64,000 nt of DNA from positions 48,198 to 112,197 of the IMG/VR virus record IMGVR_UViG_3300032268_001296. The stretch is one strand, 5' to 3'. Numbering within the stretch: the stretch's first letter is position 1; each line of letters begins with the position of its first letter. Source of the DNA: a virus. Shown here in pieces: positions 1 through 64,000 of the stretch. The notes beneath the pieces were generated by a model. That model did no database searches. It saw nothing but the letters and a program-made list of their open reading frames with translations, and had not been told where the DNA came from. Both the position numbers and the translations under genes were made by a program.

Positions 1-290
1 AACTGCTCAAGATACTTCATTCGATTTCCATGAAAGAATTTAACATATTTAGTATGCTGAGCGCCCTGCACTTCAATTGCAACTTTTTTGCTTGCGTTGT
101 AAAAGTCAAAAGAAAGCCGAGTTCCGACTAATTTGAATTCCTCAAAAACAATATCAGATCTCCAGTAAGGATATAAAAAATCCTTAACAGAGAACTGAAA
201 CTTGCTCTTACTTTCCGCTTCCCATTTTACCAAATACTTCCTTGCATTTCTAAGCTCAGCTGTCGATCCAGAAAGAGTTTTAAACTTCAT
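1..290 (-). CDS. Truncated nuclease-like protein
   Basis: The ATG is at 290 and the frame stays open through the left edge, so about 96 N-terminal residues are visible. The middle reads RLSFDFYNASKKVAIEVQG, followed by AQHTKYVKFFHGN. A strand with Asp, then E-V-Q-G and a His-containing stretch is the pattern of small restriction-fold (PD-(D/E)XK or Vsr-like) endonucleases in phages. The assignment rests on that motif alone because the C-terminus is missing. The start overlaps the end of the recombinase gene by 11 nt, so the gene is downstream of it in the same minus-strand operon. A role in recombination or repair next to a RecA-like protein is inference. Confidence 0.55.
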   Translation of the reverse strand, partial: MKFKTLSGSTAELRNARKYLVKWEAESKSKFQFSVKDFLYPYWRSDIVFEEFKLVGTRLSFDFYNASKKVAIEVQGAQHTKYVKFFHGNRMKYLEQ

Positions 291-1413
291 TAGAAATTGT
301 TTTTTTAAAGTAATTAGTCAAGAAATCACAGAGCTTTTTGTCTGACTCGATAAAGCTGAAAAGAGCGTCTTGACCTTGGATCTTTTCAAACGGAGGGAAT
401 CCATTTTCTTGCAGAAGCTCATTAAACTCTTCTGTCGGAGAAATCCAAGAAGTCTTTTTGGTCAAAAATTCCCAAAGGAACAGCAAATCAACAATTTCTT
501 TTTCCACCCAAATAGAGCTTCCATTTGTTCTTCCATATTTAATTGGATAGGGAATTGTTAGATTTGTTTTTTCGTTTGGTGATTTTTTGACAGTGACTTT
601 TGCAAAGTGTCCAACAATTGGATTGTTCACCAAATCGATTTTGTTTTCAGCTGGATTTTTAAGAATCAAATCTCCCTTGTTTCTCGGTTCAAATTCAAGA
701 ATCCAGTTGGCAAAGTGAAGAAGCGCGTTTCCTCCTGTTGCAGAAGTTTGACGAATAGGAGCTTTTGAATATGGATCTAGCTTAATATCCGCTCGAACTT
801 GACTAATGAATACAGCAATATGCCCACGCTTTGCCAAACCAATAGAAAGACGCTTCATGAAGTTTGCAGCAATTACAGCTCCTCCAGCAACCTTATTTGA
901 ATCTTCAAAGCTTTTGTCTAAGTCCCCTTTGGAAATGAGACCGTCAACAGAATCGAGAAGGAAATAATAAACATTTCCTTCTTCGTTTTTTGCAACCAAT
1001 TGTCTCATTACATCGACAACTGTTTCATAAATATTGCTTTCAAATACGAAGCAAGTTCCTTGTTCCCATTCATCTGCACTAAAAACAAACTTGATTCCAG
1101 ATCGCTCCTGCATTTCTTGAGAAAGCCGACCTTCTGCTTTAATATAAAAGCCTTTTGCTTTTGGAGTCTTTTCTAAGAAATTTTTCATAAAGGAAAGAGC
1201 TGCACTTGTCTTGCCTCCCTCATTCATTCCAACAAATCTATGCAGACCTGGCCCAAGACCACCTCCTAAATGAAGATCTAATTGAAGAGAACCGCTAGAG
1301 ACTTTGTAGTCAATGGCTTCTTCAAAATTGTAGTGATCTGTAGCGTTTTGCTTTAAAAACGAATTTAAAATATCGCTTGACTTCTGGACTTCTTTTTCTT
1401 TGGCTTTACTCAT
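280..1413 (-). CDS. RecA/UvsX-like recombinase
   Basis: A 377-residue RecA-family strand-exchange ATPase that would coat single-stranded DNA and drive homologous pairing in phage replication and repair. The Walker A is GMNEGGKTS near residue 63, the Walker B strand is YYFLLDSVDGL, and a loop ISQVRADI followed by GGNALLHFANWILEF matches the RecA core including the L2-adjacent region. The length is close to RecA and UvsX (about 350-390). The N-terminus has a short charged lead before the conserved GSLQLDLHLGGGLGPG. Its start overlaps the 3' end of the 116-residue gene at 1406, giving a tightly packed operon. Confidence 0.92.
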   Translation of the reverse strand: MSKAKEKEVQKSSDILNSFLKQNATDHYNFEEAIDYKVSSGSLQLDLHLGGGLGPGLHRFVGMNEGGKTSAALSFMKNFLEKTPKAKGFYIKAEGRLSQEMQERSGIKFVFSADEWEQGTCFVFESNIYETVVDVMRQLVAKNEEGNVYYFLLDSVDGLISKGDLDKSFEDSNKVAGGAVIAANFMKRLSIGLAKRGHIAVFISQVRADIKLDPYSKAPIRQTSATGGNALLHFANWILEFEPRNKGDLILKNPAENKIDLVNNPIVGHFAKVTVKKSPNEKTNLTIPYPIKYGRTNGSSIWVEKEIVDLLFLWEFLTKKTSWISPTEEFNELLQENGFPPFEKIQGQDALFSFIESDKKLCDFLTNYFKKTISNEV

Positions 1414-1756
1414 GTAAAAAATCTTTAATTGTTTTAGTTAATTTGGGAACATGACAGTCATCCCCAACCTTATCACCTAGATGATAATCTTCATACTTAG
1501 AAAGATCAACACAATAATTAAAAGCTCTGAATTTTTGATCCATAGTTTCTTTTAGTTTATCGCATGCTATATAAGCCAAAGAATCAAACTTTCTGTCAAA
1601 AGAAACGATATTCATAAACTCAAGAGAATACCTTTCGCATAGATCATTTAAAAACTTCATTTCTCGCATATAAAACAAACGCTTGTCCTTTTGAGGAACA
1701 AGCGTAAGTCTGGCAAGTATGTGTTTTTTGTTGATTTTAGACTTGGCCATGCTCAA
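1406..1756 (-). CDS. Hypothetical protein, 116 aa
   Basis: A 116-residue basic protein with no family I recognise. It begins MSMAKSKINKKHILARL; the first ATG at 1756 overlaps the GDP-mannose dehydratase gene by 20 nt and the second, at 1750, by 14 nt, and either could be used. A central segment FMNIVSFDRKFDSLAYIAC looks like a mixed alpha/beta fold. It lies between a sugar dehydratase and the recombinase, so neighbours do not decide its role. Confidence 0.6.
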   Translation of the reverse strand: MSMAKSKINKKHILARLTLVPQKDKRLFYMREMKFLNDLCERYSLEFMNIVSFDRKFDSLAYIACDKLKETMDQKFRAFNYCVDLSKYEDYHLGDKVGDDCHVPKLTKTIKDFLHE

Positions 1757-2786
1757 GTTTATACTCGTTCAAATCATTTGCAACCATTTTTTTGACCAAA
1801 TCTTTGAACGAAGTTTTTGGAGTCCAACCTAATTCATTGCGAGCTTTAGTAGAATCTCCCAATAAAAGTTCCACTTCTGCTGGTCTATGAAACTTAGAAT
1901 TAATAACTAAAAGAACTCTACCAGTTTCGTTTTGACGAAATTCTTCTTGCAAACCATCGCCAAACCAAGTTCCTTTTATTCCAGCAGCTTCAAACGCTAA
2001 TTCAACGAATTCACGAATGGAGTGGGTTTCATTGGAAGATAAAACGTATTCCTTTGGTTCTTTTTGATTAAGCATTTTCCAAACTCCATCTACAAAATCT
2101 TCTGCATCACTCCAATCTCTAAGCGCATCTAGATTACCTAATTCAAGAAGAGAAAAGGATTCTTGTTTGTCTATTGCGTTTTTTATTCTCGCTACATTTT
2201 TAGTGATTTTGCGAGTTACAAATTCTTCTCCTCTGCGAGTGCCTTCGTGATTGAATAACCAGCCCTGAATTGCATAAAGATCATACGAGTCTCTATATAC
2301 TTTAACCAAATGTCGAGCAGAGGCTTTTGCTGCTCCATAAGGACTACGTGGACGAAGAGGATGCTCCTCTGACTGAGGAACAGTCACTACGTCGCCAAAC
2401 TCTTCAGAAGAGCCAGCATTGTAGTATTTACACTTTGGAGCAAATTTTCTAATAGCTTCTAGTTGATACAAAACTGGCATACAGTTTGTATTAAAGTGAT
2501 GTGTTGCCATAGTCCAGCTATTACCGACAAAAGAATTTGCAGCAAAATTAATAAAATAATCTGGTTTTTCTTGCCTTATTATTTCTTCAACATTTCCCTG
2601 ATCAGTTATATCCAGATCGACTAACTTAAATCTTGGATTATGTATGAGATTTTGAATGTTTTTATGATTTGGAACACTCAATCTTCTTACTCCACCAATA
2701 ATGATATGATTTGTATTTTTGATGAGGTATTCCGCCAAGAATGAGCCGTCTTGACCTGTTACTCCAGTTATGATTATTTTTTTCAT
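1737..2786 (-). CDS. gmd: GDP-mannose 4,6-dehydratase
   Basis: A 349-residue extended short-chain dehydrogenase. It should convert GDP-D-mannose to GDP-4-keto-6-deoxy-D-mannose with bound NADP, the entry step to GDP-fucose, GDP-rhamnose and related sugars. The Rossmann motif GVTGQDGSF is at residues 8-16 and the catalytic YGAAK (Tyr-x3-Lys) follows RPRSP near residue 150. The segment GWLFNHEGTRRGEEFVTRK is diagnostic of the GMD subfamily. The length fits the family (340-370). It is the promoter-distal biosynthetic gene of a minus-strand glycan cassette and overlaps the RmlC-like gene by 4 nt. Confidence 0.93.
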   Translation of the reverse strand: MKKIIITGVTGQDGSFLAEYLIKNTNHIIIGGVRRLSVPNHKNIQNLIHNPRFKLVDLDITDQGNVEEIIRQEKPDYFINFAANSFVGNSWTMATHHFNTNCMPVLYQLEAIRKFAPKCKYYNAGSSEEFGDVVTVPQSEEHPLRPRSPYGAAKASARHLVKVYRDSYDLYAIQGWLFNHEGTRRGEEFVTRKITKNVARIKNAIDKQESFSLLELGNLDALRDWSDAEDFVDGVWKMLNQKEPKEYVLSSNETHSIREFVELAFEAAGIKGTWFGDGLQEEFRQNETGRVLLVINSKFHRPAEVELLLGDSTKARNELGWTPKTSFKDLVKKMVANDLNEYKLEHGQV

Positions 2787-3274
2787 GAATCTCTTTTACT
2801 TAAAATAGGATTATCAATTGGCCAATGAATATTATATTTTGGATCATTCCATTTTAATGTGAATTGATCGTCGCAGTCAATATAATTTCCATCATATGAT
2901 AATTTATAATTATAAACGCAAAAATCAGAAAGAACCAAAAAACTATTTCCAAATCCAGCTGGGATTAATAATTGTTTTTTATTTTCAGAACTTAAAATGA
3001 AAGTTTTATGCTTTTCAAAATCTTTTGAATCTTTTCTATTATCTACTATTACAACAAAAATTTTGCCCCAAAGACATGTTATTAATTTTGTTGTAGAAAA
3101 ATCTCCGTGAATTCCTACTAAGCTATTTTTGCATCTAGTAGCGATTTTATCATGATTGAATTTAATTTGATGATCTTTTTGATCAAAAATAGTATAAATC
3201 TCTCCTCTAAAATCTTCGAAAGATGTAAGTGTATATTCTTTTATATCGTTCAAGCTTTTCATATTGGCTTCCAT
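2783..3274 (-). CDS. RmlC-like cupin sugar epimerase
   Basis: A 163-residue protein with the dTDP-4-dehydrorhamnose 3,5-epimerase (RmlC) fold. Visible signatures are DFRGE near residue 20, LVGIHGD with the expected His, LIPAGFGNSFLVLSD, and a C-terminal IHWPIDNPILSKRD typical of the family. It is slightly shorter than bacterial RmlC (about 180). In this cassette the substrate could be the GDP-4-keto sugar made by the adjacent dehydratase rather than a dTDP sugar; that is inference. An internal ATG four codons in (MKSLNDI) is an alternative start. Confidence 0.8.
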   Translation of the reverse strand: MEANMKSLNDIKEYTLTSFEDFRGEIYTIFDQKDHQIKFNHDKIATRCKNSLVGIHGDFSTTKLITCLWGKIFVVIVDNRKDSKDFEKHKTFILSSENKKQLLIPAGFGNSFLVLSDFCVYNYKLSYDGNYIDCDDQFTLKWNDPKYNIHWPIDNPILSKRDS

Positions 3275-4170
3275 ATTACGAGGGTGTGACCTTCTATGAA
3301 TTTACTTCCATAATTAAGGCGCTTTACATCTAAGATAATAATTTTCTCTTCTTTTTCAAGTTCTCGAAGTCTTGTTAAATAATTTTTTAAATAATTGCGT
3401 TTTTCAAAATATTTCTTTGTAAGATAATCTTGCAAAATATTATCGTCTAAAACTTCAGAAATAGGCTCAAAATTAATACAAAGATCTGGCTTTTTATCAA
3501 GAATATAATTAATAAATTTATCGTGTTTTTCTCCAATTTGTTCTAGAGATGCTACTGTATAAATGCATGAGCCAGAAATATCTACTGAATAATCTGGATC
3601 AAAATAATTAAAATTTTTAGCATCTACATTTTTTATTTGATTAGATTCGCAATAAGAGCGAATAGCTTGCTGAGATGAATCCGTCCAATCTAGACCGCAA
3701 AATTGTTTATCTCCCCATTCTTTTCTCAAACGGAAAAGATGATATCCTGTTCCACAACCAAATTCAAATATTTTGTCAAACTTTTCTGCATATTCAAAAA
3801 GTACAGCATCAACAAAAAAAGAATTTAACTGGTAATCAAAATCTTGAATATAATTTTTAATAATTTTGCCATTAAATTTAGCAATATTATTTTTCGTATG
3901 ATACTTTGGAATTAATGAAGAAAATTCACCAGAATCTACGAACTCGGAAACATTTTCAGCCCAACCTCTTTCCCATTGATCTTTACGCGAATCTCCTGCT
4001 TGAATCAAGTCTTTGTTAAGGGTTTTGATATATTCGAGAATATAGTCTTTAAGATCCTCGATTGAAAGATAATTATAGATCAAGCGCGAACTTGCTATTC
4101 TTTTAATCAAATTTCTATTCTTGATTCGGAATCCTAAACTTTTTTCAATTGTTTTTTTATTGACTATCAT
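3259..4170 (-). CDS. SAM-dependent methyltransferase
   Basis: A 303-residue class I methyltransferase. Motif I is KIFEFGCGTGYHLFRL near residue 137, followed by the acidic strand end FCGLDWTDSS. The N-terminal 110 residues carry a helical domain that may bind acceptor. Position inside the sugar cassette, overlapping genes on both sides by 14-16 nt, suggests methylation of a sugar nucleotide or of the finished glycan. Substrate cannot be read from the sequence. Confidence 0.75.
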   Translation of the reverse strand: MIVNKKTIEKSLGFRIKNRNLIKRIASSRLIYNYLSIEDLKDYILEYIKTLNKDLIQAGDSRKDQWERGWAENVSEFVDSGEFSSLIPKYHTKNNIAKFNGKIIKNYIQDFDYQLNSFFVDAVLFEYAEKFDKIFEFGCGTGYHLFRLRKEWGDKQFCGLDWTDSSQQAIRSYCESNQIKNVDAKNFNYFDPDYSVDISGSCIYTVASLEQIGEKHDKFINYILDKKPDLCINFEPISEVLDDNILQDYLTKKYFEKRNYLKNYLTRLRELEKEEKIIILDVKRLNYGSKFIEGHTLVIWKPI

Positions 4171-5077
4171 GAGCGAGATTTTTTATGCCTTGATATAAAG
4201 GAATTGTGTTGAGCGTTCCAAATTCTTTTTCATATCTTTCGATAGATACTATAACATCTTTAGGGCTATCTTTAAAGCTATTTTTTGGATCGCCAAGTTT
4301 TATTTTTCTACTAAATACGTCGGCAACAATTTGAGCTATTTCTTTAATTGTTGTTTTTTCTGATCCTCCAATGTTATATAGATTATTTTTACTAGATTTT
4401 GTAATATTAGCAATAGCTGTTATACAATCATCGATATGGATATACCTTCGGATCGCTGAGCCATCATCCATTAATTGGATATCCCCGCTTCTAGCCTTGT
4501 TTATGAACTCTGAAAGGACTCGTTTATCGTCTTCTTTGAATCCCTTACCGTAGCAAAGGCATATTCTCAAACTTTTAGCTTCAATCCTAGAATTAAAACT
4601 TAAAATAGACTCACCAAAAAGTTTACTAAGAATATAACAATTTCTTGAGTTATGAGGGTTGATTGTGATTGGAGAGTCTTCGGTATTTAATTCTGATCCA
4701 GAATATACTTCGCTACTACTCATAAAAATAAACTTCCCACCATCAATAACTTTTTCAGAAAGTTTTTGAGTCGATAGTGTATTTAAAGAAAAAGTCTTTT
4801 CTGGATTCATGCAAAACTTTTGCGGTTGACCATAACCAGCACAATGGAAAATGACATCAAACATTGGTAGCCTTTTGATGGCATCTAAGTCTGTTATGTC
4901 GAAACGATTTAGGATAAATGAATTATTTTTAAAATCTTCTGCTATATCTGATAAATAGTTTAAAAAGATTTCACAATTACTTGATGATCTGATAGACTTA
5001 GCCAAATTCGAGCCAATAACCCCAGATCCACCAGTAATTAATATTTTTTTGTTATTTAAAAAAGAAAAACTATTCAT
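4157..5077 (-). CDS. NAD-dependent sugar epimerase/dehydratase
   Basis: A 306-residue extended short-chain dehydrogenase. It starts with ILITGGSGVIGSNLAKS (Rossmann glycine motif), has FMSSSEVYSG with the catalytic Ser region, and a Tyr-x3-Lys-like YILSK near residue 150. Later strands DDGSAIRRYIHIDDCI and YNIGGSEKTTIKEIA are typical of nucleotide-sugar epimerases of the GalE/WcaG type. It probably acts on the product of GMD or a related NDP-sugar. The start overlaps the upstream glycosyltransferase by 4 nt. Confidence 0.82.
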   Translation of the reverse strand: MNSFSFLNNKKILITGGSGVIGSNLAKSIRSSSNCEIFLNYLSDIAEDFKNNSFILNRFDITDLDAIKRLPMFDVIFHCAGYGQPQKFCMNPEKTFSLNTLSTQKLSEKVIDGGKFIFMSSSEVYSGSELNTEDSPITINPHNSRNCYILSKLFGESILSFNSRIEAKSLRICLCYGKGFKEDDKRVLSEFINKARSGDIQLMDDGSAIRRYIHIDDCITAIANITKSSKNNLYNIGGSEKTTIKEIAQIVADVFSRKIKLGDPKNSFKDSPKDVIVSIERYEKEFGTLNTIPLYQGIKNLAHDSQ

Positions 5078-5796
5078 AAATTTTGCTCTACAGTCAATAT
5101 ATTAGATTCGGAATATTCTTTCACTTCATCATTTCTTGTTAAAGAAAATTGATTATTTTCAGACCAAAGATTAATTATAACTGGCCTATCTACACCCCAA
5201 AATTTACTGCATAGACTGCTATTATCTTTTTTTTGAAATTCAGTATTTTCATTGCAGATATAATCAACAAATACTGTTTTATACCCAGCTAAAGAAAGCC
5301 TCATATATAAATCTAATTCACCCATTACTCCCATAAATCTTCTATCTATTCCTCCAACTTTTTTATAAGCCTCTCTAGGGTAGAGCCCACAGACAGGCAA
5401 AAGAGGTAAATAATTTGAAGCTTGACCAGCAATATTTTGATATTGAGTATAATCGAGATGTATATCTTGATAGTAATGACATGTGGCCATAGAACTTGGA
5501 TTATTTTTTACCACATCATACATTGCTTCAATAGCTCCATCTTGGTAATCAATATCATCTACAATCTGCAATAACATTTCTCCTTCACAAAAAAATGCTG
5601 AAGCGTGTTGGCATTGAGATGGCTTTAAATCACTTTTAAAAAATCTAATTTCAGGCGGCAATTCAAAATCTGGTTCAATTGGACCAACAATTACTATTTC
5701 AAAATTTAAATTTGTTTTAGCAATCATTTCGTGTATTCTCATCCATCTATAGGGTCTAATAGATGTCATATAAGCACTAATATTAATTTTTTTCAT
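5074..5796 (-). CDS. Glycosyltransferase-like protein, GT-A type
   Basis: A 240-residue protein with features of inverting GT-A transferases: an N-terminal nucleotide-binding strand (INISAYMTSIRPYRW), then EMLLQIVDDIDYQDGAIEAM near residue 95, where the VDDID would be the metal-binding DXD region. PREAYKKVGGIDRRFMGVMGELDLYMRLSLAG is the typical acceptor-side E-x-D-l segment. It overlaps the epimerase (4 nt) and the transketolase subunit (14 nt). Donor and acceptor are unknown. Confidence 0.75.
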   Translation of the reverse strand: MKKINISAYMTSIRPYRWMRIHEMIAKTNLNFEIVIVGPIEPDFELPPEIRFFKSDLKPSQCQHASAFFCEGEMLLQIVDDIDYQDGAIEAMYDVVKNNPSSMATCHYYQDIHLDYTQYQNIAGQASNYLPLLPVCGLYPREAYKKVGGIDRRFMGVMGELDLYMRLSLAGYKTVFVDYICNENTEFQKKDNSSLCSKFWGVDRPVIINLWSENNQFSLTRNDEVKEYSESNILTVEQNL

Positions 5797-6676
5797 AAAT
5801 TTTTTGTAACTGTTTGATTATTGATTCATCATCAAATTGCAAATAACAATCTATATTTTCTTTTTTTCCATATTTTTCAATAAATAATTTAGGAATTGAA
5901 ATACAATTTATTGACTCTATGTTTTTAACACTTGTCGCTATTTTAGATAAAATACCAGAATCATAACATGGTTCTATTATTGTTATATTTTTGATAATAT
6001 CGTTATTGTATATAATGCTATTTAATTTAAAAATATCAAATTCTGAAATATTTGTTGTATATAAAATGGTACAATTTAAATTTGACAATTTATTAAAGTC
6101 TTTTATTGCATTTCCAACAATAATACATATGCCATTTTTATTTAAATTCAAAATCTCAAGGTCTTCATAATTATTTTTTATTAAATTTAAATTATTTTCA
6201 GTTTCTGATAATCTAATATATTTAGGATGTTTGATATTAATATTTTCATTAATAATATTTTCTACATCTTTTGAATTTCCAGGACAATATGTTTTAAAAT
6301 TTGGTATAGATGAAATTATTCTAAGATCATTTGGACAATGGTGAGTACATCCTAATGCTGCATAATCATATGAATTGCCGACACTAACAACAAAAGCATT
6401 TACATCTTCATACCCAAAATTTAATTTTAATTGTTCATAACATCTTTCTGTTATGAACGGAGCTATTGAATGAATAAATGGTATAAATCCACTTTTAGAT
6501 AGTCCACAAGCAACTCCAATCATTGATTGCTCCATAATACCCATGTTATATATTCTTCTGCAATCTAAATCAAAACTATCTTTAAATGAAAAAACTCCTA
6601 TATCTCCTAATAAAATAGATATTTTTTCATTATTTTTAAATAATTTATTAAGATAATTATAAAAATGTTTTCTCAT
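5783..6676 (-). CDS. Transketolase-like C-terminal subunit
   Basis: A 297-residue protein matching the pyrimidine-binding and C-terminal domains of a split transketolase. Seen are RRIYNMGIMEQSMIGVACGLS, with the conserved Glu of the family, the segment DYAALGCTHHCPNDLRIISSI, and a C-terminal domain with IIEPCYDSGILSK. With the next gene it would form one thiamine-diphosphate enzyme moving a two-carbon ketol unit. Base composition is very AT-rich, more so than flanking genes, suggesting separate acquisition of the 5.8-8.1 kb stretch. Confidence 0.82.
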   Translation of the reverse strand: MRKHFYNYLNKLFKNNEKISILLGDIGVFSFKDSFDLDCRRIYNMGIMEQSMIGVACGLSKSGFIPFIHSIAPFITERCYEQLKLNFGYEDVNAFVVSVGNSYDYAALGCTHHCPNDLRIISSIPNFKTYCPGNSKDVENIINENINIKHPKYIRLSETENNLNLIKNNYEDLEILNLNKNGICIIVGNAIKDFNKLSNLNCTILYTTNISEFDIFKLNSIIYNNDIIKNITIIEPCYDSGILSKIATSVKNIESINCISIPKLFIEKYGKKENIDCYLQFDDESIIKQLQKIYEKN

Positions 6677-6682
6677 ATTGAT

Positions 6683-7423
6683 TTATAAGTTATTTATTAT
6701 ATTCAGATATTCAATTTCTGATGATGGATATTTATGGTGCCATTCTGGATTGTTTTCCATTATTTTACATCCAAAACCTTTAACAGTATTTAATTGAACG
6801 AATTTTGGCAATTCATTATTTTCAAATTTATTAAAAATTTTTGATATAGATTTTTGATTATTTCCATTTTTTACTAAAAATGATTCCCATCCAAATGATT
6901 TAAATTTATTAACACAAGAATCTAGTTTAATAGCTCTTTCGCCTGACTTATTAAAGTCCATGATACATATTAAATTATCTAATTTATAAGTAGATGCTAT
7001 TAATGCTGATTCCCAAATTGTGCCTTCATTAGCTTCTCCGTCGCCAATTAAACAATAAATATTACCAGATTCATTTTTCATTTTCTTTGCTAATGCTAAT
7101 CCCACGCAAAAAGGAAGTCCGTGGCCAAGTGATCCAGTAGATAATTTAATTTCTTTAATTTTTTTAGAAGAAGGATGCCCTCCTAAAATAGAACTCTCTT
7201 GAGAAAAACTATAAAAGTCATCTTCTGTTATAATTTGTTTTTCGAGAAAAATAGCATATAGAGCTAAACTTGCGTGACCTTTGCTCAGAACGAATTCATC
7301 ATTATCTGTTTTTTTATTGAAATATAAAAAGTACAAAAAATCTAATATAGAAAGAGCGCTAGCTATATGTCCTTCTTTATTTAAATAAGAAGTTTTTATT
7401 ATATTTTTTATAAGTTTTTTCAT
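6683..7423 (-). CDS. Transketolase-like N-terminal (TPP) subunit
   Basis: A 246-residue thiamine-diphosphate-binding half. The cofactor motif is GDGEANEGTIWESAL, ending with the MDFN about 30 residues later, and LSKGHASLALYAIFL plus STGSLGHGLPFCVGLALAKK are transketolase signatures. It lies 6 nt upstream of the C-terminal half and overlaps the following glycosyltransferase by 4 nt, so the two subunits are co-translated. Two-subunit transketolases next to nucleotide-sugar genes are known in pathways to branched-chain sugars; use here on a GDP-4-keto sugar is inference. Confidence 0.85.
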   Translation of the reverse strand: MKKLIKNIIKTSYLNKEGHIASALSILDFLYFLYFNKKTDNDEFVLSKGHASLALYAIFLEKQIITEDDFYSFSQESSILGGHPSSKKIKEIKLSTGSLGHGLPFCVGLALAKKMKNESGNIYCLIGDGEANEGTIWESALIASTYKLDNLICIMDFNKSGERAIKLDSCVNKFKSFGWESFLVKNGNNQKSISKIFNKFENNELPKFVQLNTVKGFGCKIMENNPEWHHKYPSSEIEYLNIINNL

Positions 7424-8148
7424 TTATTAAGTAAATATTTATATTTTTCTTTAATTATTTCAGCTTCTTTTGAATTTGAAGATTGACTATTTGTAGATAA
7501 ACCATTTGGATTATAGTAATAAGATCCAATAATTTCATAAATCTTATCAAATCTTGCTCCTTGGCTTAAACATCTTAGCCAAAAATCGAAATCAGAAGCT
7601 GTTGGGTATTTATTATCAAAATAGCCTAACTTAGTATGAAGACTTTTTCTCCAAACGGGAAGGCAATGAGGAGAATTATTTATCATCATTGATTCTGGAG
7701 TTACAATATCACATGGATATATATCTTTTAAGTTATTATCTTCAAAACTCTCATTTTCTTTATAACTCCATGCTACATAACCATAACAAATATCACATAG
7801 TGGATTATTTTCCATATAGTCAATTTGTCTTTTTAATGAAAAATTACTTCTTCTATCATCTACATTCCAAATTGAAATAATATCTGAACTCGATAAAGTG
7901 ATTCCAATATTTAGAGTATCAGTTACAGAAATTCTTTCTGGTAATTTTTTATATACAATGCTATTATGTTGATAGTTATTAATTATATCACTTGTCGAAT
8001 CTGTAGAATCTGCATCAAGTAGTAAAATTTCTATTTCATTTATGCAATCTTGATTTAACACGTTTTTAAGAAACTGATGAAGAAATTTTTCACCATTATA
8101 TATTGAACAAATTACCGTAGCCCTAGGTTTAAATTTAAATTTATTCAT
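7420..8148 (-). CDS. Glycosyltransferase family 2
   Basis: A 242-residue GT-A glycosyltransferase. The N-terminus RATVICSIYNGEKFLHQFL is the classic GT2 first strand, followed by ILLLDADSTDSTSDII and ISIWNVDDRRS, in which NVDD is the metal and nucleotide-sugar binding DXD. TASDFDFWLRCLSQGARF is the GT2 E/D-x-D acceptor loop. It should transfer a sugar onto a growing glycan. It is the most AT-rich of the transferases and forms a block with the transketolase pair. Confidence 0.88.
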   Translation of the reverse strand: MNKFKFKPRATVICSIYNGEKFLHQFLKNVLNQDCINEIEILLLDADSTDSTSDIINNYQHNSIVYKKLPERISVTDTLNIGITLSSSDIISIWNVDDRRSNFSLKRQIDYMENNPLCDICYGYVAWSYKENESFEDNNLKDIYPCDIVTPESMMINNSPHCLPVWRKSLHTKLGYFDNKYPTASDFDFWLRCLSQGARFDKIYEIIGSYYYNPNGLSTNSQSSNSKEAEIIKEKYKYLLNK

Positions 8149-8150
8149 TT

Positions 8151-8957
8151 TTATAAAAGTTGTTGTTTTGCTGCTTTTTTAAATGAGTCTAAGTCGGATT
8201 GACTAAGGTATATGTTTACGTAAACTTTAGAGCGAGGCAATACATAAATTTTCCCATATCTAGATATGTCATAACACATATTCACATGATCACAATGAAA
8301 GTCGCTATGCCATCTAACTTTATTAAAAATATCTGATTTAATAAAAGCGAAACCACCAAAAGAACTCATTGTTATGATTGGCTTTCCTAATGACCAGTTA
8401 AATCTATCTTCTTCTCTAATAAATGGAGAATCACTCCAGTATAATCCAGCATTACCATATGCATCTCTAAATGCATACGTATCATAATATGAATCTAATG
8501 AGCTATTGAAAGTTAAATCTGCTATATTTTGTCTAACATTGGCTGTAACCATAACAGCATCATCTAATTGATTTATGTTTTCGAAATGCATCAGAAAATT
8601 ATCATTATTGAATTCTATGTCAGAATCAATCAATAAAGAATAGTCAAACTGATTTTCTTGAGCTAGACTTTTGCATTTATTTCTACACTCGCAAAGAAAT
8701 TTCATTCTTTCTGGATCGGCAGTACTTCCAAATTTAGGAGCATTTAAAATCTCAGACAAAAAAGACCCATTTCTTTTACTCATCCATTCAGATAAAATTT
8801 CAACTGTTTTGTCTTTAGAGTCATTCTCGTAAAAAAAATAAGAGAACTCAAAGCCATCAATAGACTCTAAATCCTCTAATTGTTTGAGAGTTTTAAAAAT
8901 TGTCTGTTCTGAATCTCTCCAAATACAAAATACTGATACTTTTTTAACCATGCTCAA
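8151..8957 (-). CDS. Glycosyltransferase, GT69/Anp1-like
   Basis: A 268-residue protein. Start KKVSVFCIWRDSEQTI, then FSYFFYENDSKDKTVEIL, the long acceptor region with RMKFLCECRNKC, and YSLLIDSDIEFNNDNF (DXD) resemble the cryptococcal alpha-mannosyltransferase/Anp1-type transferases. A late FGGFAFIKSDIF and HSDFHCDHVNMC fit the same fold. It is the last transferase before the conserved phage gene at 8972. Sugar specificity is unknown. Confidence 0.72.
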   Translation of the reverse strand: MSMVKKVSVFCIWRDSEQTIFKTLKQLEDLESIDGFEFSYFFYENDSKDKTVEILSEWMSKRNGSFLSEILNAPKFGSTADPERMKFLCECRNKCKSLAQENQFDYSLLIDSDIEFNNDNFLMHFENINQLDDAVMVTANVRQNIADLTFNSSLDSYYDTYAFRDAYGNAGLYWSDSPFIREEDRFNWSLGKPIITMSSFGGFAFIKSDIFNKVRWHSDFHCDHVNMCYDISRYGKIYVLPRSKVYVNIYLSQSDLDSFKKAAKQQLL

Positions 8958-8971
8958 TGCATGATAATAAA

Positions 8972-9943
8972 TCAGAGATCGTCTTCTTCAATAAAAACTT
9001 GAACCTCTGACAAATATGTCCACTCTCCAAGGATTTCTTCTTGATCTACAAAGGTAGAATCATCCCAATCCCATTCTGTATCATCTTCATCACTCAAAAG
9101 AATTTCTTCTGAAGCTAGAGAAGAAACAGGTTTCTTACTCCAAAACTTACAGCTCCAGTAGCGAGCTTTCCACTTTGGCCCAACATTGGTATCGCATTGA
9201 TGACGGGCTCTGAAATTTTTTCTGCGATTTGGATCGTCTCTTCGAATTTCCATATTTGGATCTCCAAACTTGACCATAACAACGTTCCCCTTGTCATTCT
9301 TAACATATACGCCGAATTTCTTATTCGATCCGCTAGGAAGCCTGAACGGCTTGTTAAGAGTCTTCTTTTCAGCTTCGGAATAATCTATATCAAATAAATC
9401 GATATTAGCTTCTTCATCAAGATCAACATTCGCTTTGATCAAATCAATTCGAGCTAAATCAAAATCAATAGAATCAAACTGCCAAAAAACATCTTCTGGT
9501 TTTTGCTCGTAATACAACTCCTCGCCCTTAGCGACATCTTGATCTGCGGCACGATAAGAATCTTTCACTTTTCCACCTCTCATCATCTTCAAAAACATAT
9601 TTACTCTAGCCATAGCCCAACTACTTCTGCTTTGACCTGGACGATGAGAAGACGAAAAAGCTCCAAGACCTCTTCTATAAACTTTCTTTAATTGAGATAA
9701 AGAAACTTTCTTTTCGTACTTTTCATTATGAGAATTGACTTTTTCCTGAAGAGAATTAACAACTTTTTCAGCAAATTCTATTTTCCCGCCATCAGTTCCA
9801 GCAGATCCTTTTTTGTTTTTATCTGAACCTGTTTTTTGATCTGATTTTGGAGCGGGAGTTTGAGCTGCGCTTTTTGGCCCAGATCTTTTTGCTTCTGAGT
9901 TATCAAATAACTCTTTAATTTTTAAAGAAAAGTCAACTTCCAT
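8972..9943 (-). CDS. Conserved phage protein, 323 aa
   Basis: A protein with two motifs that I recognise from many large phages but cannot link to a function. The first is SSSHRPGQSRSSWAMARVN near residue 95, followed by a lysine and glycine-rich FLKMMRGGKVKDSYRAAD. The second is KFGDPNMEIRRDDPNRRK, then NFRARHQCDTN and KARYWSCKFW near residues 225-260. The first 60 residues are low-complexity and basic, and the C-terminus is strongly acidic. ATG at 9943 is preceded by GTGTAA at 9957-9962, the motif found before several operon-leading genes. Confidence 0.8.
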   Translation of the reverse strand: MEVDFSLKIKELFDNSEAKRSGPKSAAQTPAPKSDQKTGSDKNKKGSAGTDGGKIEFAEKVVNSLQEKVNSHNEKYEKKVSLSQLKKVYRRGLGAFSSSHRPGQSRSSWAMARVNMFLKMMRGGKVKDSYRAADQDVAKGEELYYEQKPEDVFWQFDSIDFDLARIDLIKANVDLDEEANIDLFDIDYSEAEKKTLNKPFRLPSGSNKKFGVYVKNDKGNVVMVKFGDPNMEIRRDDPNRRKNFRARHQCDTNVGPKWKARYWSCKFWSKKPVSSLASEEILLSDEDDTEWDWDDSTFVDQEEILGEWTYLSEVQVFIEEDDL

Positions 9944-9956
9944 ATATAAGATATAT

Positions 9957-9962
9957 TACACT
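9957..9962 (-). promoter_or_regulatory. GTGTAA late-promoter-like motif
   Basis: GTGTAATATAT lies 13 nt upstream of the ATG at 9943. This is the longest spacing in the set of eight such sites. Confidence 0.4.
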
Positions 9963-9973
9963 TTTTTTTTGTT

Positions 9974-11626
9974 TTATGCCTCACAAGTTTTGCAAGACAT
10001 GATAGAACGAGCTAATTCTTGAGCTGGATTAGCGCTTCTTTGGTAATACATGCCCTTGATTCCATTTTCCCAAGCAAAAATCATTAATTCATTTACATCT
10101 TTTGGAGATGCATTTGGAGGAATCATGATATTTAAGCTCTGTCCTTGATCAATACTCTTTTGTCTTTGCGCTGCTTGAATAACGATTTCTTTTTGAGAAA
10201 TCTCTCCAAAAGTTTTGAAAACTTCTTTTTCTTGCTCAGTTAAGAAATCAAGATGCTGAACACTTCCACCGTGAACTAGAATAGATTTCCAAATTTCAGT
10301 AGTGTCAAAACCTTTAGAATTTAGAAGCTCTTTCAAGTGTGGGTTTTTGTAAGTGAATTTTCCCTTTGCAAGATCTTTTACAAAGTAGTTGCTGTTTAAT
10401 GGTTCAATCGACGGAGAAACTTGTCCTAAGATAAAAGAACTTGATGTTGTTGGAGCAACAGCCAAAGTCGTAGAATTTCTGCGACCATAACCGTTTAGCA
10501 GAGGAGCTTCGCCGAACAACTTAGAAAGCTCTTCGGAAGCTTTGTCTGCGCGAGTTCTAATGCTTTTCCAAATTGAAGAATTCAGAAGCTTAGCATCCAT
10601 AGATTCAAAGCTAATCATCTTCGATTGAAGGTATGTGTGCCAACCTAAGACACCAACTCCAAGAGCACGCTGATTAATAGCGAAACGTCGTGGAGCTTCC
10701 ATAAACGGCATATCCTGCGTTTTGTTAATAAACTCGGTCATAACCGCGTCCAAGAAGAAAACAAGAGTTTCTACAGCATCTGTCTTTTCAATTTCATCCC
10801 ACTTTTCAAGATTCAGAGAAGACAGGTTACAAACAAAAGATTCATCTTCGGAACTCGAAAGCATGATTTCATTGCAAAGGTTACTTGCATTGATCTTAAG
10901 ATTTTTATCCTTATACACTTGTGGAGCTTGATTGTTAGCATTATCAGAAAAGAACAAATATGGATATCCACTTTCAAATCTCTTCTTAATGACAAGACCC
11001 CAAATCTTTCGAAGATCTTTATCTCCATCAAGCATCTTCTTCATCCATTCATCAGAAACACAAACACCAATAGACATTTCTTGAATTTCATGACCATCAG
11101 AACGAATTTTCAAGAATTCTTCAATATCTGGATGATCAATCGGAAGATAAGCTGCAAAAGATCCTCTGCGAACGTTGCCCTGAGATACAACATTCATAAG
11201 CTTATCGTAAAGCTCCATGAAATGCACAGCTCCAGTTGATTCGCCTCCAGAACTAATTGGCGCTCCTCGTCCACGAAGCTCTCCAAAGTATGCAGAGGTG
11301 CCACCTCCAGCTTTCGTCATCATTGCGACTTCGGAAAGCTTATGCCCAGCAATCTGCTCCAGCTTATCAGAGATATAAGAACCAAAACAGCTAATAGGCA
11401 ATCCTCTTGATCTTCCGAAATTACTCCAAATTGGAGAAGACAAAGAATAAAAACCACGAGACATATAAAATTCGAATTTTTCTGCAAAACCAGAGATGCC
11501 TAGAAGGTTCTCAGCTGTGTTCGCGATTTCTAAAATTCTTTGCTCGGCGGTTTCGCCAGCAAGCAAGTAACCTCTCTCAAGAAACTTTCTTGAGTCTGCA
11601 TTAAGCCAATAGTATTTTTCAGTCAT
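9974..11626 (-). CDS. nrdA: Ribonucleotide reductase large subunit
   Basis: A 550-residue class I ribonucleotide reductase alpha chain, which reduces ribonucleotides for phage DNA synthesis. The active-site triad motif Asn-x-Cys-x-Glu is visible as SNLCNEIML, the first redox Cys in LPISCFGSYISD, the radical-path region in APTTSSSFILGQVSPSIEPL, and the C-terminal redox pair in SCKTCEA. There is no N-terminal ATP-cone, so allosteric overall-activity control should be absent; the length (550 against about 760 in E. coli) fits that loss. It is followed upstream by a homing endonuclease and nrdB. Confidence 0.95.
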   Translation of the reverse strand: MTEKYYWLNADSRKFLERGYLLAGETAEQRILEIANTAENLLGISGFAEKFEFYMSRGFYSLSSPIWSNFGRSRGLPISCFGSYISDKLEQIAGHKLSEVAMMTKAGGGTSAYFGELRGRGAPISSGGESTGAVHFMELYDKLMNVVSQGNVRRGSFAAYLPIDHPDIEEFLKIRSDGHEIQEMSIGVCVSDEWMKKMLDGDKDLRKIWGLVIKKRFESGYPYLFFSDNANNQAPQVYKDKNLKINASNLCNEIMLSSSEDESFVCNLSSLNLEKWDEIEKTDAVETLVFFLDAVMTEFINKTQDMPFMEAPRRFAINQRALGVGVLGWHTYLQSKMISFESMDAKLLNSSIWKSIRTRADKASEELSKLFGEAPLLNGYGRRNSTTLAVAPTTSSSFILGQVSPSIEPLNSNYFVKDLAKGKFTYKNPHLKELLNSKGFDTTEIWKSILVHGGSVQHLDFLTEQEKEVFKTFGEISQKEIVIQAAQRQKSIDQGQSLNIMIPPNASPKDVNELMIFAWENGIKGMYYQRSANPAQELARSIMSCKTCEA

Positions 11627-11631
11627 ATATT

Positions 11632-12342
11632 TTATTTATTTTTATTCCTTCTCTTTTCCCAAGCCGCTCTCATTTTTTCTTTAGCAGATTCGCTATGTTT
11701 TTTTCCATACATATTATTCGACTCTCCAGAGTTTAAATTTTGTAATTTTTTTCGAGTTTCTTCTGAAATTGAATTTTTTTTATAGTAATCAATCATTATT
11801 TTTCTATGCTGTTCTTTTTTTTCATCACTCCAATACTTAGCATTAAATAATTTAATTTTTTCACGCTGCTCTTCAGAGATCCATGGTTTGCCGCTATTCT
11901 TTCTAGTTTCAATCATTTTTCTATAAGATTCTTTTGATCTATTTTTGAGAGCTTCTTTTTGTTTTTCGATTGTTTCTTTTGATTTTGGTTTTTTCATTTT
12001 GTTTTTTGTAGATTCAGATAGTTTGTATCCGCCCTTATTAACAAAATCTTTTCCGCCGTTATGTAAGTTAAGAAACTTTTCGTTTTCAGCAGCATTGACC
12101 TTCTTAAGAAATCTATTTTCATAAATTAAAGCTTGTTTTCCATTTTCAAAAACTTTAATTTTTAATACTAAGAATGAATTAATTCCATCTTTTTCAATTA
12201 ATTTTTTGACTACTTTAGAGGTTGTTCTATAACCTTCTTGAGTCATTAAGTTACATGGATCTGCTGAAGAATTAATTTTGCAGCCAGCATAATATTTTTG
12301 ACTTGGAATATGTTTTATAATATAAAAATACGGCTGTGTCAT
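11632..12342 (-). CDS. GIY-YIG-like homing endonuclease
   Basis: A 236-residue free-standing homing endonuclease between nrdA and nrdB. The N-terminal YFYIIKHIPSQKYYAG is a degenerate GIY-YIG start, and two NUMOD3-type DNA-binding motifs follow (SESTKNKMKKP and GESNNMYGKKHSESAKEKM, near residues 125 and 215), separated by lysine-rich helices. I choose the internal ATG at 12342 rather than 12378 because GTGTAAAA lies 8 nt before it, at the spacing seen for other operon-leading genes. The longer reading overlaps the nrdB stop. It would cut phage genomes lacking it and spread by recombination. Confidence 0.8.
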   Translation of the reverse strand: MTQPYFYIIKHIPSQKYYAGCKINSSADPCNLMTQEGYRTTSKVVKKLIEKDGINSFLVLKIKVFENGKQALIYENRFLKKVNAAENEKFLNLHNGGKDFVNKGGYKLSESTKNKMKKPKSKETIEKQKEALKNRSKESYRKMIETRKNSGKPWISEEQREKIKLFNAKYWSDEKKEQHRKIMIDYYKKNSISEETRKKLQNLNSGESNNMYGKKHSESAKEKMRAAWEKRRNKNK

Positions 12343-12350
12343 AATATGTT

Positions 12351-12356
12351 TTACAC
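12351..12356 (-). promoter_or_regulatory. GTGTAA late-promoter-like motif
   Basis: GTGTAAAACATATT ends directly at the ATG at 12342, with 8 nt between GTGTAA and the start codon. It lies inside the 3' end of the longer open frame, just after nrdB. Confidence 0.45.
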
Positions 12357-12374
12357 CAAACGACCTGTTGAATA

Positions 12375-13346
12375 TCAAAATAATTCAAGTTCATCAAAAC
12401 ATTGAGATTTTTTAGAATACCCAATATCTTTACTATGAAAGAAGTCGGTCATGTTATTCCCTAAAAGCTCTTCATCGAACCAAGTCGTTAATGATAACAG
12501 ATCTTGATCAATTTCAAAGACTTTTTTAAAGCCAATTTGAGCCATCGATTCATTGATTCTGTTTTTGATGAACTCTTTGAGAATTGGTGCAGACAAAAAC
12601 TCTTCATTCAATCCATTGATCATCCAGTCTACAATCTTGCTTTCAGATTCAAAAGCTTGAACTGCTTCATGAGCGATCTTTGACTCAAGATCAGAATCAA
12701 ATAGTTCTGGATACTCTTCTCTGATAGTATTGATAATTTTGATGCCAACTAGAGCATGGATATTTTCTTCATTGCGAGTGTACTTGACTTGTTGATCAGT
12801 ATCCTTCAATACATTTTTGAAACGAGCAAAATGATTAATAATATAGAACTGACTAAACAAAGAAACGTTTTCAACGAAAAGAGTAAAAAGAATCAAAGCA
12901 TACAAATATTGTTTTTTTGAATCTTTGTAAAATTTGTGAGTATACTTTCTGAGGTATTTAACTCTACCTTGAATCCACTCAAGCTTAAGGTTTTCTTCAA
13001 AAATATCTTCTAAATCTAAAACGTTAAGAAGCCTTTCATATGCATTGTTGTGAATAACCTCCACGTTGGCCATAACGTAGCCTAAATCCTGCATGGATGG
13101 GTGTGGGAGGTTGTCTCCAAGCTTTGCCCAAAAGGTCTTTACGGCGACTTCTATTTGCCCAATTGCCGAAAGGGTTCTCACGATCACTTCTCTTTCTTGA
13201 TCGGTGAGAGAGACCTTAAATTGTTGAACATCAGACTTGAAATTGAACTCCTTGTCAGTCCAAAAGCCATTATGCATTGCCTCTATAAATTGCTCTGTCC
13301 ATGGGTATCTATTTGGCTTTCTTGAAACTTGCTCGGTAAAAATCAT
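12375..13346 (-). CDS. nrdB: Ribonucleotide reductase small subunit
   Basis: A 323-residue class I beta chain carrying the metal-radical cofactor. Two E-x-x-H metal-ligand motifs are visible: EVIHNNAY near residue 93, with the adjacent Tyr, and EENIHALVG near residue 192. A four-helix ferritin-like core runs between them, including LFTLFVENVSLFSQFYI. It pairs with NrdA, from which it is separated by the homing endonuclease. It leads the minus-strand operon and faces the plus-strand replication genes across a 308-nt gap. Confidence 0.95.
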   Translation of the reverse strand: MIFTEQVSRKPNRYPWTEQFIEAMHNGFWTDKEFNFKSDVQQFKVSLTDQEREVIVRTLSAIGQIEVAVKTFWAKLGDNLPHPSMQDLGYVMANVEVIHNNAYERLLNVLDLEDIFEENLKLEWIQGRVKYLRKYTHKFYKDSKKQYLYALILFTLFVENVSLFSQFYIINHFARFKNVLKDTDQQVKYTRNEENIHALVGIKIINTIREEYPELFDSDLESKIAHEAVQAFESESKIVDWMINGLNEEFLSAPILKEFIKNRINESMAQIGFKKVFEIDQDLLSLTTWFDEELLGNNMTDFFHSKDIGYSKKSQCFDELELF

Positions 13347-13357
13347 AGTAGTATATT

Positions 13358-13363
13358 TTACAC
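13358..13363 (-). promoter_or_regulatory. GTGTAA late-promoter-like motif of nrdB
   Basis: GTGTAAAATATACT lies 11 nt upstream of the nrdB ATG. TATACT within it could alternatively be a standard -10, but no -35 at 16-18 nt was seen. Confidence 0.4.
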
Positions 13364-13617
13364 GGTACTTTAGATCCAGCTCTTTTGCAACTGAAAATTT
13401 TTCTTAATTATTTTCTTGACAACTAGAAAAAATATACTACGATTACGTAGTTGCTTTTCGATTAAAAAACAAAGAACTTTTGATGAGCCAAGAACAAACA
13501 ACGATTAATATACTACGAATACGATTAAATTAATTTTAAGTGAAGTTGTTCTATGCGTATTCGGTTTTCCTTTCTAAAGTTATCCAAAATTAATTTAATG
13601 CATGAAAATTTTGATTA
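13364..13617. promoter_or_regulatory. AT-rich divergent intergenic region
   Basis: About 250 nt between nrdB and the plus-strand replication operon with no credible gene. It holds a repeated ATATACTACGA sequence (near 13432 and 13508), each followed by a similar TACG or ATACG stretch, and the inverted ATTACGTAG near 13441. These look like operator sites for a regulator shared by the divergent operons; the binding protein is unknown. Confidence 0.4.
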
Positions 13618-13646
13618 TTGACAAATTTGAGAACATCTGATATATT
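13618..13646 (+). promoter_or_regulatory. Sigma70-type promoter, leaderless
   Basis: TTGACA at 13618-13623, a 17-nt spacer and TATATT at 13641-13646. The ATG at 13655 starts 8 nt after the -10 hexamer, so the transcript would begin at or within 2-3 nt of the start codon. No ribosome binding site exists. Confidence 0.75.
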
Positions 13647-13654
13647 ACATTGAC

Positions 13655-13936
13655 ATGTCAAAAGAAACCGTATATCAGTCGTACCTCTGCTCTAGCGCAG
13701 ACTGGAATATCGTTATCGACGATGCAGTATCTCATGAAACTGCTGCTTCTTTAGCTTTAGAAAAGCTTTTGGAATCCGATGGCGATAAATTTTCAGTTGG
13801 AGCTGTCATTTCAGTGATTCCAATCAAAAAAGACATAGAGGAAACTCGTCTTATATACTCACCTTCTGTTTTGGCAGATATCGGTATGCATAAATATGCT
13901 GCTGAATTAATTAAACATATTGACAAAGATGATTGA
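13655..13936 (+). CDS. Hypothetical protein, 93 aa
   Basis: First gene of the plus-strand replication operon. It is 93 residues, slightly acidic, with a predicted alpha/beta pattern (SADWNIVIDDAVSHETAASLAL, then SVGAVISVIPIKKD). No family recognised. Its ATG sits 8 nt after a perfect-looking -10, and it overlaps dUTPase by 17 nt, so it is co-transcribed with nucleotide metabolism genes. It resembles small accessory proteins that phages place before nucleotide enzymes. Confidence 0.7.
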   Translation: MSKETVYQSYLCSSADWNIVIDDAVSHETAASLALEKLLESDGDKFSVGAVISVIPIKKDIEETRLIYSPSVLADIGMHKYAAELIKHIDKDD

Positions 13937-14444
13937 AAATAATAACTTATCTATTGTTCAGATTAACTCTGAATCTAATGTATTGAAGCCTGCTCATATT
14001 GGTGATGCTGGATACGATGTAATAGCTGCTTCAGATCCAATTATTGTTGGCAAGCGACAACTTGACTATTACTATAGTTCTATTGATTATATAGAATACG
14101 ATACAGATTTAATTATCTCTCCGCAAGAAGGATATCATACTTTTGCTTTCCCAAGGTCTTCAATTTCTAAGACTAACTTAACAATGGCTAATAGTATTGG
14201 TCTTATTGATAACGGGTATAGAGGTACTATTAAGTTTAGATTTAAATATGTGCCTCAGCCAGATAATTATATTATTGGGCATGGCGGTCTACTACTTGAA
14301 GTAGATAAATCTAAGATTTATAAGAAGGGCGATAAGATCGGGCAGCTTGTGTTCGCAAAAACATATACTCCAGATCTTCATCTTGTTTCATCTTTTGAAG
14401 AAACCAATAGAAATTCGGGAGGCTTTGGCAGCACTGGAGCGTGA
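13920..14444 (+). CDS. dut: dUTPase
   Basis: A 174-residue trimeric-type dUTP pyrophosphatase, which removes dUTP and supplies dUMP. All five motifs are present: HIGDAGYDV (1), FPRSSISK (2), GLIDNGYRGTIKF (3), KGDKIGQLVF (4) and RNSGGFGSTGA (5). An insertion of about 25 residues between motifs 1 and 2 makes it longer than bacterial Dut (about 150). ATG at 13920 or the second at 13929 could be used. Its stop overlaps the next gene's GTG start by 3 nt. Confidence 0.95.
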   Translation: MTKMIENNNLSIVQINSESNVLKPAHIGDAGYDVIAASDPIIVGKRQLDYYYSSIDYIEYDTDLIISPQEGYHTFAFPRSSISKTNLTMANSIGLIDNGYRGTIKFRFKYVPQPDNYIIGHGGLLLEVDKSKIYKKGDKIGQLVFAKTYTPDLHLVSSFEETNRNSGGFGSTGA

Positions 14445-15028
14445 AAATTATTGGAATTTCTGGTGCCGCAAGAAGCGGCAAAGATACATTTGCTGATTGT
14501 TTGATCGAAGTTTTGAGCAGCATGAACATCGCTTCTCATAAAATGTCTTTCGCAAATCAATTAAAGATCGAAGTAAAAGACTTCTTGCAAAAGACAATCG
14601 GAATTGACTCTTTTACTCAAGATGATGAGGAAAAAAAGATAATCCGACCATTTCTAGTAACATGGGGAACTGAAGTTCGGAGAAAGCAGAATCCAAATAT
14701 CTGGATCGATCATGTTGAATCTCAACTTGATGAAAACAAAGTTAACATTATAACTGATGTTAGGTTTGGTAATGAAATGGATTGGCTTAAAGACAAAGGA
14801 GGATATTCTGTTTTTGTAAGCAGATATCTAGAAAATGGCGCTATGGTTGAACCAGCAAATGAAACAGAATCTGAGAATAACGATATTCTCATAAATCGTT
14901 CTGATTTCCAATTATCTTGGACTACTGTTGAAAATTTAAACTGGCTAACAGCCGTAGCTTATGAAACACTTCATAAGCTTGTTCCAGAAAAAGAATTAGA
15001 ATTATGGACTCAGACTTGTCGCTTATAA
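14441..15028 (+). CDS. Deoxynucleoside monophosphate kinase
   Basis: A 195-residue P-loop kinase that should phosphorylate dNMPs, as T4 gp1 does. The Walker A is GAARSGKDTFAD at residues 8-19; VTWGTEVRRKQNPNIWIDHV and VNIITDVRFGNEMDWLKDKGG are family signatures of phage dNMP kinases. It starts with GTG overlapping the dUTPase TGA, and no nearby ATG fits. Following dUTPase and preceding SSB, it belongs to the nucleotide-supply set. Confidence 0.88.
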   Translation: MKIIGISGAARSGKDTFADCLIEVLSSMNIASHKMSFANQLKIEVKDFLQKTIGIDSFTQDDEEKKIIRPFLVTWGTEVRRKQNPNIWIDHVESQLDENKVNIITDVRFGNEMDWLKDKGGYSVFVSRYLENGAMVEPANETESENNDILINRSDFQLSWTTVENLNWLTAVAYETLHKLVPEKELELWTQTCRL

Positions 15029-15573
15029 TCAAAATAAAAGATAATCAGGACAGTGATAGTCTAAAAGAGTTGATAAATAGGCACTCTGGTATTTATCTTG
15101 ATATGGTTAATAAAACTGTATCTGATAGTTGTAACTTTATTAATAAAGCAGATATAATACTAGATAAAGACTTTTCTATTTATTCTGCCGCTTTAAAATA
15201 TAAAGCAGATAAAAATACAAAATTCCCAACTTATTTGGCAAATGAAACTCGCTGGAAGTGCCTCAATCTATATAATAAGAATAAAAAAATGATTGAAGAG
15301 CCTCTTGATGATTCAATCAAGGAAAAACAAAGCTCAGAGGATTTCTTGTCAGATGTTCAGTCTAAGGAAATCTTGAAAAGAGTTTTAGACATGGCTGAAA
15401 AAAATTCAGATTCAAGAGTGAAAAAGATTATTGACATGAGATACTCTTTCGGATATAATAAAGCTCATTCTTGGAAAGAAATCTCCAAAGAACTTAATAT
15501 GAGTATTCAAGGATGTATTGATATTCATAATAAGTTTATCAACAAAGCAAAAAACGAAATAAAAAATGTATAA
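15004..15573 (+). CDS. Sigma-factor-like protein
   Basis: A 189-residue protein with the outline of a small sigma70-family factor. A region-2-like helix set (IYSAALKYKADKNTKFPTY then LANETRWKCLNLYNK) lies near residues 60-97, and a C-terminal region-4-like helix-turn-helix (SWKEISKELNMSIQGCIDIH) near residues 160-180. It resembles compact late sigma factors of phages such as T4 gp55, but the match is by pattern only. It overlaps the dNMP kinase by 25 nt and SSB by 8 nt. With the second sigma-like protein at 45502 it could read the GTGTAA motif; that is inference. Confidence 0.6.
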   Translation: MDSDLSLIIKIKDNQDSDSLKELINRHSGIYLDMVNKTVSDSCNFINKADIILDKDFSIYSAALKYKADKNTKFPTYLANETRWKCLNLYNKNKKMIEEPLDDSIKEKQSSEDFLSDVQSKEILKRVLDMAEKNSDSRVKKIIDMRYSFGYNKAHSWKEISKELNMSIQGCIDIHNKFINKAKNEIKNV

Positions 15574-15949
15574 CACAATTATCGCAATCGGTCATCTTGT
15601 TAAAGATCCAGAAACTCGCGTCACGAATACTGGAAAGTCTATTTGCACTTTCCGAATTTGTATCTCTGAAAGTAACGCAAAGAATAAGTGTTTTATTGAT
15701 GTGGAAACTTGGGAGAAGACTGCTGAAGTTTGCCAAAAGTATTTGGTAAAGGGTCGTGAAGCAATGGTGGAAGGAGAACTTTCCATGTCTAGTTGGACTG
15801 GAAAAGATGGAAATGCTCAAAGCAAGATGTTCATCAAGGGAAATAAGGTTAAGTTCCTTGGTGGTGGACAAAAAAGCGATAAGCCTACAACTTCCGCAGC
15901 AGTTGTCGATTCTGAATCAAGCGACACCGACGAAGATATTCCGTTCTAA
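15566..15949 (+). CDS. ssb: Single-stranded DNA-binding protein
   Basis: A 127-residue OB-fold SSB. It begins MYNTIIAIGHLVKDPETRVT, and has FIDVETWEKTAEVCQKYLVKGREAMVEGEL, typical of bacterial SSB strands. The tail is Ser/Asp-rich and ends DEDIPF, the conserved acidic tip that recruits partner proteins. Its stop overlaps the next gene by one base. It should coat ssDNA during phage replication and cooperate with the recombinase. Confidence 0.95.
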   Translation: MYNTIIAIGHLVKDPETRVTNTGKSICTFRICISESNAKNKCFIDVETWEKTAEVCQKYLVKGREAMVEGELSMSSWTGKDGNAQSKMFIKGNKVKFLGGGQKSDKPTTSAAVVDSESSDTDEDIPF

Positions 15950-17028
15950 TGAAAAAACTACTTATTGAAGCTCCGTTGAACTCTTTGAGTTTTGGCAACG
16001 TCTCTTATAACATTCTTCGTGAAATCTCGAAGATGGAAATCGACGTTGGGCTTTTCCCAGTTGGGAATCCAGATCTTTCTGCATTTGAACAAGATTCTCT
16101 ATTTAATGATTGGCTTCAAAAGTCGATTAATCAAAGATGGGATATTCTAGCTGATAAGCCAGCTTCTTTTAAGTTGTGGCATCTTAATGGTAGCGAAAAT
16201 CGCAAGTCTCAAAATCAAAGTCTTTTGACTTTTTATGAGTGTAGCGAGCCCACTAAACAAGAAGTATCTGTCTGTAAGTCTCAGGACAGAACTTTCTTTA
16301 GTTCTAATTACGCGAAATCTTTGTTTGAAGATTCTGGCTGCAATAATTGCAGTTTTGTCCCAATGGGATTTGATAGTGATTTCCACGTAAACAACAAAAC
16401 CTATTTAAGTGGAGTTATCCACTTTGGTTTGATGGGAAAATTTGAGAAGAGGAAGCATACTGAGAAAATCATCAAGGCTTGGCTCAAGAAATTTGGCAAT
16501 GATAATAGATATCAGCTTACTTGCTGTGTTACGAACCCATTCTTCAAGCCAGAGCAGATGCAGGCAATTATTGCTTCTGTCTTAGATGGAAAGAGATATA
16601 CAAATATAAACTTCCTTCCATATCTGAAGACAAACAAAGAAGTCAATGAGCTAATGAATGCTATTGATATCGACTTGACTGGTCTTAGTGGCGCAGAAGG
16701 CTGGAATCTTCCAAGCTTTAATGCAACTTGTCTTGGCAAGTGGAGCGTTATTTTGAATGCTACATCTCACAAAGATTGGGCAAATTCACAAAACAGTATC
16801 TTAGTTGAGCCAAGTAGAAAAATTCCAGTTTACGATAACTTCTTCTTTTCTAAAGGATCTGAATACAATCAAGGAGAAATCTTTGATTGGAATGAAGACG
16901 AAGTTATTTCAGCTATGCAAATTGCGGCTGATAAATATGGATCAGTTAACACAGAAGGTTTAAACCTTTCTAAAGAAATGACATATAAGAATACTGCTGA
17001 TAAAATACTCAGCTCCATTTTTGAATAA
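15949..17028 (+). CDS. Glycosyltransferase, GT-B (GT4-like)
   Basis: A 359-residue GT-B fold protein. The C-terminal half carries FGLMGKFEKRKHTEKIIKAW (start of the donor domain) and DIDLTGLSGAEGWNLPSFNA, a GT4-like E-x7-E region with the second Glu replaced. An N-terminal TFFSSNYAKSLFEDSGC and FVPMGFDSD match phage and bacterial GT4 enzymes. It overlaps ssb by one base, unlike the capsular cassette at 2-9 kb. Target could be surface glycan or phage DNA; neither can be decided here. Confidence 0.75.
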   Translation: MKKLLIEAPLNSLSFGNVSYNILREISKMEIDVGLFPVGNPDLSAFEQDSLFNDWLQKSINQRWDILADKPASFKLWHLNGSENRKSQNQSLLTFYECSEPTKQEVSVCKSQDRTFFSSNYAKSLFEDSGCNNCSFVPMGFDSDFHVNNKTYLSGVIHFGLMGKFEKRKHTEKIIKAWLKKFGNDNRYQLTCCVTNPFFKPEQMQAIIASVLDGKRYTNINFLPYLKTNKEVNELMNAIDIDLTGLSGAEGWNLPSFNATCLGKWSVILNATSHKDWANSQNSILVEPSRKIPVYDNFFFSKGSEYNQGEIFDWNEDEVISAMQIAADKYGSVNTEGLNLSKEMTYKNTADKILSSIFE

Positions 17029-17440
17029 TAAAAGGAGGTCTAACTTGCCAATCTACATATATCACAATACGGAAACAGATGAGTATATTGAAATCGTTCA
17101 GTCTATGAACGAAGTTCATGAATACTTTGGTAAAAACGGAGATGAGAATACTTGGAAGCGAGTATTTACTGTTCCGAATGCTTCAATTGATTCTCAAGTA
17201 GACCCCTTTTCATCTAAGCAATTTGTAGATAAAACACAAAACAAAAAAGGCACATATGGAGACCTTCTTGATAGAAGCGCAGAACTGAGCGATAAGAGAG
17301 CGGCTTTAGCTGGAGGTAAAGATCCAGTTAAAGAGAAATACTTCTCTGATTATTCTGCGAAACGTAAGGGAGCAAGGCATCCAGATCAAATGAAATCATT
17401 CGAAAATAATAAAGTCAAAGTTGACTTCGGCAAAAGTTAA
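17021..17440 (+). CDS. Conserved phage protein, 139 aa
   Basis: An N-terminal segment LPIYIYHNTETDEYIEIVQS looks like the FmdB-type small beta domain but without its cysteines. The C-terminal YGDLLDRSAELSDKRAALAG and DPVKEKYFSDYSAKRKG is a pattern I associate with uncharacterised proteins of T4-like and cyanophages. It ends the plus-strand operon, its stop facing the minus-strand tail genes with a 4-nt overlap. A GGAGG-type site (AAAGGAGG, 17031) lies inside the frame, so an internal start is possible. Confidence 0.7.
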   Translation: MNNKRRSNLPIYIYHNTETDEYIEIVQSMNEVHEYFGKNGDENTWKRVFTVPNASIDSQVDPFSSKQFVDKTQNKKGTYGDLLDRSAELSDKRAALAGGKDPVKEKYFSDYSAKRKGARHPDQMKSFENNKVKVDFGKS

Positions 17441-17730
17441 CTTGCTTGATTTTCTGATTCAAGAAGTTGAACTACTTCAATAATTTTGGCCATTGCTTCA
17501 GAAAATTCTGGAATTTCTTCTATTTTATGCCATAGATTTTCAATACGAAAATGCCTAGGTTGATTCAGCACTTCCTTTTTGCCTGCATTATAAGGTAGCA
17601 CTTCTATAATTGCTCTTCCATCTGATTTTGCATTTGGAGTATCTATAATAACTCTTGATATCCATAGAGAGTCAAAAACTACTTCTTCTGAAGAAGGCAC
17701 TATAACTGGTGATGTATTTTGTATTAACAT
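17437..17730 (-). CDS. Hypothetical protein, 97 aa
   Basis: A 97-residue protein ending a tail-gene operon. The first 75 residues look beta-rich (VVFDSLWISRVIIDTPNAKSD, then AIIEVLPYNAGKKEVL) and the last 25 helical. Small beta-rich proteins next to a fibre gene are often fibre-associated or assembly proteins; no family is recognised. It lies 3 nt after the fibre-like gene. Confidence 0.6.
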   Translation of the reverse strand: MLIQNTSPVIVPSSEEVVFDSLWISRVIIDTPNAKSDGRAIIEVLPYNAGKKEVLNQPRHFRIENLWHKIEEIPEFSEAMAKIIEVVQLLESENQAS

Positions 17731-17733
17731 ATA

Positions 17734-18330
17734 TTAGAAAGATTGTAAAAAAGTTCTTCTCCATCCTCCAGCTGTGCCAGTGCATACATATAAACCACTA
17801 CCACTAACTCTCAATTCTCCAAATTGTCCAGCTTGAGATGAAGCTCCACTGAATTGAGGCAATAAGACTTTGATTCCAGAATTAAATGATCCTCCACCGA
17901 AAGTATTAAATCCTTGATCTCCAAAAAAATTTTGAGCCCTTGAGCCAAAATTATTTATTGTATCTCCTCCTTCATTTTGGTCTCCAAAAGCATTTGTTAG
18001 ACAATTTACACCAAAAGTATTTTGTTGAGCATCTTGCCCAAACTCATTATTAAGAGATGAATTTCCAAAATAATTAGTTGCGAAACCTCCAAAATCATTA
18101 GTTGATGCTATAACACCAAAACTATTATTTGATGCTCCATTACCAAAACTTGCAGCAGCTATATTGCTCGCGAATGTCTTAATTCCACTTATAGTTTGTG
18201 CGCCAGTTCTAGTAACAACATTAGCTCCATCCCAATTGACTGCTGCATTATTACCCAATGTTATATTGGTACCACTTTGATTTAATAAATACTGAAAAGT
18301 AGTATTAACTGGATTTGGACCTAAGTTCAT
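17734..18330 (-). CDS. Tail-fibre-like protein with N-x-F-G repeats
   Basis: A 198-residue protein. Residues 65-150 contain about nine copies of a degenerate N-x-F-G unit (NSFG, NDFG, NYFG, NEFG, NTFG, NAFG, NNFG, NFFG, NTFG) at intervals of 8-13 residues, suggesting a beta-solenoid shaft. Upstream lies GAQTISGIKTFASNIAA, a common phage fibre repeat, and the C-terminus (FGELRVSGSGLYVCTGTAGGW) is a fibre-tip type sequence. It may form part of a fibre or spike. GTGTAA lies 10 nt before its ATG. Confidence 0.72.
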   Translation of the reverse strand: MNLGPNPVNTTFQYLLNQSGTNITLGNNAAVNWDGANVVTRTGAQTISGIKTFASNIAAASFGNGASNNSFGVIASTNDFGGFATNYFGNSSLNNEFGQDAQQNTFGVNCLTNAFGDQNEGGDTINNFGSRAQNFFGDQGFNTFGGGSFNSGIKVLLPQFSGASSQAGQFGELRVSGSGLYVCTGTAGGWRRTFLQSF

Positions 18331-18340
18331 TCTTTTATTT

Positions 18341-18346
18341 TTACAC
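18341..18346 (-). promoter_or_regulatory. GTGTAA late-promoter-like motif
   Basis: GTGTAAAAATAAAAG lies 10 nt upstream of the ATG at 18330, in the gap behind the tail gene at 18353. Confidence 0.45.
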
Positions 18347-18352
18347 TTATTA

Positions 18353-19540
18353 TTATATATCGTTCCAATTAACAGTTATGTTTTGCCATAAAAAGTTTAA
18401 ATTATTCCAAGTAATAGCATTTGGAATATTTCTCTTCATGAGAAATCCACCAGTTTCATTAGCTTCAAAAGAGAAATCAGCATTGAATGAAATAGTATTA
18501 TTAACTGTTGAAGAAAAACTTAAATTTTCTAGCTTTGCATTTTCTATTCTATAAAAACCTGTAACTAATCTATCAGAATCTCTAAAAGATACTTCAAAAG
18601 AATAACCGCTTTCACTTGTTAGTATAGATTGAAATTGTCCACTTGATATTCCAGACACTAAGCAAGATATTCCAGCTTTTCCATTAACTGGATATTCTAA
18701 TTTGCGACCATAAACATAATTGCTGCCAAGACCATATAAATCAGTTCTAGATAAATCCAAATTTAAATCAAAACTCTGCAATATTGGATTTCCTACAGCA
18801 TCTAATGTTATACCTCCTACTTGCAGATTGTTTAGTTGAAATGAGCTATTATTAGATACGACTACTGGAGGATTGAATTCGTTTCTTAGTTTTGGATCAT
18901 TGGATATATATCCATCTTTTAAACTATCATATAATCCAGAAAGATCTAAAAATCCAGATCCACTATTGTTTCCAGATATACTGTTAATTGCTGGAATAGA
19001 TATTCTTCCTCCAGTTATATTTTCGAATCTAACATTAGAAGCAGAAAATCCAACATCCACAACTGGCACAGAATTTAAATTAAATGAAACAGAATAACTG
19101 TTTAAGAAGCAATTGCCAAAAGTTAAAGCTTGCATTCCGCTAAAATTAACTGAAGAAGCTGGCTTTTTAAAATCATCAAATCCATCTTTAATATCTTCTG
19201 GATCAACGATTACATATATGTTTTGATCTCTATTTTTAAGATCTCTAACGCATGGCGCATATCCAGATCCGCTAGCATTAAATCCAAACAATATCTCATT
19301 GCTGCAATATGGATTTAAGTAGTAACTTAAACTTACATTCGCTTGTGGCGCTCTAACAATATGATTTACAGCATAAGACTGGCTTCCTACTTGTTTTATC
19401 TTTTGGTGCTCGTTTGAAATAGAAAAATCACACTTTTGAACGAGAGGAAATAATCTTGCAGTATCTCCTGTTGTTTTCCAAGCTGGAAAATCTCCCATTG
19501 CGATAAACGCAGAATTACTTTTTAATACTTGTCGATTCAT
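18353..19540 (-). CDS. Tail-tube-like protein, paralogue of 33623 gene
   Basis: A 395-residue protein that aligns by eye with the product at 33623-34759. Shared features are an FSIS motif near residue 40, SYYL (VSLSYYLNPYCSNEILFGF against FSYYLTDGTNERALGF), FLNSYSVSFNLNSVPVV against FLSDYTLDLAVGSLPTV, the D/P-LSR-x-L segment, and a C-terminal NAKLENLSFSS against GAKLDSESFSS. This shows duplication of a tube-type beta-sandwich protein. It lies near the tape measure, so a distal tube or tail-tip protein is plausible. Confidence 0.7.
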   Translation of the reverse strand: MNRQVLKSNSAFIAMGDFPAWKTTGDTARLFPLVQKCDFSISNEHQKIKQVGSQSYAVNHIVRAPQANVSLSYYLNPYCSNEILFGFNASGSGYAPCVRDLKNRDQNIYVIVDPEDIKDGFDDFKKPASSVNFSGMQALTFGNCFLNSYSVSFNLNSVPVVDVGFSASNVRFENITGGRISIPAINSISGNNSGSGFLDLSGLYDSLKDGYISNDPKLRNEFNPPVVVSNNSSFQLNNLQVGGITLDAVGNPILQSFDLNLDLSRTDLYGLGSNYVYGRKLEYPVNGKAGISCLVSGISSGQFQSILTSESGYSFEVSFRDSDRLVTGFYRIENAKLENLSFSSTVNNTISFNADFSFEANETGGFLMKRNIPNAITWNNLNFLWQNITVNWNDI

Positions 19541-20484
19541 GTTCCTGTAGGTATTATGCCCAGTGGGTCTTCAATTAGATTGATTTCAATATTATGGGAA
19601 TCTAAGTAGTTCCAAGAATGACTCCAAGATGGAGCGTAAAAAACCTTCGGTCTATTATAAACAGATGGTATCTGATGTAAAAATCTTCTATACCCAGCTT
19701 TATTTTCTAAAAAGTGCATTATAGACTTAGCTTCAATTGTTGGTATATTTGTGAATTTATAAGATAGGTTTACTGGAGCCAAATGTTTTCTAGTTTTGAT
19801 TCTTTGAATAAATGAATTCTTAAATTCTATTTTATCTACTTTAATCTGAACATCATTTTGAAGACCGATATCTGGTTCAAAAAAGAAAGATTGAGTCCAC
19901 TTTGAACTTGATCCAGTTGGACCGTCTATGCTTGGCGAAGACGAAGTGTGATCTCCTGAACAATAATAATAGTTGTTTAATTTGTTGCTGCTTATGCCGC
20001 TATAAATTATATCATACTTTTTATATGATCTTCCTGTTGACCAATGCTGCAAACCAGAGTTTATAAATGTCATTCCAGACCAATTTAATAAAGTCGGAGC
20101 TTGATTAACATCAATTGATATTGCCACTTCATAGTGGTTTTTATTAATGTGATTTACTGCATAATTATCAGTTACTCCACTGATTGGCTTATAAAAAGCT
20201 GAAGCATCAGAGAATCTATATAATTCACATCCAGACTTTGACTCTATAAAATTTACAAGTTTTTGAGAATCAAATTGATTTAAATCAAATCTTAATTCAA
20301 ACTTCGCATCTAGACTATTTATTGATAATGGAATTAAATTATAGTATCCATCTTGAGTTTCATAAACGTTTGCTTTAGAAGAAAACGAAACTCTAGATCC
20401 ATAAACTGGACTATATGTTAATCCAGTAATTCTATTTCCAGAACTAAGTAATATGTTATTACTTCTATCGTAAAATGTACTCAT
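19537..20484 (-). CDS. Minor tail protein with internal duplication
   Basis: A 315-residue protein. Residues 45-125 and 225-310 share an order of features: LVNFIESKSGCELYRF and IMHFLENKAGYRRFLH, with a following hydrophobic and YAV or YNRP stretch and an I-x-I-x-V strand. This is the layout of phage minor tail M-like proteins. Between them sits a Trp/Tyr-rich module (WSTGRSYKKYDIIYSG, then YYYCSG) resembling small carbohydrate-binding modules. It overlaps the genes on either side by 4 nt. The role is probably in the tail tip, assigned only from this layout. Confidence 0.6.
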   Translation of the reverse strand: MSTFYDRSNNILLSSGNRITGLTYSPVYGSRVSFSSKANVYETQDGYYNLIPLSINSLDAKFELRFDLNQFDSQKLVNFIESKSGCELYRFSDASAFYKPISGVTDNYAVNHINKNHYEVAISIDVNQAPTLLNWSGMTFINSGLQHWSTGRSYKKYDIIYSGISSNKLNNYYYCSGDHTSSSPSIDGPTGSSSKWTQSFFFEPDIGLQNDVQIKVDKIEFKNSFIQRIKTRKHLAPVNLSYKFTNIPTIEAKSIMHFLENKAGYRRFLHQIPSVYNRPKVFYAPSWSHSWNYLDSHNIEINLIEDPLGIIPTGT

Positions 20485-21272
20485 GAATGTCCTATATAGT
20501 TTAATGTTAATTTAACTCCACCATCTGCCGAGCTTGATAAAGATTCAGAAACTAAAGATGCTTTTGGAATTGTTAACTGTTGAAGAACAGTGGAGTTATC
20601 TCTGGATCTAATTGCAAATGATACTGTTTTGTTTTGGCGAGAGTTTAAAAATCCAGTACTGTTAGATAAGAAAGCATCGTCCACATCTATTTGAACAGAA
20701 GCGGAGTATTCTACAACTGGCATCGTTACTATTTCTTTTGGCAAGATAGATCCTATTGAATAAATTGGTATCCTATCTATTTTAATAGAATAATCAAAAC
20801 CAACAACTCTATTCGTAGAAGTATTGTCGCATGTGACAGATATAGATCCTTGATTTGGAATATGAATCGCTGGAGAAGCAATAGATCCAGATGCATTTTT
20901 TGTTCCAGTCACCATATCATCATAAACAACAATATTGCTTGTGATTTTTGGAATAGATCCGACCGCGCAATTAACTAAGTATTCAGTTAAGTATCCACTG
21001 CGAAATCCATAGTTATTGCCATCGTAATTTATACTTCCGCTTATATTGTTTTCTCCAGTATAATTAATCAATCCGCCGCTGTGTATTAAGTTTTGCGATA
21101 TTGATACTTTTTGTTGTGGAGGACCACTAACAACAGTTTGGCCAACTGAATACCCAAGAGCTTTTAAAACGTTAGAAGATTGAGAATACGAAAATTCTAC
21201 ATTCTCTACACCAATTACTTCTTGGCCAGATATAAATAGTTTGTTTTCGTAATTTGAAATTTGTCCAAACAT
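20481..21272 (-). CDS. Tail-tube-fold minor tail protein
   Basis: A 263-residue protein following the tape measure gene. Its layout matches the tube-like paralogues: VEFSYSQSSNVLKALG, YLTEYLVNCAVGSIPKI, VVGFDYSIKIDRIPIYSIG and a C-terminal IPKASLVSESLSSSADGGV. The third segment resembles SISYQVSCNRTPVFNLG in the 47414 product. Distal tail or baseplate-hub role is inferred from position, which is right after the tape measure. Confidence 0.6.
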   Translation of the reverse strand: MFGQISNYENKLFISGQEVIGVENVEFSYSQSSNVLKALGYSVGQTVVSGPPQQKVSISQNLIHSGGLINYTGENNISGSINYDGNNYGFRSGYLTEYLVNCAVGSIPKITSNIVVYDDMVTGTKNASGSIASPAIHIPNQGSISVTCDNTSTNRVVGFDYSIKIDRIPIYSIGSILPKEIVTMPVVEYSASVQIDVDDAFLSNSTGFLNSRQNKTVSFAIRSRDNSTVLQQLTIPKASLVSESLSSSADGGVKLTLNYIGHS

Positions 21273-21273
21273 T

Positions 21274-24200
21274 TTACTTTCTCAATGAGCCTCCCAATCT
21301 CTTTTCGTCTTGAATAACTTTAAGAACAACATCTTTGATTTGTCGTGCAAGCTGTTGTTTTTGTTCTGATGCGCCTCCATCGGTTGTTTGAGAAGATTTG
21401 CCAGTTGATCCATCAACATTGATGGTGATATTTCCAGCTGCGCTAGAAGCTTCAATAAGCTCGTCAAGCTTGGCGATGAGCTTCTCGTTCAACTCTTCAG
21501 TCTTTTCTTCTGTGACGATGCTTCCTGCGCCAGCATTGAGCGCTTGTAGATTACCAGCACCAATGTTTTGAGCAGCAGAGCGATTCATAATGAATTCGCC
21601 GCCTGAAAGCATTGCTGGAACTGTGTCGATTCCAGCTCTGAAAGGAATTGAACCTCCAGTTGCAAATCTTTCGTTTGCGCGTTCTTCTATATACTGTCCT
21701 TGCGCGTCAAATGGACCAGTAGTGAATGCTGGTATGTTATTATTATAAACACCATTATTAGATCCTCCAAAATTTAATGGAGAAACTCCTAAACCTCCCA
21801 AAGCAGAATTTACTTCATTTATTTGATCATTATCATATGGATTCACATTATATCCATTTGGAGCATTTTTATTTTTTGATGTTGAATATGATCCCCCAGA
21901 ACTAAATAAATTAGATAAACCACCTTTTCCTTCAAAACCACTCCAAATTCCTTTAGCCGCATCAGTTAATCGTGCTGTTCCAGTTGCACCAGATCCAGCG
22001 TAAGCCTTAAAGAATCCAGATCCAGCAGCTAATACCACCGACAATATGAGTTGCTTTTTCAGTGCATCTTTTTCCGCTTCTGCTTGTTTTCTTGCTTCAG
22101 CTTGAGCTTGCATTTCTTGCATATACAAACCAAAAGCTTGTTCTTTCGCAGCTCTAGTTGCTTCAGCTTGAGGACTGTTATTGCGTCCAAAATTTGTCAA
22201 TCTAACACTTTCTGGTTCCAAGTTTATAGAAGCATAATTTCCTTGATTTATTATCTGATCTCTAGATCCAGAAGTATATCCTTGAGTTGCAAACTTAAGT
22301 AAGTTGCGAGTTCCTTGAATTCCGCCAAGTCCATAAGTTCCTGGAGTAAAGAAACCTCCTTGACCACTTTGTATCATTCCTCCTTTTGCGTAACCGCCTA
22401 ATGTTCCATTATTGATTGCTTCTAAAAATTGAGGTCCATATTTACCAACTGACTTTTTGTTGATAACATATTCGCCGCCCATTAACATTGCAGGGACATC
22501 ATCTTTGGTTCCCGATCCACCTGAAATCATTCCTCCAGAGGCTTTGCCATTTCCTGCAAAAATTTTAGAAATGGATGAAAATACTCCTGAAGATGAATTT
22601 GGATTTGATCCAAGAATCGAATCTATAGCATTAGACATTAATTTCTTGTTCAATTGTCTTACAAAATCTAAAGCTCCAGCTCTAAGAGTATCACTTAATG
22701 ATTTTCCACCTTCAATAGCTTCAGAAATACCATCTACTAAATTATTTTTAAATTGAACGGAAGCATCAACGATTGTCTTATTAAGCTCCAACGTTCTTTC
22801 TTCGTTAGTTTTACTAAACTCTTCTGCAAACAACTGAGGGATTGTTTTTACCTGTCTTTTTCTCGCTATTCTTGCCGCTTCTTCTGGGCTTTGTCCTCTT
22901 TGCTGATTAAGAGTTTCTATTTCATAAGCAATTTCAGCGTTTCTTCTTCCAGATATAGAAGTTAATTTTTCTAATTCTAAATCTTGAATTTTTCGATCAA
23001 TGATATCTGTAGAATCAAGCAGAGATCTTCTAAACATTTCTAAAGCTGATATAACTGGCTCTATTGCTCCAGCTTCTCTTGTGCGAGCATCTGCTGCCGC
23101 TTGGGATGATTCAGCGTCTAATTGAAGACTTTCAGATTCTTGTTTCAATTTTAGGATAAAGTCTTTGATAGCTTGATTATCTTCTTCATTAAATCTAGTC
23201 GCGCCAATAAGGTTTTCAGCTTCTGTTATTAAGCTGCTCATAGTTTTCGCGCTTTCAAAAGCATTCCTATATGTCATTGCTGAAATATCATCTGTTGGTT
23301 TTGCTAAACCCAACAATTCCCCCCTTTTTTCTTCGAGCATTTTATTATAATTTGCAGCATTTTGCACAGCCACAGTATTAGCTTCAATCGCAGCGATTTG
23401 AGCGTCTATTACTCTAATTTCTTCAGTTGATCTACCTAATTTTGAAGCTTGTAATTGAGAAATTCGCTGAGTATTTGAAAACTCAGATCTTCTTGAAGAT
23501 ATGTCTATACCAAAAGCTCTTTGTTGGGAAGCTCTTTGTGCGGAAGAGATTATATCTTTTATTGTTGATGCTTGGTTTTTATATTCCTCTGTTTTTTGTT
23601 GTTGAGTTTTTAAATCTTCCTTATCTAAATTATATTTCTTTAGAAGATTATCTAAAATCTGTTCATTTTCTTTTCTCTGAGCTTCTGTGAGATTAGTTCC
23701 AGTACCCAACAATATATTTATTTCTCCTAGTAATTTAGTAACTGTATCTTTATTTTTGAAATCATCTTCTGAAAAAGTTTTTAATTGTTCTTCTAGCTTA
23801 ATTGTTTGTTTTTTATCTGCTACAAGCAATTTAGCTTTATCAATCTGTCCTTTGAGAAGATTAGAAGTTTCGTCTATTAATTTTCTATCTAAATCGCGCA
23901 AAGCTATTTTATTCTCTAAACTTCTAATATCTTTTTCGCTTAAATTATTAAGCTCCTTGGCAGAAAGCAATTGAAGATCTAATTCTTGAGTAGTTCTTTG
24001 TTGTGCAATTGAAAGATCAATAGTATTCTTTAATTGATTTTGAGCATAAGAAATATTCATTAAATCTAATGCTTCTTTAGCAGTATCTGCAAATGCATTC
24101 TTAAGATCTATAGTTGCATCATATATTCTAAGAATTTCACTTTTTACAGCTTCGCTATTTATGTCAAATCCTATTTTTTGATCATCCGTTAATTGGCTTA

Positions 24201-27200
24201 AAATTGCATTTTGAATCATTCCTATCCCTGTATTTGGATTTGGAGTAGATCCACTTTTTAAATTTTCCAAATCAGACATTATATCTTGTCTAGATTTACC
24301 AATAAACTCTTTTCCAATAGTTCCTGTTGGAGATAAATCTAAATTTCTTTTTGCATTTTTTAACTGCGATGATGTAAATATTAATTTAGAAAAAGAACCT
24401 GTTAATTCATCTACTTCTTTAACAGTTATTTTCCCATCTGCTGATTTTTTTCTTATTTCATCCCACATTCTGTTATAGCTCACACCAGCAGCGTCTGCAT
24501 TTTTAACAACATCTACTAAACTTTTTTCTAATTCTCCAGCTGTAAAGAAATCTGAGCCTTCAAAATCAGCCATAAAACGAGCTGTCATGCTCTCTCTTGC
24601 TGCTCCTCTGACTAAACCTATTGCCGAAGATTCTATTTTCTTTTTTCCTGGTTCAGATAAATTTTCAAATGTAAATGCCGCATTTTTCACCGCTTCGGAC
24701 ATCTTGGCTATATTAGCTGTAGCTGCTTTAGTAATACCATAATATTCATCCATTATTTTTCCACCAGCCGAAAAAGATGCTATTGCTCCAGCTGCTGCTA
24801 ATCCATATGGCCCTAACTTTGCTAACGCTGGACCTACTTTTCCGCCAATTTGGCCTAAACCTTGAATAGCGAATGCTGCTGTCACAAAACCTCCAGCACT
24901 TTCTGATACTATATTAGTATATTTTGCAAGTTGTGATGAAGCATCACTTGTAGCTCCAGTCAATATACTAAATGCTCCTTGCAACGCAAAGATAGTTCCA
25001 AGCATATCTTTTTGTCCACCTTGTGCTTGAACAGTAGCTTCTTTACCAGTTAAGGTTTTGCCTTTACCAAAAGCTCCTTTTGACTGTTCAATGATTGCTT
25101 TTCGAGTTGCATCTGAAGATTTTTTAAGAGCTTCTCTATCATCTTCTAGAGCTTTTATTCTATCTTGCGCTGCTTTTTTGTTTTTACCTCTAGCTTGTTT
25201 TTCATCAGCCGTTGCTTTTCTTAATTCAGTTATAAGATCTGCATAAGCTTTTCCATAATTTCTAGATTCTTCCGCTAAAGCATCACTTCTTGTTTTACCT
25301 ACGTATCCAGAAATGTCTGGCGCATCTGCATAATTCGGCACAAATCCACTTGCCGCACCATATGTTTGCGGATTCATGCCTTCTTTTCTTGCTCTATTGA
25401 TTCCTTGAAATCCACCTGCTGGTTCATCACGGCGATTAGCAACCATTAATCCCATTGGATTAGCCGCGTTTTTAAGAGATGAATTTTTGTCTATGTAGAT
25501 TTGAGAAGCAGGAACTCCCGCAGCCATTTCACGGTTAACTGCATCTTTAAGAGGATTTGCAAAATTTGGCAAGAAGCCTTTTGCGGCTGTTTTCTTTTTT
25601 TTGCTGTCTATATAGTTGAGCATTTTATCAACTACGTCTCTAGCTGGAGATCCAGTAATTCGCGCAAAACCTGGATCAATAAGACTAGCAACTCCACCAT
25701 TAGATGCCATTTCTCTCAATAAAGTCAGCGATCCAATCGGATCTGAAGGATAAGTTGAAAACTTACTCAAGTAATTCTCAGCGTTTTTATTAAGTATATA
25801 ATTAGATCCATGTAAATCAGTAAGATCTAAACCTTTGGTTTTTACAGCGGAGCGTAGAGTTCCAAGTCCAAACAATCTAGCTTTGTCAGAACCAAGTGCT
25901 ATCTTTCCAAGTTTACCAGATATAATTTCTTTTCTTATTGCTCCTCGTCTGTTGGATTCATTGAAACCAGACAATGTTTTTGGACCATAAATACCTGGGA
26001 TGTTCAAATATCTATTGATATACTGACTGATCAACCATTCCTGAGAAAGTGCGTTTTTTGGACCATCTTTATAAAACTTCTTAACACCAACATCTATTCC
26101 CTCTTTTGTTCCAAGTCTTAAAAATCTAGCTTCTGCACCAGATCCAATTTCTCTACTTTTGCTAACAAAGTTTGGGATGTAACCCTTAGCGGCATTAGGA
26201 GATTTTCTAGCTTTGGATTGTTGACTTATTTGAGATAATATTTTTGGAGCGATGTCTCCATCGTTCATTGACTTTTTGATAAGAGTATTAACTTGACCTT
26301 GAAAATTTTCCGTAGACCCACCTCCTCTTTTCGCATCACCTCTTACAGCTTTTACTCCCAACATTTGATTCATTGCAGCTGGGTTAGTAAAATCAAATGG
26401 TCTATTTTCATTTTTTGGATCAAATGAATCAGAAAGACCTTTCATTGTAGTCAATGCAGCTTTACTAGCAGCTTCAAAAAGCTGACCTTCTGCACCCGCA
26501 GGAAGAATTCCTCCTGTGGATGTAGATTTAAGATTTCCTAATTGATCTGCAAATTCTCCCGCTTGCATTCCAGAATAAAGTCGCCCATATAAAGATTGAG
26601 CGAGCGTCACGATTGGACCAGCAAAAAGTTTATTGATTTCTGAAGATATTTGTTCGAAATTCTTTTTAGTAGGAACTCCAGTTTGTTGAATATTGCTTAA
26701 AATGATTTGATCATCATCTAAAATACCTCGCGGCTTATTTTTTTTAAAATCAGAACCTTTTAGTTTTGCCGAAACATATCCAGAAGCATCTCCATTCCTC
26801 GGAGTGACTAAAGCGATTCCTCCTAAAGTATTTGCGTCAATTTTGAAATCGAGAGCGCCTTCTTTAAGTTTCTGCTGTCTTACCTTATCTTCTGTTTGTT
26901 TTCTTTGTGTAGCAATAGATGGATTTCTTTTAAGAACGTTATCAATATTTGATTGGTAAGTTTCTAGGCCATTAGGGAAAACGAATTTTTTTCCACCTGG
27001 TTCTTTTCTGTAGCTTTCTAAATCTGGATAATATTGTCTAATAGTGTCTGCTAAATCAGCAAAGTTTGGTATAAATCCAAAAGAAAGATTTTTTATATAT
27101 TTCCCAAAATCATCAATTTTTCTAGGTCTTCCATATTTATTCGATCTATATTTATCAGTATTGATTAAATCTTGTTTTAACGTTTTTGCTTTTGAAAAAT

Positions 27201-29544
27201 TTCCTCTATCTGATTCATCAGAATGAACTAGCAAACCATTTACTTTGATATTATCTTTATTTTTTGTCCAAACATCTAAAGGTAAATTACGACCATAATT
27301 TTCTATATTCGCTCTTAAAAATTTTAATTTTACATCACTATCGTCCCAAGACCCACTTTTAACCTCTAAAAGAGAAGTTGGACCTTTGAAGCCGTCCACT
27401 GCTGAATTTTCCTTTCCGAACATTCCTCCAGTAGTATATCCATACTGCTTAGCGATTCTTTTCTCATAATCATTAGTTGATTCTCCTTTATTTCTAGGGA
27501 CGTACAATTTTTGATATCCATTTCCAATCAAGTTAACATTATCGTCTTTTGATAATCTTCCATCTGAAGATTGAGATATATTAATTTTTGGCACAAGAGT
27601 CGTACTAAAATATTTTACTATTTCAGAAACTTTTGCAAAATTTGGAATCAATCCGCCAGATGCAGTGATCTTCTTAGCTCCAGATGGCAAGCCCATAGAG
27701 CGAACCATGTCTCTGTTAAAGATAGCTGTTCCGCCACTTCCTCCAAAATTAGGAACCGCATATTCTCCAGTATGAGCTACAATAGATCCTTTTTTGCCTT
27801 GACCAAAATTAAAATTAGGAATAACAACTGGACGATCTCCAGCTTTTGCACCACCAACACCTTTTTTAATGTCGGATGATTCTTGCGATACAGCAGGCAT
27901 GTATCCGCCAGCCGCTTTAGGAACTCTTAAGCCTTCTCCAGAGCTTCTTACTCCTTGTTGATAAAGAGGAGCTGCTAGCGAGCTTGCTGTAGAAGCCATT
28001 CTTCTCATTGCTGCTTCTTGCATTACAATAGCGTCAGACATGACTTTGATCTGAGCCGTGCGATTTCCTTCTAATGCAAAAAGTTGACGCTGAAGATTGA
28101 TATTCTTAGAAAGAGCTGAAGCAATAGACTGTTCAACATTTTGAATCTCTTTTGCTGCTTTACCAATTCCAAAGAAACCTTTTAAGCTTGCAAAACCAAA
28201 TTGCGCAAGATCTTTTGAAAGCTTTAAGATAATAGCTGCAAATAAAGCTAAGCCTGGACCTGTAACAAGATTTCCAATACCTTTAGCTAAACCTCTGAAA
28301 ACATCTCCCAACGCACTTTCTTCGCCAAGAATTTTTTGGATACTTTCTAGAAGGCCATTAAAGAATCCAAGTAAACTTTTAGCACTGTCAGTGATGCCAA
28401 TTTTTCCCAATGTAGCTCCAAGCTGTTCTGCACTTAAAGATGTCTTATTGATTAAAGCAGCTAATGTAACATTTAGAGCCGCATTCTTTTCATAAGCTTG
28501 ATTGGTGCTTTTCAAAGATACTTCGGTAGCTTTAAAAGCTACTGAAGATTGACTGCTCAAATCCTCTAAAGTTGCTAATAATTTATCAATCTGGAATCCG
28601 CCACCAACTTTTTCAGTAATCTCTGCGAGCTGTACTTGATTAAGACTTTTAATTGTTGCCGCTAAGTTTTCGAGAAGTTTTGTAGCTGGCAGTATCTTGC
28701 CTTGAACATCTGTGACAGAAACTCCAAGCTGTTGTAAAGCTTCTAATGTATCTGTTCTTTGCAATCTTGTGAAGATCGTTTTAAACGAGTTACCAATAAC
28801 TGCTCCACCAACTGATGTCTTTTCTTGAACTGCCGTAATAATACCAACCAACTCATCAAAAGAAACTCCAGCCTGTTTCGCAACAGATGACGATCTCTTA
28901 AGACCTTCAATCAAATCCTTTTCAGAAACTGAATATTTTTGAGAAACAGTAACTAATTTGTTTAAAACTTCAGATGTTGTAATGCCTGTGCTTTTAAAAG
29001 CATTAACTGCCGCAGTTAAACCAGAAACAGATCTTTCTGCATCCAATCCAGAAAGGCGAGTTAGAATAAGAGCATCATTAATTCTTTTAAGAGACTCTTC
29101 AGTACTTAAACCTTGTCTAGCTAATTCAAGAGCGCCTTTTGCAACAGCATCAAATGATTGACCTGTATTTTTAGCTACGTTGAATAAAGAGTTTCCGAAT
29201 TTGTCTAATTCAGAAGAACTTTTTTGGAAGACAGAATTGATTTCTGTTAAAGACTTTTCAACTGCAATAGTGTTCTTAACCAAAGAACTAAAAGCGCTAG
29301 ATACACTATTAATAATACCAACAGAAGCTCCGAACGCAAATACGCGAGCATTTGCCGCTTCCATCGACTTAGTGAATTCGTCAGCTTGTCCAGTAATGCG
29401 GCCAAGAGGTTGAGCTAATGCATTAATTTGACGGGAATTCGTTCCCAAATTAATTTGAGCGCCCTTGCCCGCATTTTTCAATGCTGCTTGAATGCTTGCT
29501 TCTAACCCTGTTTGTGTTACTGGTATCTGAACTGACGCTGGCAT
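21274..29544 (-). CDS. Tape measure protein with inserted cargo-like domains
   Basis: A 2756-residue protein. Residues 60-340 form the TP901-like tape measure core (GASVGIINSVSSAFSSLV, VEKSLTEINSVF, FDELVGIITAVQEK). At 1.5 angstrom per residue the helical rule gives a tail near 0.4 micrometre. Residues 637-1400 are unusual: five G-[FYL]-[ILV]-PN-[FY]-[AV] motifs (about 634, 823, 1121, 1323 and 1400) separate modules with PD-(D/E)XK-like motifs (aa 714-728; aa 1022, 1050, 1069) and kinase-like motifs (aa 1132-1291). Coiled coils follow, with hydrophobic segments near 1580. VPAMLMGGEYVINKKSVG and VPAMLSGGEFIMNRSAA near 2358 and 2648 are typical phage TMP C-terminal repeats. A ribosome site AAAGGAG lies before the ATG. 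Confidence 0.9.
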   Translation of the reverse strand: MPASVQIPVTQTGLEASIQAALKNAGKGAQINLGTNSRQINALAQPLGRITGQADEFTKSMEAANARVFAFGASVGIINSVSSAFSSLVKNTIAVEKSLTEINSVFQKSSSELDKFGNSLFNVAKNTGQSFDAVAKGALELARQGLSTEESLKRINDALILTRLSGLDAERSVSGLTAAVNAFKSTGITTSEVLNKLVTVSQKYSVSEKDLIEGLKRSSSVAKQAGVSFDELVGIITAVQEKTSVGGAVIGNSFKTIFTRLQRTDTLEALQQLGVSVTDVQGKILPATKLLENLAATIKSLNQVQLAEITEKVGGGFQIDKLLATLEDLSSQSSVAFKATEVSLKSTNQAYEKNAALNVTLAALINKTSLSAEQLGATLGKIGITDSAKSLLGFFNGLLESIQKILGEESALGDVFRGLAKGIGNLVTGPGLALFAAIILKLSKDLAQFGFASLKGFFGIGKAAKEIQNVEQSIASALSKNINLQRQLFALEGNRTAQIKVMSDAIVMQEAAMRRMASTASSLAAPLYQQGVRSSGEGLRVPKAAGGYMPAVSQESSDIKKGVGGAKAGDRPVVIPNFNFGQGKKGSIVAHTGEYAVPNFGGSGGTAIFNRDMVRSMGLPSGAKKITASGGLIPNFAKVSEIVKYFSTTLVPKINISQSSDGRLSKDDNVNLIGNGYQKLYVPRNKGESTNDYEKRIAKQYGYTTGGMFGKENSAVDGFKGPTSLLEVKSGSWDDSDVKLKFLRANIENYGRNLPLDVWTKNKDNIKVNGLLVHSDESDRGNFSKAKTLKQDLINTDKYRSNKYGRPRKIDDFGKYIKNLSFGFIPNFADLADTIRQYYPDLESYRKEPGGKKFVFPNGLETYQSNIDNVLKRNPSIATQRKQTEDKVRQQKLKEGALDFKIDANTLGGIALVTPRNGDASGYVSAKLKGSDFKKNKPRGILDDDQIILSNIQQTGVPTKKNFEQISSEINKLFAGPIVTLAQSLYGRLYSGMQAGEFADQLGNLKSTSTGGILPAGAEGQLFEAASKAALTTMKGLSDSFDPKNENRPFDFTNPAAMNQMLGVKAVRGDAKRGGGSTENFQGQVNTLIKKSMNDGDIAPKILSQISQQSKARKSPNAAKGYIPNFVSKSREIGSGAEARFLRLGTKEGIDVGVKKFYKDGPKNALSQEWLISQYINRYLNIPGIYGPKTLSGFNESNRRGAIRKEIISGKLGKIALGSDKARLFGLGTLRSAVKTKGLDLTDLHGSNYILNKNAENYLSKFSTYPSDPIGSLTLLREMASNGGVASLIDPGFARITGSPARDVVDKMLNYIDSKKKKTAAKGFLPNFANPLKDAVNREMAAGVPASQIYIDKNSSLKNAANPMGLMVANRRDEPAGGFQGINRARKEGMNPQTYGAASGFVPNYADAPDISGYVGKTRSDALAEESRNYGKAYADLITELRKATADEKQARGKNKKAAQDRIKALEDDREALKKSSDATRKAIIEQSKGAFGKGKTLTGKEATVQAQGGQKDMLGTIFALQGAFSILTGATSDASSQLAKYTNIVSESAGGFVTAAFAIQGLGQIGGKVGPALAKLGPYGLAAAGAIASFSAGGKIMDEYYGITKAATANIAKMSEAVKNAAFTFENLSEPGKKKIESSAIGLVRGAARESMTARFMADFEGSDFFTAGELEKSLVDVVKNADAAGVSYNRMWDEIRKKSADGKITVKEVDELTGSFSKLIFTSSQLKNAKRNLDLSPTGTIGKEFIGKSRQDIMSDLENLKSGSTPNPNTGIGMIQNAILSQLTDDQKIGFDINSEAVKSEILRIYDATIDLKNAFADTAKEALDLMNISYAQNQLKNTIDLSIAQQRTTQELDLQLLSAKELNNLSEKDIRSLENKIALRDLDRKLIDETSNLLKGQIDKAKLLVADKKQTIKLEEQLKTFSEDDFKNKDTVTKLLGEINILLGTGTNLTEAQRKENEQILDNLLKKYNLDKEDLKTQQQKTEEYKNQASTIKDIISSAQRASQQRAFGIDISSRRSEFSNTQRISQLQASKLGRSTEEIRVIDAQIAAIEANTVAVQNAANYNKMLEEKRGELLGLAKPTDDISAMTYRNAFESAKTMSSLITEAENLIGATRFNEEDNQAIKDFILKLKQESESLQLDAESSQAAADARTREAGAIEPVISALEMFRRSLLDSTDIIDRKIQDLELEKLTSISGRRNAEIAYEIETLNQQRGQSPEEAARIARKRQVKTIPQLFAEEFSKTNEERTLELNKTIVDASVQFKNNLVDGISEAIEGGKSLSDTLRAGALDFVRQLNKKLMSNAIDSILGSNPNSSSGVFSSISKIFAGNGKASGGMISGGSGTKDDVPAMLMGGEYVINKKSVGKYGPQFLEAINNGTLGGYAKGGMIQSGQGGFFTPGTYGLGGIQGTRNLLKFATQGYTSGSRDQIINQGNYASINLEPESVRLTNFGRNNSPQAEATRAAKEQAFGLYMQEMQAQAEARKQAEAEKDALKKQLILSVVLAAGSGFFKAYAGSGATGTARLTDAAKGIWSGFEGKGGLSNLFSSGGSYSTSKNKNAPNGYNVNPYDNDQINEVNSALGGLGVSPLNFGGSNNGVYNNNIPAFTTGPFDAQGQYIEERANERFATGGSIPFRAGIDTVPAMLSGGEFIMNRSAAQNIGAGNLQALNAGAGSIVTEEKTEELNEKLIAKLDELIEASSAAGNITINVDGSTGKSSQTTDGGASEQKQQLARQIKDVVLKVIQDEKRLGGSLRK

Positions 29545-29570
29545 AAATAGTCCTTACTCCTTTTCACTAT

Positions 29571-29576
29571 TTACAC
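29571..29576 (-). promoter_or_regulatory. GTGTAA motif upstream of tape measure
   Basis: GTGTAAATAGTG lies 26 nt before the tape measure ATG, with an AAAGGAGTAAGGA ribosome site between. The spacing differs from the leaderless class. Confidence 0.3.
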
Positions 29577-29589
29577 AAAAAAGCGTTTT

Positions 29590-30567
29590 TCATCCCATTA
29601 ATTTCATCAAATCTTCCATATTCATACTGCCTCCATTTTTACTAAGCTCTTCTGAAAGACTAATTTTTTTAGCACTTGGATCAACAAACGATAAATCTTC
29701 TTTTGTTGCTCCGAAAACAGCAGTCGCTCCATTATCAGAATTTTTGAATTTTTCAGCAACCTTTCCAGAATTACGCTTGGATTCTGAGAATCTTAATACA
29801 TCAGATGGATTCTTTTTTATACTATCTGGTATGTCTTCGTTATATTGGAAGATGTTGAAGAATATTCTAGCGTATAAAGCAAGTTTCAATTGATAAACGG
29901 AAAGTTGAATGATGGGCTTTCCATAGAAAGAAAAAAGGTTTTCAGTTTGAGATAAATACATATTGAAGAAATCTCTCAAGACTGCGTGTTGAATATGATC
30001 TTCGTTTAATCTGTTGCTGCACATTTGATGCTGCTTTATCAAATAACCAATATCGTAATCATTTATTTCTGCAAAACTTTCTTCTGTAAATAAATGTTCT
30101 TTTAAAGAAGGATCTTTGTATATAATATAGCGAATAAATTCCTCATTAGATCTTGAAGATCCATAATCTTCAGCAGTTTTACCCACAACCTCTTTTCTTT
30201 TTACTTTAAGGATGTGAAGATCTTTTGATCTTTCGTCAATCGATTCTTGAGTTTTCTCTTTTTGAGAAGGAAGAACTAAATTAGATTTTGTCTGTTTAAG
30301 ATTAGAAACCTCACTTTCTAATTCAGCTATTTTTCTATCGTCTTCCTCCGACCATAAACCATCGGCAACCAACTGATCAAGCATTTGCTTTTCAGTTGGT
30401 ATGCCTTTTTTGATGGCTATGTTTTTGTATTTTTCGTAGTACTTATGAATATATCTTTGATCGCGAATAGAAAAATGCTTTAGATAAACAGGTTGACCTT
30501 TGTAATCAAACTCTGTATATCCATCAAATATCTCTCCTACGATAGCGATATATTCTTCTTCGCTCAC
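29590..30567 (-). CDS. Tail-assembly-chaperone-like protein, 325 aa
   Basis: A 325-residue, charged, mostly helical protein with a coiled-coil stretch near residues 85-125. It shares with the 30564 product a motif of the type T-E/K-x-M-L ... SE-D/E-D followed by a long heptad region. It lies between neck and tape measure genes, where phages encode the tail assembly chaperones (lambda gpG/gpGT), and is the second of a pair. No frameshift site is evident; the two overlap by 4 nt. Function is inferred from position. Confidence 0.5.
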   Translation of the reverse strand: MSEEEYIAIVGEIFDGYTEFDYKGQPVYLKHFSIRDQRYIHKYYEKYKNIAIKKGIPTEKQMLDQLVADGLWSEEDDRKIAELESEVSNLKQTKSNLVLPSQKEKTQESIDERSKDLHILKVKRKEVVGKTAEDYGSSRSNEEFIRYIIYKDPSLKEHLFTEESFAEINDYDIGYLIKQHQMCSNRLNEDHIQHAVLRDFFNMYLSQTENLFSFYGKPIIQLSVYQLKLALYARIFFNIFQYNEDIPDSIKKNPSDVLRFSESKRNSGKVAEKFKNSDNGATAVFGATKEDLSFVDPSAKKISLSEELSKNGGSMNMEDLMKLMG

Positions 30568-31325
30568 AGTTCGTTACTTTCTAATCTTGTCATCAAAGAA
30601 TCAAATGAATCTTTGTCAGAAGCTTGATTAAAGAACCAGAAAGCTAGAATTGTCGCAGCCTTCTTAGTAATCAAGAAATACAACGGATCTTCAGATTCTT
30701 CTCTACGATAATATTCTTCAAGACGATCTTCAAAATCCCCACTGCCAAAATATGAAGATGGAGATTCTTCCCCTTCCTCTTGAATGTAAGTCAACATAAT
30801 AACATACCAAAGAATAAGTCTATTTTGAGCTTTAACATCTGCGGTATGATCAAAGAGTGATTGATAATTAGATTCAAATTCTACAATTTGGCGACGAACA
30901 TTTGCGAGTTCAGTTGTAATTTCTTCAACTCGCGCCTTTTGCTTGTCAGTCTTGTTTTGAATAATCTCTAATCTTGAATACTCATTTTGAATATCAAAAA
31001 CCTTTTTGTAAGAATCTACCAAAGACTTAGCATCATCTTCGCTCATTAAGCCTCCTGTATCACTATACTTTTTAGCCAACATAGCTTTTGTCAGGATGCC
31101 CTTTTTGACACACTTACTCATTTCAACACTAAACTCAAGTTCAGCTTCTTCTAATTCTCTACGAGAAGGTCTCTTCAATTTAATCGTAACTGGAACTGAA
31201 GTTTTGATCTTCTTTTTGACCGTGATTTCTTCTTTGGTCTTCTTGTCAATCTTTGTTGTTACTTCTTCCTTTTCGATTTCCTTATCAACACTGAAGCTAT
31301 ATAGCTCTTTGATTTTGTTTTCCAT
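30564..31325 (-). CDS. Tail-assembly-chaperone-like protein, 253 aa
   Basis: A 253-residue, lysine/glutamate-rich protein beginning MENKIKELYSFSVDKEIEKE, with a helical hairpin near residues 55-140 (MSEDDAKSLVDSYKKVFDIQ, then a heptad region) and a C-terminal region with DPLYFLITKKAATILAFWFF. Resembles the neighbouring 29590 product in the middle part. Position between neck genes and tape measure is that of tail assembly chaperones. No enzymatic motif is visible. Confidence 0.5.
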   Translation of the reverse strand: MENKIKELYSFSVDKEIEKEEVTTKIDKKTKEEITVKKKIKTSVPVTIKLKRPSRRELEEAELEFSVEMSKCVKKGILTKAMLAKKYSDTGGLMSEDDAKSLVDSYKKVFDIQNEYSRLEIIQNKTDKQKARVEEITTELANVRRQIVEFESNYQSLFDHTADVKAQNRLILWYVIMLTYIQEEGEESPSSYFGSGDFEDRLEEYYRREESEDPLYFLITKKAATILAFWFFNQASDKDSFDSLMTRLESNEL

Positions 31326-31326
31326 T

Positions 31327-31620
31327 TTAGTTATTTTTAAATATAAAGCTTACTGTATAATTTTCCATTTCAGATGAGAAATCTCTTAAAGAATCGTTGC
31401 CACAGTCAAGTATTTTTTTTCTTATCCATGCAAACTTCTTTTCGTCAAAGTGATTTGCAGTATTTATGATAGAATGATATTCTTGTGGAATATTATCATA
31501 AAGCTTATCATAATGATAATCATGATCCGCCTTCATATCTTCAACAATCTTTAACATGTCTTTAAATATAGACGTTACTGACTGTTTATACCGTTTTTCT
31601 AAAAAAAATTGACCATTCAT
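31327..31620 (-). CDS. Hypothetical protein, 97 aa
   Basis: A 97-residue helical protein leading the tail-gene operon on the minus strand. It has an aromatic and charged composition (YHYDKLYDNIPQEYHSII) and no known motif. It is separated from the divergent neck genes by only 45 nt, which hold both promoters. The stop lies 1 nt from the next gene. Confidence 0.55.
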   Translation of the reverse strand: MNGQFFLEKRYKQSVTSIFKDMLKIVEDMKADHDYHYDKLYDNIPQEYHSIINTANHFDEKKFAWIRKKILDCGNDSLRDFSSEMENYTVSFIFKNN

Positions 31621-31651
31621 CCTTATGCCTTAATTTATAATAGATAAAAAA

Positions 31652-31657
31652 GTGTAA
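31652..31657 (+). promoter_or_regulatory. GTGTAA late-promoter-like motif, plus strand
   Basis: GTGTAAAATTCAAT ends directly at the ATG at 31666, with 8 nt between GTGTAA and the start. It is the only plus-strand copy in this class. TATAAT at 31636-31641 is a further possible -10 just upstream. Confidence 0.45.
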
Positions 31658-31665
31658 AATTCAAT

Positions 31666-32124
31666 ATGCCAAGTTTAATAAATATCGCAAATCAATTAAA
31701 AGTAACATCCGCTTTTGCAAATTTGCACGATACATTCTCACGAGAGATTACTGTTTATAAAAATTCTAAACAAGTAACTATCTCAAGTTCTGCTCAATAT
31801 AATTCTATTTATGGAAATGCTGGAGCTTATAGCAACACTACAAATCAAACAGTGTCTTCCAAATTCATGGCGAGAATCTACTACATAAAGATGGACGAAG
31901 AATTCTTGTCAGACTCAAGCTCCAATAAAGGATCTCAGAACAAGATAATAATGCCACAAGGATCTGTTAAGATTGTTGTAGATCCAGCTGGTTATCTTTT
32001 TATAAAAGAAGCAAGAAAGGTTGAGTTTGATGGAAAAACCTTTTCAATCAAAAGCGACGGAATTCCAATGGGTCTTTTTGAAAATCAATACTACGAATTC
32101 TTTTTAACTCCATTAGATGAATAA
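31666..32124 (+). CDS. Head-closure/neck protein
   Basis: A 152-residue beta-rich protein starting the plus-strand neck operon. The middle has KFMARIYYIKMDEEFLSDSS and IIMPQGSVKIVVDPAGYLFI, then FDGKTFSIKSDGIPMGLF, a small beta-barrel layout like head-closure proteins. It precedes a gp10-like neck protein and overlaps it by 1 nt. Assignment is by position and fold pattern only. Confidence 0.5.
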   Translation: MPSLINIANQLKVTSAFANLHDTFSREITVYKNSKQVTISSSAQYNSIYGNAGAYSNTTNQTVSSKFMARIYYIKMDEEFLSDSSSNKGSQNKIIMPQGSVKIVVDPAGYLFIKEARKVEFDGKTFSIKSDGIPMGLFENQYYEFFLTPLDE

Positions 32125-32723
32125 TGAAAATACCAAAGCAAGTATTAGACAGTATTAATTCTCAAGCTGGTAAGATTCTAAGATCTCAAGTAGAAGATGA
32201 TTTGCGAGATATCGTCAATGATATAAAAAAACAAATGATTGAAGAATTTATGAATCATCCCATAACTGAAGAAATTATGAATGGCTACAATGCCCAAAAC
32301 ACATCTAATACTTTAGGCGGTTATGGTAATTTATTTTCTTTTATTGGGTTTGATTCTGGCGATGCACCAATTATTCCTATAATTGAAATGCTGGAAAAAA
32401 CAAACGTATCATTTAATAGAACTTCTAAAAACATTACAACTGCTAACATTTTTATTCCGTCTGCCCGCGAAATATTTGCTCAAACTCCTATGCCTTGGGC
32501 CAATGGAAGAAGTTGGGCCAAAGGAATAGAATCTGGAATTTCTGGATTAGGATTTTATCTTAATTCTTACGGAAAAGGCAACTCTAACGCTGGTATTCAA
32601 GTTGAATCAAAAATGAGAAGCGGTCGCTTTAAAAACGTTCCATACATATCAGCTTTAATAAATAAGTACAGAGCACTTTTCTCTAAAATTAATTACGAAC
32701 AAATAAAAATAAAATTATCATGA
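32124..32723 (+). CDS. Neck protein, HK97 gp10-like
   Basis: A 199-residue protein. After a helical N-terminus, the segment QTPMPWANGRSWAKGIESG followed by ISGLGFYLNSYGKGNSNAGIQ is typical of HK97 gp10-type neck or tail-completion proteins in large phages. It overlaps the next gene by 4 nt. It should join head and tail. Confidence 0.6.
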   Translation: MKIPKQVLDSINSQAGKILRSQVEDDLRDIVNDIKKQMIEEFMNHPITEEIMNGYNAQNTSNTLGGYGNLFSFIGFDSGDAPIIPIIEMLEKTNVSFNRTSKNITTANIFIPSAREIFAQTPMPWANGRSWAKGIESGISGLGFYLNSYGKGNSNAGIQVESKMRSGRFKNVPYISALINKYRALFSKINYEQIKIKLS

Positions 32724-33568
32724 TTGAACAATTTCAACACAGAGCAACAACATCATTCATGCTTTGGTTTGACAACTTTTTGCTAAAAAAAGGTCAAGCA
32801 TTCAGCAATCAAACGGGTGTATTTCACAGGTATTCTGACGATAGATTAGATGATAGATATAAAGCTTTTGGCAGTGCTTATAAACAGTGGGTTACTGACT
32901 CTTCAATCAATGGAGCTGTTGTTCCTTCTGGTGTTTATGTAAACGGAGTTTTTCAACCAAGAAGTAATAGTCTTCTTTTGGATTTTGAAAATGGACGAGC
33001 TTTAATTAGTGGAGTATCTAACGCTGCATCAGTTACTGGATCTTTTGCGGTAAAAGACTTTAACATATACTTCACAAATGATGGAGAAGATGATCTGCTC
33101 GTAGATAAAAAGTACAATTCTAATCCAAGAGTTTATTCTGCGCCAAATACATATGTAGAACCATATGATCAAGTAGTTCCAGCTATATTCATTTCGAGCC
33201 AATCAATGAGGAATGATCCTTTTGCTTTCGGCGGCGAAGATACTACTAAGATCTCAATGAAAGCTGTTGTGCTTGCTGAAAATCCTTATCAATTAGATGG
33301 AGTTCTTTCTATTTTTGCTGATTCTTACAATGAAGTTATTCCTAATATTCCATATTCTGGCAATCCAATTACTGAGTATGGAGATATTAAAAATGGGAAC
33401 TTTTCTTACGAAAATTTAAAAACTCAATATGCAGGAAATCAATTCTTTTTTATTGAAGAAGTTGATACTTCAAAGTTGACAGATAAAGCTCGAAAATCTT
33501 TAGCAAATGATTTGTATATTGGCTTCATTGATTTCGAAATACATCAACAAAGAATGCCTAGAGAATAA
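32720..33568 (+). CDS. Tail-terminator-like protein, 282 aa
   Basis: A 282-residue protein in the neck operon. It starts MIEQFQHRATTSFMLWFDNF and contains DQVVPAIFISSQSMRNDPFAF and KISMKAVVLAENPYQLDGVLSIF, a layout seen in tail-terminator or neck proteins of other large phages. No catalytic motif. It precedes the tube protein by 54 nt. Function is inferred from position. Confidence 0.5.
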   Translation: MIEQFQHRATTSFMLWFDNFLLKKGQAFSNQTGVFHRYSDDRLDDRYKAFGSAYKQWVTDSSINGAVVPSGVYVNGVFQPRSNSLLLDFENGRALISGVSNAASVTGSFAVKDFNIYFTNDGEDDLLVDKKYNSNPRVYSAPNTYVEPYDQVVPAIFISSQSMRNDPFAFGGEDTTKISMKAVVLAENPYQLDGVLSIFADSYNEVIPNIPYSGNPITEYGDIKNGNFSYENLKTQYAGNQFFFIEEVDTSKLTDKARKSLANDLYIGFIDFEIHQQRMPRE

Positions 33569-33622
33569 AAATAATTTCACGTTTAGTATTTGAAAATGTA
33601 AACAAAATAAAGATAAAAAATT

Positions 33623-34759
33623 ATGGCACGTAACCGAGTAATTTACCAATCAGAAGCTTTATATGTTAGTGAAGACATTCTTTCCACTGCTACTGGAAAG
33701 CATAGACAGCTTGATCGCGTTCAAAGCGCTAATTATAACTTTTCAATTAGTCGTCAAGATATTAACCAATACGGTGAATTAGCTCGTATTGATTCTGTTG
33801 TTCTTGATCCACCAACTGTTAATCTTGACTTTTCTTACTATTTAACTGACGGTACAAACGAAAGAGCTTTAGGATTCTATGTACAAACTGGAGCTGGAGG
33901 CACTACTGGAAACTTCCCTTCTGGTCACATGACTGCTACCAGCGGCAAGAACTTCTTCATTGTTACCACAGCAGAAGGAAATGATCATAATAGCAACACA
34001 ACAATCGCAAACACTAAGTCAGTTATTGGCATCGGTAATGGATTCTTGTCTGATTATACTCTTGATTTAGCTGTTGGAAGCTTGCCAACTGTTTCTGTAA
34101 CGATTGAAGCTGCTAACATTGTAGCTACTGGAGTAACGTTAACAACTGGATCTGGAATTTCAGGTATTAATCCAGCAATCAATCCTACTGATGGCGCATC
34201 TTATGCTTCAACTGGCATTGCTCTTCCATCTGGAGCTAGCAATCTTGGAAATGGCGGAATTAGCGCTCTTAGACCTGGTGATGTAACTCTTACATTTGGA
34301 AATATTACTGGCGCTGGATCTGGTGTTATTGCGGATTTAGCAAACAATGCAGACGGCATTCACATTCAAAGCGCAAGCTTGTCAATTCCTCTTTCACGCA
34401 GTCCATTGCAGCGTCTTGGAACTAGATTCCCATTTGCTAGAACAGTTGATTTCCCAGTAAGCTCAACTTTAACAGTTAATGCAATTGTTAATGAAATCAC
34501 TGCTGAAAACTTAGCAGCAGTTCTTGATTCGAACATTACAACTGATTTAACATTAACTATCAAAAAGCCAGGAACTTCAGGAGCTACTAATGCTATGATT
34601 TATAACATTAAAGGAGCTAAGCTTGATAGTGAATCATTCAGCTCAAGCATTGGTTCTAATAAGACTGTTGATCTTGTTTTCTCTACTCAAATCGGTGGAC
34701 CCAACGATCTTGATCATGGTGTCTTTGTAAGCGGTATTGGAAGCGGCTCAGTATTCTAA
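33623..34759 (+). CDS. Major tail tube protein (candidate)
   Basis: A 378-residue beta-rich protein. It has the family features FSISRQDINQYGELARID, FSYYLTDGTNERALGF, FLSDYTLDLAVGSLPTVSV and LSRSPLQRLGTRFPFARTV, shared with the product at 18353. It is the last gene of the plus-strand neck operon, the usual location of the tube gene in siphoviruses. A Ser/Thr/Gly-rich composition, with long Ig-like or tube-fold strands, supports a structural role. A bidirectional terminator follows. The 54-nt leader has AATGTAAACA but no close GTGTAA. Confidence 0.72.
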   Translation: MARNRVIYQSEALYVSEDILSTATGKHRQLDRVQSANYNFSISRQDINQYGELARIDSVVLDPPTVNLDFSYYLTDGTNERALGFYVQTGAGGTTGNFPSGHMTATSGKNFFIVTTAEGNDHNSNTTIANTKSVIGIGNGFLSDYTLDLAVGSLPTVSVTIEAANIVATGVTLTTGSGISGINPAINPTDGASYASTGIALPSGASNLGNGGISALRPGDVTLTFGNITGAGSGVIADLANNADGIHIQSASLSIPLSRSPLQRLGTRFPFARTVDFPVSSTLTVNAIVNEITAENLAAVLDSNITTDLTLTIKKPGTSGATNAMIYNIKGAKLDSESFSSSIGSNKTVDLVFSTQIGGPNDLDHGVFVSGIGSGSVF

Positions 34760-34780
34760 TTATAACTCTCATCAAATAAC

Positions 34781-34811
34781 AAAAAAGCTGGCAGAAATGC
34801 CAGCTTTTTTT
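34781..34811. terminator. Bidirectional intrinsic terminator
   Basis: A hairpin with arms AAAAAAGCTGGCA and TGCCAGCTTTTTT around a GAAA loop. The A-run on one side and the T-run on the other let it stop both the plus-strand tube operon and the minus-strand gene at 34836. Confidence 0.9.
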
Positions 34812-34835
34812 GTATACTTTATTTTGAAATATAAC

Positions 34836-35291
34836 TTATATAGTAATATTGTCAGCTTCTATTCCCCCAAGTTGTAGAGGCTGCGATTGGTATATATTGT
34901 AGTAATGAGAAAGCTTTTCAACCTTCTTATCACTTTCTTCTGCAAGACTTTTATAAACCTTGGATACTTCGTTTTTATTAGTGAATGTAACAGAGCTATT
35001 GCCATCTCTCAAACTTAGAATATCAGAGCCATTGGTGTTGCCAACTAATCCTCTTAAAGCATTACGAGATTGTTTTCTATAGTAGTTTCCCATGTATAAT
35101 TCTTTGTAAATAGCTTGAGACTCAAGATCTAACTCAGCATCAACTCCACTATAAGAAGTATTAATTCTTGCGTTTAATTCCCCGAGATTAGCAAAAAGCC
35201 AAGCCTCAATATAAGATTGATACATATTTCCTGTATCTCCGTCAAACTCTGTTCGAAAAATATTTAATGCCAAATCACTAAGAACACTCAT
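34836..35291 (-). CDS. Head/neck structural protein, 151 aa
   Basis: A 151-residue protein starting MSVLSDLALNIFRTEFDG. It is helical with AWLFANLGELNARI and IYKELYMGNYYRKQSRNALRG. Small helical proteins next to the capsid gene are usually head-completion or adaptor proteins; this rests on position. GTGTAATATATTGT precedes its ATG, with 8 nt after GTGTAA. It ends at a bidirectional terminator. Confidence 0.5.
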   Translation of the reverse strand: MSVLSDLALNIFRTEFDGDTGNMYQSYIEAWLFANLGELNARINTSYSGVDAELDLESQAIYKELYMGNYYRKQSRNALRGLVGNTNGSDILSLRDGNSSVTFTNKNEVSKVYKSLAEESDKKVEKLSHYYNIYQSQPLQLGGIEADNITI

Positions 35292-35299
35292 ACAATATA

Positions 35300-35305
35300 T
35301 TACAC
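35300..35305 (-). promoter_or_regulatory. GTGTAA late-promoter-like motif
   Basis: GTGTAATATATTGT ends at the ATG at 35291. The start codon sits 8 nt after GTGTAA, the same as at 31666 and 12342. Confidence 0.5.
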
Positions 35306-35761
35306 TTAAATATCTCCAAGGATTTTTAATAATTTAGCATGTTTTGGATTGTTTGGATCTGGAACAAAACTATTCACTGGTGATGGCATAATGTTGCGGC
35401 GACTGTTCTTTGTATACGCTTGGAATTCTCTGATTAGATTTTTCTTTAAAGTGGGATATTCATGAAATGGATTAATGCCGATCTTGTTTGCGAGTCTTTG
35501 CAAATCAGTGATAGACATTTCTTTGAGATTCTGCTCAAAAATCTCAAGTTCATTTGTTCCGAATGGACTGATTTGAGATACACCGAGAATAACTTCTAGT
35601 TCTCTCATGTTTTGAACGAATTCTGGAGTATTCACTTGACCGTTGGCTCTCATATGCGAAATTCGTTCAATCAATCCTTGTGGATTGCTAGATCCGTTTG
35701 TTGTTTGAATTTCTGGCTTCAATGCGCCGTTGGTTTCTTCGATTTTCTTTTTTCTAGGCAT
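35306..35761 (-). CDS. Conserved small structural-region protein
   Basis: A 151-residue protein with a Lys-rich start (MPRKKKIEETNGALK) and a SAP-like helix-extended-helix segment MSITDLQRLANKIGINPFHE, which can bind DNA in other proteins. The C-terminus SFVPDPNNPKHAKLLKILG is Pro-rich. It lies just after the capsid gene. A TATAAT lies 5 nt before its ATG. Confidence 0.55.
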   Translation of the reverse strand: MPRKKKIEETNGALKPEIQTTNGSSNPQGLIERISHMRANGQVNTPEFVQNMRELEVILGVSQISPFGTNELEIFEQNLKEMSITDLQRLANKIGINPFHEYPTLKKNLIREFQAYTKNSRRNIMPSPVNSFVPDPNNPKHAKLLKILGDI

Positions 35762-35795
35762 ACTTTATTATATCTTAAAACTCATGTTTTTAAAC

Positions 35796-35830
35796 AAAAA
35801 AGAGCCGCCCCGTTAAGGGCGGCTCTTGGG
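35796..35830 (-). terminator. Intrinsic terminator after capsid gene
   Basis: Arms AGAGCCGCCC and GGGCGGCTCT around a TTAACG-type loop (read on the minus strand), followed by a T-run (A-run on the plus strand). It lies after the major capsid gene, so it limits read-through into 35306-35761. Confidence 0.88.
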
Positions 35831-35844
35831 AGGATTTATCGCTA

Positions 35845-36969
35845 TTAAGCAAGACCAGAAACGATCTTACCAACGAGAGCGCGAGTATCGAGAACCATAC
35901 GACCTTCTTCAAGAGAGCCGAAGTAACCGATCTTGCTCTGACGAACGCTGTATTGATCATCAGCGGTAAGAGAGAACTCAGAACCGTTTTCAGAATCAAC
36001 AGCAACTGCGCGAATAAGAGAATCACGGCTACGATCAAGACCGATGATGATTTCTTCAGCAGTATCATCGAATTGAGCGGAATTGCCACCAGCAGCATTT
36101 GTGAATGCAGTAGTTCCAGCAACTGCGTTAAAGACAGTGTTGAAGCGCTGACCCTTACCAAGCTCATTGATTTCCATGATGGAAACACCGTAGAACTCAG
36201 GAATACCTGCGCTGTTGTAGATAGAGGTTCTCATATCTTCTGGAGCAGGAATATCTGTCTTAGTTCCTTGGGTATTGATTGGATTGTAAGCCATTGCACG
36301 AAGTTCTTGAACAACTTCTGGAGAAACAATGATATCAGTCAAGCCACGACCTTGGCGAGCTTCTGGAGTACCACCAAGCCATGAGGTATTGATTCTCTTG
36401 GCAAGAGTGAAGAGTTCGTTAAGATCCGCAAGCAAGAAGCGACCATTAGTATTTGCACGCTGAACGTGCTTCTTACCATTGGTTTGTGCGTTAGCAAGTG
36501 AACCTAAAAGAAGGTTAGCGGAAGTCTTCTCTTGCTTGAAGAGAATTTCTTGTGCAAGACGAGTAAATGTCTTGCTGATAACATCCATACGGCTCTTAGC
36601 AGCATAGCGCTTGTCGAAGCTCAATGCAGAATCAAGAGTATAGGTGTGGATCTTCATTTCAGAAACAGTTGGTAAAACTTGGTTCTGAGGAAGGCCACCA
36701 GCTGCGCTTTGGCTATATACTGTAATATAGTCTTCAGCAGCTACGTCGTAGTATAAATCGAGCGGAATGCTTGGGCTGTCATCAGCATTGAATTGAAGTG
36801 GAGTGAACAAGTTGCTCAAGGTAGGAGCATTGTTGATAACTTCAGCTAAAACTGGACCGATGAATTCAGCAAGAGCAACTTGAGCTTCAACCGCAACACT
36901 GCGATTTTTTGAAGCCATAGCCTTGATTAGTTCGATTTGTTCAGGAGTTCTTTTTAAAGTAATTTTCAT
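35845..36969 (-). CDS. Major capsid protein
   Basis: A 374-residue HK97-fold capsid subunit. Seen are an N-terminal helix with EQIELIKAMASKNRSVAVE, the E-loop-like IPLDLYYDVAAEDYITVYS, the spine region (AKSRMDVISKTFTRLAQEIL) and LTDIIVSPEVVQELRAMAYN, typical of the A-domain. It lies next to the protease-scaffold and portal genes in standard order. No obvious cleavage site was identified. A strong terminator follows, fitting high expression. Confidence 0.88.
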   Translation of the reverse strand: MKITLKRTPEQIELIKAMASKNRSVAVEAQVALAEFIGPVLAEVINNAPTLSNLFTPLQFNADDSPSIPLDLYYDVAAEDYITVYSQSAAGGLPQNQVLPTVSEMKIHTYTLDSALSFDKRYAAKSRMDVISKTFTRLAQEILFKQEKTSANLLLGSLANAQTNGKKHVQRANTNGRFLLADLNELFTLAKRINTSWLGGTPEARQGRGLTDIIVSPEVVQELRAMAYNPINTQGTKTDIPAPEDMRTSIYNSAGIPEFYGVSIMEINELGKGQRFNTVFNAVAGTTAFTNAAGGNSAQFDDTAEEIIIGLDRSRDSLIRAVAVDSENGSEFSLTADDQYSVRQSKIGYFGSLEEGRMVLDTRALVGKIVSGLA

Positions 36970-36991
36970 ATTTAAATTTTTCTAGGTTAAA

Positions 36992-37645
36992 TTAGAGACC
37001 AAGACCAACGATAGCGTAGCTTCCTGTAAGTGGATCAGAAAGGTTAGCGGTTGAAGTGCTTGCAGCGCGTGAACCAGTAGCGATAACAAGAGCAACTCTT
37101 GTTGGATCGGTAATAGCGCAACCAGTAAGCTTTCCGCTAACACCAGATGGAAGCTTAAGACCTCCACCAACACCGATTTGACCAGCGCCAGTTCCGATAG
37201 CTCCAGCAAATGCGGAAGCAGCAAGAGTGAAGACACCGCGAGTTGCAACTGGAACAGCTTGACCTGGAAGCATGCACATAAGCTCTTCAGCTTTTTGTGG
37301 GTAGTAAAGAAGCTTCTCGCCGTTTTCGTCAAGCTTTGCAGTTTGGCAAAGAGTCATACCAACAAGCGCATCACCAGAAGTAGCTGGCTTAAGGCTTAAG
37401 GTAACTCTTGGGTATTGGTTTCTTCCAACATGTGGATAATCAGTCTTGCCAAGATATGATGAATAAGCATCATCATAGGTAATTGTATCAAGGTTTAAGT
37501 TGCCGCTTTCAATGGTAACGAAAACGCCAGCGTCTCCGTTGCCAGTAACGTTAGTATATTCATTAACGTATCCAGTTCCAAGAGCGAACATGTTGATAAC
37601 GTCAGTTTCGTTATATTGTCTGAATGGTAATGTTCTAAGTGCCAT
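36992..37645 (-). CDS. Capsid decoration or minor head protein
   Basis: A 217-residue Gly/Thr/Ala-rich protein upstream of the capsid gene. It contains RNQYPRVTLSLKPATSGDALV and a C-terminal Gly-rich region (FAGAIGTGAGQIGVGGGLKL). This position and composition fit a capsid decoration or cement protein. No family was recognised. It lies 22 nt before the major capsid gene. Confidence 0.55.
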   Translation of the reverse strand: MALRTLPFRQYNETDVINMFALGTGYVNEYTNVTGNGDAGVFVTIESGNLNLDTITYDDAYSSYLGKTDYPHVGRNQYPRVTLSLKPATSGDALVGMTLCQTAKLDENGEKLLYYPQKAEELMCMLPGQAVPVATRGVFTLAASAFAGAIGTGAGQIGVGGGLKLPSGVSGKLTGCAITDPTRVALVIATGSRAASTSTANLSDPLTGSYAIVGLGL

Positions 37646-37665
37646 ATAATTAGTTTTTTAGATTT

Positions 37666-39228
37666 TTAGGAAATAGTAATGTTGTTGCGAGAAAATGCAC
37701 TTGCAAACTTTTCGCGTAAAGATTTATTTTCTTTTGAAGATTCTTCATTAGAGTTTGGGAGAGCGCTTTCTGAAGCTTGAGCCTTTTCCAAGGCTTCTTC
37801 AGCAAGTTCTTTATCAGTTTTTACTTCAGAAGCTGTCGAAACAGAAGCGAGCTTTTTAGCAACTTCAGCATCGATTCTTTCTTGAATGTCTTTTTCATAA
37901 GAAGCTCTAACTTCTTTATTCTTGTGCTTCCACATGATAGAAAGCTTTTCTTGGTAAGAAGCAAAAGCTTCTTCCGAAGAATCAAGAGACTTGAGATCAT
38001 CAACAAGAACCTTGCGGTCTTCGTCATCAAGATCATAGCTGTTGTCGATAGCTTCCATTCTTGCGTTGAAACGAGCAACTGCCTCTTCTTGCTTTTTGAA
38101 ATTTTCGAATTCGGAAATTCTCTGAGATGCTTCGCCAATTTGAGCTTGAAGCTTTTCTACAGAAGCTTTAAGTTCTTCACGCTCTTTGATTGCTGCGGCA
38201 GCTTCTTCTTCTGCTTTTGTAAGAGAAGCACGATATTCTACATCTTTTTGTTTAATAGCTTCAGCAAATGTGTTAGTCATATTTGCCACAGCTTCTTCTG
38301 AGAATTTCTTCTCAACAAGAAGATCTTTAAGTTCGGAAAGGACTTTTTCAATATCCATAATAGTTTCTTTTTTGTTTTTTACATTAGCTAAATCTATTTG
38401 GGAAATAGACGATTCAGTTTTTTTAAATAAATCTTTCTTTTTTATATCGAAATATAATTTTTTATCTCTTTTATCTTTTATTTCAACCATAGAAGAAGAT
38501 TCATTATCTGAATATAAACCTTTTACATCTGCGGCTGGATTAGTTGTGAAGCCAATTCCCAAAGGATAAATTTCTCCTTTAAGCAAACGATAGATGTTTG
38601 TGCCATCGTCTAATTTTCCAGATCCACCATAAGCCTTAAGTCTTTTTCTCATTTCTTCAAACTGCTTTGGATTTTTTATTATCTCAGCATCTTTTAAATC
38701 AGAACTTCCAACAGCAATAACGAAATCGCTGAAACCAACTTCCCAACTTGTTGAAATAGATTGATACATAGTATCTTCAGGATCTACTGAGCGCTCAATT
38801 AATTTTGCAAACTCTTTGTTTGCGTATTTGTATACAACTGCTCCTAATGAGATATTGTATGGATCGTTTTTATTAATAGCTTCCTCGATATCTATCATCG
38901 AGTTGGTTCCATATTCACTAAATCCAGCGCTAACAATATGCCCAACTACTTTAGACTTATCGTGTTCTATGTTTGTTGGTTTATGTAAGAAATTTTTAAT
39001 TACTCTTGCTGCTGTAGCGGAATCCATGCCGTCGTCATTCTTATTAAACTTATTAATAACTGCGGCATTGAAAGCGGTTCCAAGAATATCTATATTTTCA
39101 GAAAAATCGATATCTTTTGGAAGCAATGGTTTTAAATTTTCTAAAGAAGCTTTTGAAATAAAAGACTCATCTCCCTTGACACAAGAAAGAATTGACGATT
39201 CAAATTTCGTGGTGTATTTATGCTTCAT
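37666..39228 (-). CDS. Prohead protease-scaffold fusion
   Basis: A 520-residue protein. The N-terminal 240 residues look like a phage prohead serine protease, with IEHDKSKVVGHIVSAGFSEY (candidate catalytic His), DTMYQSISTSWEVGFSDFVIA (candidate Ser) and YPLGIGFTTNPAADVKGLY. From about residue 280 to 480 the sequence is a long coiled coil with Glu/Lys/Ala, resembling a scaffold core. Fused protease-scaffold genes are known; the scaffold would be cleaved during maturation. Catalytic residues are read from motif layout. Confidence 0.8.
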   Translation of the reverse strand: MKHKYTTKFESSILSCVKGDESFISKASLENLKPLLPKDIDFSENIDILGTAFNAAVINKFNKNDDGMDSATAARVIKNFLHKPTNIEHDKSKVVGHIVSAGFSEYGTNSMIDIEEAINKNDPYNISLGAVVYKYANKEFAKLIERSVDPEDTMYQSISTSWEVGFSDFVIAVGSSDLKDAEIIKNPKQFEEMRKRLKAYGGSGKLDDGTNIYRLLKGEIYPLGIGFTTNPAADVKGLYSDNESSSMVEIKDKRDKKLYFDIKKKDLFKKTESSISQIDLANVKNKKETIMDIEKVLSELKDLLVEKKFSEEAVANMTNTFAEAIKQKDVEYRASLTKAEEEAAAAIKEREELKASVEKLQAQIGEASQRISEFENFKKQEEAVARFNARMEAIDNSYDLDDEDRKVLVDDLKSLDSSEEAFASYQEKLSIMWKHKNKEVRASYEKDIQERIDAEVAKKLASVSTASEVKTDKELAEEALEKAQASESALPNSNEESSKENKSLREKFASAFSRNNITIS

Positions 39229-39240
39229 ATTTAAAAATCA

Positions 39241-39633
39241 TTAGTCTTCTTCTTCCATTTCTTCCTCTTCTTTTGTTTCTTTATTCTCATGAGAAGCTGG
39301 ATCTGATGGTTTATCCATCTTTTTAAGAATAGCTTTTTGAAGAGCTGGTGGAAGTTTTTTCTGTGCTGGAGTCAATTCCCCAGAATCACTTTCTTCCATA
39401 AGTGTAGCTTGCATTTTATCAAATTGAAGCATACAAGCTTTTGTTGTTGATTCATCGTCCATATCAGTTGTATCAACAAGAGCTTTATCATCTGAAGCGC
39501 ATGCACTCATGAATGATTTGTATACAGCGGCTTTTTTATCTGCCATCTTAGCAAGAGATACTTGAACCTCTCCGTTTTTAATTTCCACTGTTTTTTCAAG
39601 TGGCACTTTAATATCTTCTGGATTAATTTTCAT
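39241..39633 (-). CDS. Acidic head-assembly protein, 130 aa
   Basis: A 130-residue protein with an acidic C-terminus (KEEEEMEEED). It contains LTPAQKKLPPALQKAILKKM, a motif widespread in phage head or scaffold-associated proteins. It lies between portal and protease-scaffold and overlaps the portal gene by 11 nt. A scaffold or assembly-aid role is inferred from position. Confidence 0.55.
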   Translation of the reverse strand: MKINPEDIKVPLEKTVEIKNGEVQVSLAKMADKKAAVYKSFMSACASDDKALVDTTDMDDESTTKACMLQFDKMQATLMEESDSGELTPAQKKLPPALQKAILKKMDKPSDPASHENKETKEEEEMEEED

Positions 39634-41626
39634 TTATTTTTTGAGAGTGATAGAGTAAAGCAGCTGAATAATCATCTTCTATTTGATGCTCAGAAGCTAT
39701 TTCTAGAACTTCTGGCATTGTTGATAAAGAGGCTATCTCGTCAAAGTTGTTTACACAAGAAGATGCGGTAGCTTCCCAACAATTTAATTCTTTAGAAACT
39801 GCTATTGAATGAGATAGCTGTTCGAGCATTTCGTGCTGTTGATTATTTAACTTTTTCAACTTTAACTTATTCTTTAGTTCTTTTTCCATGTTAGCTTTAA
39901 CAGCTTCGATATTCTTGATTACTGCTTGAATATTTTTTATAGAAAAATTGGCTTTTGTAATTGGTATGCCAGTTGTTCCCTCTGGTCTTCCTGCAACTTT
40001 ATTTGTTTGATTAACTGTTGATTTGTCAGTATTTGGATCTGTCGGAGGCGAAATAAGAGGAACGCCACCAACAATTGGATTATAATATCCGTCCTCTCTT
40101 TCTTTAACAAATCCCTCTTGAGCTGGAGCGATATCTTCCGCCTTTGGAAACTGTCCAGTATGAAACATTTCCATTCCTTGCTGTGGAGTAATGATTCCAA
40201 GCTCCATAAGGCGTGTAGAAACGCGCATAAGCTGAGTTTGATCTCTGATATCAATATCTCTGAAGTGAGCCGTAGGATAGTTTTTTAAGCCCATGTCCTT
40301 AGCTATTCTGCGAATCTCAGGTTGTAAGAAATCATTTAAGAATGCGTTTCTTGCTTCTTTTAATCTATCGATGAAAATTTGAGCTTTTACTTCTGTAGCG
40401 CTGTACTTTTCTTCACCGATAACAATGTTCTGAAGACCTTGTTTAATATCTTCATTCAAAACTTTGTATTTATCTGGACCAAGAACATTATTTAACTCTG
40501 GAATAACGAATTGAGCCTTAGTTGTATAATCAGAAATTAATACTCGGCCAACACTTTCGTTTTTGAATAATGTCTGCATCGCCATCAAGTTATTTTGATT
40601 GATACCTCCCTTATCAGGCTCAGCTCCCATGGTAATTAAGAGAATAACGTTTTCAACAGTTCTTGTGATGGCTTGATCCATCTTCTTTAACTCCATCTTA
40701 GCATTGATATCCTCTAGCACAGGATATCCAAATGGAACAGCAAATGGCTCGTAATCCTGCTTCTTATAAAAAGAGTATGTTAACTTTTTAGGATCAAGCT
40801 CAATTTTTAAACCATCTTGATAATACGCTCCTTTTTTGATGTCTTTTTTAACATCTGCTGGAAGACCATTCAAAATATCTTCATCTTCTTGTGTGATTGG
40901 ATTTTGAAGTCTAGCTAATTCATATTCAGATAGAATTTTTTCATACGCTCCAGTATTAAAGGTAGATCCTCTTTTTGCAACAACATCAAACGGATTTAAC
41001 AGAATATACTTTACGGGAATCTTATTTACCAGCGCAGGTAGATCTCCAATCTGTCGAGTGATCTTTGTAAAATCATCAATTTGGAATTTGCCATCAATTC
41101 TGTATAAGAAAATATTACCGCTTCTATAGTATTCGCGGAAGTATTGGTCTTTTAAATTCCATAGTTTAATTTTCTTAAACCATTCAGTAAAAAAGTCTTT
41201 GCTTTTTTGAGATCCTCCTTCAAAATAAATCTCTGTGTTCGCAAACTCAGCCATAATGTCAATAGCATTTCTAAATATAGCTATATTAGCATATGCTTTT
41301 TGACAAAGCTCGATTGCTTCGCGCACATTAACTCCATCCATCGCATAGCTGTAGGGAAGTAGTCCATTTCTTATGCTACTGAATCTATCAATCGTTCTAT
41401 TAATCGCTGATCTATTGATTCTGCTGCTGCTTTTTTCTGTGTTTGCTGATCTTGCATAAGAAGCTTTAGATACTCCCATAGAAGCACTGGAAACATAAAA
41501 CGGTTCTCCACATAATTCAGGCTCGTATTGAGGTTGAGCATTAAAATTCGGCAAGTTATTTTTTGACTGGCTTAAATTATCCCAATACTGAGATTTTTTA
41601 TTGTATTTGCGCTTTGGCTGTTGCAT
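39623..41626 (-). CDS. Portal protein
   Basis: A 667-residue portal protein of the dodecameric head-tail connector. The N-terminal region has LPYSYAMDGVNVREAIELC and FANTEIYFEGG; the wing and clip regions follow, and EDINAKMELKKMDQAITRTV with KVLNEDIKQGLQNIVIGEEK is a portal stem-like helix. Large size and the place between terminase and protease support the call. The ATG is preceded by GTGTAAAATATATA, 9 nt after GTGTAA. Confidence 0.85.
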   Translation of the reverse strand: MQQPKRKYNKKSQYWDNLSQSKNNLPNFNAQPQYEPELCGEPFYVSSASMGVSKASYARSANTEKSSSRINRSAINRTIDRFSSIRNGLLPYSYAMDGVNVREAIELCQKAYANIAIFRNAIDIMAEFANTEIYFEGGSQKSKDFFTEWFKKIKLWNLKDQYFREYYRSGNIFLYRIDGKFQIDDFTKITRQIGDLPALVNKIPVKYILLNPFDVVAKRGSTFNTGAYEKILSEYELARLQNPITQEDEDILNGLPADVKKDIKKGAYYQDGLKIELDPKKLTYSFYKKQDYEPFAVPFGYPVLEDINAKMELKKMDQAITRTVENVILLITMGAEPDKGGINQNNLMAMQTLFKNESVGRVLISDYTTKAQFVIPELNNVLGPDKYKVLNEDIKQGLQNIVIGEEKYSATEVKAQIFIDRLKEARNAFLNDFLQPEIRRIAKDMGLKNYPTAHFRDIDIRDQTQLMRVSTRLMELGIITPQQGMEMFHTGQFPKAEDIAPAQEGFVKEREDGYYNPIVGGVPLISPPTDPNTDKSTVNQTNKVAGRPEGTTGIPITKANFSIKNIQAVIKNIEAVKANMEKELKNKLKLKKLNNQQHEMLEQLSHSIAVSKELNCWEATASSCVNNFDEIASLSTMPEVLEIASEHQIEDDYSAALLYHSQKINEN

Positions 41627-41635
41627 TTATATATT

Positions 41636-41641
41636 TTACAC
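41636..41641 (-). promoter_or_regulatory. GTGTAA late-promoter-like motif of portal
   Basis: GTGTAAAATATATAA, with the portal ATG 9 nt after GTGTAA. It starts transcription of the portal, protease and capsid genes if functional. Confidence 0.45.
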
Positions 41642-41668
41642 CAAAAGTTTAAAAGTTAACTTTAAAAG

Positions 41669-43528
41669 TTAATTAATAAACATTGGAGTGAATGTTGCTT
41701 GAGTGTTTTCAACTGGAGACGCCATCATGTCATAGTATAAATTCATCATCCAATTTCCTAGAACCAATGTAGAGTAAGAGTCTTTTCTTGCTTTGTCAGC
41801 TCCTCTTTGTTTTTTAAGGTTTGCTGGTAAATCAAAACTTTGAGTACCTTGGCTTGAGCTGGTTACTTGAATTAAAGCACATTGAACTTTAATCATGTCA
41901 ACGTTATCTTTTAAATGCTCAATAAAATCAATCATTTTTGCACCCGACTCTTTCTCGCCTTCTATTCTAGAGTATTTTAAATCTGCAATTGGAATATTGG
42001 CGGATTTTTGTTTGGAGAAATCATCATTCATAGCCATGCTCGCAAACCATATTTTTTTATGATCAAATGCCGATTGTAAAAGCTCGTTTGCATATCTAAT
42101 CCAGAAAGAGCTTGGTTTTCTTAAGAATACTATTCTTCTGCTTTCTAAATTGTATTGATTTCTAGCATCTCGCAAAGCTTTATCATATTCTTGGGTGTTG
42201 TCTAAATCAGCGTCGAAACAATCTAGTTTAAAATTATTCTTTTTGAATAACTCGCTTTCGTTGCAGGAATTCAAAAATTGAACTCCACCGTTATAGTCTC
42301 CAACAACAGCAACAACGTTGAAGTGTTTCATTAAGTAATAAAAATACTCAATGTGCCTTTTTAGATTCGTTCCAGAAAGCGCGTAGGAATGCACTACAAC
42401 GCCTGTTCTTTGATCTGGGATAAGTTTGATGACTTGCATCGAGAAATCGTCTGAGCCATCGCTCTCGGACCAAGAAGGGTCGAAAGAAACAATATACTTG
42501 GCTTTTGGATCTCCTATAACTTCGACACACTGCCCTTCTCCGTCGATTATAGTGCATTGTGACATCTTACTAACCTTGAAGTATCCCGAACTATCATCAG
42601 TGAATACAGAGCCGAATTCTCGCTCAAATTGAGCAACGCTCATTGTTGCTTTAGATTGGTCCAAAAGGTTTGCATCATAAAGCTGTTCAGGAGCGCAATC
42701 ATAACTCAAATGCATAATTACTCGATGAGCTTTATCCTTTTGGTCTGGATTCATTATCAGATTTTCATACTGCAAATAAAGCTTATATAAATATTCAAAT
42801 CTATAACTTGCAGATGAAAGTCCAATGATTTTGTTATGAGGCCAAATATGACGCTCAGATTCTTCCATTTTGCCTTCTTTTATAAGCTTGGTTTCCAAGT
42901 CGTAAACTTGTTGTCTTTCAGTTGGATTTTCTACAACAGCCAAGAACGGCAAAATAACTTCATTTAGAATTTTTTCTGGCATCAAAAGAAGCTCGTCAAT
43001 AATCATTCTTTGGAATCTGAAACCACGAAGCTTTTCTCCATCGCCTAATGGCAGAGCTGTAATTTTACTTCTGCCAATTTCCATGACCCATTCATCATTG
43101 CTTTTAGATATTCTGGTAATACATTGAGATAGTAGAGAGGCTTTCGGACTCTTAGCGATATCTTCAATCTTTCTAAAAATCATCTTAGACTGTCTGAACG
43201 ACTTACTAATAATCCCGATATGAACACCTTGATTAAATATCGCATCTAAAATAGCAAATACAGCTGTGGAGAATGACTTTGAAAGACCTCGACTCCAAAT
43301 ACCCAAAAAGTAATCTGTTTCCATCATCGCTTTAATTGCCATGTGCTGGAATGGAAATAGACTTACCCCAGTAATTAATTCTGAAGAAAAAGATGGATTT
43401 TCTCGCAAGAACTTATACAAAAGAACCTTTGCTTTTTTTTCATCAATGAATCCTTTACAATCAATGATTTCTTGATTTATATTCTTGAATTTTTTATTTA
43501 ATTTTTGCGATCCTTCGTGCCAACTCAT
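41669..43528 (-). CDS. terL: Terminase large subunit
   Basis: A 619-residue packaging motor. The ATPase Walker A is WSRGLSKSF (near residue 82), Walker B is MIIDELLLM (near residue 170), and a coupling SSASYRFEYLY follows. The RNaseH-like nuclease has SFDPSWSESDGS and VVAVVGDYNGGVQFL, and a later LKYSRIEGEKESGAKMIDF region. Length is in the range of large-phage TerL. It uses a standard AAAGGAA ribosome site and overlaps the ERCC4-type nuclease gene by 4 nt. Confidence 0.93.
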   Translation of the reverse strand: MSWHEGSQKLNKKFKNINQEIIDCKGFIDEKKAKVLLYKFLRENPSFSSELITGVSLFPFQHMAIKAMMETDYFLGIWSRGLSKSFSTAVFAILDAIFNQGVHIGIISKSFRQSKMIFRKIEDIAKSPKASLLSQCITRISKSNDEWVMEIGRSKITALPLGDGEKLRGFRFQRMIIDELLLMPEKILNEVILPFLAVVENPTERQQVYDLETKLIKEGKMEESERHIWPHNKIIGLSSASYRFEYLYKLYLQYENLIMNPDQKDKAHRVIMHLSYDCAPEQLYDANLLDQSKATMSVAQFEREFGSVFTDDSSGYFKVSKMSQCTIIDGEGQCVEVIGDPKAKYIVSFDPSWSESDGSDDFSMQVIKLIPDQRTGVVVHSYALSGTNLKRHIEYFYYLMKHFNVVAVVGDYNGGVQFLNSCNESELFKKNNFKLDCFDADLDNTQEYDKALRDARNQYNLESRRIVFLRKPSSFWIRYANELLQSAFDHKKIWFASMAMNDDFSKQKSANIPIADLKYSRIEGEKESGAKMIDFIEHLKDNVDMIKVQCALIQVTSSSQGTQSFDLPANLKKQRGADKARKDSYSTLVLGNWMMNLYYDMMASPVENTQATFTPMFIN

Positions 43529-44463
43529 TTTAAATTCCTTTCGTAATAGTTCATTGCTCCTGTATCTAAGAAATATTGTATGTCAGTATTCCATAACTTT
43601 TTTCCATTAACTAATAACTTAGGAATTAGAATCTGACTATTGCTTCTATTTCCGCTAAAAACAAACTGGCAGCAATCTCTGTACTCAGACTGAATTTCTC
43701 TCATGTTATGAAATGCATAATCAAGATTATATCTCTTGGGAGAGTAGAGGTTTCTTTCTGCCATTTTGTAAAGATTACTTTCTGTCACAACAAAAAGATA
43801 ACATCCAAGATCTCTGCATCTCTGTAACTCTCTTCTAAATCTTTTATACTCAACGGTCATTGTTGAGCAAAAATCAGCAAATGACTTTCTATCTACATAA
43901 GTATAATTATAATCTTCGCCGCCAACTGCATAATCTCCAACATCAAGTTTTAGCTTTTCTGAATTTTTAAATTCTAAAGGTTGCTGCTCTCTAGTATCTA
44001 TATAAATCTTGATATTGCGAAAATCAGAGTGAAATGATTTCGGCAAATTTGCATTAAACATAGGTTCAATGTCACAAGCTTTACAAGCATTTGAATAGCT
44101 TCCAAAAAACTTCTTATATAGCTGTATAGTAGGTAAACTGGAAGTGAAAAGTTCAATAGTATTCGGGCCATATTTTAATTCTTTCTTTTTTATTCTGTTT
44201 TTCAAGCAAGAAATTATATACGGTTGGACTTCGTTAGCTGGAGCAGACTCGCACCATTCTATTAACTGCTTATAATTTGAGAAATCTTTCTCAAAATAAT
44301 CTTCATAGTTTTTAAATTGCAATAAGTCTCCAGAAAGCTTATTTCTTCTTGCAAAATGTTTTACATAGTAATCTCCTAAGATCATACCATGCTTTTTAAT
44401 ATGAGCATGTAAGCTTTTTAGTGAGCCAAAAGACTCTTCGCATTCTTTACAATCAAATGACAT
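43525..44463 (-). CDS. Zinc-finger ERCC4-type nuclease
   Basis: A 312-residue protein. An N-terminal C2H2 zinc finger (CKECEESFGSLKSLHAHIKKHG pattern, Cys4-Cys7-His20-His24) precedes a middle region, and the C-terminal domain carries the XPF/ERCC4 nuclease signature: IYIDTREQQPLEF, LDVGDYAVGG and YVDRKSFADFCS. This motif is used for cutting branched or flap DNA. It lies between TerL and a small terminase-like gene with 4 and 11-nt overlaps, so a role in resolving DNA before or during packaging is inferred. Confidence 0.8.
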   Translation of the reverse strand: MSFDCKECEESFGSLKSLHAHIKKHGMILGDYYVKHFARRNKLSGDLLQFKNYEDYFEKDFSNYKQLIEWCESAPANEVQPYIISCLKNRIKKKELKYGPNTIELFTSSLPTIQLYKKFFGSYSNACKACDIEPMFNANLPKSFHSDFRNIKIYIDTREQQPLEFKNSEKLKLDVGDYAVGGEDYNYTYVDRKSFADFCSTMTVEYKRFRRELQRCRDLGCYLFVVTESNLYKMAERNLYSPKRYNLDYAFHNMREIQSEYRDCCQFVFSGNRSNSQILIPKLLVNGKKLWNTDIQYFLDTGAMNYYERNLK

Positions 44464-45505
44464 CTTCTTGAGAAATTCCTAAAATTCTACTCTTCCATTC
44501 TGGCATACCCTCTAAGCGATGAGCTTCTTCTTTAACGAGAGCTTTTTGCATCTCCGCAATCTTAACCATGTTAAGACGCTCTTCTTCATCTTGAAAATAT
44601 TGAATCAAAGAAAGGATAGAGGCATTTTCTTTATGCTTGCTTTTCATGCGCTCAGCACGATCACCCTGAAGCTTTTTTGTTAAATTTTCAATTCGAGTTT
44701 CGCACTGATGATACTCTGAACTTTTTGCTTTAATAATTTCCGACAAACGAACACTCATTTCCTCTTGATCGTTTGTGATATCAAATATATCATTTAACTT
44801 ATTTAAATGTTTGCTAACAACTTCTAGATTAACGATTTCCTTACACACATTCATGTATAAGTTAATTTCATCTGCTGTTAAATCTGGCTTATCCCAAGTT
44901 AAACGAATAAACTCTTGCTCAAATAATTCCCGATCTTCTTTTGATGTATAATTATTAACAATTTTCAAAAATCTTGAGTTATTTAAATTAACACCAAGCC
45001 TCTCTACGCACACTTTATGTTGCCTATTAATCTTATCTTCCTGCAATTCACTACCAGTTGCGTCGTTGATCTTTTTAACGATTCGGCTCGTCGATTTCGG
45101 CGCTACATAACTACTCAAGCCAACATCACTATCTTGCGATGGAGAATAGTCTGGATTGATTTCTTTTATCACCGAGTAAACTGCTCTTTGTTCCAGCGAA
45201 AGAGGTTTCACCTCTCTATCTGGAAATAGAATTTCAGCAATACGCAAGGAAGAAGAACCTGCGTTAGCATGTTCAACGATAAAGCTTACTTGCTCCTTTG
45301 TGAATTCAATGCCTTCCTTTTTTTTGCGAGTAGAAGTTTTAAACTTCAATCCAGTTTCGATCATATAAGATCGAATAAGTCTTCCTTCTTTGCTTCTTCC
45401 ATCGATTTCTGGATTATCGAATACAATACGAACGATCTCGTTAAGATCGGTTGTTTTGCGGTAAGTGCTTTTAATAAGTTCTTTTTGTTCGTCGGTTAGA
45501 TTCAT
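44453..45505 (-). CDS. Small-terminase-like protein (candidate)
   Basis: A 350-residue, helical protein. Two helix-turn-helix-like segments are seen (LTDEQKELIKSTYRKTTDLN and VSFIVEHANAGSSSLRIAEI), with a long coiled coil near residues 235-320. DNA-recognition at the N-terminus followed by oligomerising helices fits TerS, and it lies two genes upstream of TerL in the same operon. The protein is larger than a typical TerS, so the call is tentative. Confidence 0.55.
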   Translation of the reverse strand: MNLTDEQKELIKSTYRKTTDLNEIVRIVFDNPEIDGRSKEGRLIRSYMIETGLKFKTSTRKKKEGIEFTKEQVSFIVEHANAGSSSLRIAEILFPDREVKPLSLEQRAVYSVIKEINPDYSPSQDSDVGLSSYVAPKSTSRIVKKINDATGSELQEDKINRQHKVCVERLGVNLNNSRFLKIVNNYTSKEDRELFEQEFIRLTWDKPDLTADEINLYMNVCKEIVNLEVVSKHLNKLNDIFDITNDQEEMSVRLSEIIKAKSSEYHQCETRIENLTKKLQGDRAERMKSKHKENASILSLIQYFQDEEERLNMVKIAEMQKALVKEEAHRLEGMPEWKSRILGISQEDVI

Positions 45506-46272
45506 AATATGATGTCATATTCTCTAATGATTGCTTCGGCTTTTTGCTTAAGCATTTTTTTTAGGTTTTTGATTTGTTTGTAGCCTGCTTTTCTGTTTTT
45601 CTCATTGCTTTTATAACCCATGAATTTAGCAACTTCTTCTTCGCTTTTATGTTCAAAGAAAAGCATTATGTATACCGTGTAATGAGGTTCGGAAAGTTGG
45701 CACTTTAGCAGTTCGTTTAATTTTGAAACAGAATCAGAAAAGTCTACGTTCGAATCTTGTTTTCGATTTATCTCCTGAGCGTGGTTTTCCATTGGTAATG
45801 GAAGCTTAACACCATATCCTGATTGTTTTTGCTTTGTCCACTTTAAGTAATCTGCGCATGATGAGTTTTGTGTTCCATTTTTAGTCATGGCGCAAAGATT
45901 ATCTCCCATATTAAACTTACACTGCATACAAGGCTTTACATAATTTGTATAATTGTTGCGAATGATGTTTTTAATTTGATTCGATGTTATTCTAGCAATC
46001 CAAGGCTCAAGCGGCTTTGATTGATCCCACATGCTCCATTTGTTATATATGTGGATTTTTATTATTTGGGAAACATCGTCGAAATCAAACCAGTTGATAG
46101 CTTTTAATTGCCACTTCTTTCTAAAGCGCTGAATAACAGCATCTATCACCAAAGAATAGTCTTCGTATTTTTTCAAACTATTATTCACGACGAGTTTTGC
46201 TGCTAACGAAATCATCAACGCTAGAAGCTTTTCTGCGTCTGGTAGTTCTTGGCTCGTTGTTAGATTGGCCAA
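45502..46272 (-). CDS. Sigma-factor-like protein with Cys cluster
   Basis: A 256-residue protein resembling a phage late sigma factor. A region-2-like stretch (FDFDDVSQIIKIHIYNKWSM and EPWIARITSNQIKNIIRN) lies near residues 63-111, then a Cys-rich insertion (CMQCKFNMGDNLCAM), and a C-terminal region-4-like segment (HYTVYIMLFFEHKSEEEV and AKFMGYK). The Cys cluster is unusual. The first ATG overlaps the zinc-ribbon gene by 92 nt; GTG at 46188, giving 228 residues, would avoid most of it. Both keep the sigma-like core. It overlaps TerS by 4 nt. Confidence 0.6.
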   Translation of the reverse strand: MANLTTSQELPDAEKLLALMISLAAKLVVNNSLKKYEDYSLVIDAVIQRFRKKWQLKAINWFDFDDVSQIIKIHIYNKWSMWDQSKPLEPWIARITSNQIKNIIRNNYTNYVKPCMQCKFNMGDNLCAMTKNGTQNSSCADYLKWTKQKQSGYGVKLPLPMENHAQEINRKQDSNVDFSDSVSKLNELLKCQLSEPHYTVYIMLFFEHKSEEEVAKFMGYKSNEKNRKAGYKQIKNLKKMLKQKAEAIIREYDIIL

Positions 46273-46555
46273 AAATAGAACCTAAAGAAAAACAATTAGA
46301 TTCAGAGTAATTTTCAACTTCTACTTGCAACTTTCTAATAGAAGGAACATATTCAGCATCTGAATTTTCGGGATCGAAATTTTCTTCATCTTCGTCTTCA
46401 TATTCAGAAGCTCTGGTTTTGGAATTTGTAGGTTTGGCTAAAGAAAGTCCTAGTGAACTACCACAGCCCGAACAAAATTTAGGCTTAGAATAATTATAAG
46501 AATGCTTCATGCCGCAATTTGGACAAAACATAGAATTCATACTATTATAATGCAA
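46181..46555 (-). CDS. Zinc-ribbon protein, 124 aa
   Basis: A 124-residue protein with two CxxC pairs at the N-terminus (FCPNCGMKHSYNYSKPKFCSG region, Cys11, Cys14, Cys29, Cys32), an acidic middle (YEDEDEENFDPENSDAEY) and a basic end (RTTRRRKASS). The layout suggests a small transcription- or nucleic-acid-binding factor. It overlaps the sigma-like gene by up to 92 nt and is preceded by TATAAT just before the ATG. Function unknown. Confidence 0.65.
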   Translation of the reverse strand: MHYNSMNSMFCPNCGMKHSYNYSKPKFCSGCGSSLGLSLAKPTNSKTRASEYEDEDEENFDPENSDAEYVPSIRKLQVEVENYSESNCFSLGSIFGQSNNEPRTTRRRKASSVDDFVSSKTRRE

Positions 46556-46594
46556 TTATATAGTGTTTTTTCTAGTTATTTTTTTCGACGAAAA

Positions 46595-46652
46595 GACAAG
46601 GCTACCACCTGTATATTTAAGCATCCGCTGCGTGCGTTGTGGTAGCCTTGTC
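46595..46652 (-). terminator. Long-stem hairpin terminator after phoH
   Basis: A 14-bp perfect stem (GACAAGGCTACCAC and its complement) around a 30-nt loop, followed by TTTT on the minus strand. It lies between phoH and the zinc-ribbon gene. Confidence 0.75.
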
Positions 46653-46661
46653 TATATGTAT

Positions 46662-47390
46662 TTACACTGCTGCTCCGATTTTTTCCAATTTAGACACTAA
46701 AAACTTAAGAATTTCACTACGCACAATATCGTTATGATTAAACATGAAAGTTTGAACTCCTTTGTCTTTGCTTTCTTTATCGTTAAACAAATTGAAGATA
46801 TTTTTGAAGCCTGAGCGCTGCCCGATATCGCTTTGCATGATGTCGCCGCAGATGATAAGCTTAGTGCCTTCGCCTACTCTTGTGATAAGAGTGGTAAGTT
46901 CTTTTAAAGTGAAGTTTTGGCATTCATCAGCAACAACAATCTTGTCTGTCCAGCTTGCTCCGCGCAAAAAGTTAATTGGCACAGCACTGATCATTTCTTG
47001 TTTTTTTAACCAAGCAACATCTTGCGGCTGAACAATTTCTTCAAGCTTGTCGTATAAAGGCATTAAAAACGGATCAAACTTTTCCGCAATATCTCCTGGT
47101 AAACTTCCAAGTCCTTTGTCTGCACTTTCAGCAATGCTTCGAACATACAACAATTCCTTATCTCGATCTGCCGCCATAATCTGAATCGCGGCATAAATCG
47201 CCATGTATGTTTTAGAAGATCCTGCGGGTCCAGAAACAAAAATGATAGAATTGTCTGGATTCAATATGATATTTAAGAATTGAACTTGTTTGTCTGTAAA
47301 TTTGAATTTACGGGCTTTTGTTCTGATCTTATGTTCTAGTTGAGGGTGGAACTCAAGAGAACCCGACTTGTCGAGTTTTTTCTTTGCCAT
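46662..47390 (-). CDS. phoH: PhoH-like ATPase
   Basis: A 242-residue PhoH-family P-loop ATPase. Walker A is SGPAGSSKTYMA, Walker B is KIVVADECQNFTLKE, and GVQTFMFNHNDIVRSEIL follows. PhoH-like proteins are common in large phages and are linked to RNA handling or phosphate stress, but the function is not settled. GTGTAA lies 10 nt before its ATG. Followed by a strong hairpin terminator. Confidence 0.93.
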   Translation of the reverse strand: MAKKKLDKSGSLEFHPQLEHKIRTKARKFKFTDKQVQFLNIILNPDNSIIFVSGPAGSSKTYMAIYAAIQIMAADRDKELLYVRSIAESADKGLGSLPGDIAEKFDPFLMPLYDKLEEIVQPQDVAWLKKQEMISAVPINFLRGASWTDKIVVADECQNFTLKELTTLITRVGEGTKLIICGDIMQSDIGQRSGFKNIFNLFNDKESKDKGVQTFMFNHNDIVRSEILKFLVSKLEKIGAAV

Positions 47391-47400
47391 TCATATATAT

Positions 47401-47406
47401 TTACAC
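47401..47406 (-). promoter_or_regulatory. GTGTAA late-promoter-like motif of phoH
   Basis: GTGTAAATATATATGA, with the phoH ATG 10 nt after GTGTAA. Confidence 0.45.
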
Positions 47407-47413
47407 GCACAAA

Positions 47414-48211
47414 TCAAAGAACGATCTCTCTTAATGAAATATCTCCTGCTAAAATGCCTCCTTCTTCCATGGAAATATTTTGAGAAACAATGCGCGAATT
47501 TGATGACATGGATAAAGGCTGAATAAATATAGAGCTATTATCATCAGCTTTAACGTCTATACTTATCACATCTCCATATCCAGTATAATCAATAAAATTG
47601 CCTATGTTTGTTGCTTTGATTGATAATTCTTTTTCAACACTGTCTAAAAACATTTTTTGAGCAAACTTTTCCCCCAAATTAAATACAGGAGTTCTATTAC
47701 AAGAAACTTGGTAAGATATGGAAGAATAGTTTTTATCAGATAGTAAATCGCCATTAGTGATTAATGTTTTGTACCCATGAGATAAAGAGCTGCTTGGAGG
47801 TTCATTTGTGGTGCCAACAAACGGTTGATTGATTGGGGGATTGTTGCTTATAAATTCCGCAGAGATTAAGATCGGCGCAAATGGAGATATATCAATTCTT
47901 GCGCTACTGCAATAACAAGAAGAGAATTGTGATGATCCTATTTTTAATAAAGCTGCTCTATCTCCAGTAAGAGCCTCAAACAAAAGACTTGGAAATGGAT
48001 ACTGACTTGGTTTATCTGCCACCATATTAATAGATATTTTTGTAGCGGTAGGTCCACCAATTCGGAAGTTATTGTTTTGATTTGGAGCTAAAATGCGAGA
48101 TGGTTCTAAAGATGCTGCATAAGATATGCTTACAGATTTTGCGACAGCGAAATAATCTTCTCCAAAATATTCTGCAATCACTGGTACTTGATTGTGTTTT
48201 ATTACTGGCAT
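47414..48211 (-). CDS. Tail-tube-fold paralogue, 265 aa
   Basis: A 265-residue beta-rich protein sharing the paralogue layout with the 20481 product: an early VSISYAASLEPSR strand, ISYQVSCNRTPVFNLGEKF, and a C-terminal strand near VSQNISMEEGGILAG. Its position, far from the tail genes and next to phoH, is unusual for a tube-like protein. It may be a structural protein duplicated into this operon. GTGTAA occurs 46 nt upstream, too far for the leaderless class. Confidence 0.55.
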   Translation of the reverse strand: MPVIKHNQVPVIAEYFGEDYFAVAKSVSISYAASLEPSRILAPNQNNNFRIGGPTATKISINMVADKPSQYPFPSLLFEALTGDRAALLKIGSSQFSSCYCSSARIDISPFAPILISAEFISNNPPINQPFVGTTNEPPSSSLSHGYKTLITNGDLLSDKNYSSISYQVSCNRTPVFNLGEKFAQKMFLDSVEKELSIKATNIGNFIDYTGYGDVISIDVKADDNSSIFIQPLSMSSNSRIVSQNISMEEGGILAGDISLREIVL

Positions 48212-48416
48212 TTTTTTTATTTTTTGGTTTTCCGAAAAAGGGTGTGTTTATTTTTTTTACACTTTTATTTGAGTGAATGTCGATGAGGGTGCTACGTTTT
48301 CGAACAATGGGGGGAGGGGTATGGTTTGGTAGGATTGGGGAGGGGAGATTGAAAAAAGGCACCCCCCGCCCTTTTCGCAACTCTGTGATAGATTTTTTTT
48401 TGAGAAATGGGGGGGT
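48212..48416. other. AT-rich to G-rich boundary
   Basis: About 200 nt between the core genome and the GC-rich module, without a credible gene. T-runs and a GTGTAAAAA motif lie near 48258, and G-runs (GGGGGGAGGGG at 48309-48319, GGGGAGGGG at 48337-48345) follow. The composition shift marks the start of the cassette module. Confidence 0.6.
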
Positions 48417-48505
48417 GTCAAGCACGAAGCAAGAAATGCGCAGTGTTTTTTTCGTCGGAAAATACAAAGAAAAGCTTGTCACAAGGTCCGCTTTCGCGTT
48501 ACTCT
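48417..48505 (+). promoter_or_regulatory. Cassette box and promoter
   Basis: The conserved box starts GTCAAGCACGAAGC at 48417. It has an ATGCGCAGTG and a T-run, then an A-rich stretch, and then TTGTCA at 48476-48481, an 18-nt spacer and TACTCT at 48500-48505. ATG at 48532 gives a leader of about 20 nt. Confidence 0.75.
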
Positions 48506-48531
48506 GCTGCCGCGCCGAGCGCATCACCACC

Positions 48532-48801
48532 ATGACCACCACCACCGTCACCACCACCGTCACCACCACCGTCACCACCACCACCGCGCCTTCGCTGGTT
48601 TCGATTGCCAATCGCATTTCCAAAGCGGTTGCAACCAAGGGGGAATGCTATGCAAGCAAATTCGGGCGAATGACTGCATTCATGACGCTTTTGGGAATCG
48701 ATCTTGAGGTTTATTCTCAAGATGGAAGCATCTCCCGCGAAAAACTTTTCGAGATCTTGGAGGCTCTCGCCACCCAAGCGGAAGCTCAAGAGTCTATCTG
48801 A
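48532..48801 (+). CDS. Small Thr-rich-leader protein, 89 aa
   Basis: The start is an ATG 26 nt after the -10 element. The same frame is open upstream through the promoter box, but that would translate the repeat element, so it was rejected. The first 17 codons are ACC/GTC-rich (Thr/Val low complexity), then a helical SLVSIANRISKAVATKGECY and a C-terminal acidic helix. Composition and codon use are more GC-rich than the core genome. First gene of the module; function unknown. A hairpin follows the stop. Confidence 0.65.
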   Translation: MTTTTVTTTVTTTVTTTTAPSLVSIANRISKAVATKGECYASKFGRMTAFMTLLGIDLEVYSQDGSISREKLFEILEALATQAEAQESI

Positions 48802-48811
48802 TGACATAAGT

Positions 48812-48837
48812 GGGAGATAGGCGAAAGCCTATCTCCC
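48812..48837 (+). terminator. Hairpin after first cassette
   Basis: Stem GGGAGATAGGC and GCCTATCTCCC around GAAA. There is no T-run, so it could be a weak terminator or an mRNA-protecting hairpin. Confidence 0.6.
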
Positions 48838-48850
48838 GTTCATATGTCTT

Positions 48851-49004
48851 GTAACTCATTGATCTTTAAGTAGTTACAACAGCTGCAACTCACTGAAAAT
48901 CAACGACTTACATCGAAACGACCCCCGAGGGGGCCGCGTCTGCGTAAGTCGTTGATACTAAGCGACTTACGATCTTTGCAACTCGTTGAAAACCAACGAC
49001 TTGC
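48851..49004. repeat. Palindrome array 1
   Basis: Four 27-nt palindromes at 48851-48877 (imperfect), 48885-48911, 48944-48970 and 48978-49004. Arms follow GTAACTCGTTGA and TCAACGACTTAC. Between the second and third is a 32-nt GC-rich spacer containing ACCCCCGAGGGGGCC. ATGACACAAAAAG follows. Confidence 0.9.
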
Positions 49005-49036
49005 GTCATGACACAAAAAGGTCTTTATGCCTACTC

Positions 49037-49124
49037 GTCAAGCACGAAGCAAGAAATGCGCAGTGTTTTTTTCGTCGAAAAATACAAAGAAAAGCTTGCA
49101 ACAAGTCGGTTCATGTCCTACTCT
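49037..49124 (+). promoter_or_regulatory. Cassette box and leaderless promoter
   Basis: Box GTCAAGCACGAAGC at 49037, then TTGCAA at 49096-49101, a 17-nt spacer and TACTCT at 49119-49124. The ATG at 49131 begins 6 nt after the hexamer, so the expected transcript starts at the A of the ATG. Confidence 0.85.
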
Positions 49125-49130
49125 CTGCGC

Positions 49131-49316
49131 ATGGTTATTCCGACCGCCACCACCGCCGCCGATGAAGCCGCCCTCGCTCTCGACATCGAAAAAGAAATGC
49201 AGCGTATCTCTGCCATGAGTAATGAAGAGTTTGTGAATGAGTTCATGAACGGCAAAGATTACCCATACGGGGAATGCGATCCATACGAGAACTACAACTG
49301 GCGAGACGACCGCTAA
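49131..49316 (+). CDS. Small acidic protein, 61 aa
   Basis: A 61-residue protein starting at the ATG that coincides with the predicted transcription start. The N-terminus is Ala/Thr-rich (VIPTATTAADEAALAL). The middle helix has DIEKEMQRISAMSNEE, and the C-terminus is aromatic and acidic (NEFMNGKDYPYGECDPYEN). Function is unknown. The longer open frame through the upstream box was rejected. Confidence 0.7.
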   Translation: MVIPTATTAADEAALALDIEKEMQRISAMSNEEFVNEFMNGKDYPYGECDPYENYNWRDDR

Positions 49317-49322
49317 GTCAAG

Positions 49323-49352
49323 AAAAATCGCTCCGAAAGGAGCGATTTTTTT
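49323..49352 (+). terminator. Intrinsic terminator
   Basis: Arms AAAAATCGCTCC and GGAGCGATTTTT around GAAA, followed by a T-run. The same stem sequence appears at 51378. Confidence 0.9.
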
Positions 49353-49375
49353 GTGCCTTTTCCAGAAAAAAAAAC

Positions 49376-49403
49376 TTGACAAAATGAAAAAAAATTGTAA
49401 TGG
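49376..49403 (+). promoter_or_regulatory. Array promoter 1
   Basis: TTGACA at 49376-49381, 16-nt spacer, TAATGG at 49398-49403. The first palindrome begins at 49414, 11 nt after the end of the hexamer. Confidence 0.7.
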
Positions 49404-49413
49404 GTGCGAATCC

Positions 49414-49560
49414 GTAAGTCGTTGAGTATCAATGAGTTACGCAGAAACGGCCCCCTGCGGGGGCCCCATCGATGTAAGTCGTTGAGTATCAATGAGTTAC
49501 GCAGAAACGGCCCCCTGCGGGGGCCCCATCGATGTAAGTCGTTGAGTATCAATGAGTTAC
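49414..49560. repeat. Palindrome array 2, exact 60-nt tandem
   Basis: Three identical 27-nt palindromes at 49414-49440, 49474-49500 and 49534-49560, separated by two identical 33-nt spacers with the hairpin-forming CGGCCCCCTGCGGGGGCC. The period is exactly 60 nt. ATGACACAAAAG follows. Confidence 0.92.
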
Positions 49561-49591
49561 AGTATGACACAAAAGAATCTTGACACGCTGT

Positions 49592-49681
49592 TGTCAAGCA
49601 CAAAGCAGAAAATGCGGAGAGATTTTTTCTGAGAAAAGAACAAAAAAAAGCTTGTCACAAGGTCCGCTTTCGTGCTACTCT
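49592..49681 (+). promoter_or_regulatory. Cassette box and leaderless promoter
   Basis: Preceded by the inverted repeat TTGACACGCTGTTGTCAA. The box GTCAAGCACAAAGCAG starts at 49592; TTGTCA is at 49652-49657, spacer 18, TACTCT at 49676-49681. GTG at 49688 starts 6 nt later. Confidence 0.82.
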
Positions 49682-49687
49682 TTGCCC

Positions 49688-50035
49688 GTGAGCAACACCA
49701 ACACCGCCGCCGCCGCCATGAACACCGCCACCGCCACCGTTACCCGCTTTCCGAAACAACGTCAATTTGAAGATGGGGAGCGTTTCCTAACCCGCCGATT
49801 GGCCGAGCTTGTGGAAATGAAACGTTCCACCAAGTTTTATGAAATGGCAGAACTTGGCAAGTCCATCGATACGCTGATGGTTATCCTCGGGGATAAAATC
49901 GCCGAAATCATGTCCGACATCGACAAGGACATGGAAGAAATCGAGAATCTCGAATTGGAAGATAGCGTCGAACTTAGACAACAATTGGACACGGTTGGAG
50001 CGCATGCTCTGGATCTACTGTCCGACGCTATCTAA
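49688..50035 (+). CDS. Small helical protein, GTG start
   Basis: A 115-residue protein if it starts at the GTG 6 nt after the -10 hexamer, or 105 residues from the ATG at 49718. I favour the GTG because of the spacing. The first 20 residues are low-complexity Asn/Thr/Ala, then FPKQRQFEDGERFLTRRLAEL, and two helices with an acidic SDIDKDMEEIENLELEDS. Function unknown; likely a small helical hairpin. An intrinsic terminator follows. Confidence 0.65.
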   Translation: MSNTNTAAAAMNTATATVTRFPKQRQFEDGERFLTRRLAELVEMKRSTKFYEMAELGKSIDTLMVILGDKIAEIMSDIDKDMEEIENLELEDSVELRQQLDTVGAHALDLLSDAI

Positions 50036-50046
50036 GTGTTACTCCT

Positions 50047-50078
50047 CCCCGCTATCCGAAAGGGTAGCGGGGCTTTTC
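50047..50078 (+). terminator. Intrinsic terminator
   Basis: Stem CCCCGCTATCC and GGGTAGCGGGG around GAAA, followed by CTTTTCCC. Confidence 0.85.
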
Positions 50079-50097
50079 CCTCTTAACTTAACTTATC

Positions 50098-50238
50098 ATG
50101 TTTCCCGCCACTCCCGAAGAATACGAAGAAATGAAATCGGTTTTTAATAAAATACTTTCCGAAGAAGACGTAGATAATTGGAAATGTCGCCGCTGTGGAC
50201 ATTGCGAAGGTGAATGTCTCTGTGAAGAAAACGATTAA
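50098..50238 (+). CDS. Small Cys-rich protein, 46 aa
   Basis: A 46-residue protein not previously counted among longer frames. It has WKCRRCGHCEGECLCEEND at the C-terminus, with five to six Cys able to bind zinc, and an acidic N-terminus (PATPEEYEEM). It follows the hairpin of the previous gene by 20 nt and is closed by its own terminator, so it may be expressed by read-through. Function unknown. Confidence 0.65.
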   Translation: MFPATPEEYEEMKSVFNKILSEEDVDNWKCRRCGHCEGECLCEEND

Positions 50239-50244
50239 ACTTAA

Positions 50245-50268
50245 GCCCCTCGAAAGAGGGGTTTTTTT
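50245..50268 (+). terminator. Intrinsic terminator
   Basis: CCCCTC, GAAA loop, GAGGGG, then seven T. Confidence 0.9.
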
Positions 50269-50279
50269 ATCTTAAAAAA

Positions 50280-50660
50280 TGCAATATCCACAACTCATCT
50301 TCGACATATGCAATGACATATCTTGGAGATATGCGATGACATATCTTCGACATATGTGATGTAACTCGTTGGCGCTCAACGACTTACGTCGATGGGGCCC
50401 CTGCGGGGTCGTTGCTGCATAACTCGTTGACGTTCAATGACTTGCAATCGTTGTAAGTGACTAATACTCAACGACTTACGTCGATGGGGCCCCCCGCCTC
50501 GGTGTAACTCGTTGATGCTCAATGACTTATATCAGGAACATCATCGATATAACTTGTTGATACTCAATAACTTACGTCGAAGGTAGGGGCCCCATGTGCG
50601 TAACTCGTTGATAATCAATGACTTGCAATGTGTGCAACTCGTTGATAATCAGATATTTAC
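50280..50660. repeat. Palindrome array 3 (densest)
   Basis: A 619-nt gene-free stretch begins here. It opens with three variants of a second palindrome, CATATCTT-GG or CG-AGATATG-like (50305-50360), then seven 27-nt palindromes at 50361-50387, 50418-50444, 50453-50479, 50504-50530, 50549-50575, 50600-50626 and 50634-50660. Linkers vary and some contain GGGGCCCC. No gene is seen. Confidence 0.88.
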
Positions 50661-50740
50661 AACTTATGTATTTACAGGTTATCTATTTACAGCTTAAGTA
50701 TTTACAAATAATATATTTACAGCTTACTTTCTTGCAGCTT
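50652..50740 (+). repeat. TATTTACAGCTT tandem array
   Basis: About six degenerate copies of a TATTTACAGCTTA unit (12-15 nt), leading into the box at 50741. A related array lies at 53970-54042. Confidence 0.8.
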
Positions 50741-50828
50741 GTCAAGCACAAAGCAGAAAATGCGGAGAAATTCTTTTCGCGAAACGAGCAAAAGAAAGCT
50801 TGCAACAAGCTCGTTCATCATGCATTCT
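50741..50828 (+). promoter_or_regulatory. Cassette box and promoter
   Basis: Box GTCAAGCACAAAGCAG at 50741; TTGCAA at 50800-50805, 17-nt spacer, CATTCT at 50823-50828. The ATG at 50858 leaves a leader of about 23 nt. Confidence 0.75.
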
Positions 50829-50857
50829 TTCCCCGTCGCCTGACCTCACTTCCTCTT

Positions 50858-51013
50858 ATGCTCGCTTTCGCTACCCTGACCCTCACCTTCGGAACCGAAG
50901 AAATCTCTTTCCGCGTCGTCGCCAACGAGTGGATGCAATCCTATGTCGATAAGATCGTCGAGCGCGAATCGAGCGCTCGCGGCATGCAGCCCGATTCTGT
51001 CACCTGCCGATAA
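50858..51013 (+). CDS. Small protein, 51 aa
   Basis: A 51-residue protein (MLAFATLTLTFGTEEISFRV, then an amphipathic helix with VDKIVERESSARG). The start is the ATG 29 nt after the -10; a longer frame passes through the repeat box and was rejected. Function unknown. The next promoter begins 16 nt after its stop, without a hairpin between. Confidence 0.55.
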   Translation: MLAFATLTLTFGTEEISFRVVANEWMQSYVDKIVERESSARGMQPDSVTCR

Positions 51014-51029
51014 AAGTGCAAAAGAAAGC

Positions 51030-51058
51030 TTGCCACTAAGCCCATTTCCTGCCACTCT
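51030..51058 (+). promoter_or_regulatory. Promoter without conserved box
   Basis: TTGCCA at 51030-51035, 17-nt spacer, CACTCT at 51053-51058. A leader of about 35 nt, rich in CACC, reaches the ATG at 51100. Confidence 0.65.
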
Positions 51059-51099
51059 GTCCCCGCGCCGAGCGCCTCACCACCCACTCCACCACCACC

Positions 51100-51369
51100 A
51101 TGACCCTGCCATTCCCTGCCGATTCCGCCGAGTTCGAAGAATACACCTCCGTCATGGAGGCAATGGCCGATGAGGCCGAAGCGTCCACGCCCGATCCCGA
51201 GCCCGAGGACTTCGAACGAGACGACTACCACCCGAACTCGCAAGAGGAGGACGAAGCCTACTGGGCGAGCATGGAGGAGCGGGACTACGGCGGTGAGGAC
51301 TCCTACCTAGATGCCTACTGGGAGGACCAAGCCGAATATGGCATGGAGGGTTGCTGCGGCGACTTCTGA
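51100..51369 (+). CDS. Highly acidic protein, 89 aa
   Basis: About 30 of 89 residues are Asp or Glu and only three are Arg or His. Composition is spread along the chain (PEPEDFERDD, EEDEAYWASMEERDYGG), with many Tyr and Trp. That fits a protein that imitates DNA, such as phage inhibitors of nucleases or RNA polymerase, but no family is recognised and this is inference. The start at ATG 51100 is supported by the upstream promoter and by codon use (GC-rich third positions). Confidence 0.7.
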   Translation: MTLPFPADSAEFEEYTSVMEAMADEAEASTPDPEPEDFERDDYHPNSQEEDEAYWASMEERDYGGEDSYLDAYWEDQAEYGMEGCCGDF

Positions 51370-51377
51370 GTCAAGCG

Positions 51378-51405
51378 AAATCGCTCCGAAAGGAGCGATT
51401 TTTTT
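51378..51405 (+). terminator. Intrinsic terminator
   Basis: Same AATCGCTCC-GAAA-GGAGCGATT stem as at 49323, followed by T7. Confidence 0.92.
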
Positions 51406-51428
51406 GTGCCCTCGTCTGAAAAAAAAGC

Positions 51429-51456
51429 TTGACAAAATACGCAAACATCGTAAAGA
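51429..51456 (+). promoter_or_regulatory. Array promoter 2
   Basis: TTGACA at 51429-51434, 16-nt spacer, TAAAGA at 51451-51456. The first palindrome starts at 51467, 11 nt after the hexamer. Confidence 0.72.
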
Positions 51457-51466
51457 ATCAATTCGC

Positions 51467-51544
51467 GTAACTCGTTGAATATCAATGACTTACACCGAGG
51501 CGGGGGGCCCCAGCCCCGTAACTCGTTGAGTATCAGTGAGTTAC
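51467..51544. repeat. Palindrome array 4 (27-24-27 unit)
   Basis: Palindromes at 51467-51493 and 51518-51544, separated by a 24-nt linker with CGAGGCGGGGGGCCCC. Confidence 0.92.
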
Positions 51545-51578
51545 GTATGTTTCGCCTTTGCCATACCCTGTGATTCTT

Positions 51579-51665
51579 GTCAAGCGAAAGCAGAAAATGC
51601 GTAGTCTTTTTTTCTGCGGAAAATACAGAAAAGATCTTGCGCCAAGTCGGTTCCCGCTGTATTCT
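51579..51665 (+). promoter_or_regulatory. Cassette box and leaderless promoter
   Basis: Box GTCAAGCGAAAGCAGAAAA at 51579; TTGCGC at 51637-51642, 17-nt spacer, TATTCT at 51660-51665. The ATG at 51672 starts 6 nt later. Confidence 0.85.
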
Positions 51666-51671
51666 CTGCGC

Positions 51672-51965
51672 ATGACGAACGACGAACTTCTCGCCCTGCC
51701 AATCGGAACCTTCACCAACTTCGGCGTTTTCCGTGGCGTTGAATACCGTGTGGATACCAACGGCAACAAGTGGCCAGTCGCTACTTTCCGCAACTTGGAG
51801 CATGGAACCTCGAAGATTCCTTTCAACGCTTGCTTGATCGGAGGTGTCCGCACTTTCGACAGCTTGGAAATCATCACGGAAGAGCGTTGGGAATGGATGA
51901 AGCAACAGCGTGAAGAAATGGTTAAGCGTTATCTCGATACTCTGCCTCATGGCGCTGCTGTCTAA
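51672..51965 (+). CDS. Small protein, 97 aa
   Basis: A 97-residue protein with a beta-rich first half (IGTFTNFGVFRGVEYRV, WPVATFRNLEH) and a C-terminal helix (TEERWEWMKQQREEMVKRY). Aromatic residues in the strand region look like a small binding domain. The start lies exactly where transcription should begin. It is followed by two genes with short AT-rich leaders, so it begins a small operon. Function unknown. Confidence 0.72.
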   Translation: MTNDELLALPIGTFTNFGVFRGVEYRVDTNGNKWPVATFRNLEHGTSKIPFNACLIGGVRTFDSLEIITEERWEWMKQQREEMVKRYLDTLPHGAAV

Positions 51966-51990
51966 GATAAAAATTAAATAAAAAAACAAT

Positions 51991-52260
51991 ATGTCAAAAC
52001 GCATTATCTCTTGTCAGGTGTGGGAATGGTATGGTTCCGAAGACTTTACCGAGGGCCGATATAAAGCAAAAGGTGGACAAGAGTTTATCTTTGACGCTAC
52101 TTCTGAAACGGAAGCTCTCGATGAAGACGAACTTATCGAAAAGTTTAACTCCGTGTTTAATCGCCACGGCAGATGGTATCGTTACGAAGCGAAAGATGTT
52201 GACTACTACTTCGAGCCTGTAAAGGTTACTTTTGTGAATGGGGAATTTCAAGCAGTTTAA
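51991..52260 (+). CDS. Small acidic protein, 89 aa
   Basis: An 89-residue protein with a beta start (RIISCQVWEWYGSEDFTEG) and a later FDATSETEALDEDELIEKF. A segment RHGRWYRYEAKDVDYYFEP is aromatic and acidic. It follows the 51672 gene after a 25-nt AT-rich leader with no obvious ribosome binding site. Function unknown. Confidence 0.68.
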   Translation: MSKRIISCQVWEWYGSEDFTEGRYKAKGGQEFIFDATSETEALDEDELIEKFNSVFNRHGRWYRYEAKDVDYYFEPVKVTFVNGEFQAV

Positions 52261-52279
52261 CAATAAAAATACATTAAAA

Positions 52280-52444
52280 ATGAAAGCTATCTTGTTTGGT
52301 CTTTTGCACCTCGCTCCTCTTGTTGGTATCTTTATGATCGCCATCAATCATGAGCCTATCTATCACGCTATCGGAACCGCTATGCTGTGCATGTCTGCTC
52401 TTGTCTTGGGCTATATCCACGGAATCAACAAGTCATTCGGTTAA
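52280..52444 (+). CDS. Small membrane protein, 54 aa
   Basis: Two predicted membrane helices: LFGLLHLAPLVGIFMIAI and AMLCMSALVLGYIHGI, joined by a short loop. The ATG at 52280 is chosen because the longer frame (from 52238) overlaps the end of the preceding gene. Third gene of the 51672 operon. Function unknown; candidate envelope-acting or host-takeover peptide. Confidence 0.65.
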   Translation: MKAILFGLLHLAPLVGIFMIAINHEPIYHAIGTAMLCMSALVLGYIHGINKSFG

Positions 52445-52457
52445 GTTAGCCTCAGTC

Positions 52458-52534
52458 GTAACTCGTTGAGCGTCAACGAGTTACGCATATGGGGCCCCCG
52501 CCTCGGCGTAAGTCATTAGTAATCAACGAGTTAC
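52458..52534. repeat. Palindrome array 5 (27-23-27 unit)
   Basis: Palindromes at 52458-52484 and 52508-52534, separated by 23 nt with GGGGCCCCCGCCTCGGC. Confidence 0.9.
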
Positions 52535-52567
52535 GAACTCAGCTTCTTTATCGCAAAATCCAGTTCC

Positions 52568-52654
52568 GTCAAGCAAAAAGCAGAAATGCGGAGAGATTTT
52601 TTTTCAGAAAAGAGCAAAAAAGATCTTGCGGCGAGTCGGTCCCCGTGCTACTCT
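52568..52654 (+). promoter_or_regulatory. Cassette box and leaderless promoter
   Basis: Box GTCAAGCAAAAAGCAG at 52568; TTGCGG at 52626-52631, 17-nt spacer, TACTCT at 52649-52654. The ATG at 52661 starts 6 nt later. Confidence 0.85.
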
Positions 52655-52660
52655 TTGCGC

Positions 52661-52792
52661 ATGGAAATCTTCGCCATTTACCGCAACCAGACCGTCGCTC
52701 TTCTTGGATTCGAGGGCGACGAAGCCCTGATTTCATTCGATGACGGTGGGGAAGAATACGTTGCAATCGAAAGCCTCGACATTCTTCCTTAA
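52661..52792 (+). CDS. Small protein, 43 aa
   Basis: A 43-residue, beta-rich protein (MEIFAIYRNQTVALLGF, then DDGGEEYVAIESLDILP). The layout resembles a tiny SH3-like strand meander. Start at the ATG directly after the promoter. A short AACCC-GGGTT hairpin follows the stop. Function unknown. Confidence 0.65.
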   Translation: MEIFAIYRNQTVALLGFEGDEALISFDDGGEEYVAIESLDILP

Positions 52793-52800
52793 AAAAACCC

Positions 52801-52829
52801 TTGCGCGGGTTCGATCCCCGTGCTACTCT
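52801..52829 (+). promoter_or_regulatory. Promoter after 43-aa gene
   Basis: TTGCGC at 52801-52806, 17-nt spacer, TACTCT at 52824-52829. The leader is about 15 nt before the ATG at 52851. The -35 overlaps the hairpin ending the previous gene. Confidence 0.7.
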
Positions 52830-52850
52830 TTCCCTGTCAGCAAAACCACC

Positions 52851-53087
52851 ATGAACATTTCCCACTTTCAACGCTCCAAAGAAATCGTTAAGATTGATAT
52901 CTCTGCGATGTCTAAGAAAGATATCAACACGTTGATGCAGGAAGTTATCAATATCCTTAACTTCTCCAGACTTACATACTTTCATCAACAAACTAATTGG
53001 GAAGTGCAAATGATCATTAGTCTTGAGAAGTTTCGTCAAAATTGTCTATCTACTTTGAAGTCTGCGCCGAAATACACTAATCAATAA
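52851..53087 (+). CDS. Small basic protein, 78 aa
   Basis: A 78-residue, Lys/Arg-rich, mostly helical protein (MNISHFQRSKEIVKIDISAM, then DINTLMQEVINILNF). No family recognised. It lies 6 nt before the 38-aa membrane protein and precedes the lysozyme, so it may share their transcript. The ATG is 21 nt after the -10. Confidence 0.65.
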   Translation: MNISHFQRSKEIVKIDISAMSKKDINTLMQEVINILNFSRLTYFHQQTNWEVQMIISLEKFRQNCLSTLKSAPKYTNQ

Positions 53088-53093
53088 AAAAAT

Positions 53094-53210
53094 ATGGACT
53101 CCACACTTCCCATCATCACTCTTGTCGGATTGTTTTTCTTTACTTGTTTTTGCATGGCTTCTTTCTTTATCGGCTCCGCAATTGGAGAATTTATTGTCTC
53201 TCTGTTTTAA
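53094..53210 (+). CDS. Tiny membrane protein, holin candidate
   Basis: A 38-residue protein with one long hydrophobic stretch (PIITLVGLFFFTCFC and MASFFIGSAIGEF). It lies 15 nt before the lysozyme gene and shares its transcript. Size and adjacency fit a pinholin or holin partner, but no sequence signature confirms it. Confidence 0.5.
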   Translation: MDSTLPIITLVGLFFFTCFCMASFFIGSAIGEFIVSLF

Positions 53211-53225
53211 GTTTTAAACAATAAA

Positions 53226-53792
53226 ATGAAAGCCCTTACCTTTTCTTTTCTTATGTTTTCTTTGGTTGTCGCTTTGGCACTGCAAACAGTAAATCCTATT
53301 GTTTACTCTAAAAATTTCCCTATCGTAGTTAAGCCCAAAAAACAATATGTTGTTTGGCAAGATAAGATGATCCAAGGCATCAAGTCTTTTGAATCTTTCA
53401 AGCCCGCGCCATATCGTTGTCCCGCTGGTGTTCTAACTGTCGGATATGGTCATACTGGTAAGTTCGCGTCTCAATATGTTAATAAACAACAGGCCGAAAA
53501 ACTACTGATTGAAGAAGTTAATTACTATCGCCAAATTGTTTTGCGTAATGTTAAAGTTCCTCTTACGGAATATCAACTTTGCGCACTAACTTCTTTTGCT
53601 TTTAATACTGGAGAAGCTAATCTCCAAAAACTTATCAATGGAAGGAATAGACTTAACTCTGGTAATTATGATAGCGTGGCGAAGCTTATGCCTATGTATC
53701 GTAAGGGTGGGGGAAAAGTGCTTAAAGGTTTGGTTAAGCGTAGAGCGTGGGAAGTTAGCGTATGGAATGGCGTTATAGATATGCGCGGCTGA
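53226..53792 (+). CDS. Lysozyme (endolysin), glycoside hydrolase 24
   Basis: A 188-residue endolysin of the phage lysozyme family (GH24). An N-terminal hydrophobic segment (LTFSFLMFSLVVALALQTV) works as a signal-anchor or signal peptide. The catalytic Glu-8-Cys-5-Thr pattern is in FESFKPAPYRCPAGVLTVGY, followed by GHTGKFASQYV. The C-terminal lobe includes YQLCALTSFAFNTGEANLQK and RRAWEVSVWNG. It should cut peptidoglycan after export, SAR-type being likely. The placement in a likely early module is unusual. Confidence 0.92.
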   Translation: MKALTFSFLMFSLVVALALQTVNPIVYSKNFPIVVKPKKQYVVWQDKMIQGIKSFESFKPAPYRCPAGVLTVGYGHTGKFASQYVNKQQAEKLLIEEVNYYRQIVLRNVKVPLTEYQLCALTSFAFNTGEANLQKLINGRNRLNSGNYDSVAKLMPMYRKGGGKVLKGLVKRRAWEVSVWNGVIDMRG

Positions 53793-53800
53793 AGCTTTTT

Positions 53801-53947
53801 ATAACTCGTTGAGCGTCAACGACTTGCGAATCTCTGTAAGTCGTTGATTGTCAACGAGTTACGCCGAGGCGGGGGGCCCCATCGACGTAAGTCGTTGATT
53901 TTCAATGGGTTATGCCGATTGTAAGTCTTTGAGAATCAATGAGTTAT
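53801..53947. repeat. Palindrome array 6
   Basis: Four palindromes at 53801-53827, 53836-53862, 53887-53913 and 53921-53947. A 24-nt GC-rich linker separates the second from the third. A CATATCTTCAGCATATG-like small palindrome follows near 53953. Confidence 0.9.
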
Positions 53948-53969
53948 ACAGCATATCTTCAGCATATGT

Positions 53970-54042
53970 CTATTTGGCGAATGCGTATTTGCAGCTTATC
54001 TATTTGCAGCTTATGTATTTACAGCTTATTCGTTTACAGCTT
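53970..54042 (+). repeat. TATTTGCAGCTT tandem array
   Basis: About five degenerate copies of TATTTGCAGCTTA or TATTTACAGCTTA, leading directly into GTCAAG at 54042, as in the array at 50652. Confidence 0.8.
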
Positions 54043-54101
54043 GTCAAGAAAAAAAATAGAGAAAAAAAGATTTTGACAAACCAAGGAAACCCAAGTAGGT
54101 T
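54042..54101 (+). promoter_or_regulatory. Degenerate box and leaderless promoter
   Basis: GTCAAG followed by A-rich sequence; TTGACA at 54073-54078, 17-nt spacer, TAGGTT at 54096-54101. The ATG at 54108 begins 6 nt later. Confidence 0.75.
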
Positions 54102-54107
54102 TCACCC

Positions 54108-54251
54108 ATGAAATTCATTCTGTCTTTGATCTTTCGCCGCCGTAAGCCTGTTCTTGGTCCGCAAGTCTTTGCAAGGAAAACTTGGCTCGAAAAGCAAGTT
54201 GAAGAAGCTCAGTATCAGCAATCAAAAAAATTGATTTTGGGCATTGACTGA
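54108..54251 (+). CDS. Small basic protein, 47 aa
   Basis: A 47-residue protein with a hydrophobic start and a run of Arg (FILSLIFRRRKPVLGPQVF), then a helical charged end. Function unknown. The start codon lies where transcription is predicted to begin. Its final codons contain the next promoter's -35 (TTGACT), so the following gene starts within 27 nt. Confidence 0.6.
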   Translation: MKFILSLIFRRRKPVLGPQVFARKTWLEKQVEEAQYQQSKKLILGID

Positions 54252-54271
54252 TTCCAGAAAACCTCTAAGCT
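54244..54271 (+). promoter_or_regulatory. Leaderless promoter of SprT-like gene
   Basis: TTGACT at 54244-54249, 16-nt spacer, TAAGCT at 54266-54271. The ATG at 54278 begins 6 nt later. Confidence 0.75.
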
Positions 54272-54277
54272 TTCTCC

Positions 54278-54607
54278 ATGCTCACCACGCAAGAAGTTGA
54301 CCAATACATTCGCCTGACTCTGAAACAATGGGGCTTGGCTCACTTGACCATCGAATGGTTCGAATCAAAAAGGTTTTTGGGTCTTGCTTGCGTTTACGAT
54401 GATAAAATCAAATTAAATGTTTTGATTCTGAACCGCTTCAGTTTGTTTGATGAGGTTCTAAAGCATGAGATTGCCCACTTTCTGACTTTCGAAGCGAACG
54501 GCAAGAAGTTTTTGCGCAAGAATAATCGTTGGCAACTTCACGGCGCGGATTTCAAAGCTCAATGCCGTCGAATGAAAATTCCCGCAAGAACTAGAATCCC
54601 TGTTTGA
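54278..54607 (+). CDS. SprT-like metalloprotease
   Basis: A 109-residue protein with the zinc protease motif HEIAH near residue 67 (EVLKHEIAHFLTFEANGKKF), followed by a third ligand-type segment WQLHGADFKAQCRRM. This is the SprT-like fold. Short SprT proteins occur in phages and may cleave DNA-bound proteins. N-terminal strand VDQYIRLTLKQWGLAHLTIE precedes the core. The start lies 6 nt after the -10. Confidence 0.85.
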   Translation: MLTTQEVDQYIRLTLKQWGLAHLTIEWFESKRFLGLACVYDDKIKLNVLILNRFSLFDEVLKHEIAHFLTFEANGKKFLRKNNRWQLHGADFKAQCRRMKIPARTRIPV

Positions 54608-54632
54608 CTCATTCTGTTTTTTGGTTCATTCT
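54604..54632 (+). promoter_or_regulatory. Promoter before small basic frame
   Basis: TTGACT at 54604-54609, overlapping the SprT stop, 17-nt spacer, CATTCT at 54627-54632. ATG at 54642 is 9 nt after the hexamer. Confidence 0.5.
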
Positions 54633-54641
54633 CTCGCCGCC

Positions 54642-54785
54642 ATGAAAAAGCCCAAAACTCTCTCCAAAAACTCTCTTGACATGCGCAACTTAGTGCGGCA
54701 TACTTGCCCGCCGCCCGCCTTCTCCTTCCCAAGCAAAAAGAAACAACAAAACAAGAAAGCCTGCCGCCATGACCGAAACTACTGA
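54642..54785 (+). CDS. Possible small basic protein, 47 aa
   Basis: A 47-codon basic frame with a Pro- and Lys-rich sequence. It contains within it a TTGACA promoter (54676-54704) for the next gene and overlaps that gene by 17 nt in another frame. It is backed by an upstream promoter and a near-leaderless spacing only, so it is listed with low confidence. Confidence 0.3.
   Translation: MKKPKTLSKNSLDMRNLVRHTCPPPAFSFPSKKKQQNKKACRHDRNY
54676..54704 (+). promoter_or_regulatory. Promoter of tandem-paralogue pair
   Basis: TTGACA at 54676-54681, 17-nt spacer, CATACT at 54699-54704. About 58 nt of purine-rich leader precede the ATG at 54769. Confidence 0.7.
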
Positions 54786-54969
54786 AGAAATTGAATACAT
54801 CCCCACTTGGTCAAGTAATCTTGATCTTTTGCTTGGAGATTGGGCGCATGCCAAGTGCGCAAAAGTTCGTAACGCTGTAAAAGAAGAATTGAATCGTATG
54901 GCTGCTTTAGCTGATGCTTATGAAGCAAGCACAAAAGAAACAACAAAACAAGAAAGCCTGCCGCGATGA
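54769..54969 (+). CDS. Tandem paralogue A, 66 aa
   Basis: A 66-residue acidic helical protein. It aligns with the next product over IPTWSSNLDLLLGDW (against TPTWTESLPLLLRIL) and EELNRMAALADAYEAS (against EELFRMAQVADAHVAS). Its stop overlaps the next ATG as ATGA. The leader sequence AAGAAACAACAAAACAAGAA recurs before the second gene, so the whole segment was duplicated. Function unknown. Confidence 0.72.
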   Translation: MTETTEEIEYIPTWSSNLDLLLGDWAHAKCAKVRNAVKEELNRMAALADAYEASTKETTKQESLPR

Positions 54970-55145
54970 ACCAAACGATTGATTGTACTCCTACATGGAC
55001 AGAAAGCCTTCCCCTCCTTTTGCGCATCCTGAAAGATGGAACCACTGCCGAGGGTCGCAAGATCGCAGAAGAAGAATTGTTTCGCATGGCACAAGTTGCT
55101 GATGCTCACGTAGCAAGCGCAAAACAAAAGAAAATTTCTGGTTGA
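54966..55145 (+). CDS. Tandem paralogue B, 59 aa
   Basis: A 59-residue copy of the preceding gene, with IDCTPTWTESLPLLLRILKD and EEELFRMAQVADAHVA. It uses ATG 54966 overlapping the stop of paralogue A. The end contains TTGA, and a 10-bp hairpin follows at 55162. Function unknown; divergence between copies suggests different targets. Confidence 0.72.
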   Translation: MNQTIDCTPTWTESLPLLLRILKDGTTAEGRKIAEEELFRMAQVADAHVASAKQKKISG

Positions 55146-55161
55146 CATGGTGAGGTAACAT

Positions 55162-55190
55162 GGTAGGGGAGTTGTGGTGGCTCCCCTACC
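55162..55190 (+). terminator. Hairpin after paralogue pair
   Basis: Ten-base-pair stem GGTAGGGGAG and CTCCCCTACC with a 9-nt loop. There is no T-run, so termination would need a factor. Confidence 0.7.
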
Positions 55191-55267
55191 TAACCCACTA
55201 AGTATCAACGAGTTACGCCGACGCGGGGGGCCCCGTGCCCGTAAGTCGTTGATAATCAATCACTTGC
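55191..55267. repeat. Palindrome array 7
   Basis: A partial palindrome at 55191-55216 and a full one at 55241-55267, with a 24-nt linker holding GCGGGGGGCCCC. ATGACACAAAAAG follows. Confidence 0.88.
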
Positions 55268-55299
55268 GTCATGACACAAAAAGTGTTTGACAGTATCCC

Positions 55300-55387
55300 G
55301 TCAAGCACAAAGCAAAAAATGCACAGTGTTTTTTTCTCAGGAAAATGCCGAAAAGAGCTTGCAACACCTCGGTTTTTCATGCATTCT
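55300..55387 (+). promoter_or_regulatory. Cassette box and promoter
   Basis: Box GTCAAGCACAAAGCAAAA at 55300; TTGCAA at 55359-55364, 17-nt spacer, CATTCT at 55382-55387. About 22 nt of leader precede the ATG at 55416. Confidence 0.78.
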
Positions 55388-55415
55388 TTCCCCGTCACCT
55401 GACCCCACAAACCAA

Positions 55416-55850
55416 ATGAACCTGACTCAAGACCTCACCACTGGAATCCTCATCGCCTTCATCTTCATTGGCATTTTCGCCGTCATCGTCACAATCTTCG
55501 TTGAAGCAATCGACCAAAAAAAACACAAGAAAGAGCTTGAATCCATCCGCGAAAAAGCGCACAATCTCCCCGCCAACAAAGTCAAAACTATGCAAACCGA
55601 ACTCGACAACCTGATCGCACAAACCAAAGGTAAGTTCTTCTCGATCACCTTCGTGAAGAAAGACGGCTCCGTCCGCGTCATCAACGGCAAGGACAAGTAT
55701 CAACGCTTGCTCAAGGGCGGCGTGAACAATGTCTCCGTCGCGGGATACGTTCCCTTCGTCAACCGCAACACCGAAACTTGGGCATCTGCTCACAAGGATG
55801 CGGTTGTGACCTTCCGCTGCGGCAAGCTTGTCAAGCAAGTTTCCGCTTGA
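55416..55850 (+). CDS. Membrane-anchored SH3-like phage protein
   Basis: A 144-residue protein. An N-terminal membrane helix (GILIAFIFIGIFAVIVTIFV) precedes a charged linker and a C-terminal domain with GKFFSITFVKKDGSVRVI, then NGKDKYQRLLKGG. That second part matches small SH3 beta-barrel fold phage proteins. It should sit at the membrane with the barrel in the cytoplasm. The ATG at 55416 is the first after the promoter. An intrinsic terminator follows. Confidence 0.7.
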   Translation: MNLTQDLTTGILIAFIFIGIFAVIVTIFVEAIDQKKHKKELESIREKAHNLPANKVKTMQTELDNLIAQTKGKFFSITFVKKDGSVRVINGKDKYQRLLKGGVNNVSVAGYVPFVNRNTETWASAHKDAVVTFRCGKLVKQVSA

Positions 55851-55860
55851 CATCCCCACG

Positions 55861-55891
55861 CCGCTCCCCGAAAGGGGAGCGGTTTTTTTTT
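55861..55891 (+). terminator. Intrinsic terminator
   Basis: CCGCTCCCC, GAAA, GGGGAGCGG, then nine T. The same stem type recurs at 57016. Confidence 0.92.
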
Positions 55892-55912
55892 GCGCAATCG
55901 CGAAAAAATCTC

Positions 55913-55940
55913 TTGACAAAAAAAGAAAATGTCGTAAAGC
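55913..55940 (+). promoter_or_regulatory. Array promoter 3
   Basis: TTGACA at 55913-55918, 16-nt spacer, TAAAGC at 55935-55940. The palindrome begins at 55951, 11 nt after the hexamer. Confidence 0.72.
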
Positions 55941-55950
55941 GATTCAAGTC

Positions 55951-56028
55951 ATAAGTCGCTAATACTCAATGAGTTACACCGATGGGGCCCCCCGCGCCCG
56001 CGTAAGTCCTTGATACTCAACGAGTTAC
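55951..56028. repeat. Palindrome array 8 (27-24-27 unit)
   Basis: Palindromes at 55951-55977 and 56002-56028 with a 24-nt linker containing GATGGGGCCCCCCGCG. Confidence 0.9.
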
Positions 56029-56061
56029 GTAAGCTGCACCTCTACTGCAAAAACTCTGCGC

Positions 56062-56150
56062 GTCAAGCAGAAAGCAAAAAATGCGGAGAAAAAAGAATCT
56101 CACGAAAACAATGTGAAATGTGTGGACAAATCCGCTGCATGTGGTATCTT
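56062..56150 (+). promoter_or_regulatory. Cassette box and promoter
   Basis: Box GTCAAGCAGAAAGCAAAA at 56062; TGGACA at 56123-56128, 16-nt spacer, TATCTT at 56145-56150. The leader is about 45 nt to the ATG at 56202, longer than other cassettes. Confidence 0.65.
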
Positions 56151-56201
56151 CTCCCTGTCGCCGCTGATGGCGACCAACTCCAAACCAAAGCAAATACTAC
56201 C

Positions 56202-57005
56202 ATGGCCCTCATCATCGCAAAAAACAAGGTTTCCGCTGATCAACTCGCGACCGTCGCGACTCCTGACCGCACCGATTCTTTCACCCCGATTCCCCATTTC
56301 GACCTTGTTTCCCTTACGCGGGACGCTATCGGTCGGGCTGGTTTGAGCGTGGACATCGAAGAGCATTCACTGGCTCGCGGCGGGCAACGCTACTTCGGCG
56401 GGTTTGCTCTCAAGGGCGCGGACATCTCGGGCGCGGATCGTCAAATCGTTCTTGGTCTGCGCAACGCTCACGACAAGAGCTTTGCCGCCTCGATCTGCGT
56501 CGGCAATCGGATGCTGGTTTGTGAAAATCTTTGCTTCTCTTCTGATGTGAAGCTTGCCCGCCGCCACACGACCAACATCATGGCGGATCTTCCCCGCGTG
56601 CTGTCGGATGCTGTTTCCCGTGTCGTTTCTCACTGGAATGACATGGAAAAGCGGATCGAGCTTTACAAGGAAACGGAAATCGGTCGCGACCGTGCGGCGG
56701 ATCTCCTGATCGACCTTGTGGATTCCAAGGCTTTCCCCGCTCGCGACATCTACAACGCGATTCAGGAATTCCGCAATCCCCGCCACGTGGAATTCAAGGG
56801 CGGCACTCTCTGGACGCTTTACAACTCGATCACCGAAAACCTCAAGGGTGGCGACCTTTCCAAGCTTCCGTTTCGCACGATGACGGCGCAAAGCGTTTTC
56901 GACCGCATCGCGGGGCATCGTCCGCAGATTGTGGTTGACATCGACGCTGCCGACGCTGGCACGGATGACGAAGCGGAAGCGCCGACCGTGGTGATTTCCG
57001 CTTGA
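56202..57005 (+). CDS. DUF932-like protein, 267 aa
   Basis: A 267-residue protein of the DUF932 phage/plasmid family, with LGLRNAHDKSFAASICVGN, MLVCENLCFSSDVKLARRHT and FRNPRHVEFKGGTLWTLYNS. A C-terminal acidic tail (DIDAADAGTDDEAEAP) follows. The family is common in phage and plasmid genomes; its role is unresolved. It is the largest gene of the module. The frame is open upstream through the box, so the ATG 52 nt after the -10 is the better start. Confidence 0.8.
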   Translation: MALIIAKNKVSADQLATVATPDRTDSFTPIPHFDLVSLTRDAIGRAGLSVDIEEHSLARGGQRYFGGFALKGADISGADRQIVLGLRNAHDKSFAASICVGNRMLVCENLCFSSDVKLARRHTTNIMADLPRVLSDAVSRVVSHWNDMEKRIELYKETEIGRDRAADLLIDLVDSKAFPARDIYNAIQEFRNPRHVEFKGGTLWTLYNSITENLKGGDLSKLPFRTMTAQSVFDRIAGHRPQIVVDIDAADAGTDDEAEAPTVVISA

Positions 57006-57015
57006 CAAACCAAAG

Positions 57016-57045
57016 ACGCTCCCCGAAAGGGGAGCGTTTTTTTTT
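57016..57045 (+). terminator. Intrinsic terminator
   Basis: ACGCTCCCC, GAAA, GGGGAGCGT, followed by eight T. Confidence 0.92.
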
Positions 57046-57066
57046 GCGCAGTCCGCGAAAAATTTC

Positions 57067-57094
57067 TTGACAAAAAAAGAAAATGCCGTAAAGA
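57067..57094 (+). promoter_or_regulatory. Array promoter 4
   Basis: TTGACA at 57067-57072, 16-nt spacer, TAAAGA at 57089-57094. The first palindrome begins at 57105, 11 nt after the hexamer. Confidence 0.72.
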
Positions 57095-57104
57095 GCACAA
57101 AGTC

Positions 57105-57182
57105 ATAAGTGACTGATAATCAACGAGTTACATCGAGGCGGGGGGCCCCATGTCCGTAAGTCGTTGATAATCAACGAGTTAC
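57105..57182. repeat. Palindrome array 9 (27-24-27 unit)
   Basis: Palindromes at 57105-57131 and 57156-57182, with a 24-nt linker containing CGAGGCGGGGGGCCCC. ATGACACAAAAAG follows. Confidence 0.92.
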
Positions 57183-57213
57183 ATCATGACACAAAAAGTT
57201 CTTGACTCTGCCC

Positions 57214-57301
57214 TGTCAAGCAGAAAGCAGAAAATGCGCAGTGTTTTTTTTCGACATTCACGCAAGAAATCCCTTGCAATGCTCGCCCGTGCTGGTATCT
57301 T
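57214..57301 (+). promoter_or_regulatory. Cassette box and near-leaderless promoter
   Basis: An inverted repeat TTGAC-N8-GTCAA precedes the box at 57214. TTGCAA at 57274-57279, 16-nt spacer, TATCTT at 57296-57301; the ATG at 57310 starts 8 nt after. Confidence 0.8.
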
Positions 57302-57309
57302 TCGCCCGT

Positions 57310-63639: not shown

Positions 63640-64000
63640 TTAAGTGTTTGGAGTTACCTCTTTATTAAGCTTAGACTCCTGAGTTTTTTCATAGCACAAT
63701 CTCTCAGCAAATCGAATCATGCCATGAACAGCATCGTCTCCTCCATCAATATAGAAACGAAGGCTCCCAAACTTACTTTTGACTTGAGCAATCTTAACTG
63801 GATTACATATTGGAACATTAACCCAAACATCTTTTGGGTAGAGTGTGTTGAATGTAAGTCGACACAAAGCTTCCTCAATCTTCTTTCTCTTTGATTGAGC
63901 CACCTCTCTTTGAACCGATGGGGGAATTGCCCATGCCATGCGATCTTTCGGACGATATGGACGATAAGGATCGACAATCTTAATTAGTTGGTAATAAATC
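63640..64000 (-). CDS. Conserved phage protein, truncated at window edge
   Basis: The frame is open to the right edge, giving at least 120 residues. An internal Met (63939) is probably not the start, because codons upstream (KIVDPYRPYRPKDR) look coding. FGSLRFYIDGGDDAVHGMIR with FAERLCYEK is a small motif known from uncharacterised phage proteins. The N-terminus lies outside the window. Function unknown. Confidence 0.6.
   Translation of the reverse strand, partial: IYYQLIKIVDPYRPYRPKDRMAWAIPPSVQREVAQSKRKKIEEALCRLTFNTLYPKDVWVNVPICNPVKIAQVKSKFGSLRFYIDGGDDAVHGMIRFAERLCYEKTQESKLNKEVTPNT

What the first reader, a model, noticed from the sequence alone, without database searches (positions are those of the whole stretch)
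25575..26170. Protein-kinase-like module in the tape measure
Seen: in residues about 1125-1322, GSGAEARFLRLG (glycine-rich loop-like), VGVKKFYKDG (a Lys in the VAIK position), DLHGSNYIL (the D-x-H-x-x-N catalytic loop form) and LIDPGFARI (DFG-like). Spacing is consistent with RIO or aminoglycoside-kinase-like folds. Known: tape measure proteins are ejected into the host. Inference: a kinase-like enzyme delivered with DNA. I do not know this as a described cargo.
Basis: partly seen in the sequence, partly recalled or inferred. Interest (0 to 1): 0.78.

Follow-up and report, generated by a model that had tools for sequence, protein, structure and literature searches.

The report
Kinase cassette in phage tape measure
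The tape measure protein of an uncultured phage, the protein that sets tail length and normally enters the cell with the DNA, carries a stripped-down kinase-like domain that sits between short repeated linkers as one of many swappable enzyme-like cassettes, which suggests (not yet shown) that these phages use the tape measure to deliver enzymes into bacteria.

Summary
All four motifs lie where stated in a 2,756-residue tape measure protein (21274-29544, minus strand). The module (residues 1121-1322) has no detectable Pfam, PHROG or PDB sequence relative, but seven close homologues in IMG/VR and two remote ones. Across nine aligned members the invariant columns are mostly kinase catalytic positions: GxG loop, helix-C Glu, catalytic Asp and Asn, DxG. 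The window's own AlphaFold model is poor (pLDDT 54.5). A homologue's model (62.9) matches RIO2 (Foldseek probability 1.00, E 1.3e-3), OspG, NleH, Bud32/PRPK and APH(2"); all 50 VIA rows are kinase-like.

The module is one cassette of many. A linker, AAxG[FY][IV]PNFA (369 copies in 86 relatives; 0.4 expected in shuffles), separates exchangeable modules: kinase-like, PD-(D/E)XK-like, a Pfam-confirmed GNAT, others by motif. The window's kinase needs at least six gains or losses on the N-terminal tree; one sister carries a different kinase-like module in the same slot. dN/dS is about 0.15-0.19.

Most likely it is a catalytically competent minimal kinase delivered with the tape measure to modify a host target. 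Fold: well supported. Delivery and substrate: inference. It is a new variant of the injected "polyvalent protein" theme.

The parts
21274..29544 (-). Tape measure protein, 2,756 aa, that carries the cassettes
   Evidence: PF10145 E 2.2e-32; PHROG tape measure families to 2.1e-49
25579..26184 (-). Kinase-like module, residues 1121-1322, including its leading linker
   Evidence: motifs; homologues; conserved catalytic set; fold of a homologue
26110..26145 (-). Glycine-rich loop GSGAEARFLRLG
   Evidence: GxG invariant in nine aligned members
26062..26091 (-). VAIK-like lysine, VGVKKFYKDG
   Evidence: lysine kept in all close homologues
26032..26043 (-). Helix C glutamate, QEWL
   Evidence: Glu invariant in nine aligned members; lies in predicted helix 41-59
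25924..25938 (-). Strand before the hinge, IRKEI
   Evidence: KE invariant in nine aligned members
25792..25818 (-). Catalytic loop DLHGSNYIL
   Evidence: Asp and Asn invariant in nine aligned members
25657..25683 (-). Metal-binding DxG (DFG-like), LIDPGFARI
   Evidence: D and G invariant in nine aligned members
27637..27654 (-). Linker 1, GLIPNF
27061..27078 (-). Linker 2, GFIPNF
26167..26184 (-). Linker 3, GYIPNF, start of the kinase cassette
25561..25578 (-). Linker 4, GFLPNF, end of the kinase cassette
25330..25347 (-). Linker 5, GFVPNY
27079..27654 (-). Neighbouring cassette, PD-(D/E)XK-like (AVDGF...LLEVKSG)
   Evidence: cluster of nine modules; nuclease assignment by motif only
26185..27078 (-). 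Neighbouring cassette, PD-(D/E)XK-like (GQLFEAA...RPFDF...GDAKR)
   Evidence: largest cluster, 67 modules; nuclease assignment by motif only
25348..25578 (-). Terminal 77-aa cassette found last in most relatives

Best explanation
Residues 1121-1322 of the tape measure protein are a minimal protein-kinase-like domain that keeps the ATP-binding and phosphotransfer residues but has little or no C-terminal lobe, like the small injected effector kinases OspG and NleH and the core of RIO2/Bud32. It is one cassette in a string of exchangeable enzyme-like domains separated by AAxG[FY][IV]PNFA linkers. Most likely the cassettes travel in the virion as part of the tape measure, enter the cell with the DNA, fold on release, and act at once on host targets; the kinase would phosphorylate a host protein (or possibly an RNA or small molecule), helping takeover or blunting defence. 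Shown here: the cassette organisation, the conserved catalytic set, purifying selection, and a kinase-like predicted fold for a homologue. Inferred: catalytic activity, delivery, substrate and benefit.
For: Motifs in place. Homologues on six further kinds of contig, with GxG, helix-C Glu, KE, catalytic Asp and Asn and DxG among only 14 invariant columns in nine sequences. Profile comparison joins two further divergent modules, L103's second (E 3.9e-6 over the full length) and L038/L069 (E 1.1e-5), while eight non-kinase module profiles give 0.11 or worse against the window's family; the family profile also finds the L038 record at 8.8e-4. Model of homologue L160: N-lobe pLDDT about 79-87, Foldseek top hits RIO2, OspG, Bud32/PRPK, NleH, APH(2"), VIA Z 7.8 to RIO2 over 143 residues and 7.7 to OspG, every listed row kinase-like. 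dN/dS 0.12/0.64 and 0.12/0.81 in the two closest pairs. Cassette behaviour: relative L013/L087 (71% identical up to this point) lacks exactly this unit; at least six gains or losses on the tree; sisters L082 and L074 carry different kinase-like modules in the same slot. Company consistent with effectors: GNAT PF00583 E 6.8e-7, above its cut-off. The lambda tape measure meets inner-membrane proteins during injection (PMC13190303), and tape-measure-related proteins serve as reconfigurable effectors of contractile systems (PMC13277306).
Against: The window's own model is poor (pLDDT 54.5) and matched nothing at a useful level. The homologue's Z of 7.8 is just under 8, and its catalytic-loop and DxG region is the low-confidence part. 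No known kinase profile matches by sequence. No cultured phage carries it, so there is no experimental record. Whether a 200-residue folded domain can pass the tail tube is unknown; it would probably have to travel unfolded. No substrate can be named.
Confidence: 0.6

Rival explanations
1. Kinase fold with an RNA or small-molecule substrate (like the RNA kinase Ark1 or aminoglycoside phosphotransferases) rather than a protein kinase; still a delivered enzyme.
For: Ark1 and APH(2") structures are among the matches; the D-L-H-x-x-N loop form is common in the APH class (own knowledge).
Against: RIO2, Bud32/PRPK and OspG score at least as well; nothing in the sequence separates these options.
Confidence: 0.2
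2. Pseudokinase or nucleotide-binding domain that works inside the virion: a spacer, folding switch or docking site for the tail, not an injected enzyme.
For: It is part of a structural protein; no activity is shown.
Against: Catalytic Lys, Glu, Asp, Asn and DxG are kept in homologues 33-52% identical; the module is absent from close relatives (L087, L071, L077, L097) with otherwise similar tape measures, so tails do not need it.
Confidence: 0.15
3. The motifs are coincidental and the domain has another fold.
For: No sequence-profile match to kinases; the window's own model is poor; 0.6% of shuffled modules fit the loose motif.
Against: Conservation falls on the catalytic positions, the homologue's predicted fold matches kinases only, and several other modules in the same kind of slot show the same ordered motifs.
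Confidence: 0.05

Closest known systems
Polyvalent proteins of phages and conjugative elements, with their C-lobe-less kinases (Iyer et al. 2017, PMC5512222)
   Same: Many unrelated effector-like domains in one polypeptide thought to enter with the DNA; a reduced kinase domain that keeps the active site; cassette-like variation; other domain kinds named there too (GNAT, ParB-like, metallopeptidase, ADP-ribosyltransferase).
   Different: The scaffold here is a tail tape measure protein (the word 'tape' does not occur in that paper); a dedicated repeated linker separates modules; the conserved glutamine they describe is not among the invariant columns here.
MuF-fused effectors (phage head proteins)
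   Same: Virion structural protein with exchangeable enzyme domains thought to be injected (as told in PMC5512222).
   Different: Head protein with fusions, against internal cassettes in a tail tape measure.
Sle1 and Tme effectors of actinobacterial contractile injection systems (PMC13277306)
   Same: Tape-measure-related protein that carries a variable functional domain.
   Different: Host-owned injection systems, effector at the C-terminus, no kinase mentioned; here a phage's own tape measure.
RIO2, Bud32/PRPK, OspG/NleH, HopBF1 and APH(2") kinases
   Same: Best fold matches of the homologue; OspG and NleH are also minimal injected kinases.
   Different: About 10-18% identity, no profile-level sequence match; different genes and delivery machines.
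Muralytic domains in tape measure proteins (mycobacteriophages, T5; own knowledge)
   Same: Enzyme domain inside a tape measure.
   Different: Those act on the cell wall during entry; a kinase needs ATP and would act in the cytoplasm.

Membership tests
Protein-kinase-like superfamily | Ordered catalytic set: Gly loop, VAIK Lys, helix-C Glu, catalytic Asp and Asn, DxG | tested here: met
   Motifs at their coordinates; invariant or kept in homologues. MAFFT misplaces the Lys of L038 only.
Protein-kinase-like superfamily | Kinase N-lobe fold (strands and helix C) with catalytic core, in a homologue | tested here: met
   Met for the homologue L160, with the catalytic-loop half at low pLDDT.
Protein-kinase-like superfamily | Fold of the window module itself | tested here: inconclusive
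   pLDDT 54.5; kinase-like order of elements, about half of the top 50 Foldseek rows are kinases but best E is 0.48; no VIA row.
Protein-kinase-like superfamily | Significant match to a curated kinase sequence profile | tested here: not met
   No Pfam, PHROG or PDB sequence match.
RIO, Bud32 or APH family proper | Sequence-profile membership | tested here: not met
   Pfam scan gave none of these; resemblance is at fold level only.
Polyvalent-protein kinases (PMC5512222) | Loss of the C-terminal subdomain with the active site kept | tested here: inconclusive
   Module ends about 30 residues after DxG, as expected, but the model is weak there.
[quoted passage not shown]
   That strand reads IRKE(I/V) with invariant KE and no invariant Gln.
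Polyvalent-protein kinases (PMC5512222) | Insert between the phosphotransfer His and Asp | not testable with these tools
   The reference alignment (File S2) was not at hand. The window has 47 residues between catalytic Asp and DxG, homologue L160b 32.
Phage tape measure protein | PhageMin_Tail / tape measure profile in a phage gene cluster | tested here: met
   terminase large subunit at 41669-43528.
Polyvalent injected proteins | Several disparate enzyme domains in one polypeptide | tested here: met
   Met for the tape measure family: kinase-like, GNAT PF00583 E 6.8e-7, PD-(D/E)XK-like, P-loop and others. In the window itself: kinase-like plus two nuclease-like modules, the latter by motif.
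Polyvalent injected proteins | Entry into the host cell | not testable with these tools
   Inferred from tape measure proteins of other phages (PMC13190303).

The most novel reading that the evidence does not exclude
In a large group of uncultured phages (180 viral stretches matched the terminal cassette alone) the tape measure protein is a general delivery platform: a string of linker-bounded, freely exchanged enzymes (kinases of several kinds, nucleases, acetyltransferase, phosphatase-like, ADP-ribosyltransferase-like, peptidase-like) threaded through the tail and released into the host at the moment of infection.
Probability: 0.5. Interest if true: 0.87.

Novelty: new variant of a known kind. 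Interest (0 to 1): 0.74.

Why it matters
If the cassettes are delivered, the phage tail itself injects a programmable set of enzymes before any phage gene is expressed, a natural counterpart of secretion-system effectors. It would explain very long tape measures (up to about 4,000 residues here) whose length varies with cassettes rather than simply with the tail, point to early host targets, and offer a natural linker for loading cargo. The question of whether tape measures carry enzymatic cargo into the cytoplasm becomes directly testable.

Tried and rejected
Pfam, PHROGs and PDB sequence searches of the module and its relatives: only chance-level matches. Cultured phages by tblastn for the module, the L038 module and the linker/terminal module: none; the N-terminal 400 residues do match cultured tape measures at about 26%. 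GTDB genomes with the kinase: none; with the terminal module: four MAG contigs, three Flavobacteria and one Verrucomicrobiales, possibly mis-binned phage. Window-only AlphaFold model: too poor to use. L007 was rejected as a false homologue (unrelated protein with NYILNKNA). Motif-scan hits L114, L119 and L105 look like chance matches. Literature: no paper found that describes a kinase in a tape measure; the library lacks most subscription journals and preprints, so this is weak evidence of novelty.

Full report
What was checked. The protein is a tape measure protein by PF10145 (E 2.2e-32, residues 124-314) and PHROG families (to 2.1e-49). The kinase module itself has no Pfam, PHROG or PDB sequence match.

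Relatives. IMG/VR gave five homologues of the module at about 83, 52, 52, 49 and 48% identity plus two copies in one tape measure (L160) at 33 and 43%. No cultured phage or GTDB genome has it. A nine-row alignment, including the divergent L038 module, leaves 14 invariant columns, most of them kinase catalytic positions: the two glycines of GxG, the helix-C glutamate, a lysine-glutamate pair before the hinge, the catalytic Asp and Asn, and the D and G of DxG. The VAIK-type lysine is kept in every close homologue; in L038 it is present (VFKDF) but misaligned. Profile comparison joins L103's second kinase-like module (E 3.9e-6, full length) and L038/L069 (1.1e-5); eight non-kinase modules used as controls score 0.11 or worse against the window's family. 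dN/dS is about 0.19 (window against L011) and 0.15 (L014 against L034): the domain is under purifying selection.

Fold. AlphaFold of the window module gave pLDDT 54.5 with the elements in kinase order but no usable match. With three more distant rows, and homologue L160b as query, the model reached 62.9, with the N-lobe mostly at 79-87. Foldseek against the PDB: RIO2 at E 1.3e-3 and probability 1.00, then Legionella Lpg2603, OspG, Bud32/PRPK, NleH, APH(2"). VIA: Z 7.8 to RIO2 (3.6 A over 143 residues), 7.7 to OspG; all 50 rows are kinase-like. Against viral models the best hits are protein kinases too. I take the kinase fold as well supported for the family, and by homology for the window; the catalytic-loop half is modelled weakly.

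The cassette system. The module begins and ends at a repeated linker. Across 86 distinct relatives of the tape measure there are 369 such linkers, consensus AAxG[FY][IV]PNFA, against 0.4 in shuffled proteins. Splitting at linkers gives 287 modules in 68 clusters. A 77-residue module stands last in most. The commonest cluster (67 members) and at least one other have PD-(D/E)XK-like motifs; a cluster of 17 has a Walker A motif in its representative. One L095 module is a GNAT by Pfam (PF00583, E 6.8e-7, above cut-off); ParB_N (0.0069) and HIGH-nucleotidyltransferase-associated (0.0039) matches are below cut-off. HAD-phosphatase-like, ADP-ribosyltransferase-like and HExxH peptidase-like modules are my reading of motifs only.

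Kinase-like modules recur. Besides the window's family, modules in L038/L069, L018/L074 with L036/L098, L130, L103 (two) and L137 show ordered kinase motifs. Those in L038 and the second of L103 are linked to the window's family by profile; the others are not and rest on motifs.

Mobility. On a tree of the N-terminal part (40 tape measures) the window's kinase needs at least six gains or losses. L087/L013 matches the window through residue 1139 at 71% and has the terminal module directly where the kinase would be. L071, grouped with kinase-bearing L002, lacks it. L082 carries the window's type and its sister L074 a different kinase-like module in the same slot, after the large nuclease-like module.

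Mechanism. Shown: conserved catalytic residues, purifying selection, cassette exchange, kinase-like fold of a homologue. Inferred: ATP use and phosphotransfer; passage through the tail (probably unfolded, as proposed for other tape-measure-type cargo, PMC13277306); entry into the cell (the lambda tape measure is labelled by inner-membrane ManZ during injection, PMC13190303); action on a host target. The T7 kinase is a precedent for phages phosphorylating host proteins (cited in PMC5512222). That a small RIO/OspG-like core would suit a domain that must refold after ejection is speculation.

Known kinds. Closest in concept are the polyvalent injected proteins (PMC5512222), which include C-lobe-less kinases, but there the scaffold is not a tape measure and a defining conserved glutamine is not met here. 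Tape-measure-derived effectors exist in contractile injection systems (PMC13277306). I found no report of kinases or a cassette array in a phage tape measure, within an incomplete library. Hence 'new variant of a known kind'.

Noticed in passing
L160:2648-3334 and L160:3869-4447: One tape measure carries two copies of the window's kinase family, 40% identical to each other, separated by two short cassettes.
   Followed up: yes
L095:4447-4998: A GNAT acetyltransferase (PF00583, E 6.8e-7) is a cassette in a tape measure; the same protein has P-loop plus nucleotidyltransferase-like, metallopeptidase-like and HAD-like cassettes.
   Followed up: partly
L112:4876-5550: Cassette with an ADP-ribosyltransferase-like pattern (LYRGQ ... 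TSFSTSKTVAKDF), by motif only.
   Followed up: no
window 26185-27654: The two cassettes next to the kinase look like PD-(D/E)XK nucleases (LLEVKSG; RPFDF ... GDAKR); such modules are the commonest cassettes in the family.
   Followed up: partly
window 25348-25578: Highly conserved 77-residue terminal cassette (NPMGLMVANRRDEPAGG) of unknown role, present in most relatives and twice in L016.
   Followed up: no
369 linkers in 86 tape measures, e.g. window 26167-26184: Linker AAxG[FY][IV]PNFA is almost invariant although the modules around it are unrelated; it could be a cleavage, docking or threading signal.
   Followed up: partly
window 9974-11626: Ribonucleotide reductase large subunit of only 550 aa (phrog_84, E 3.4e-148).
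   Followed up: no
window 17734-18330: Small tail-cluster protein with repeated N(S/N)FG-type motifs, fibre-like in appearance.
   Followed up: no
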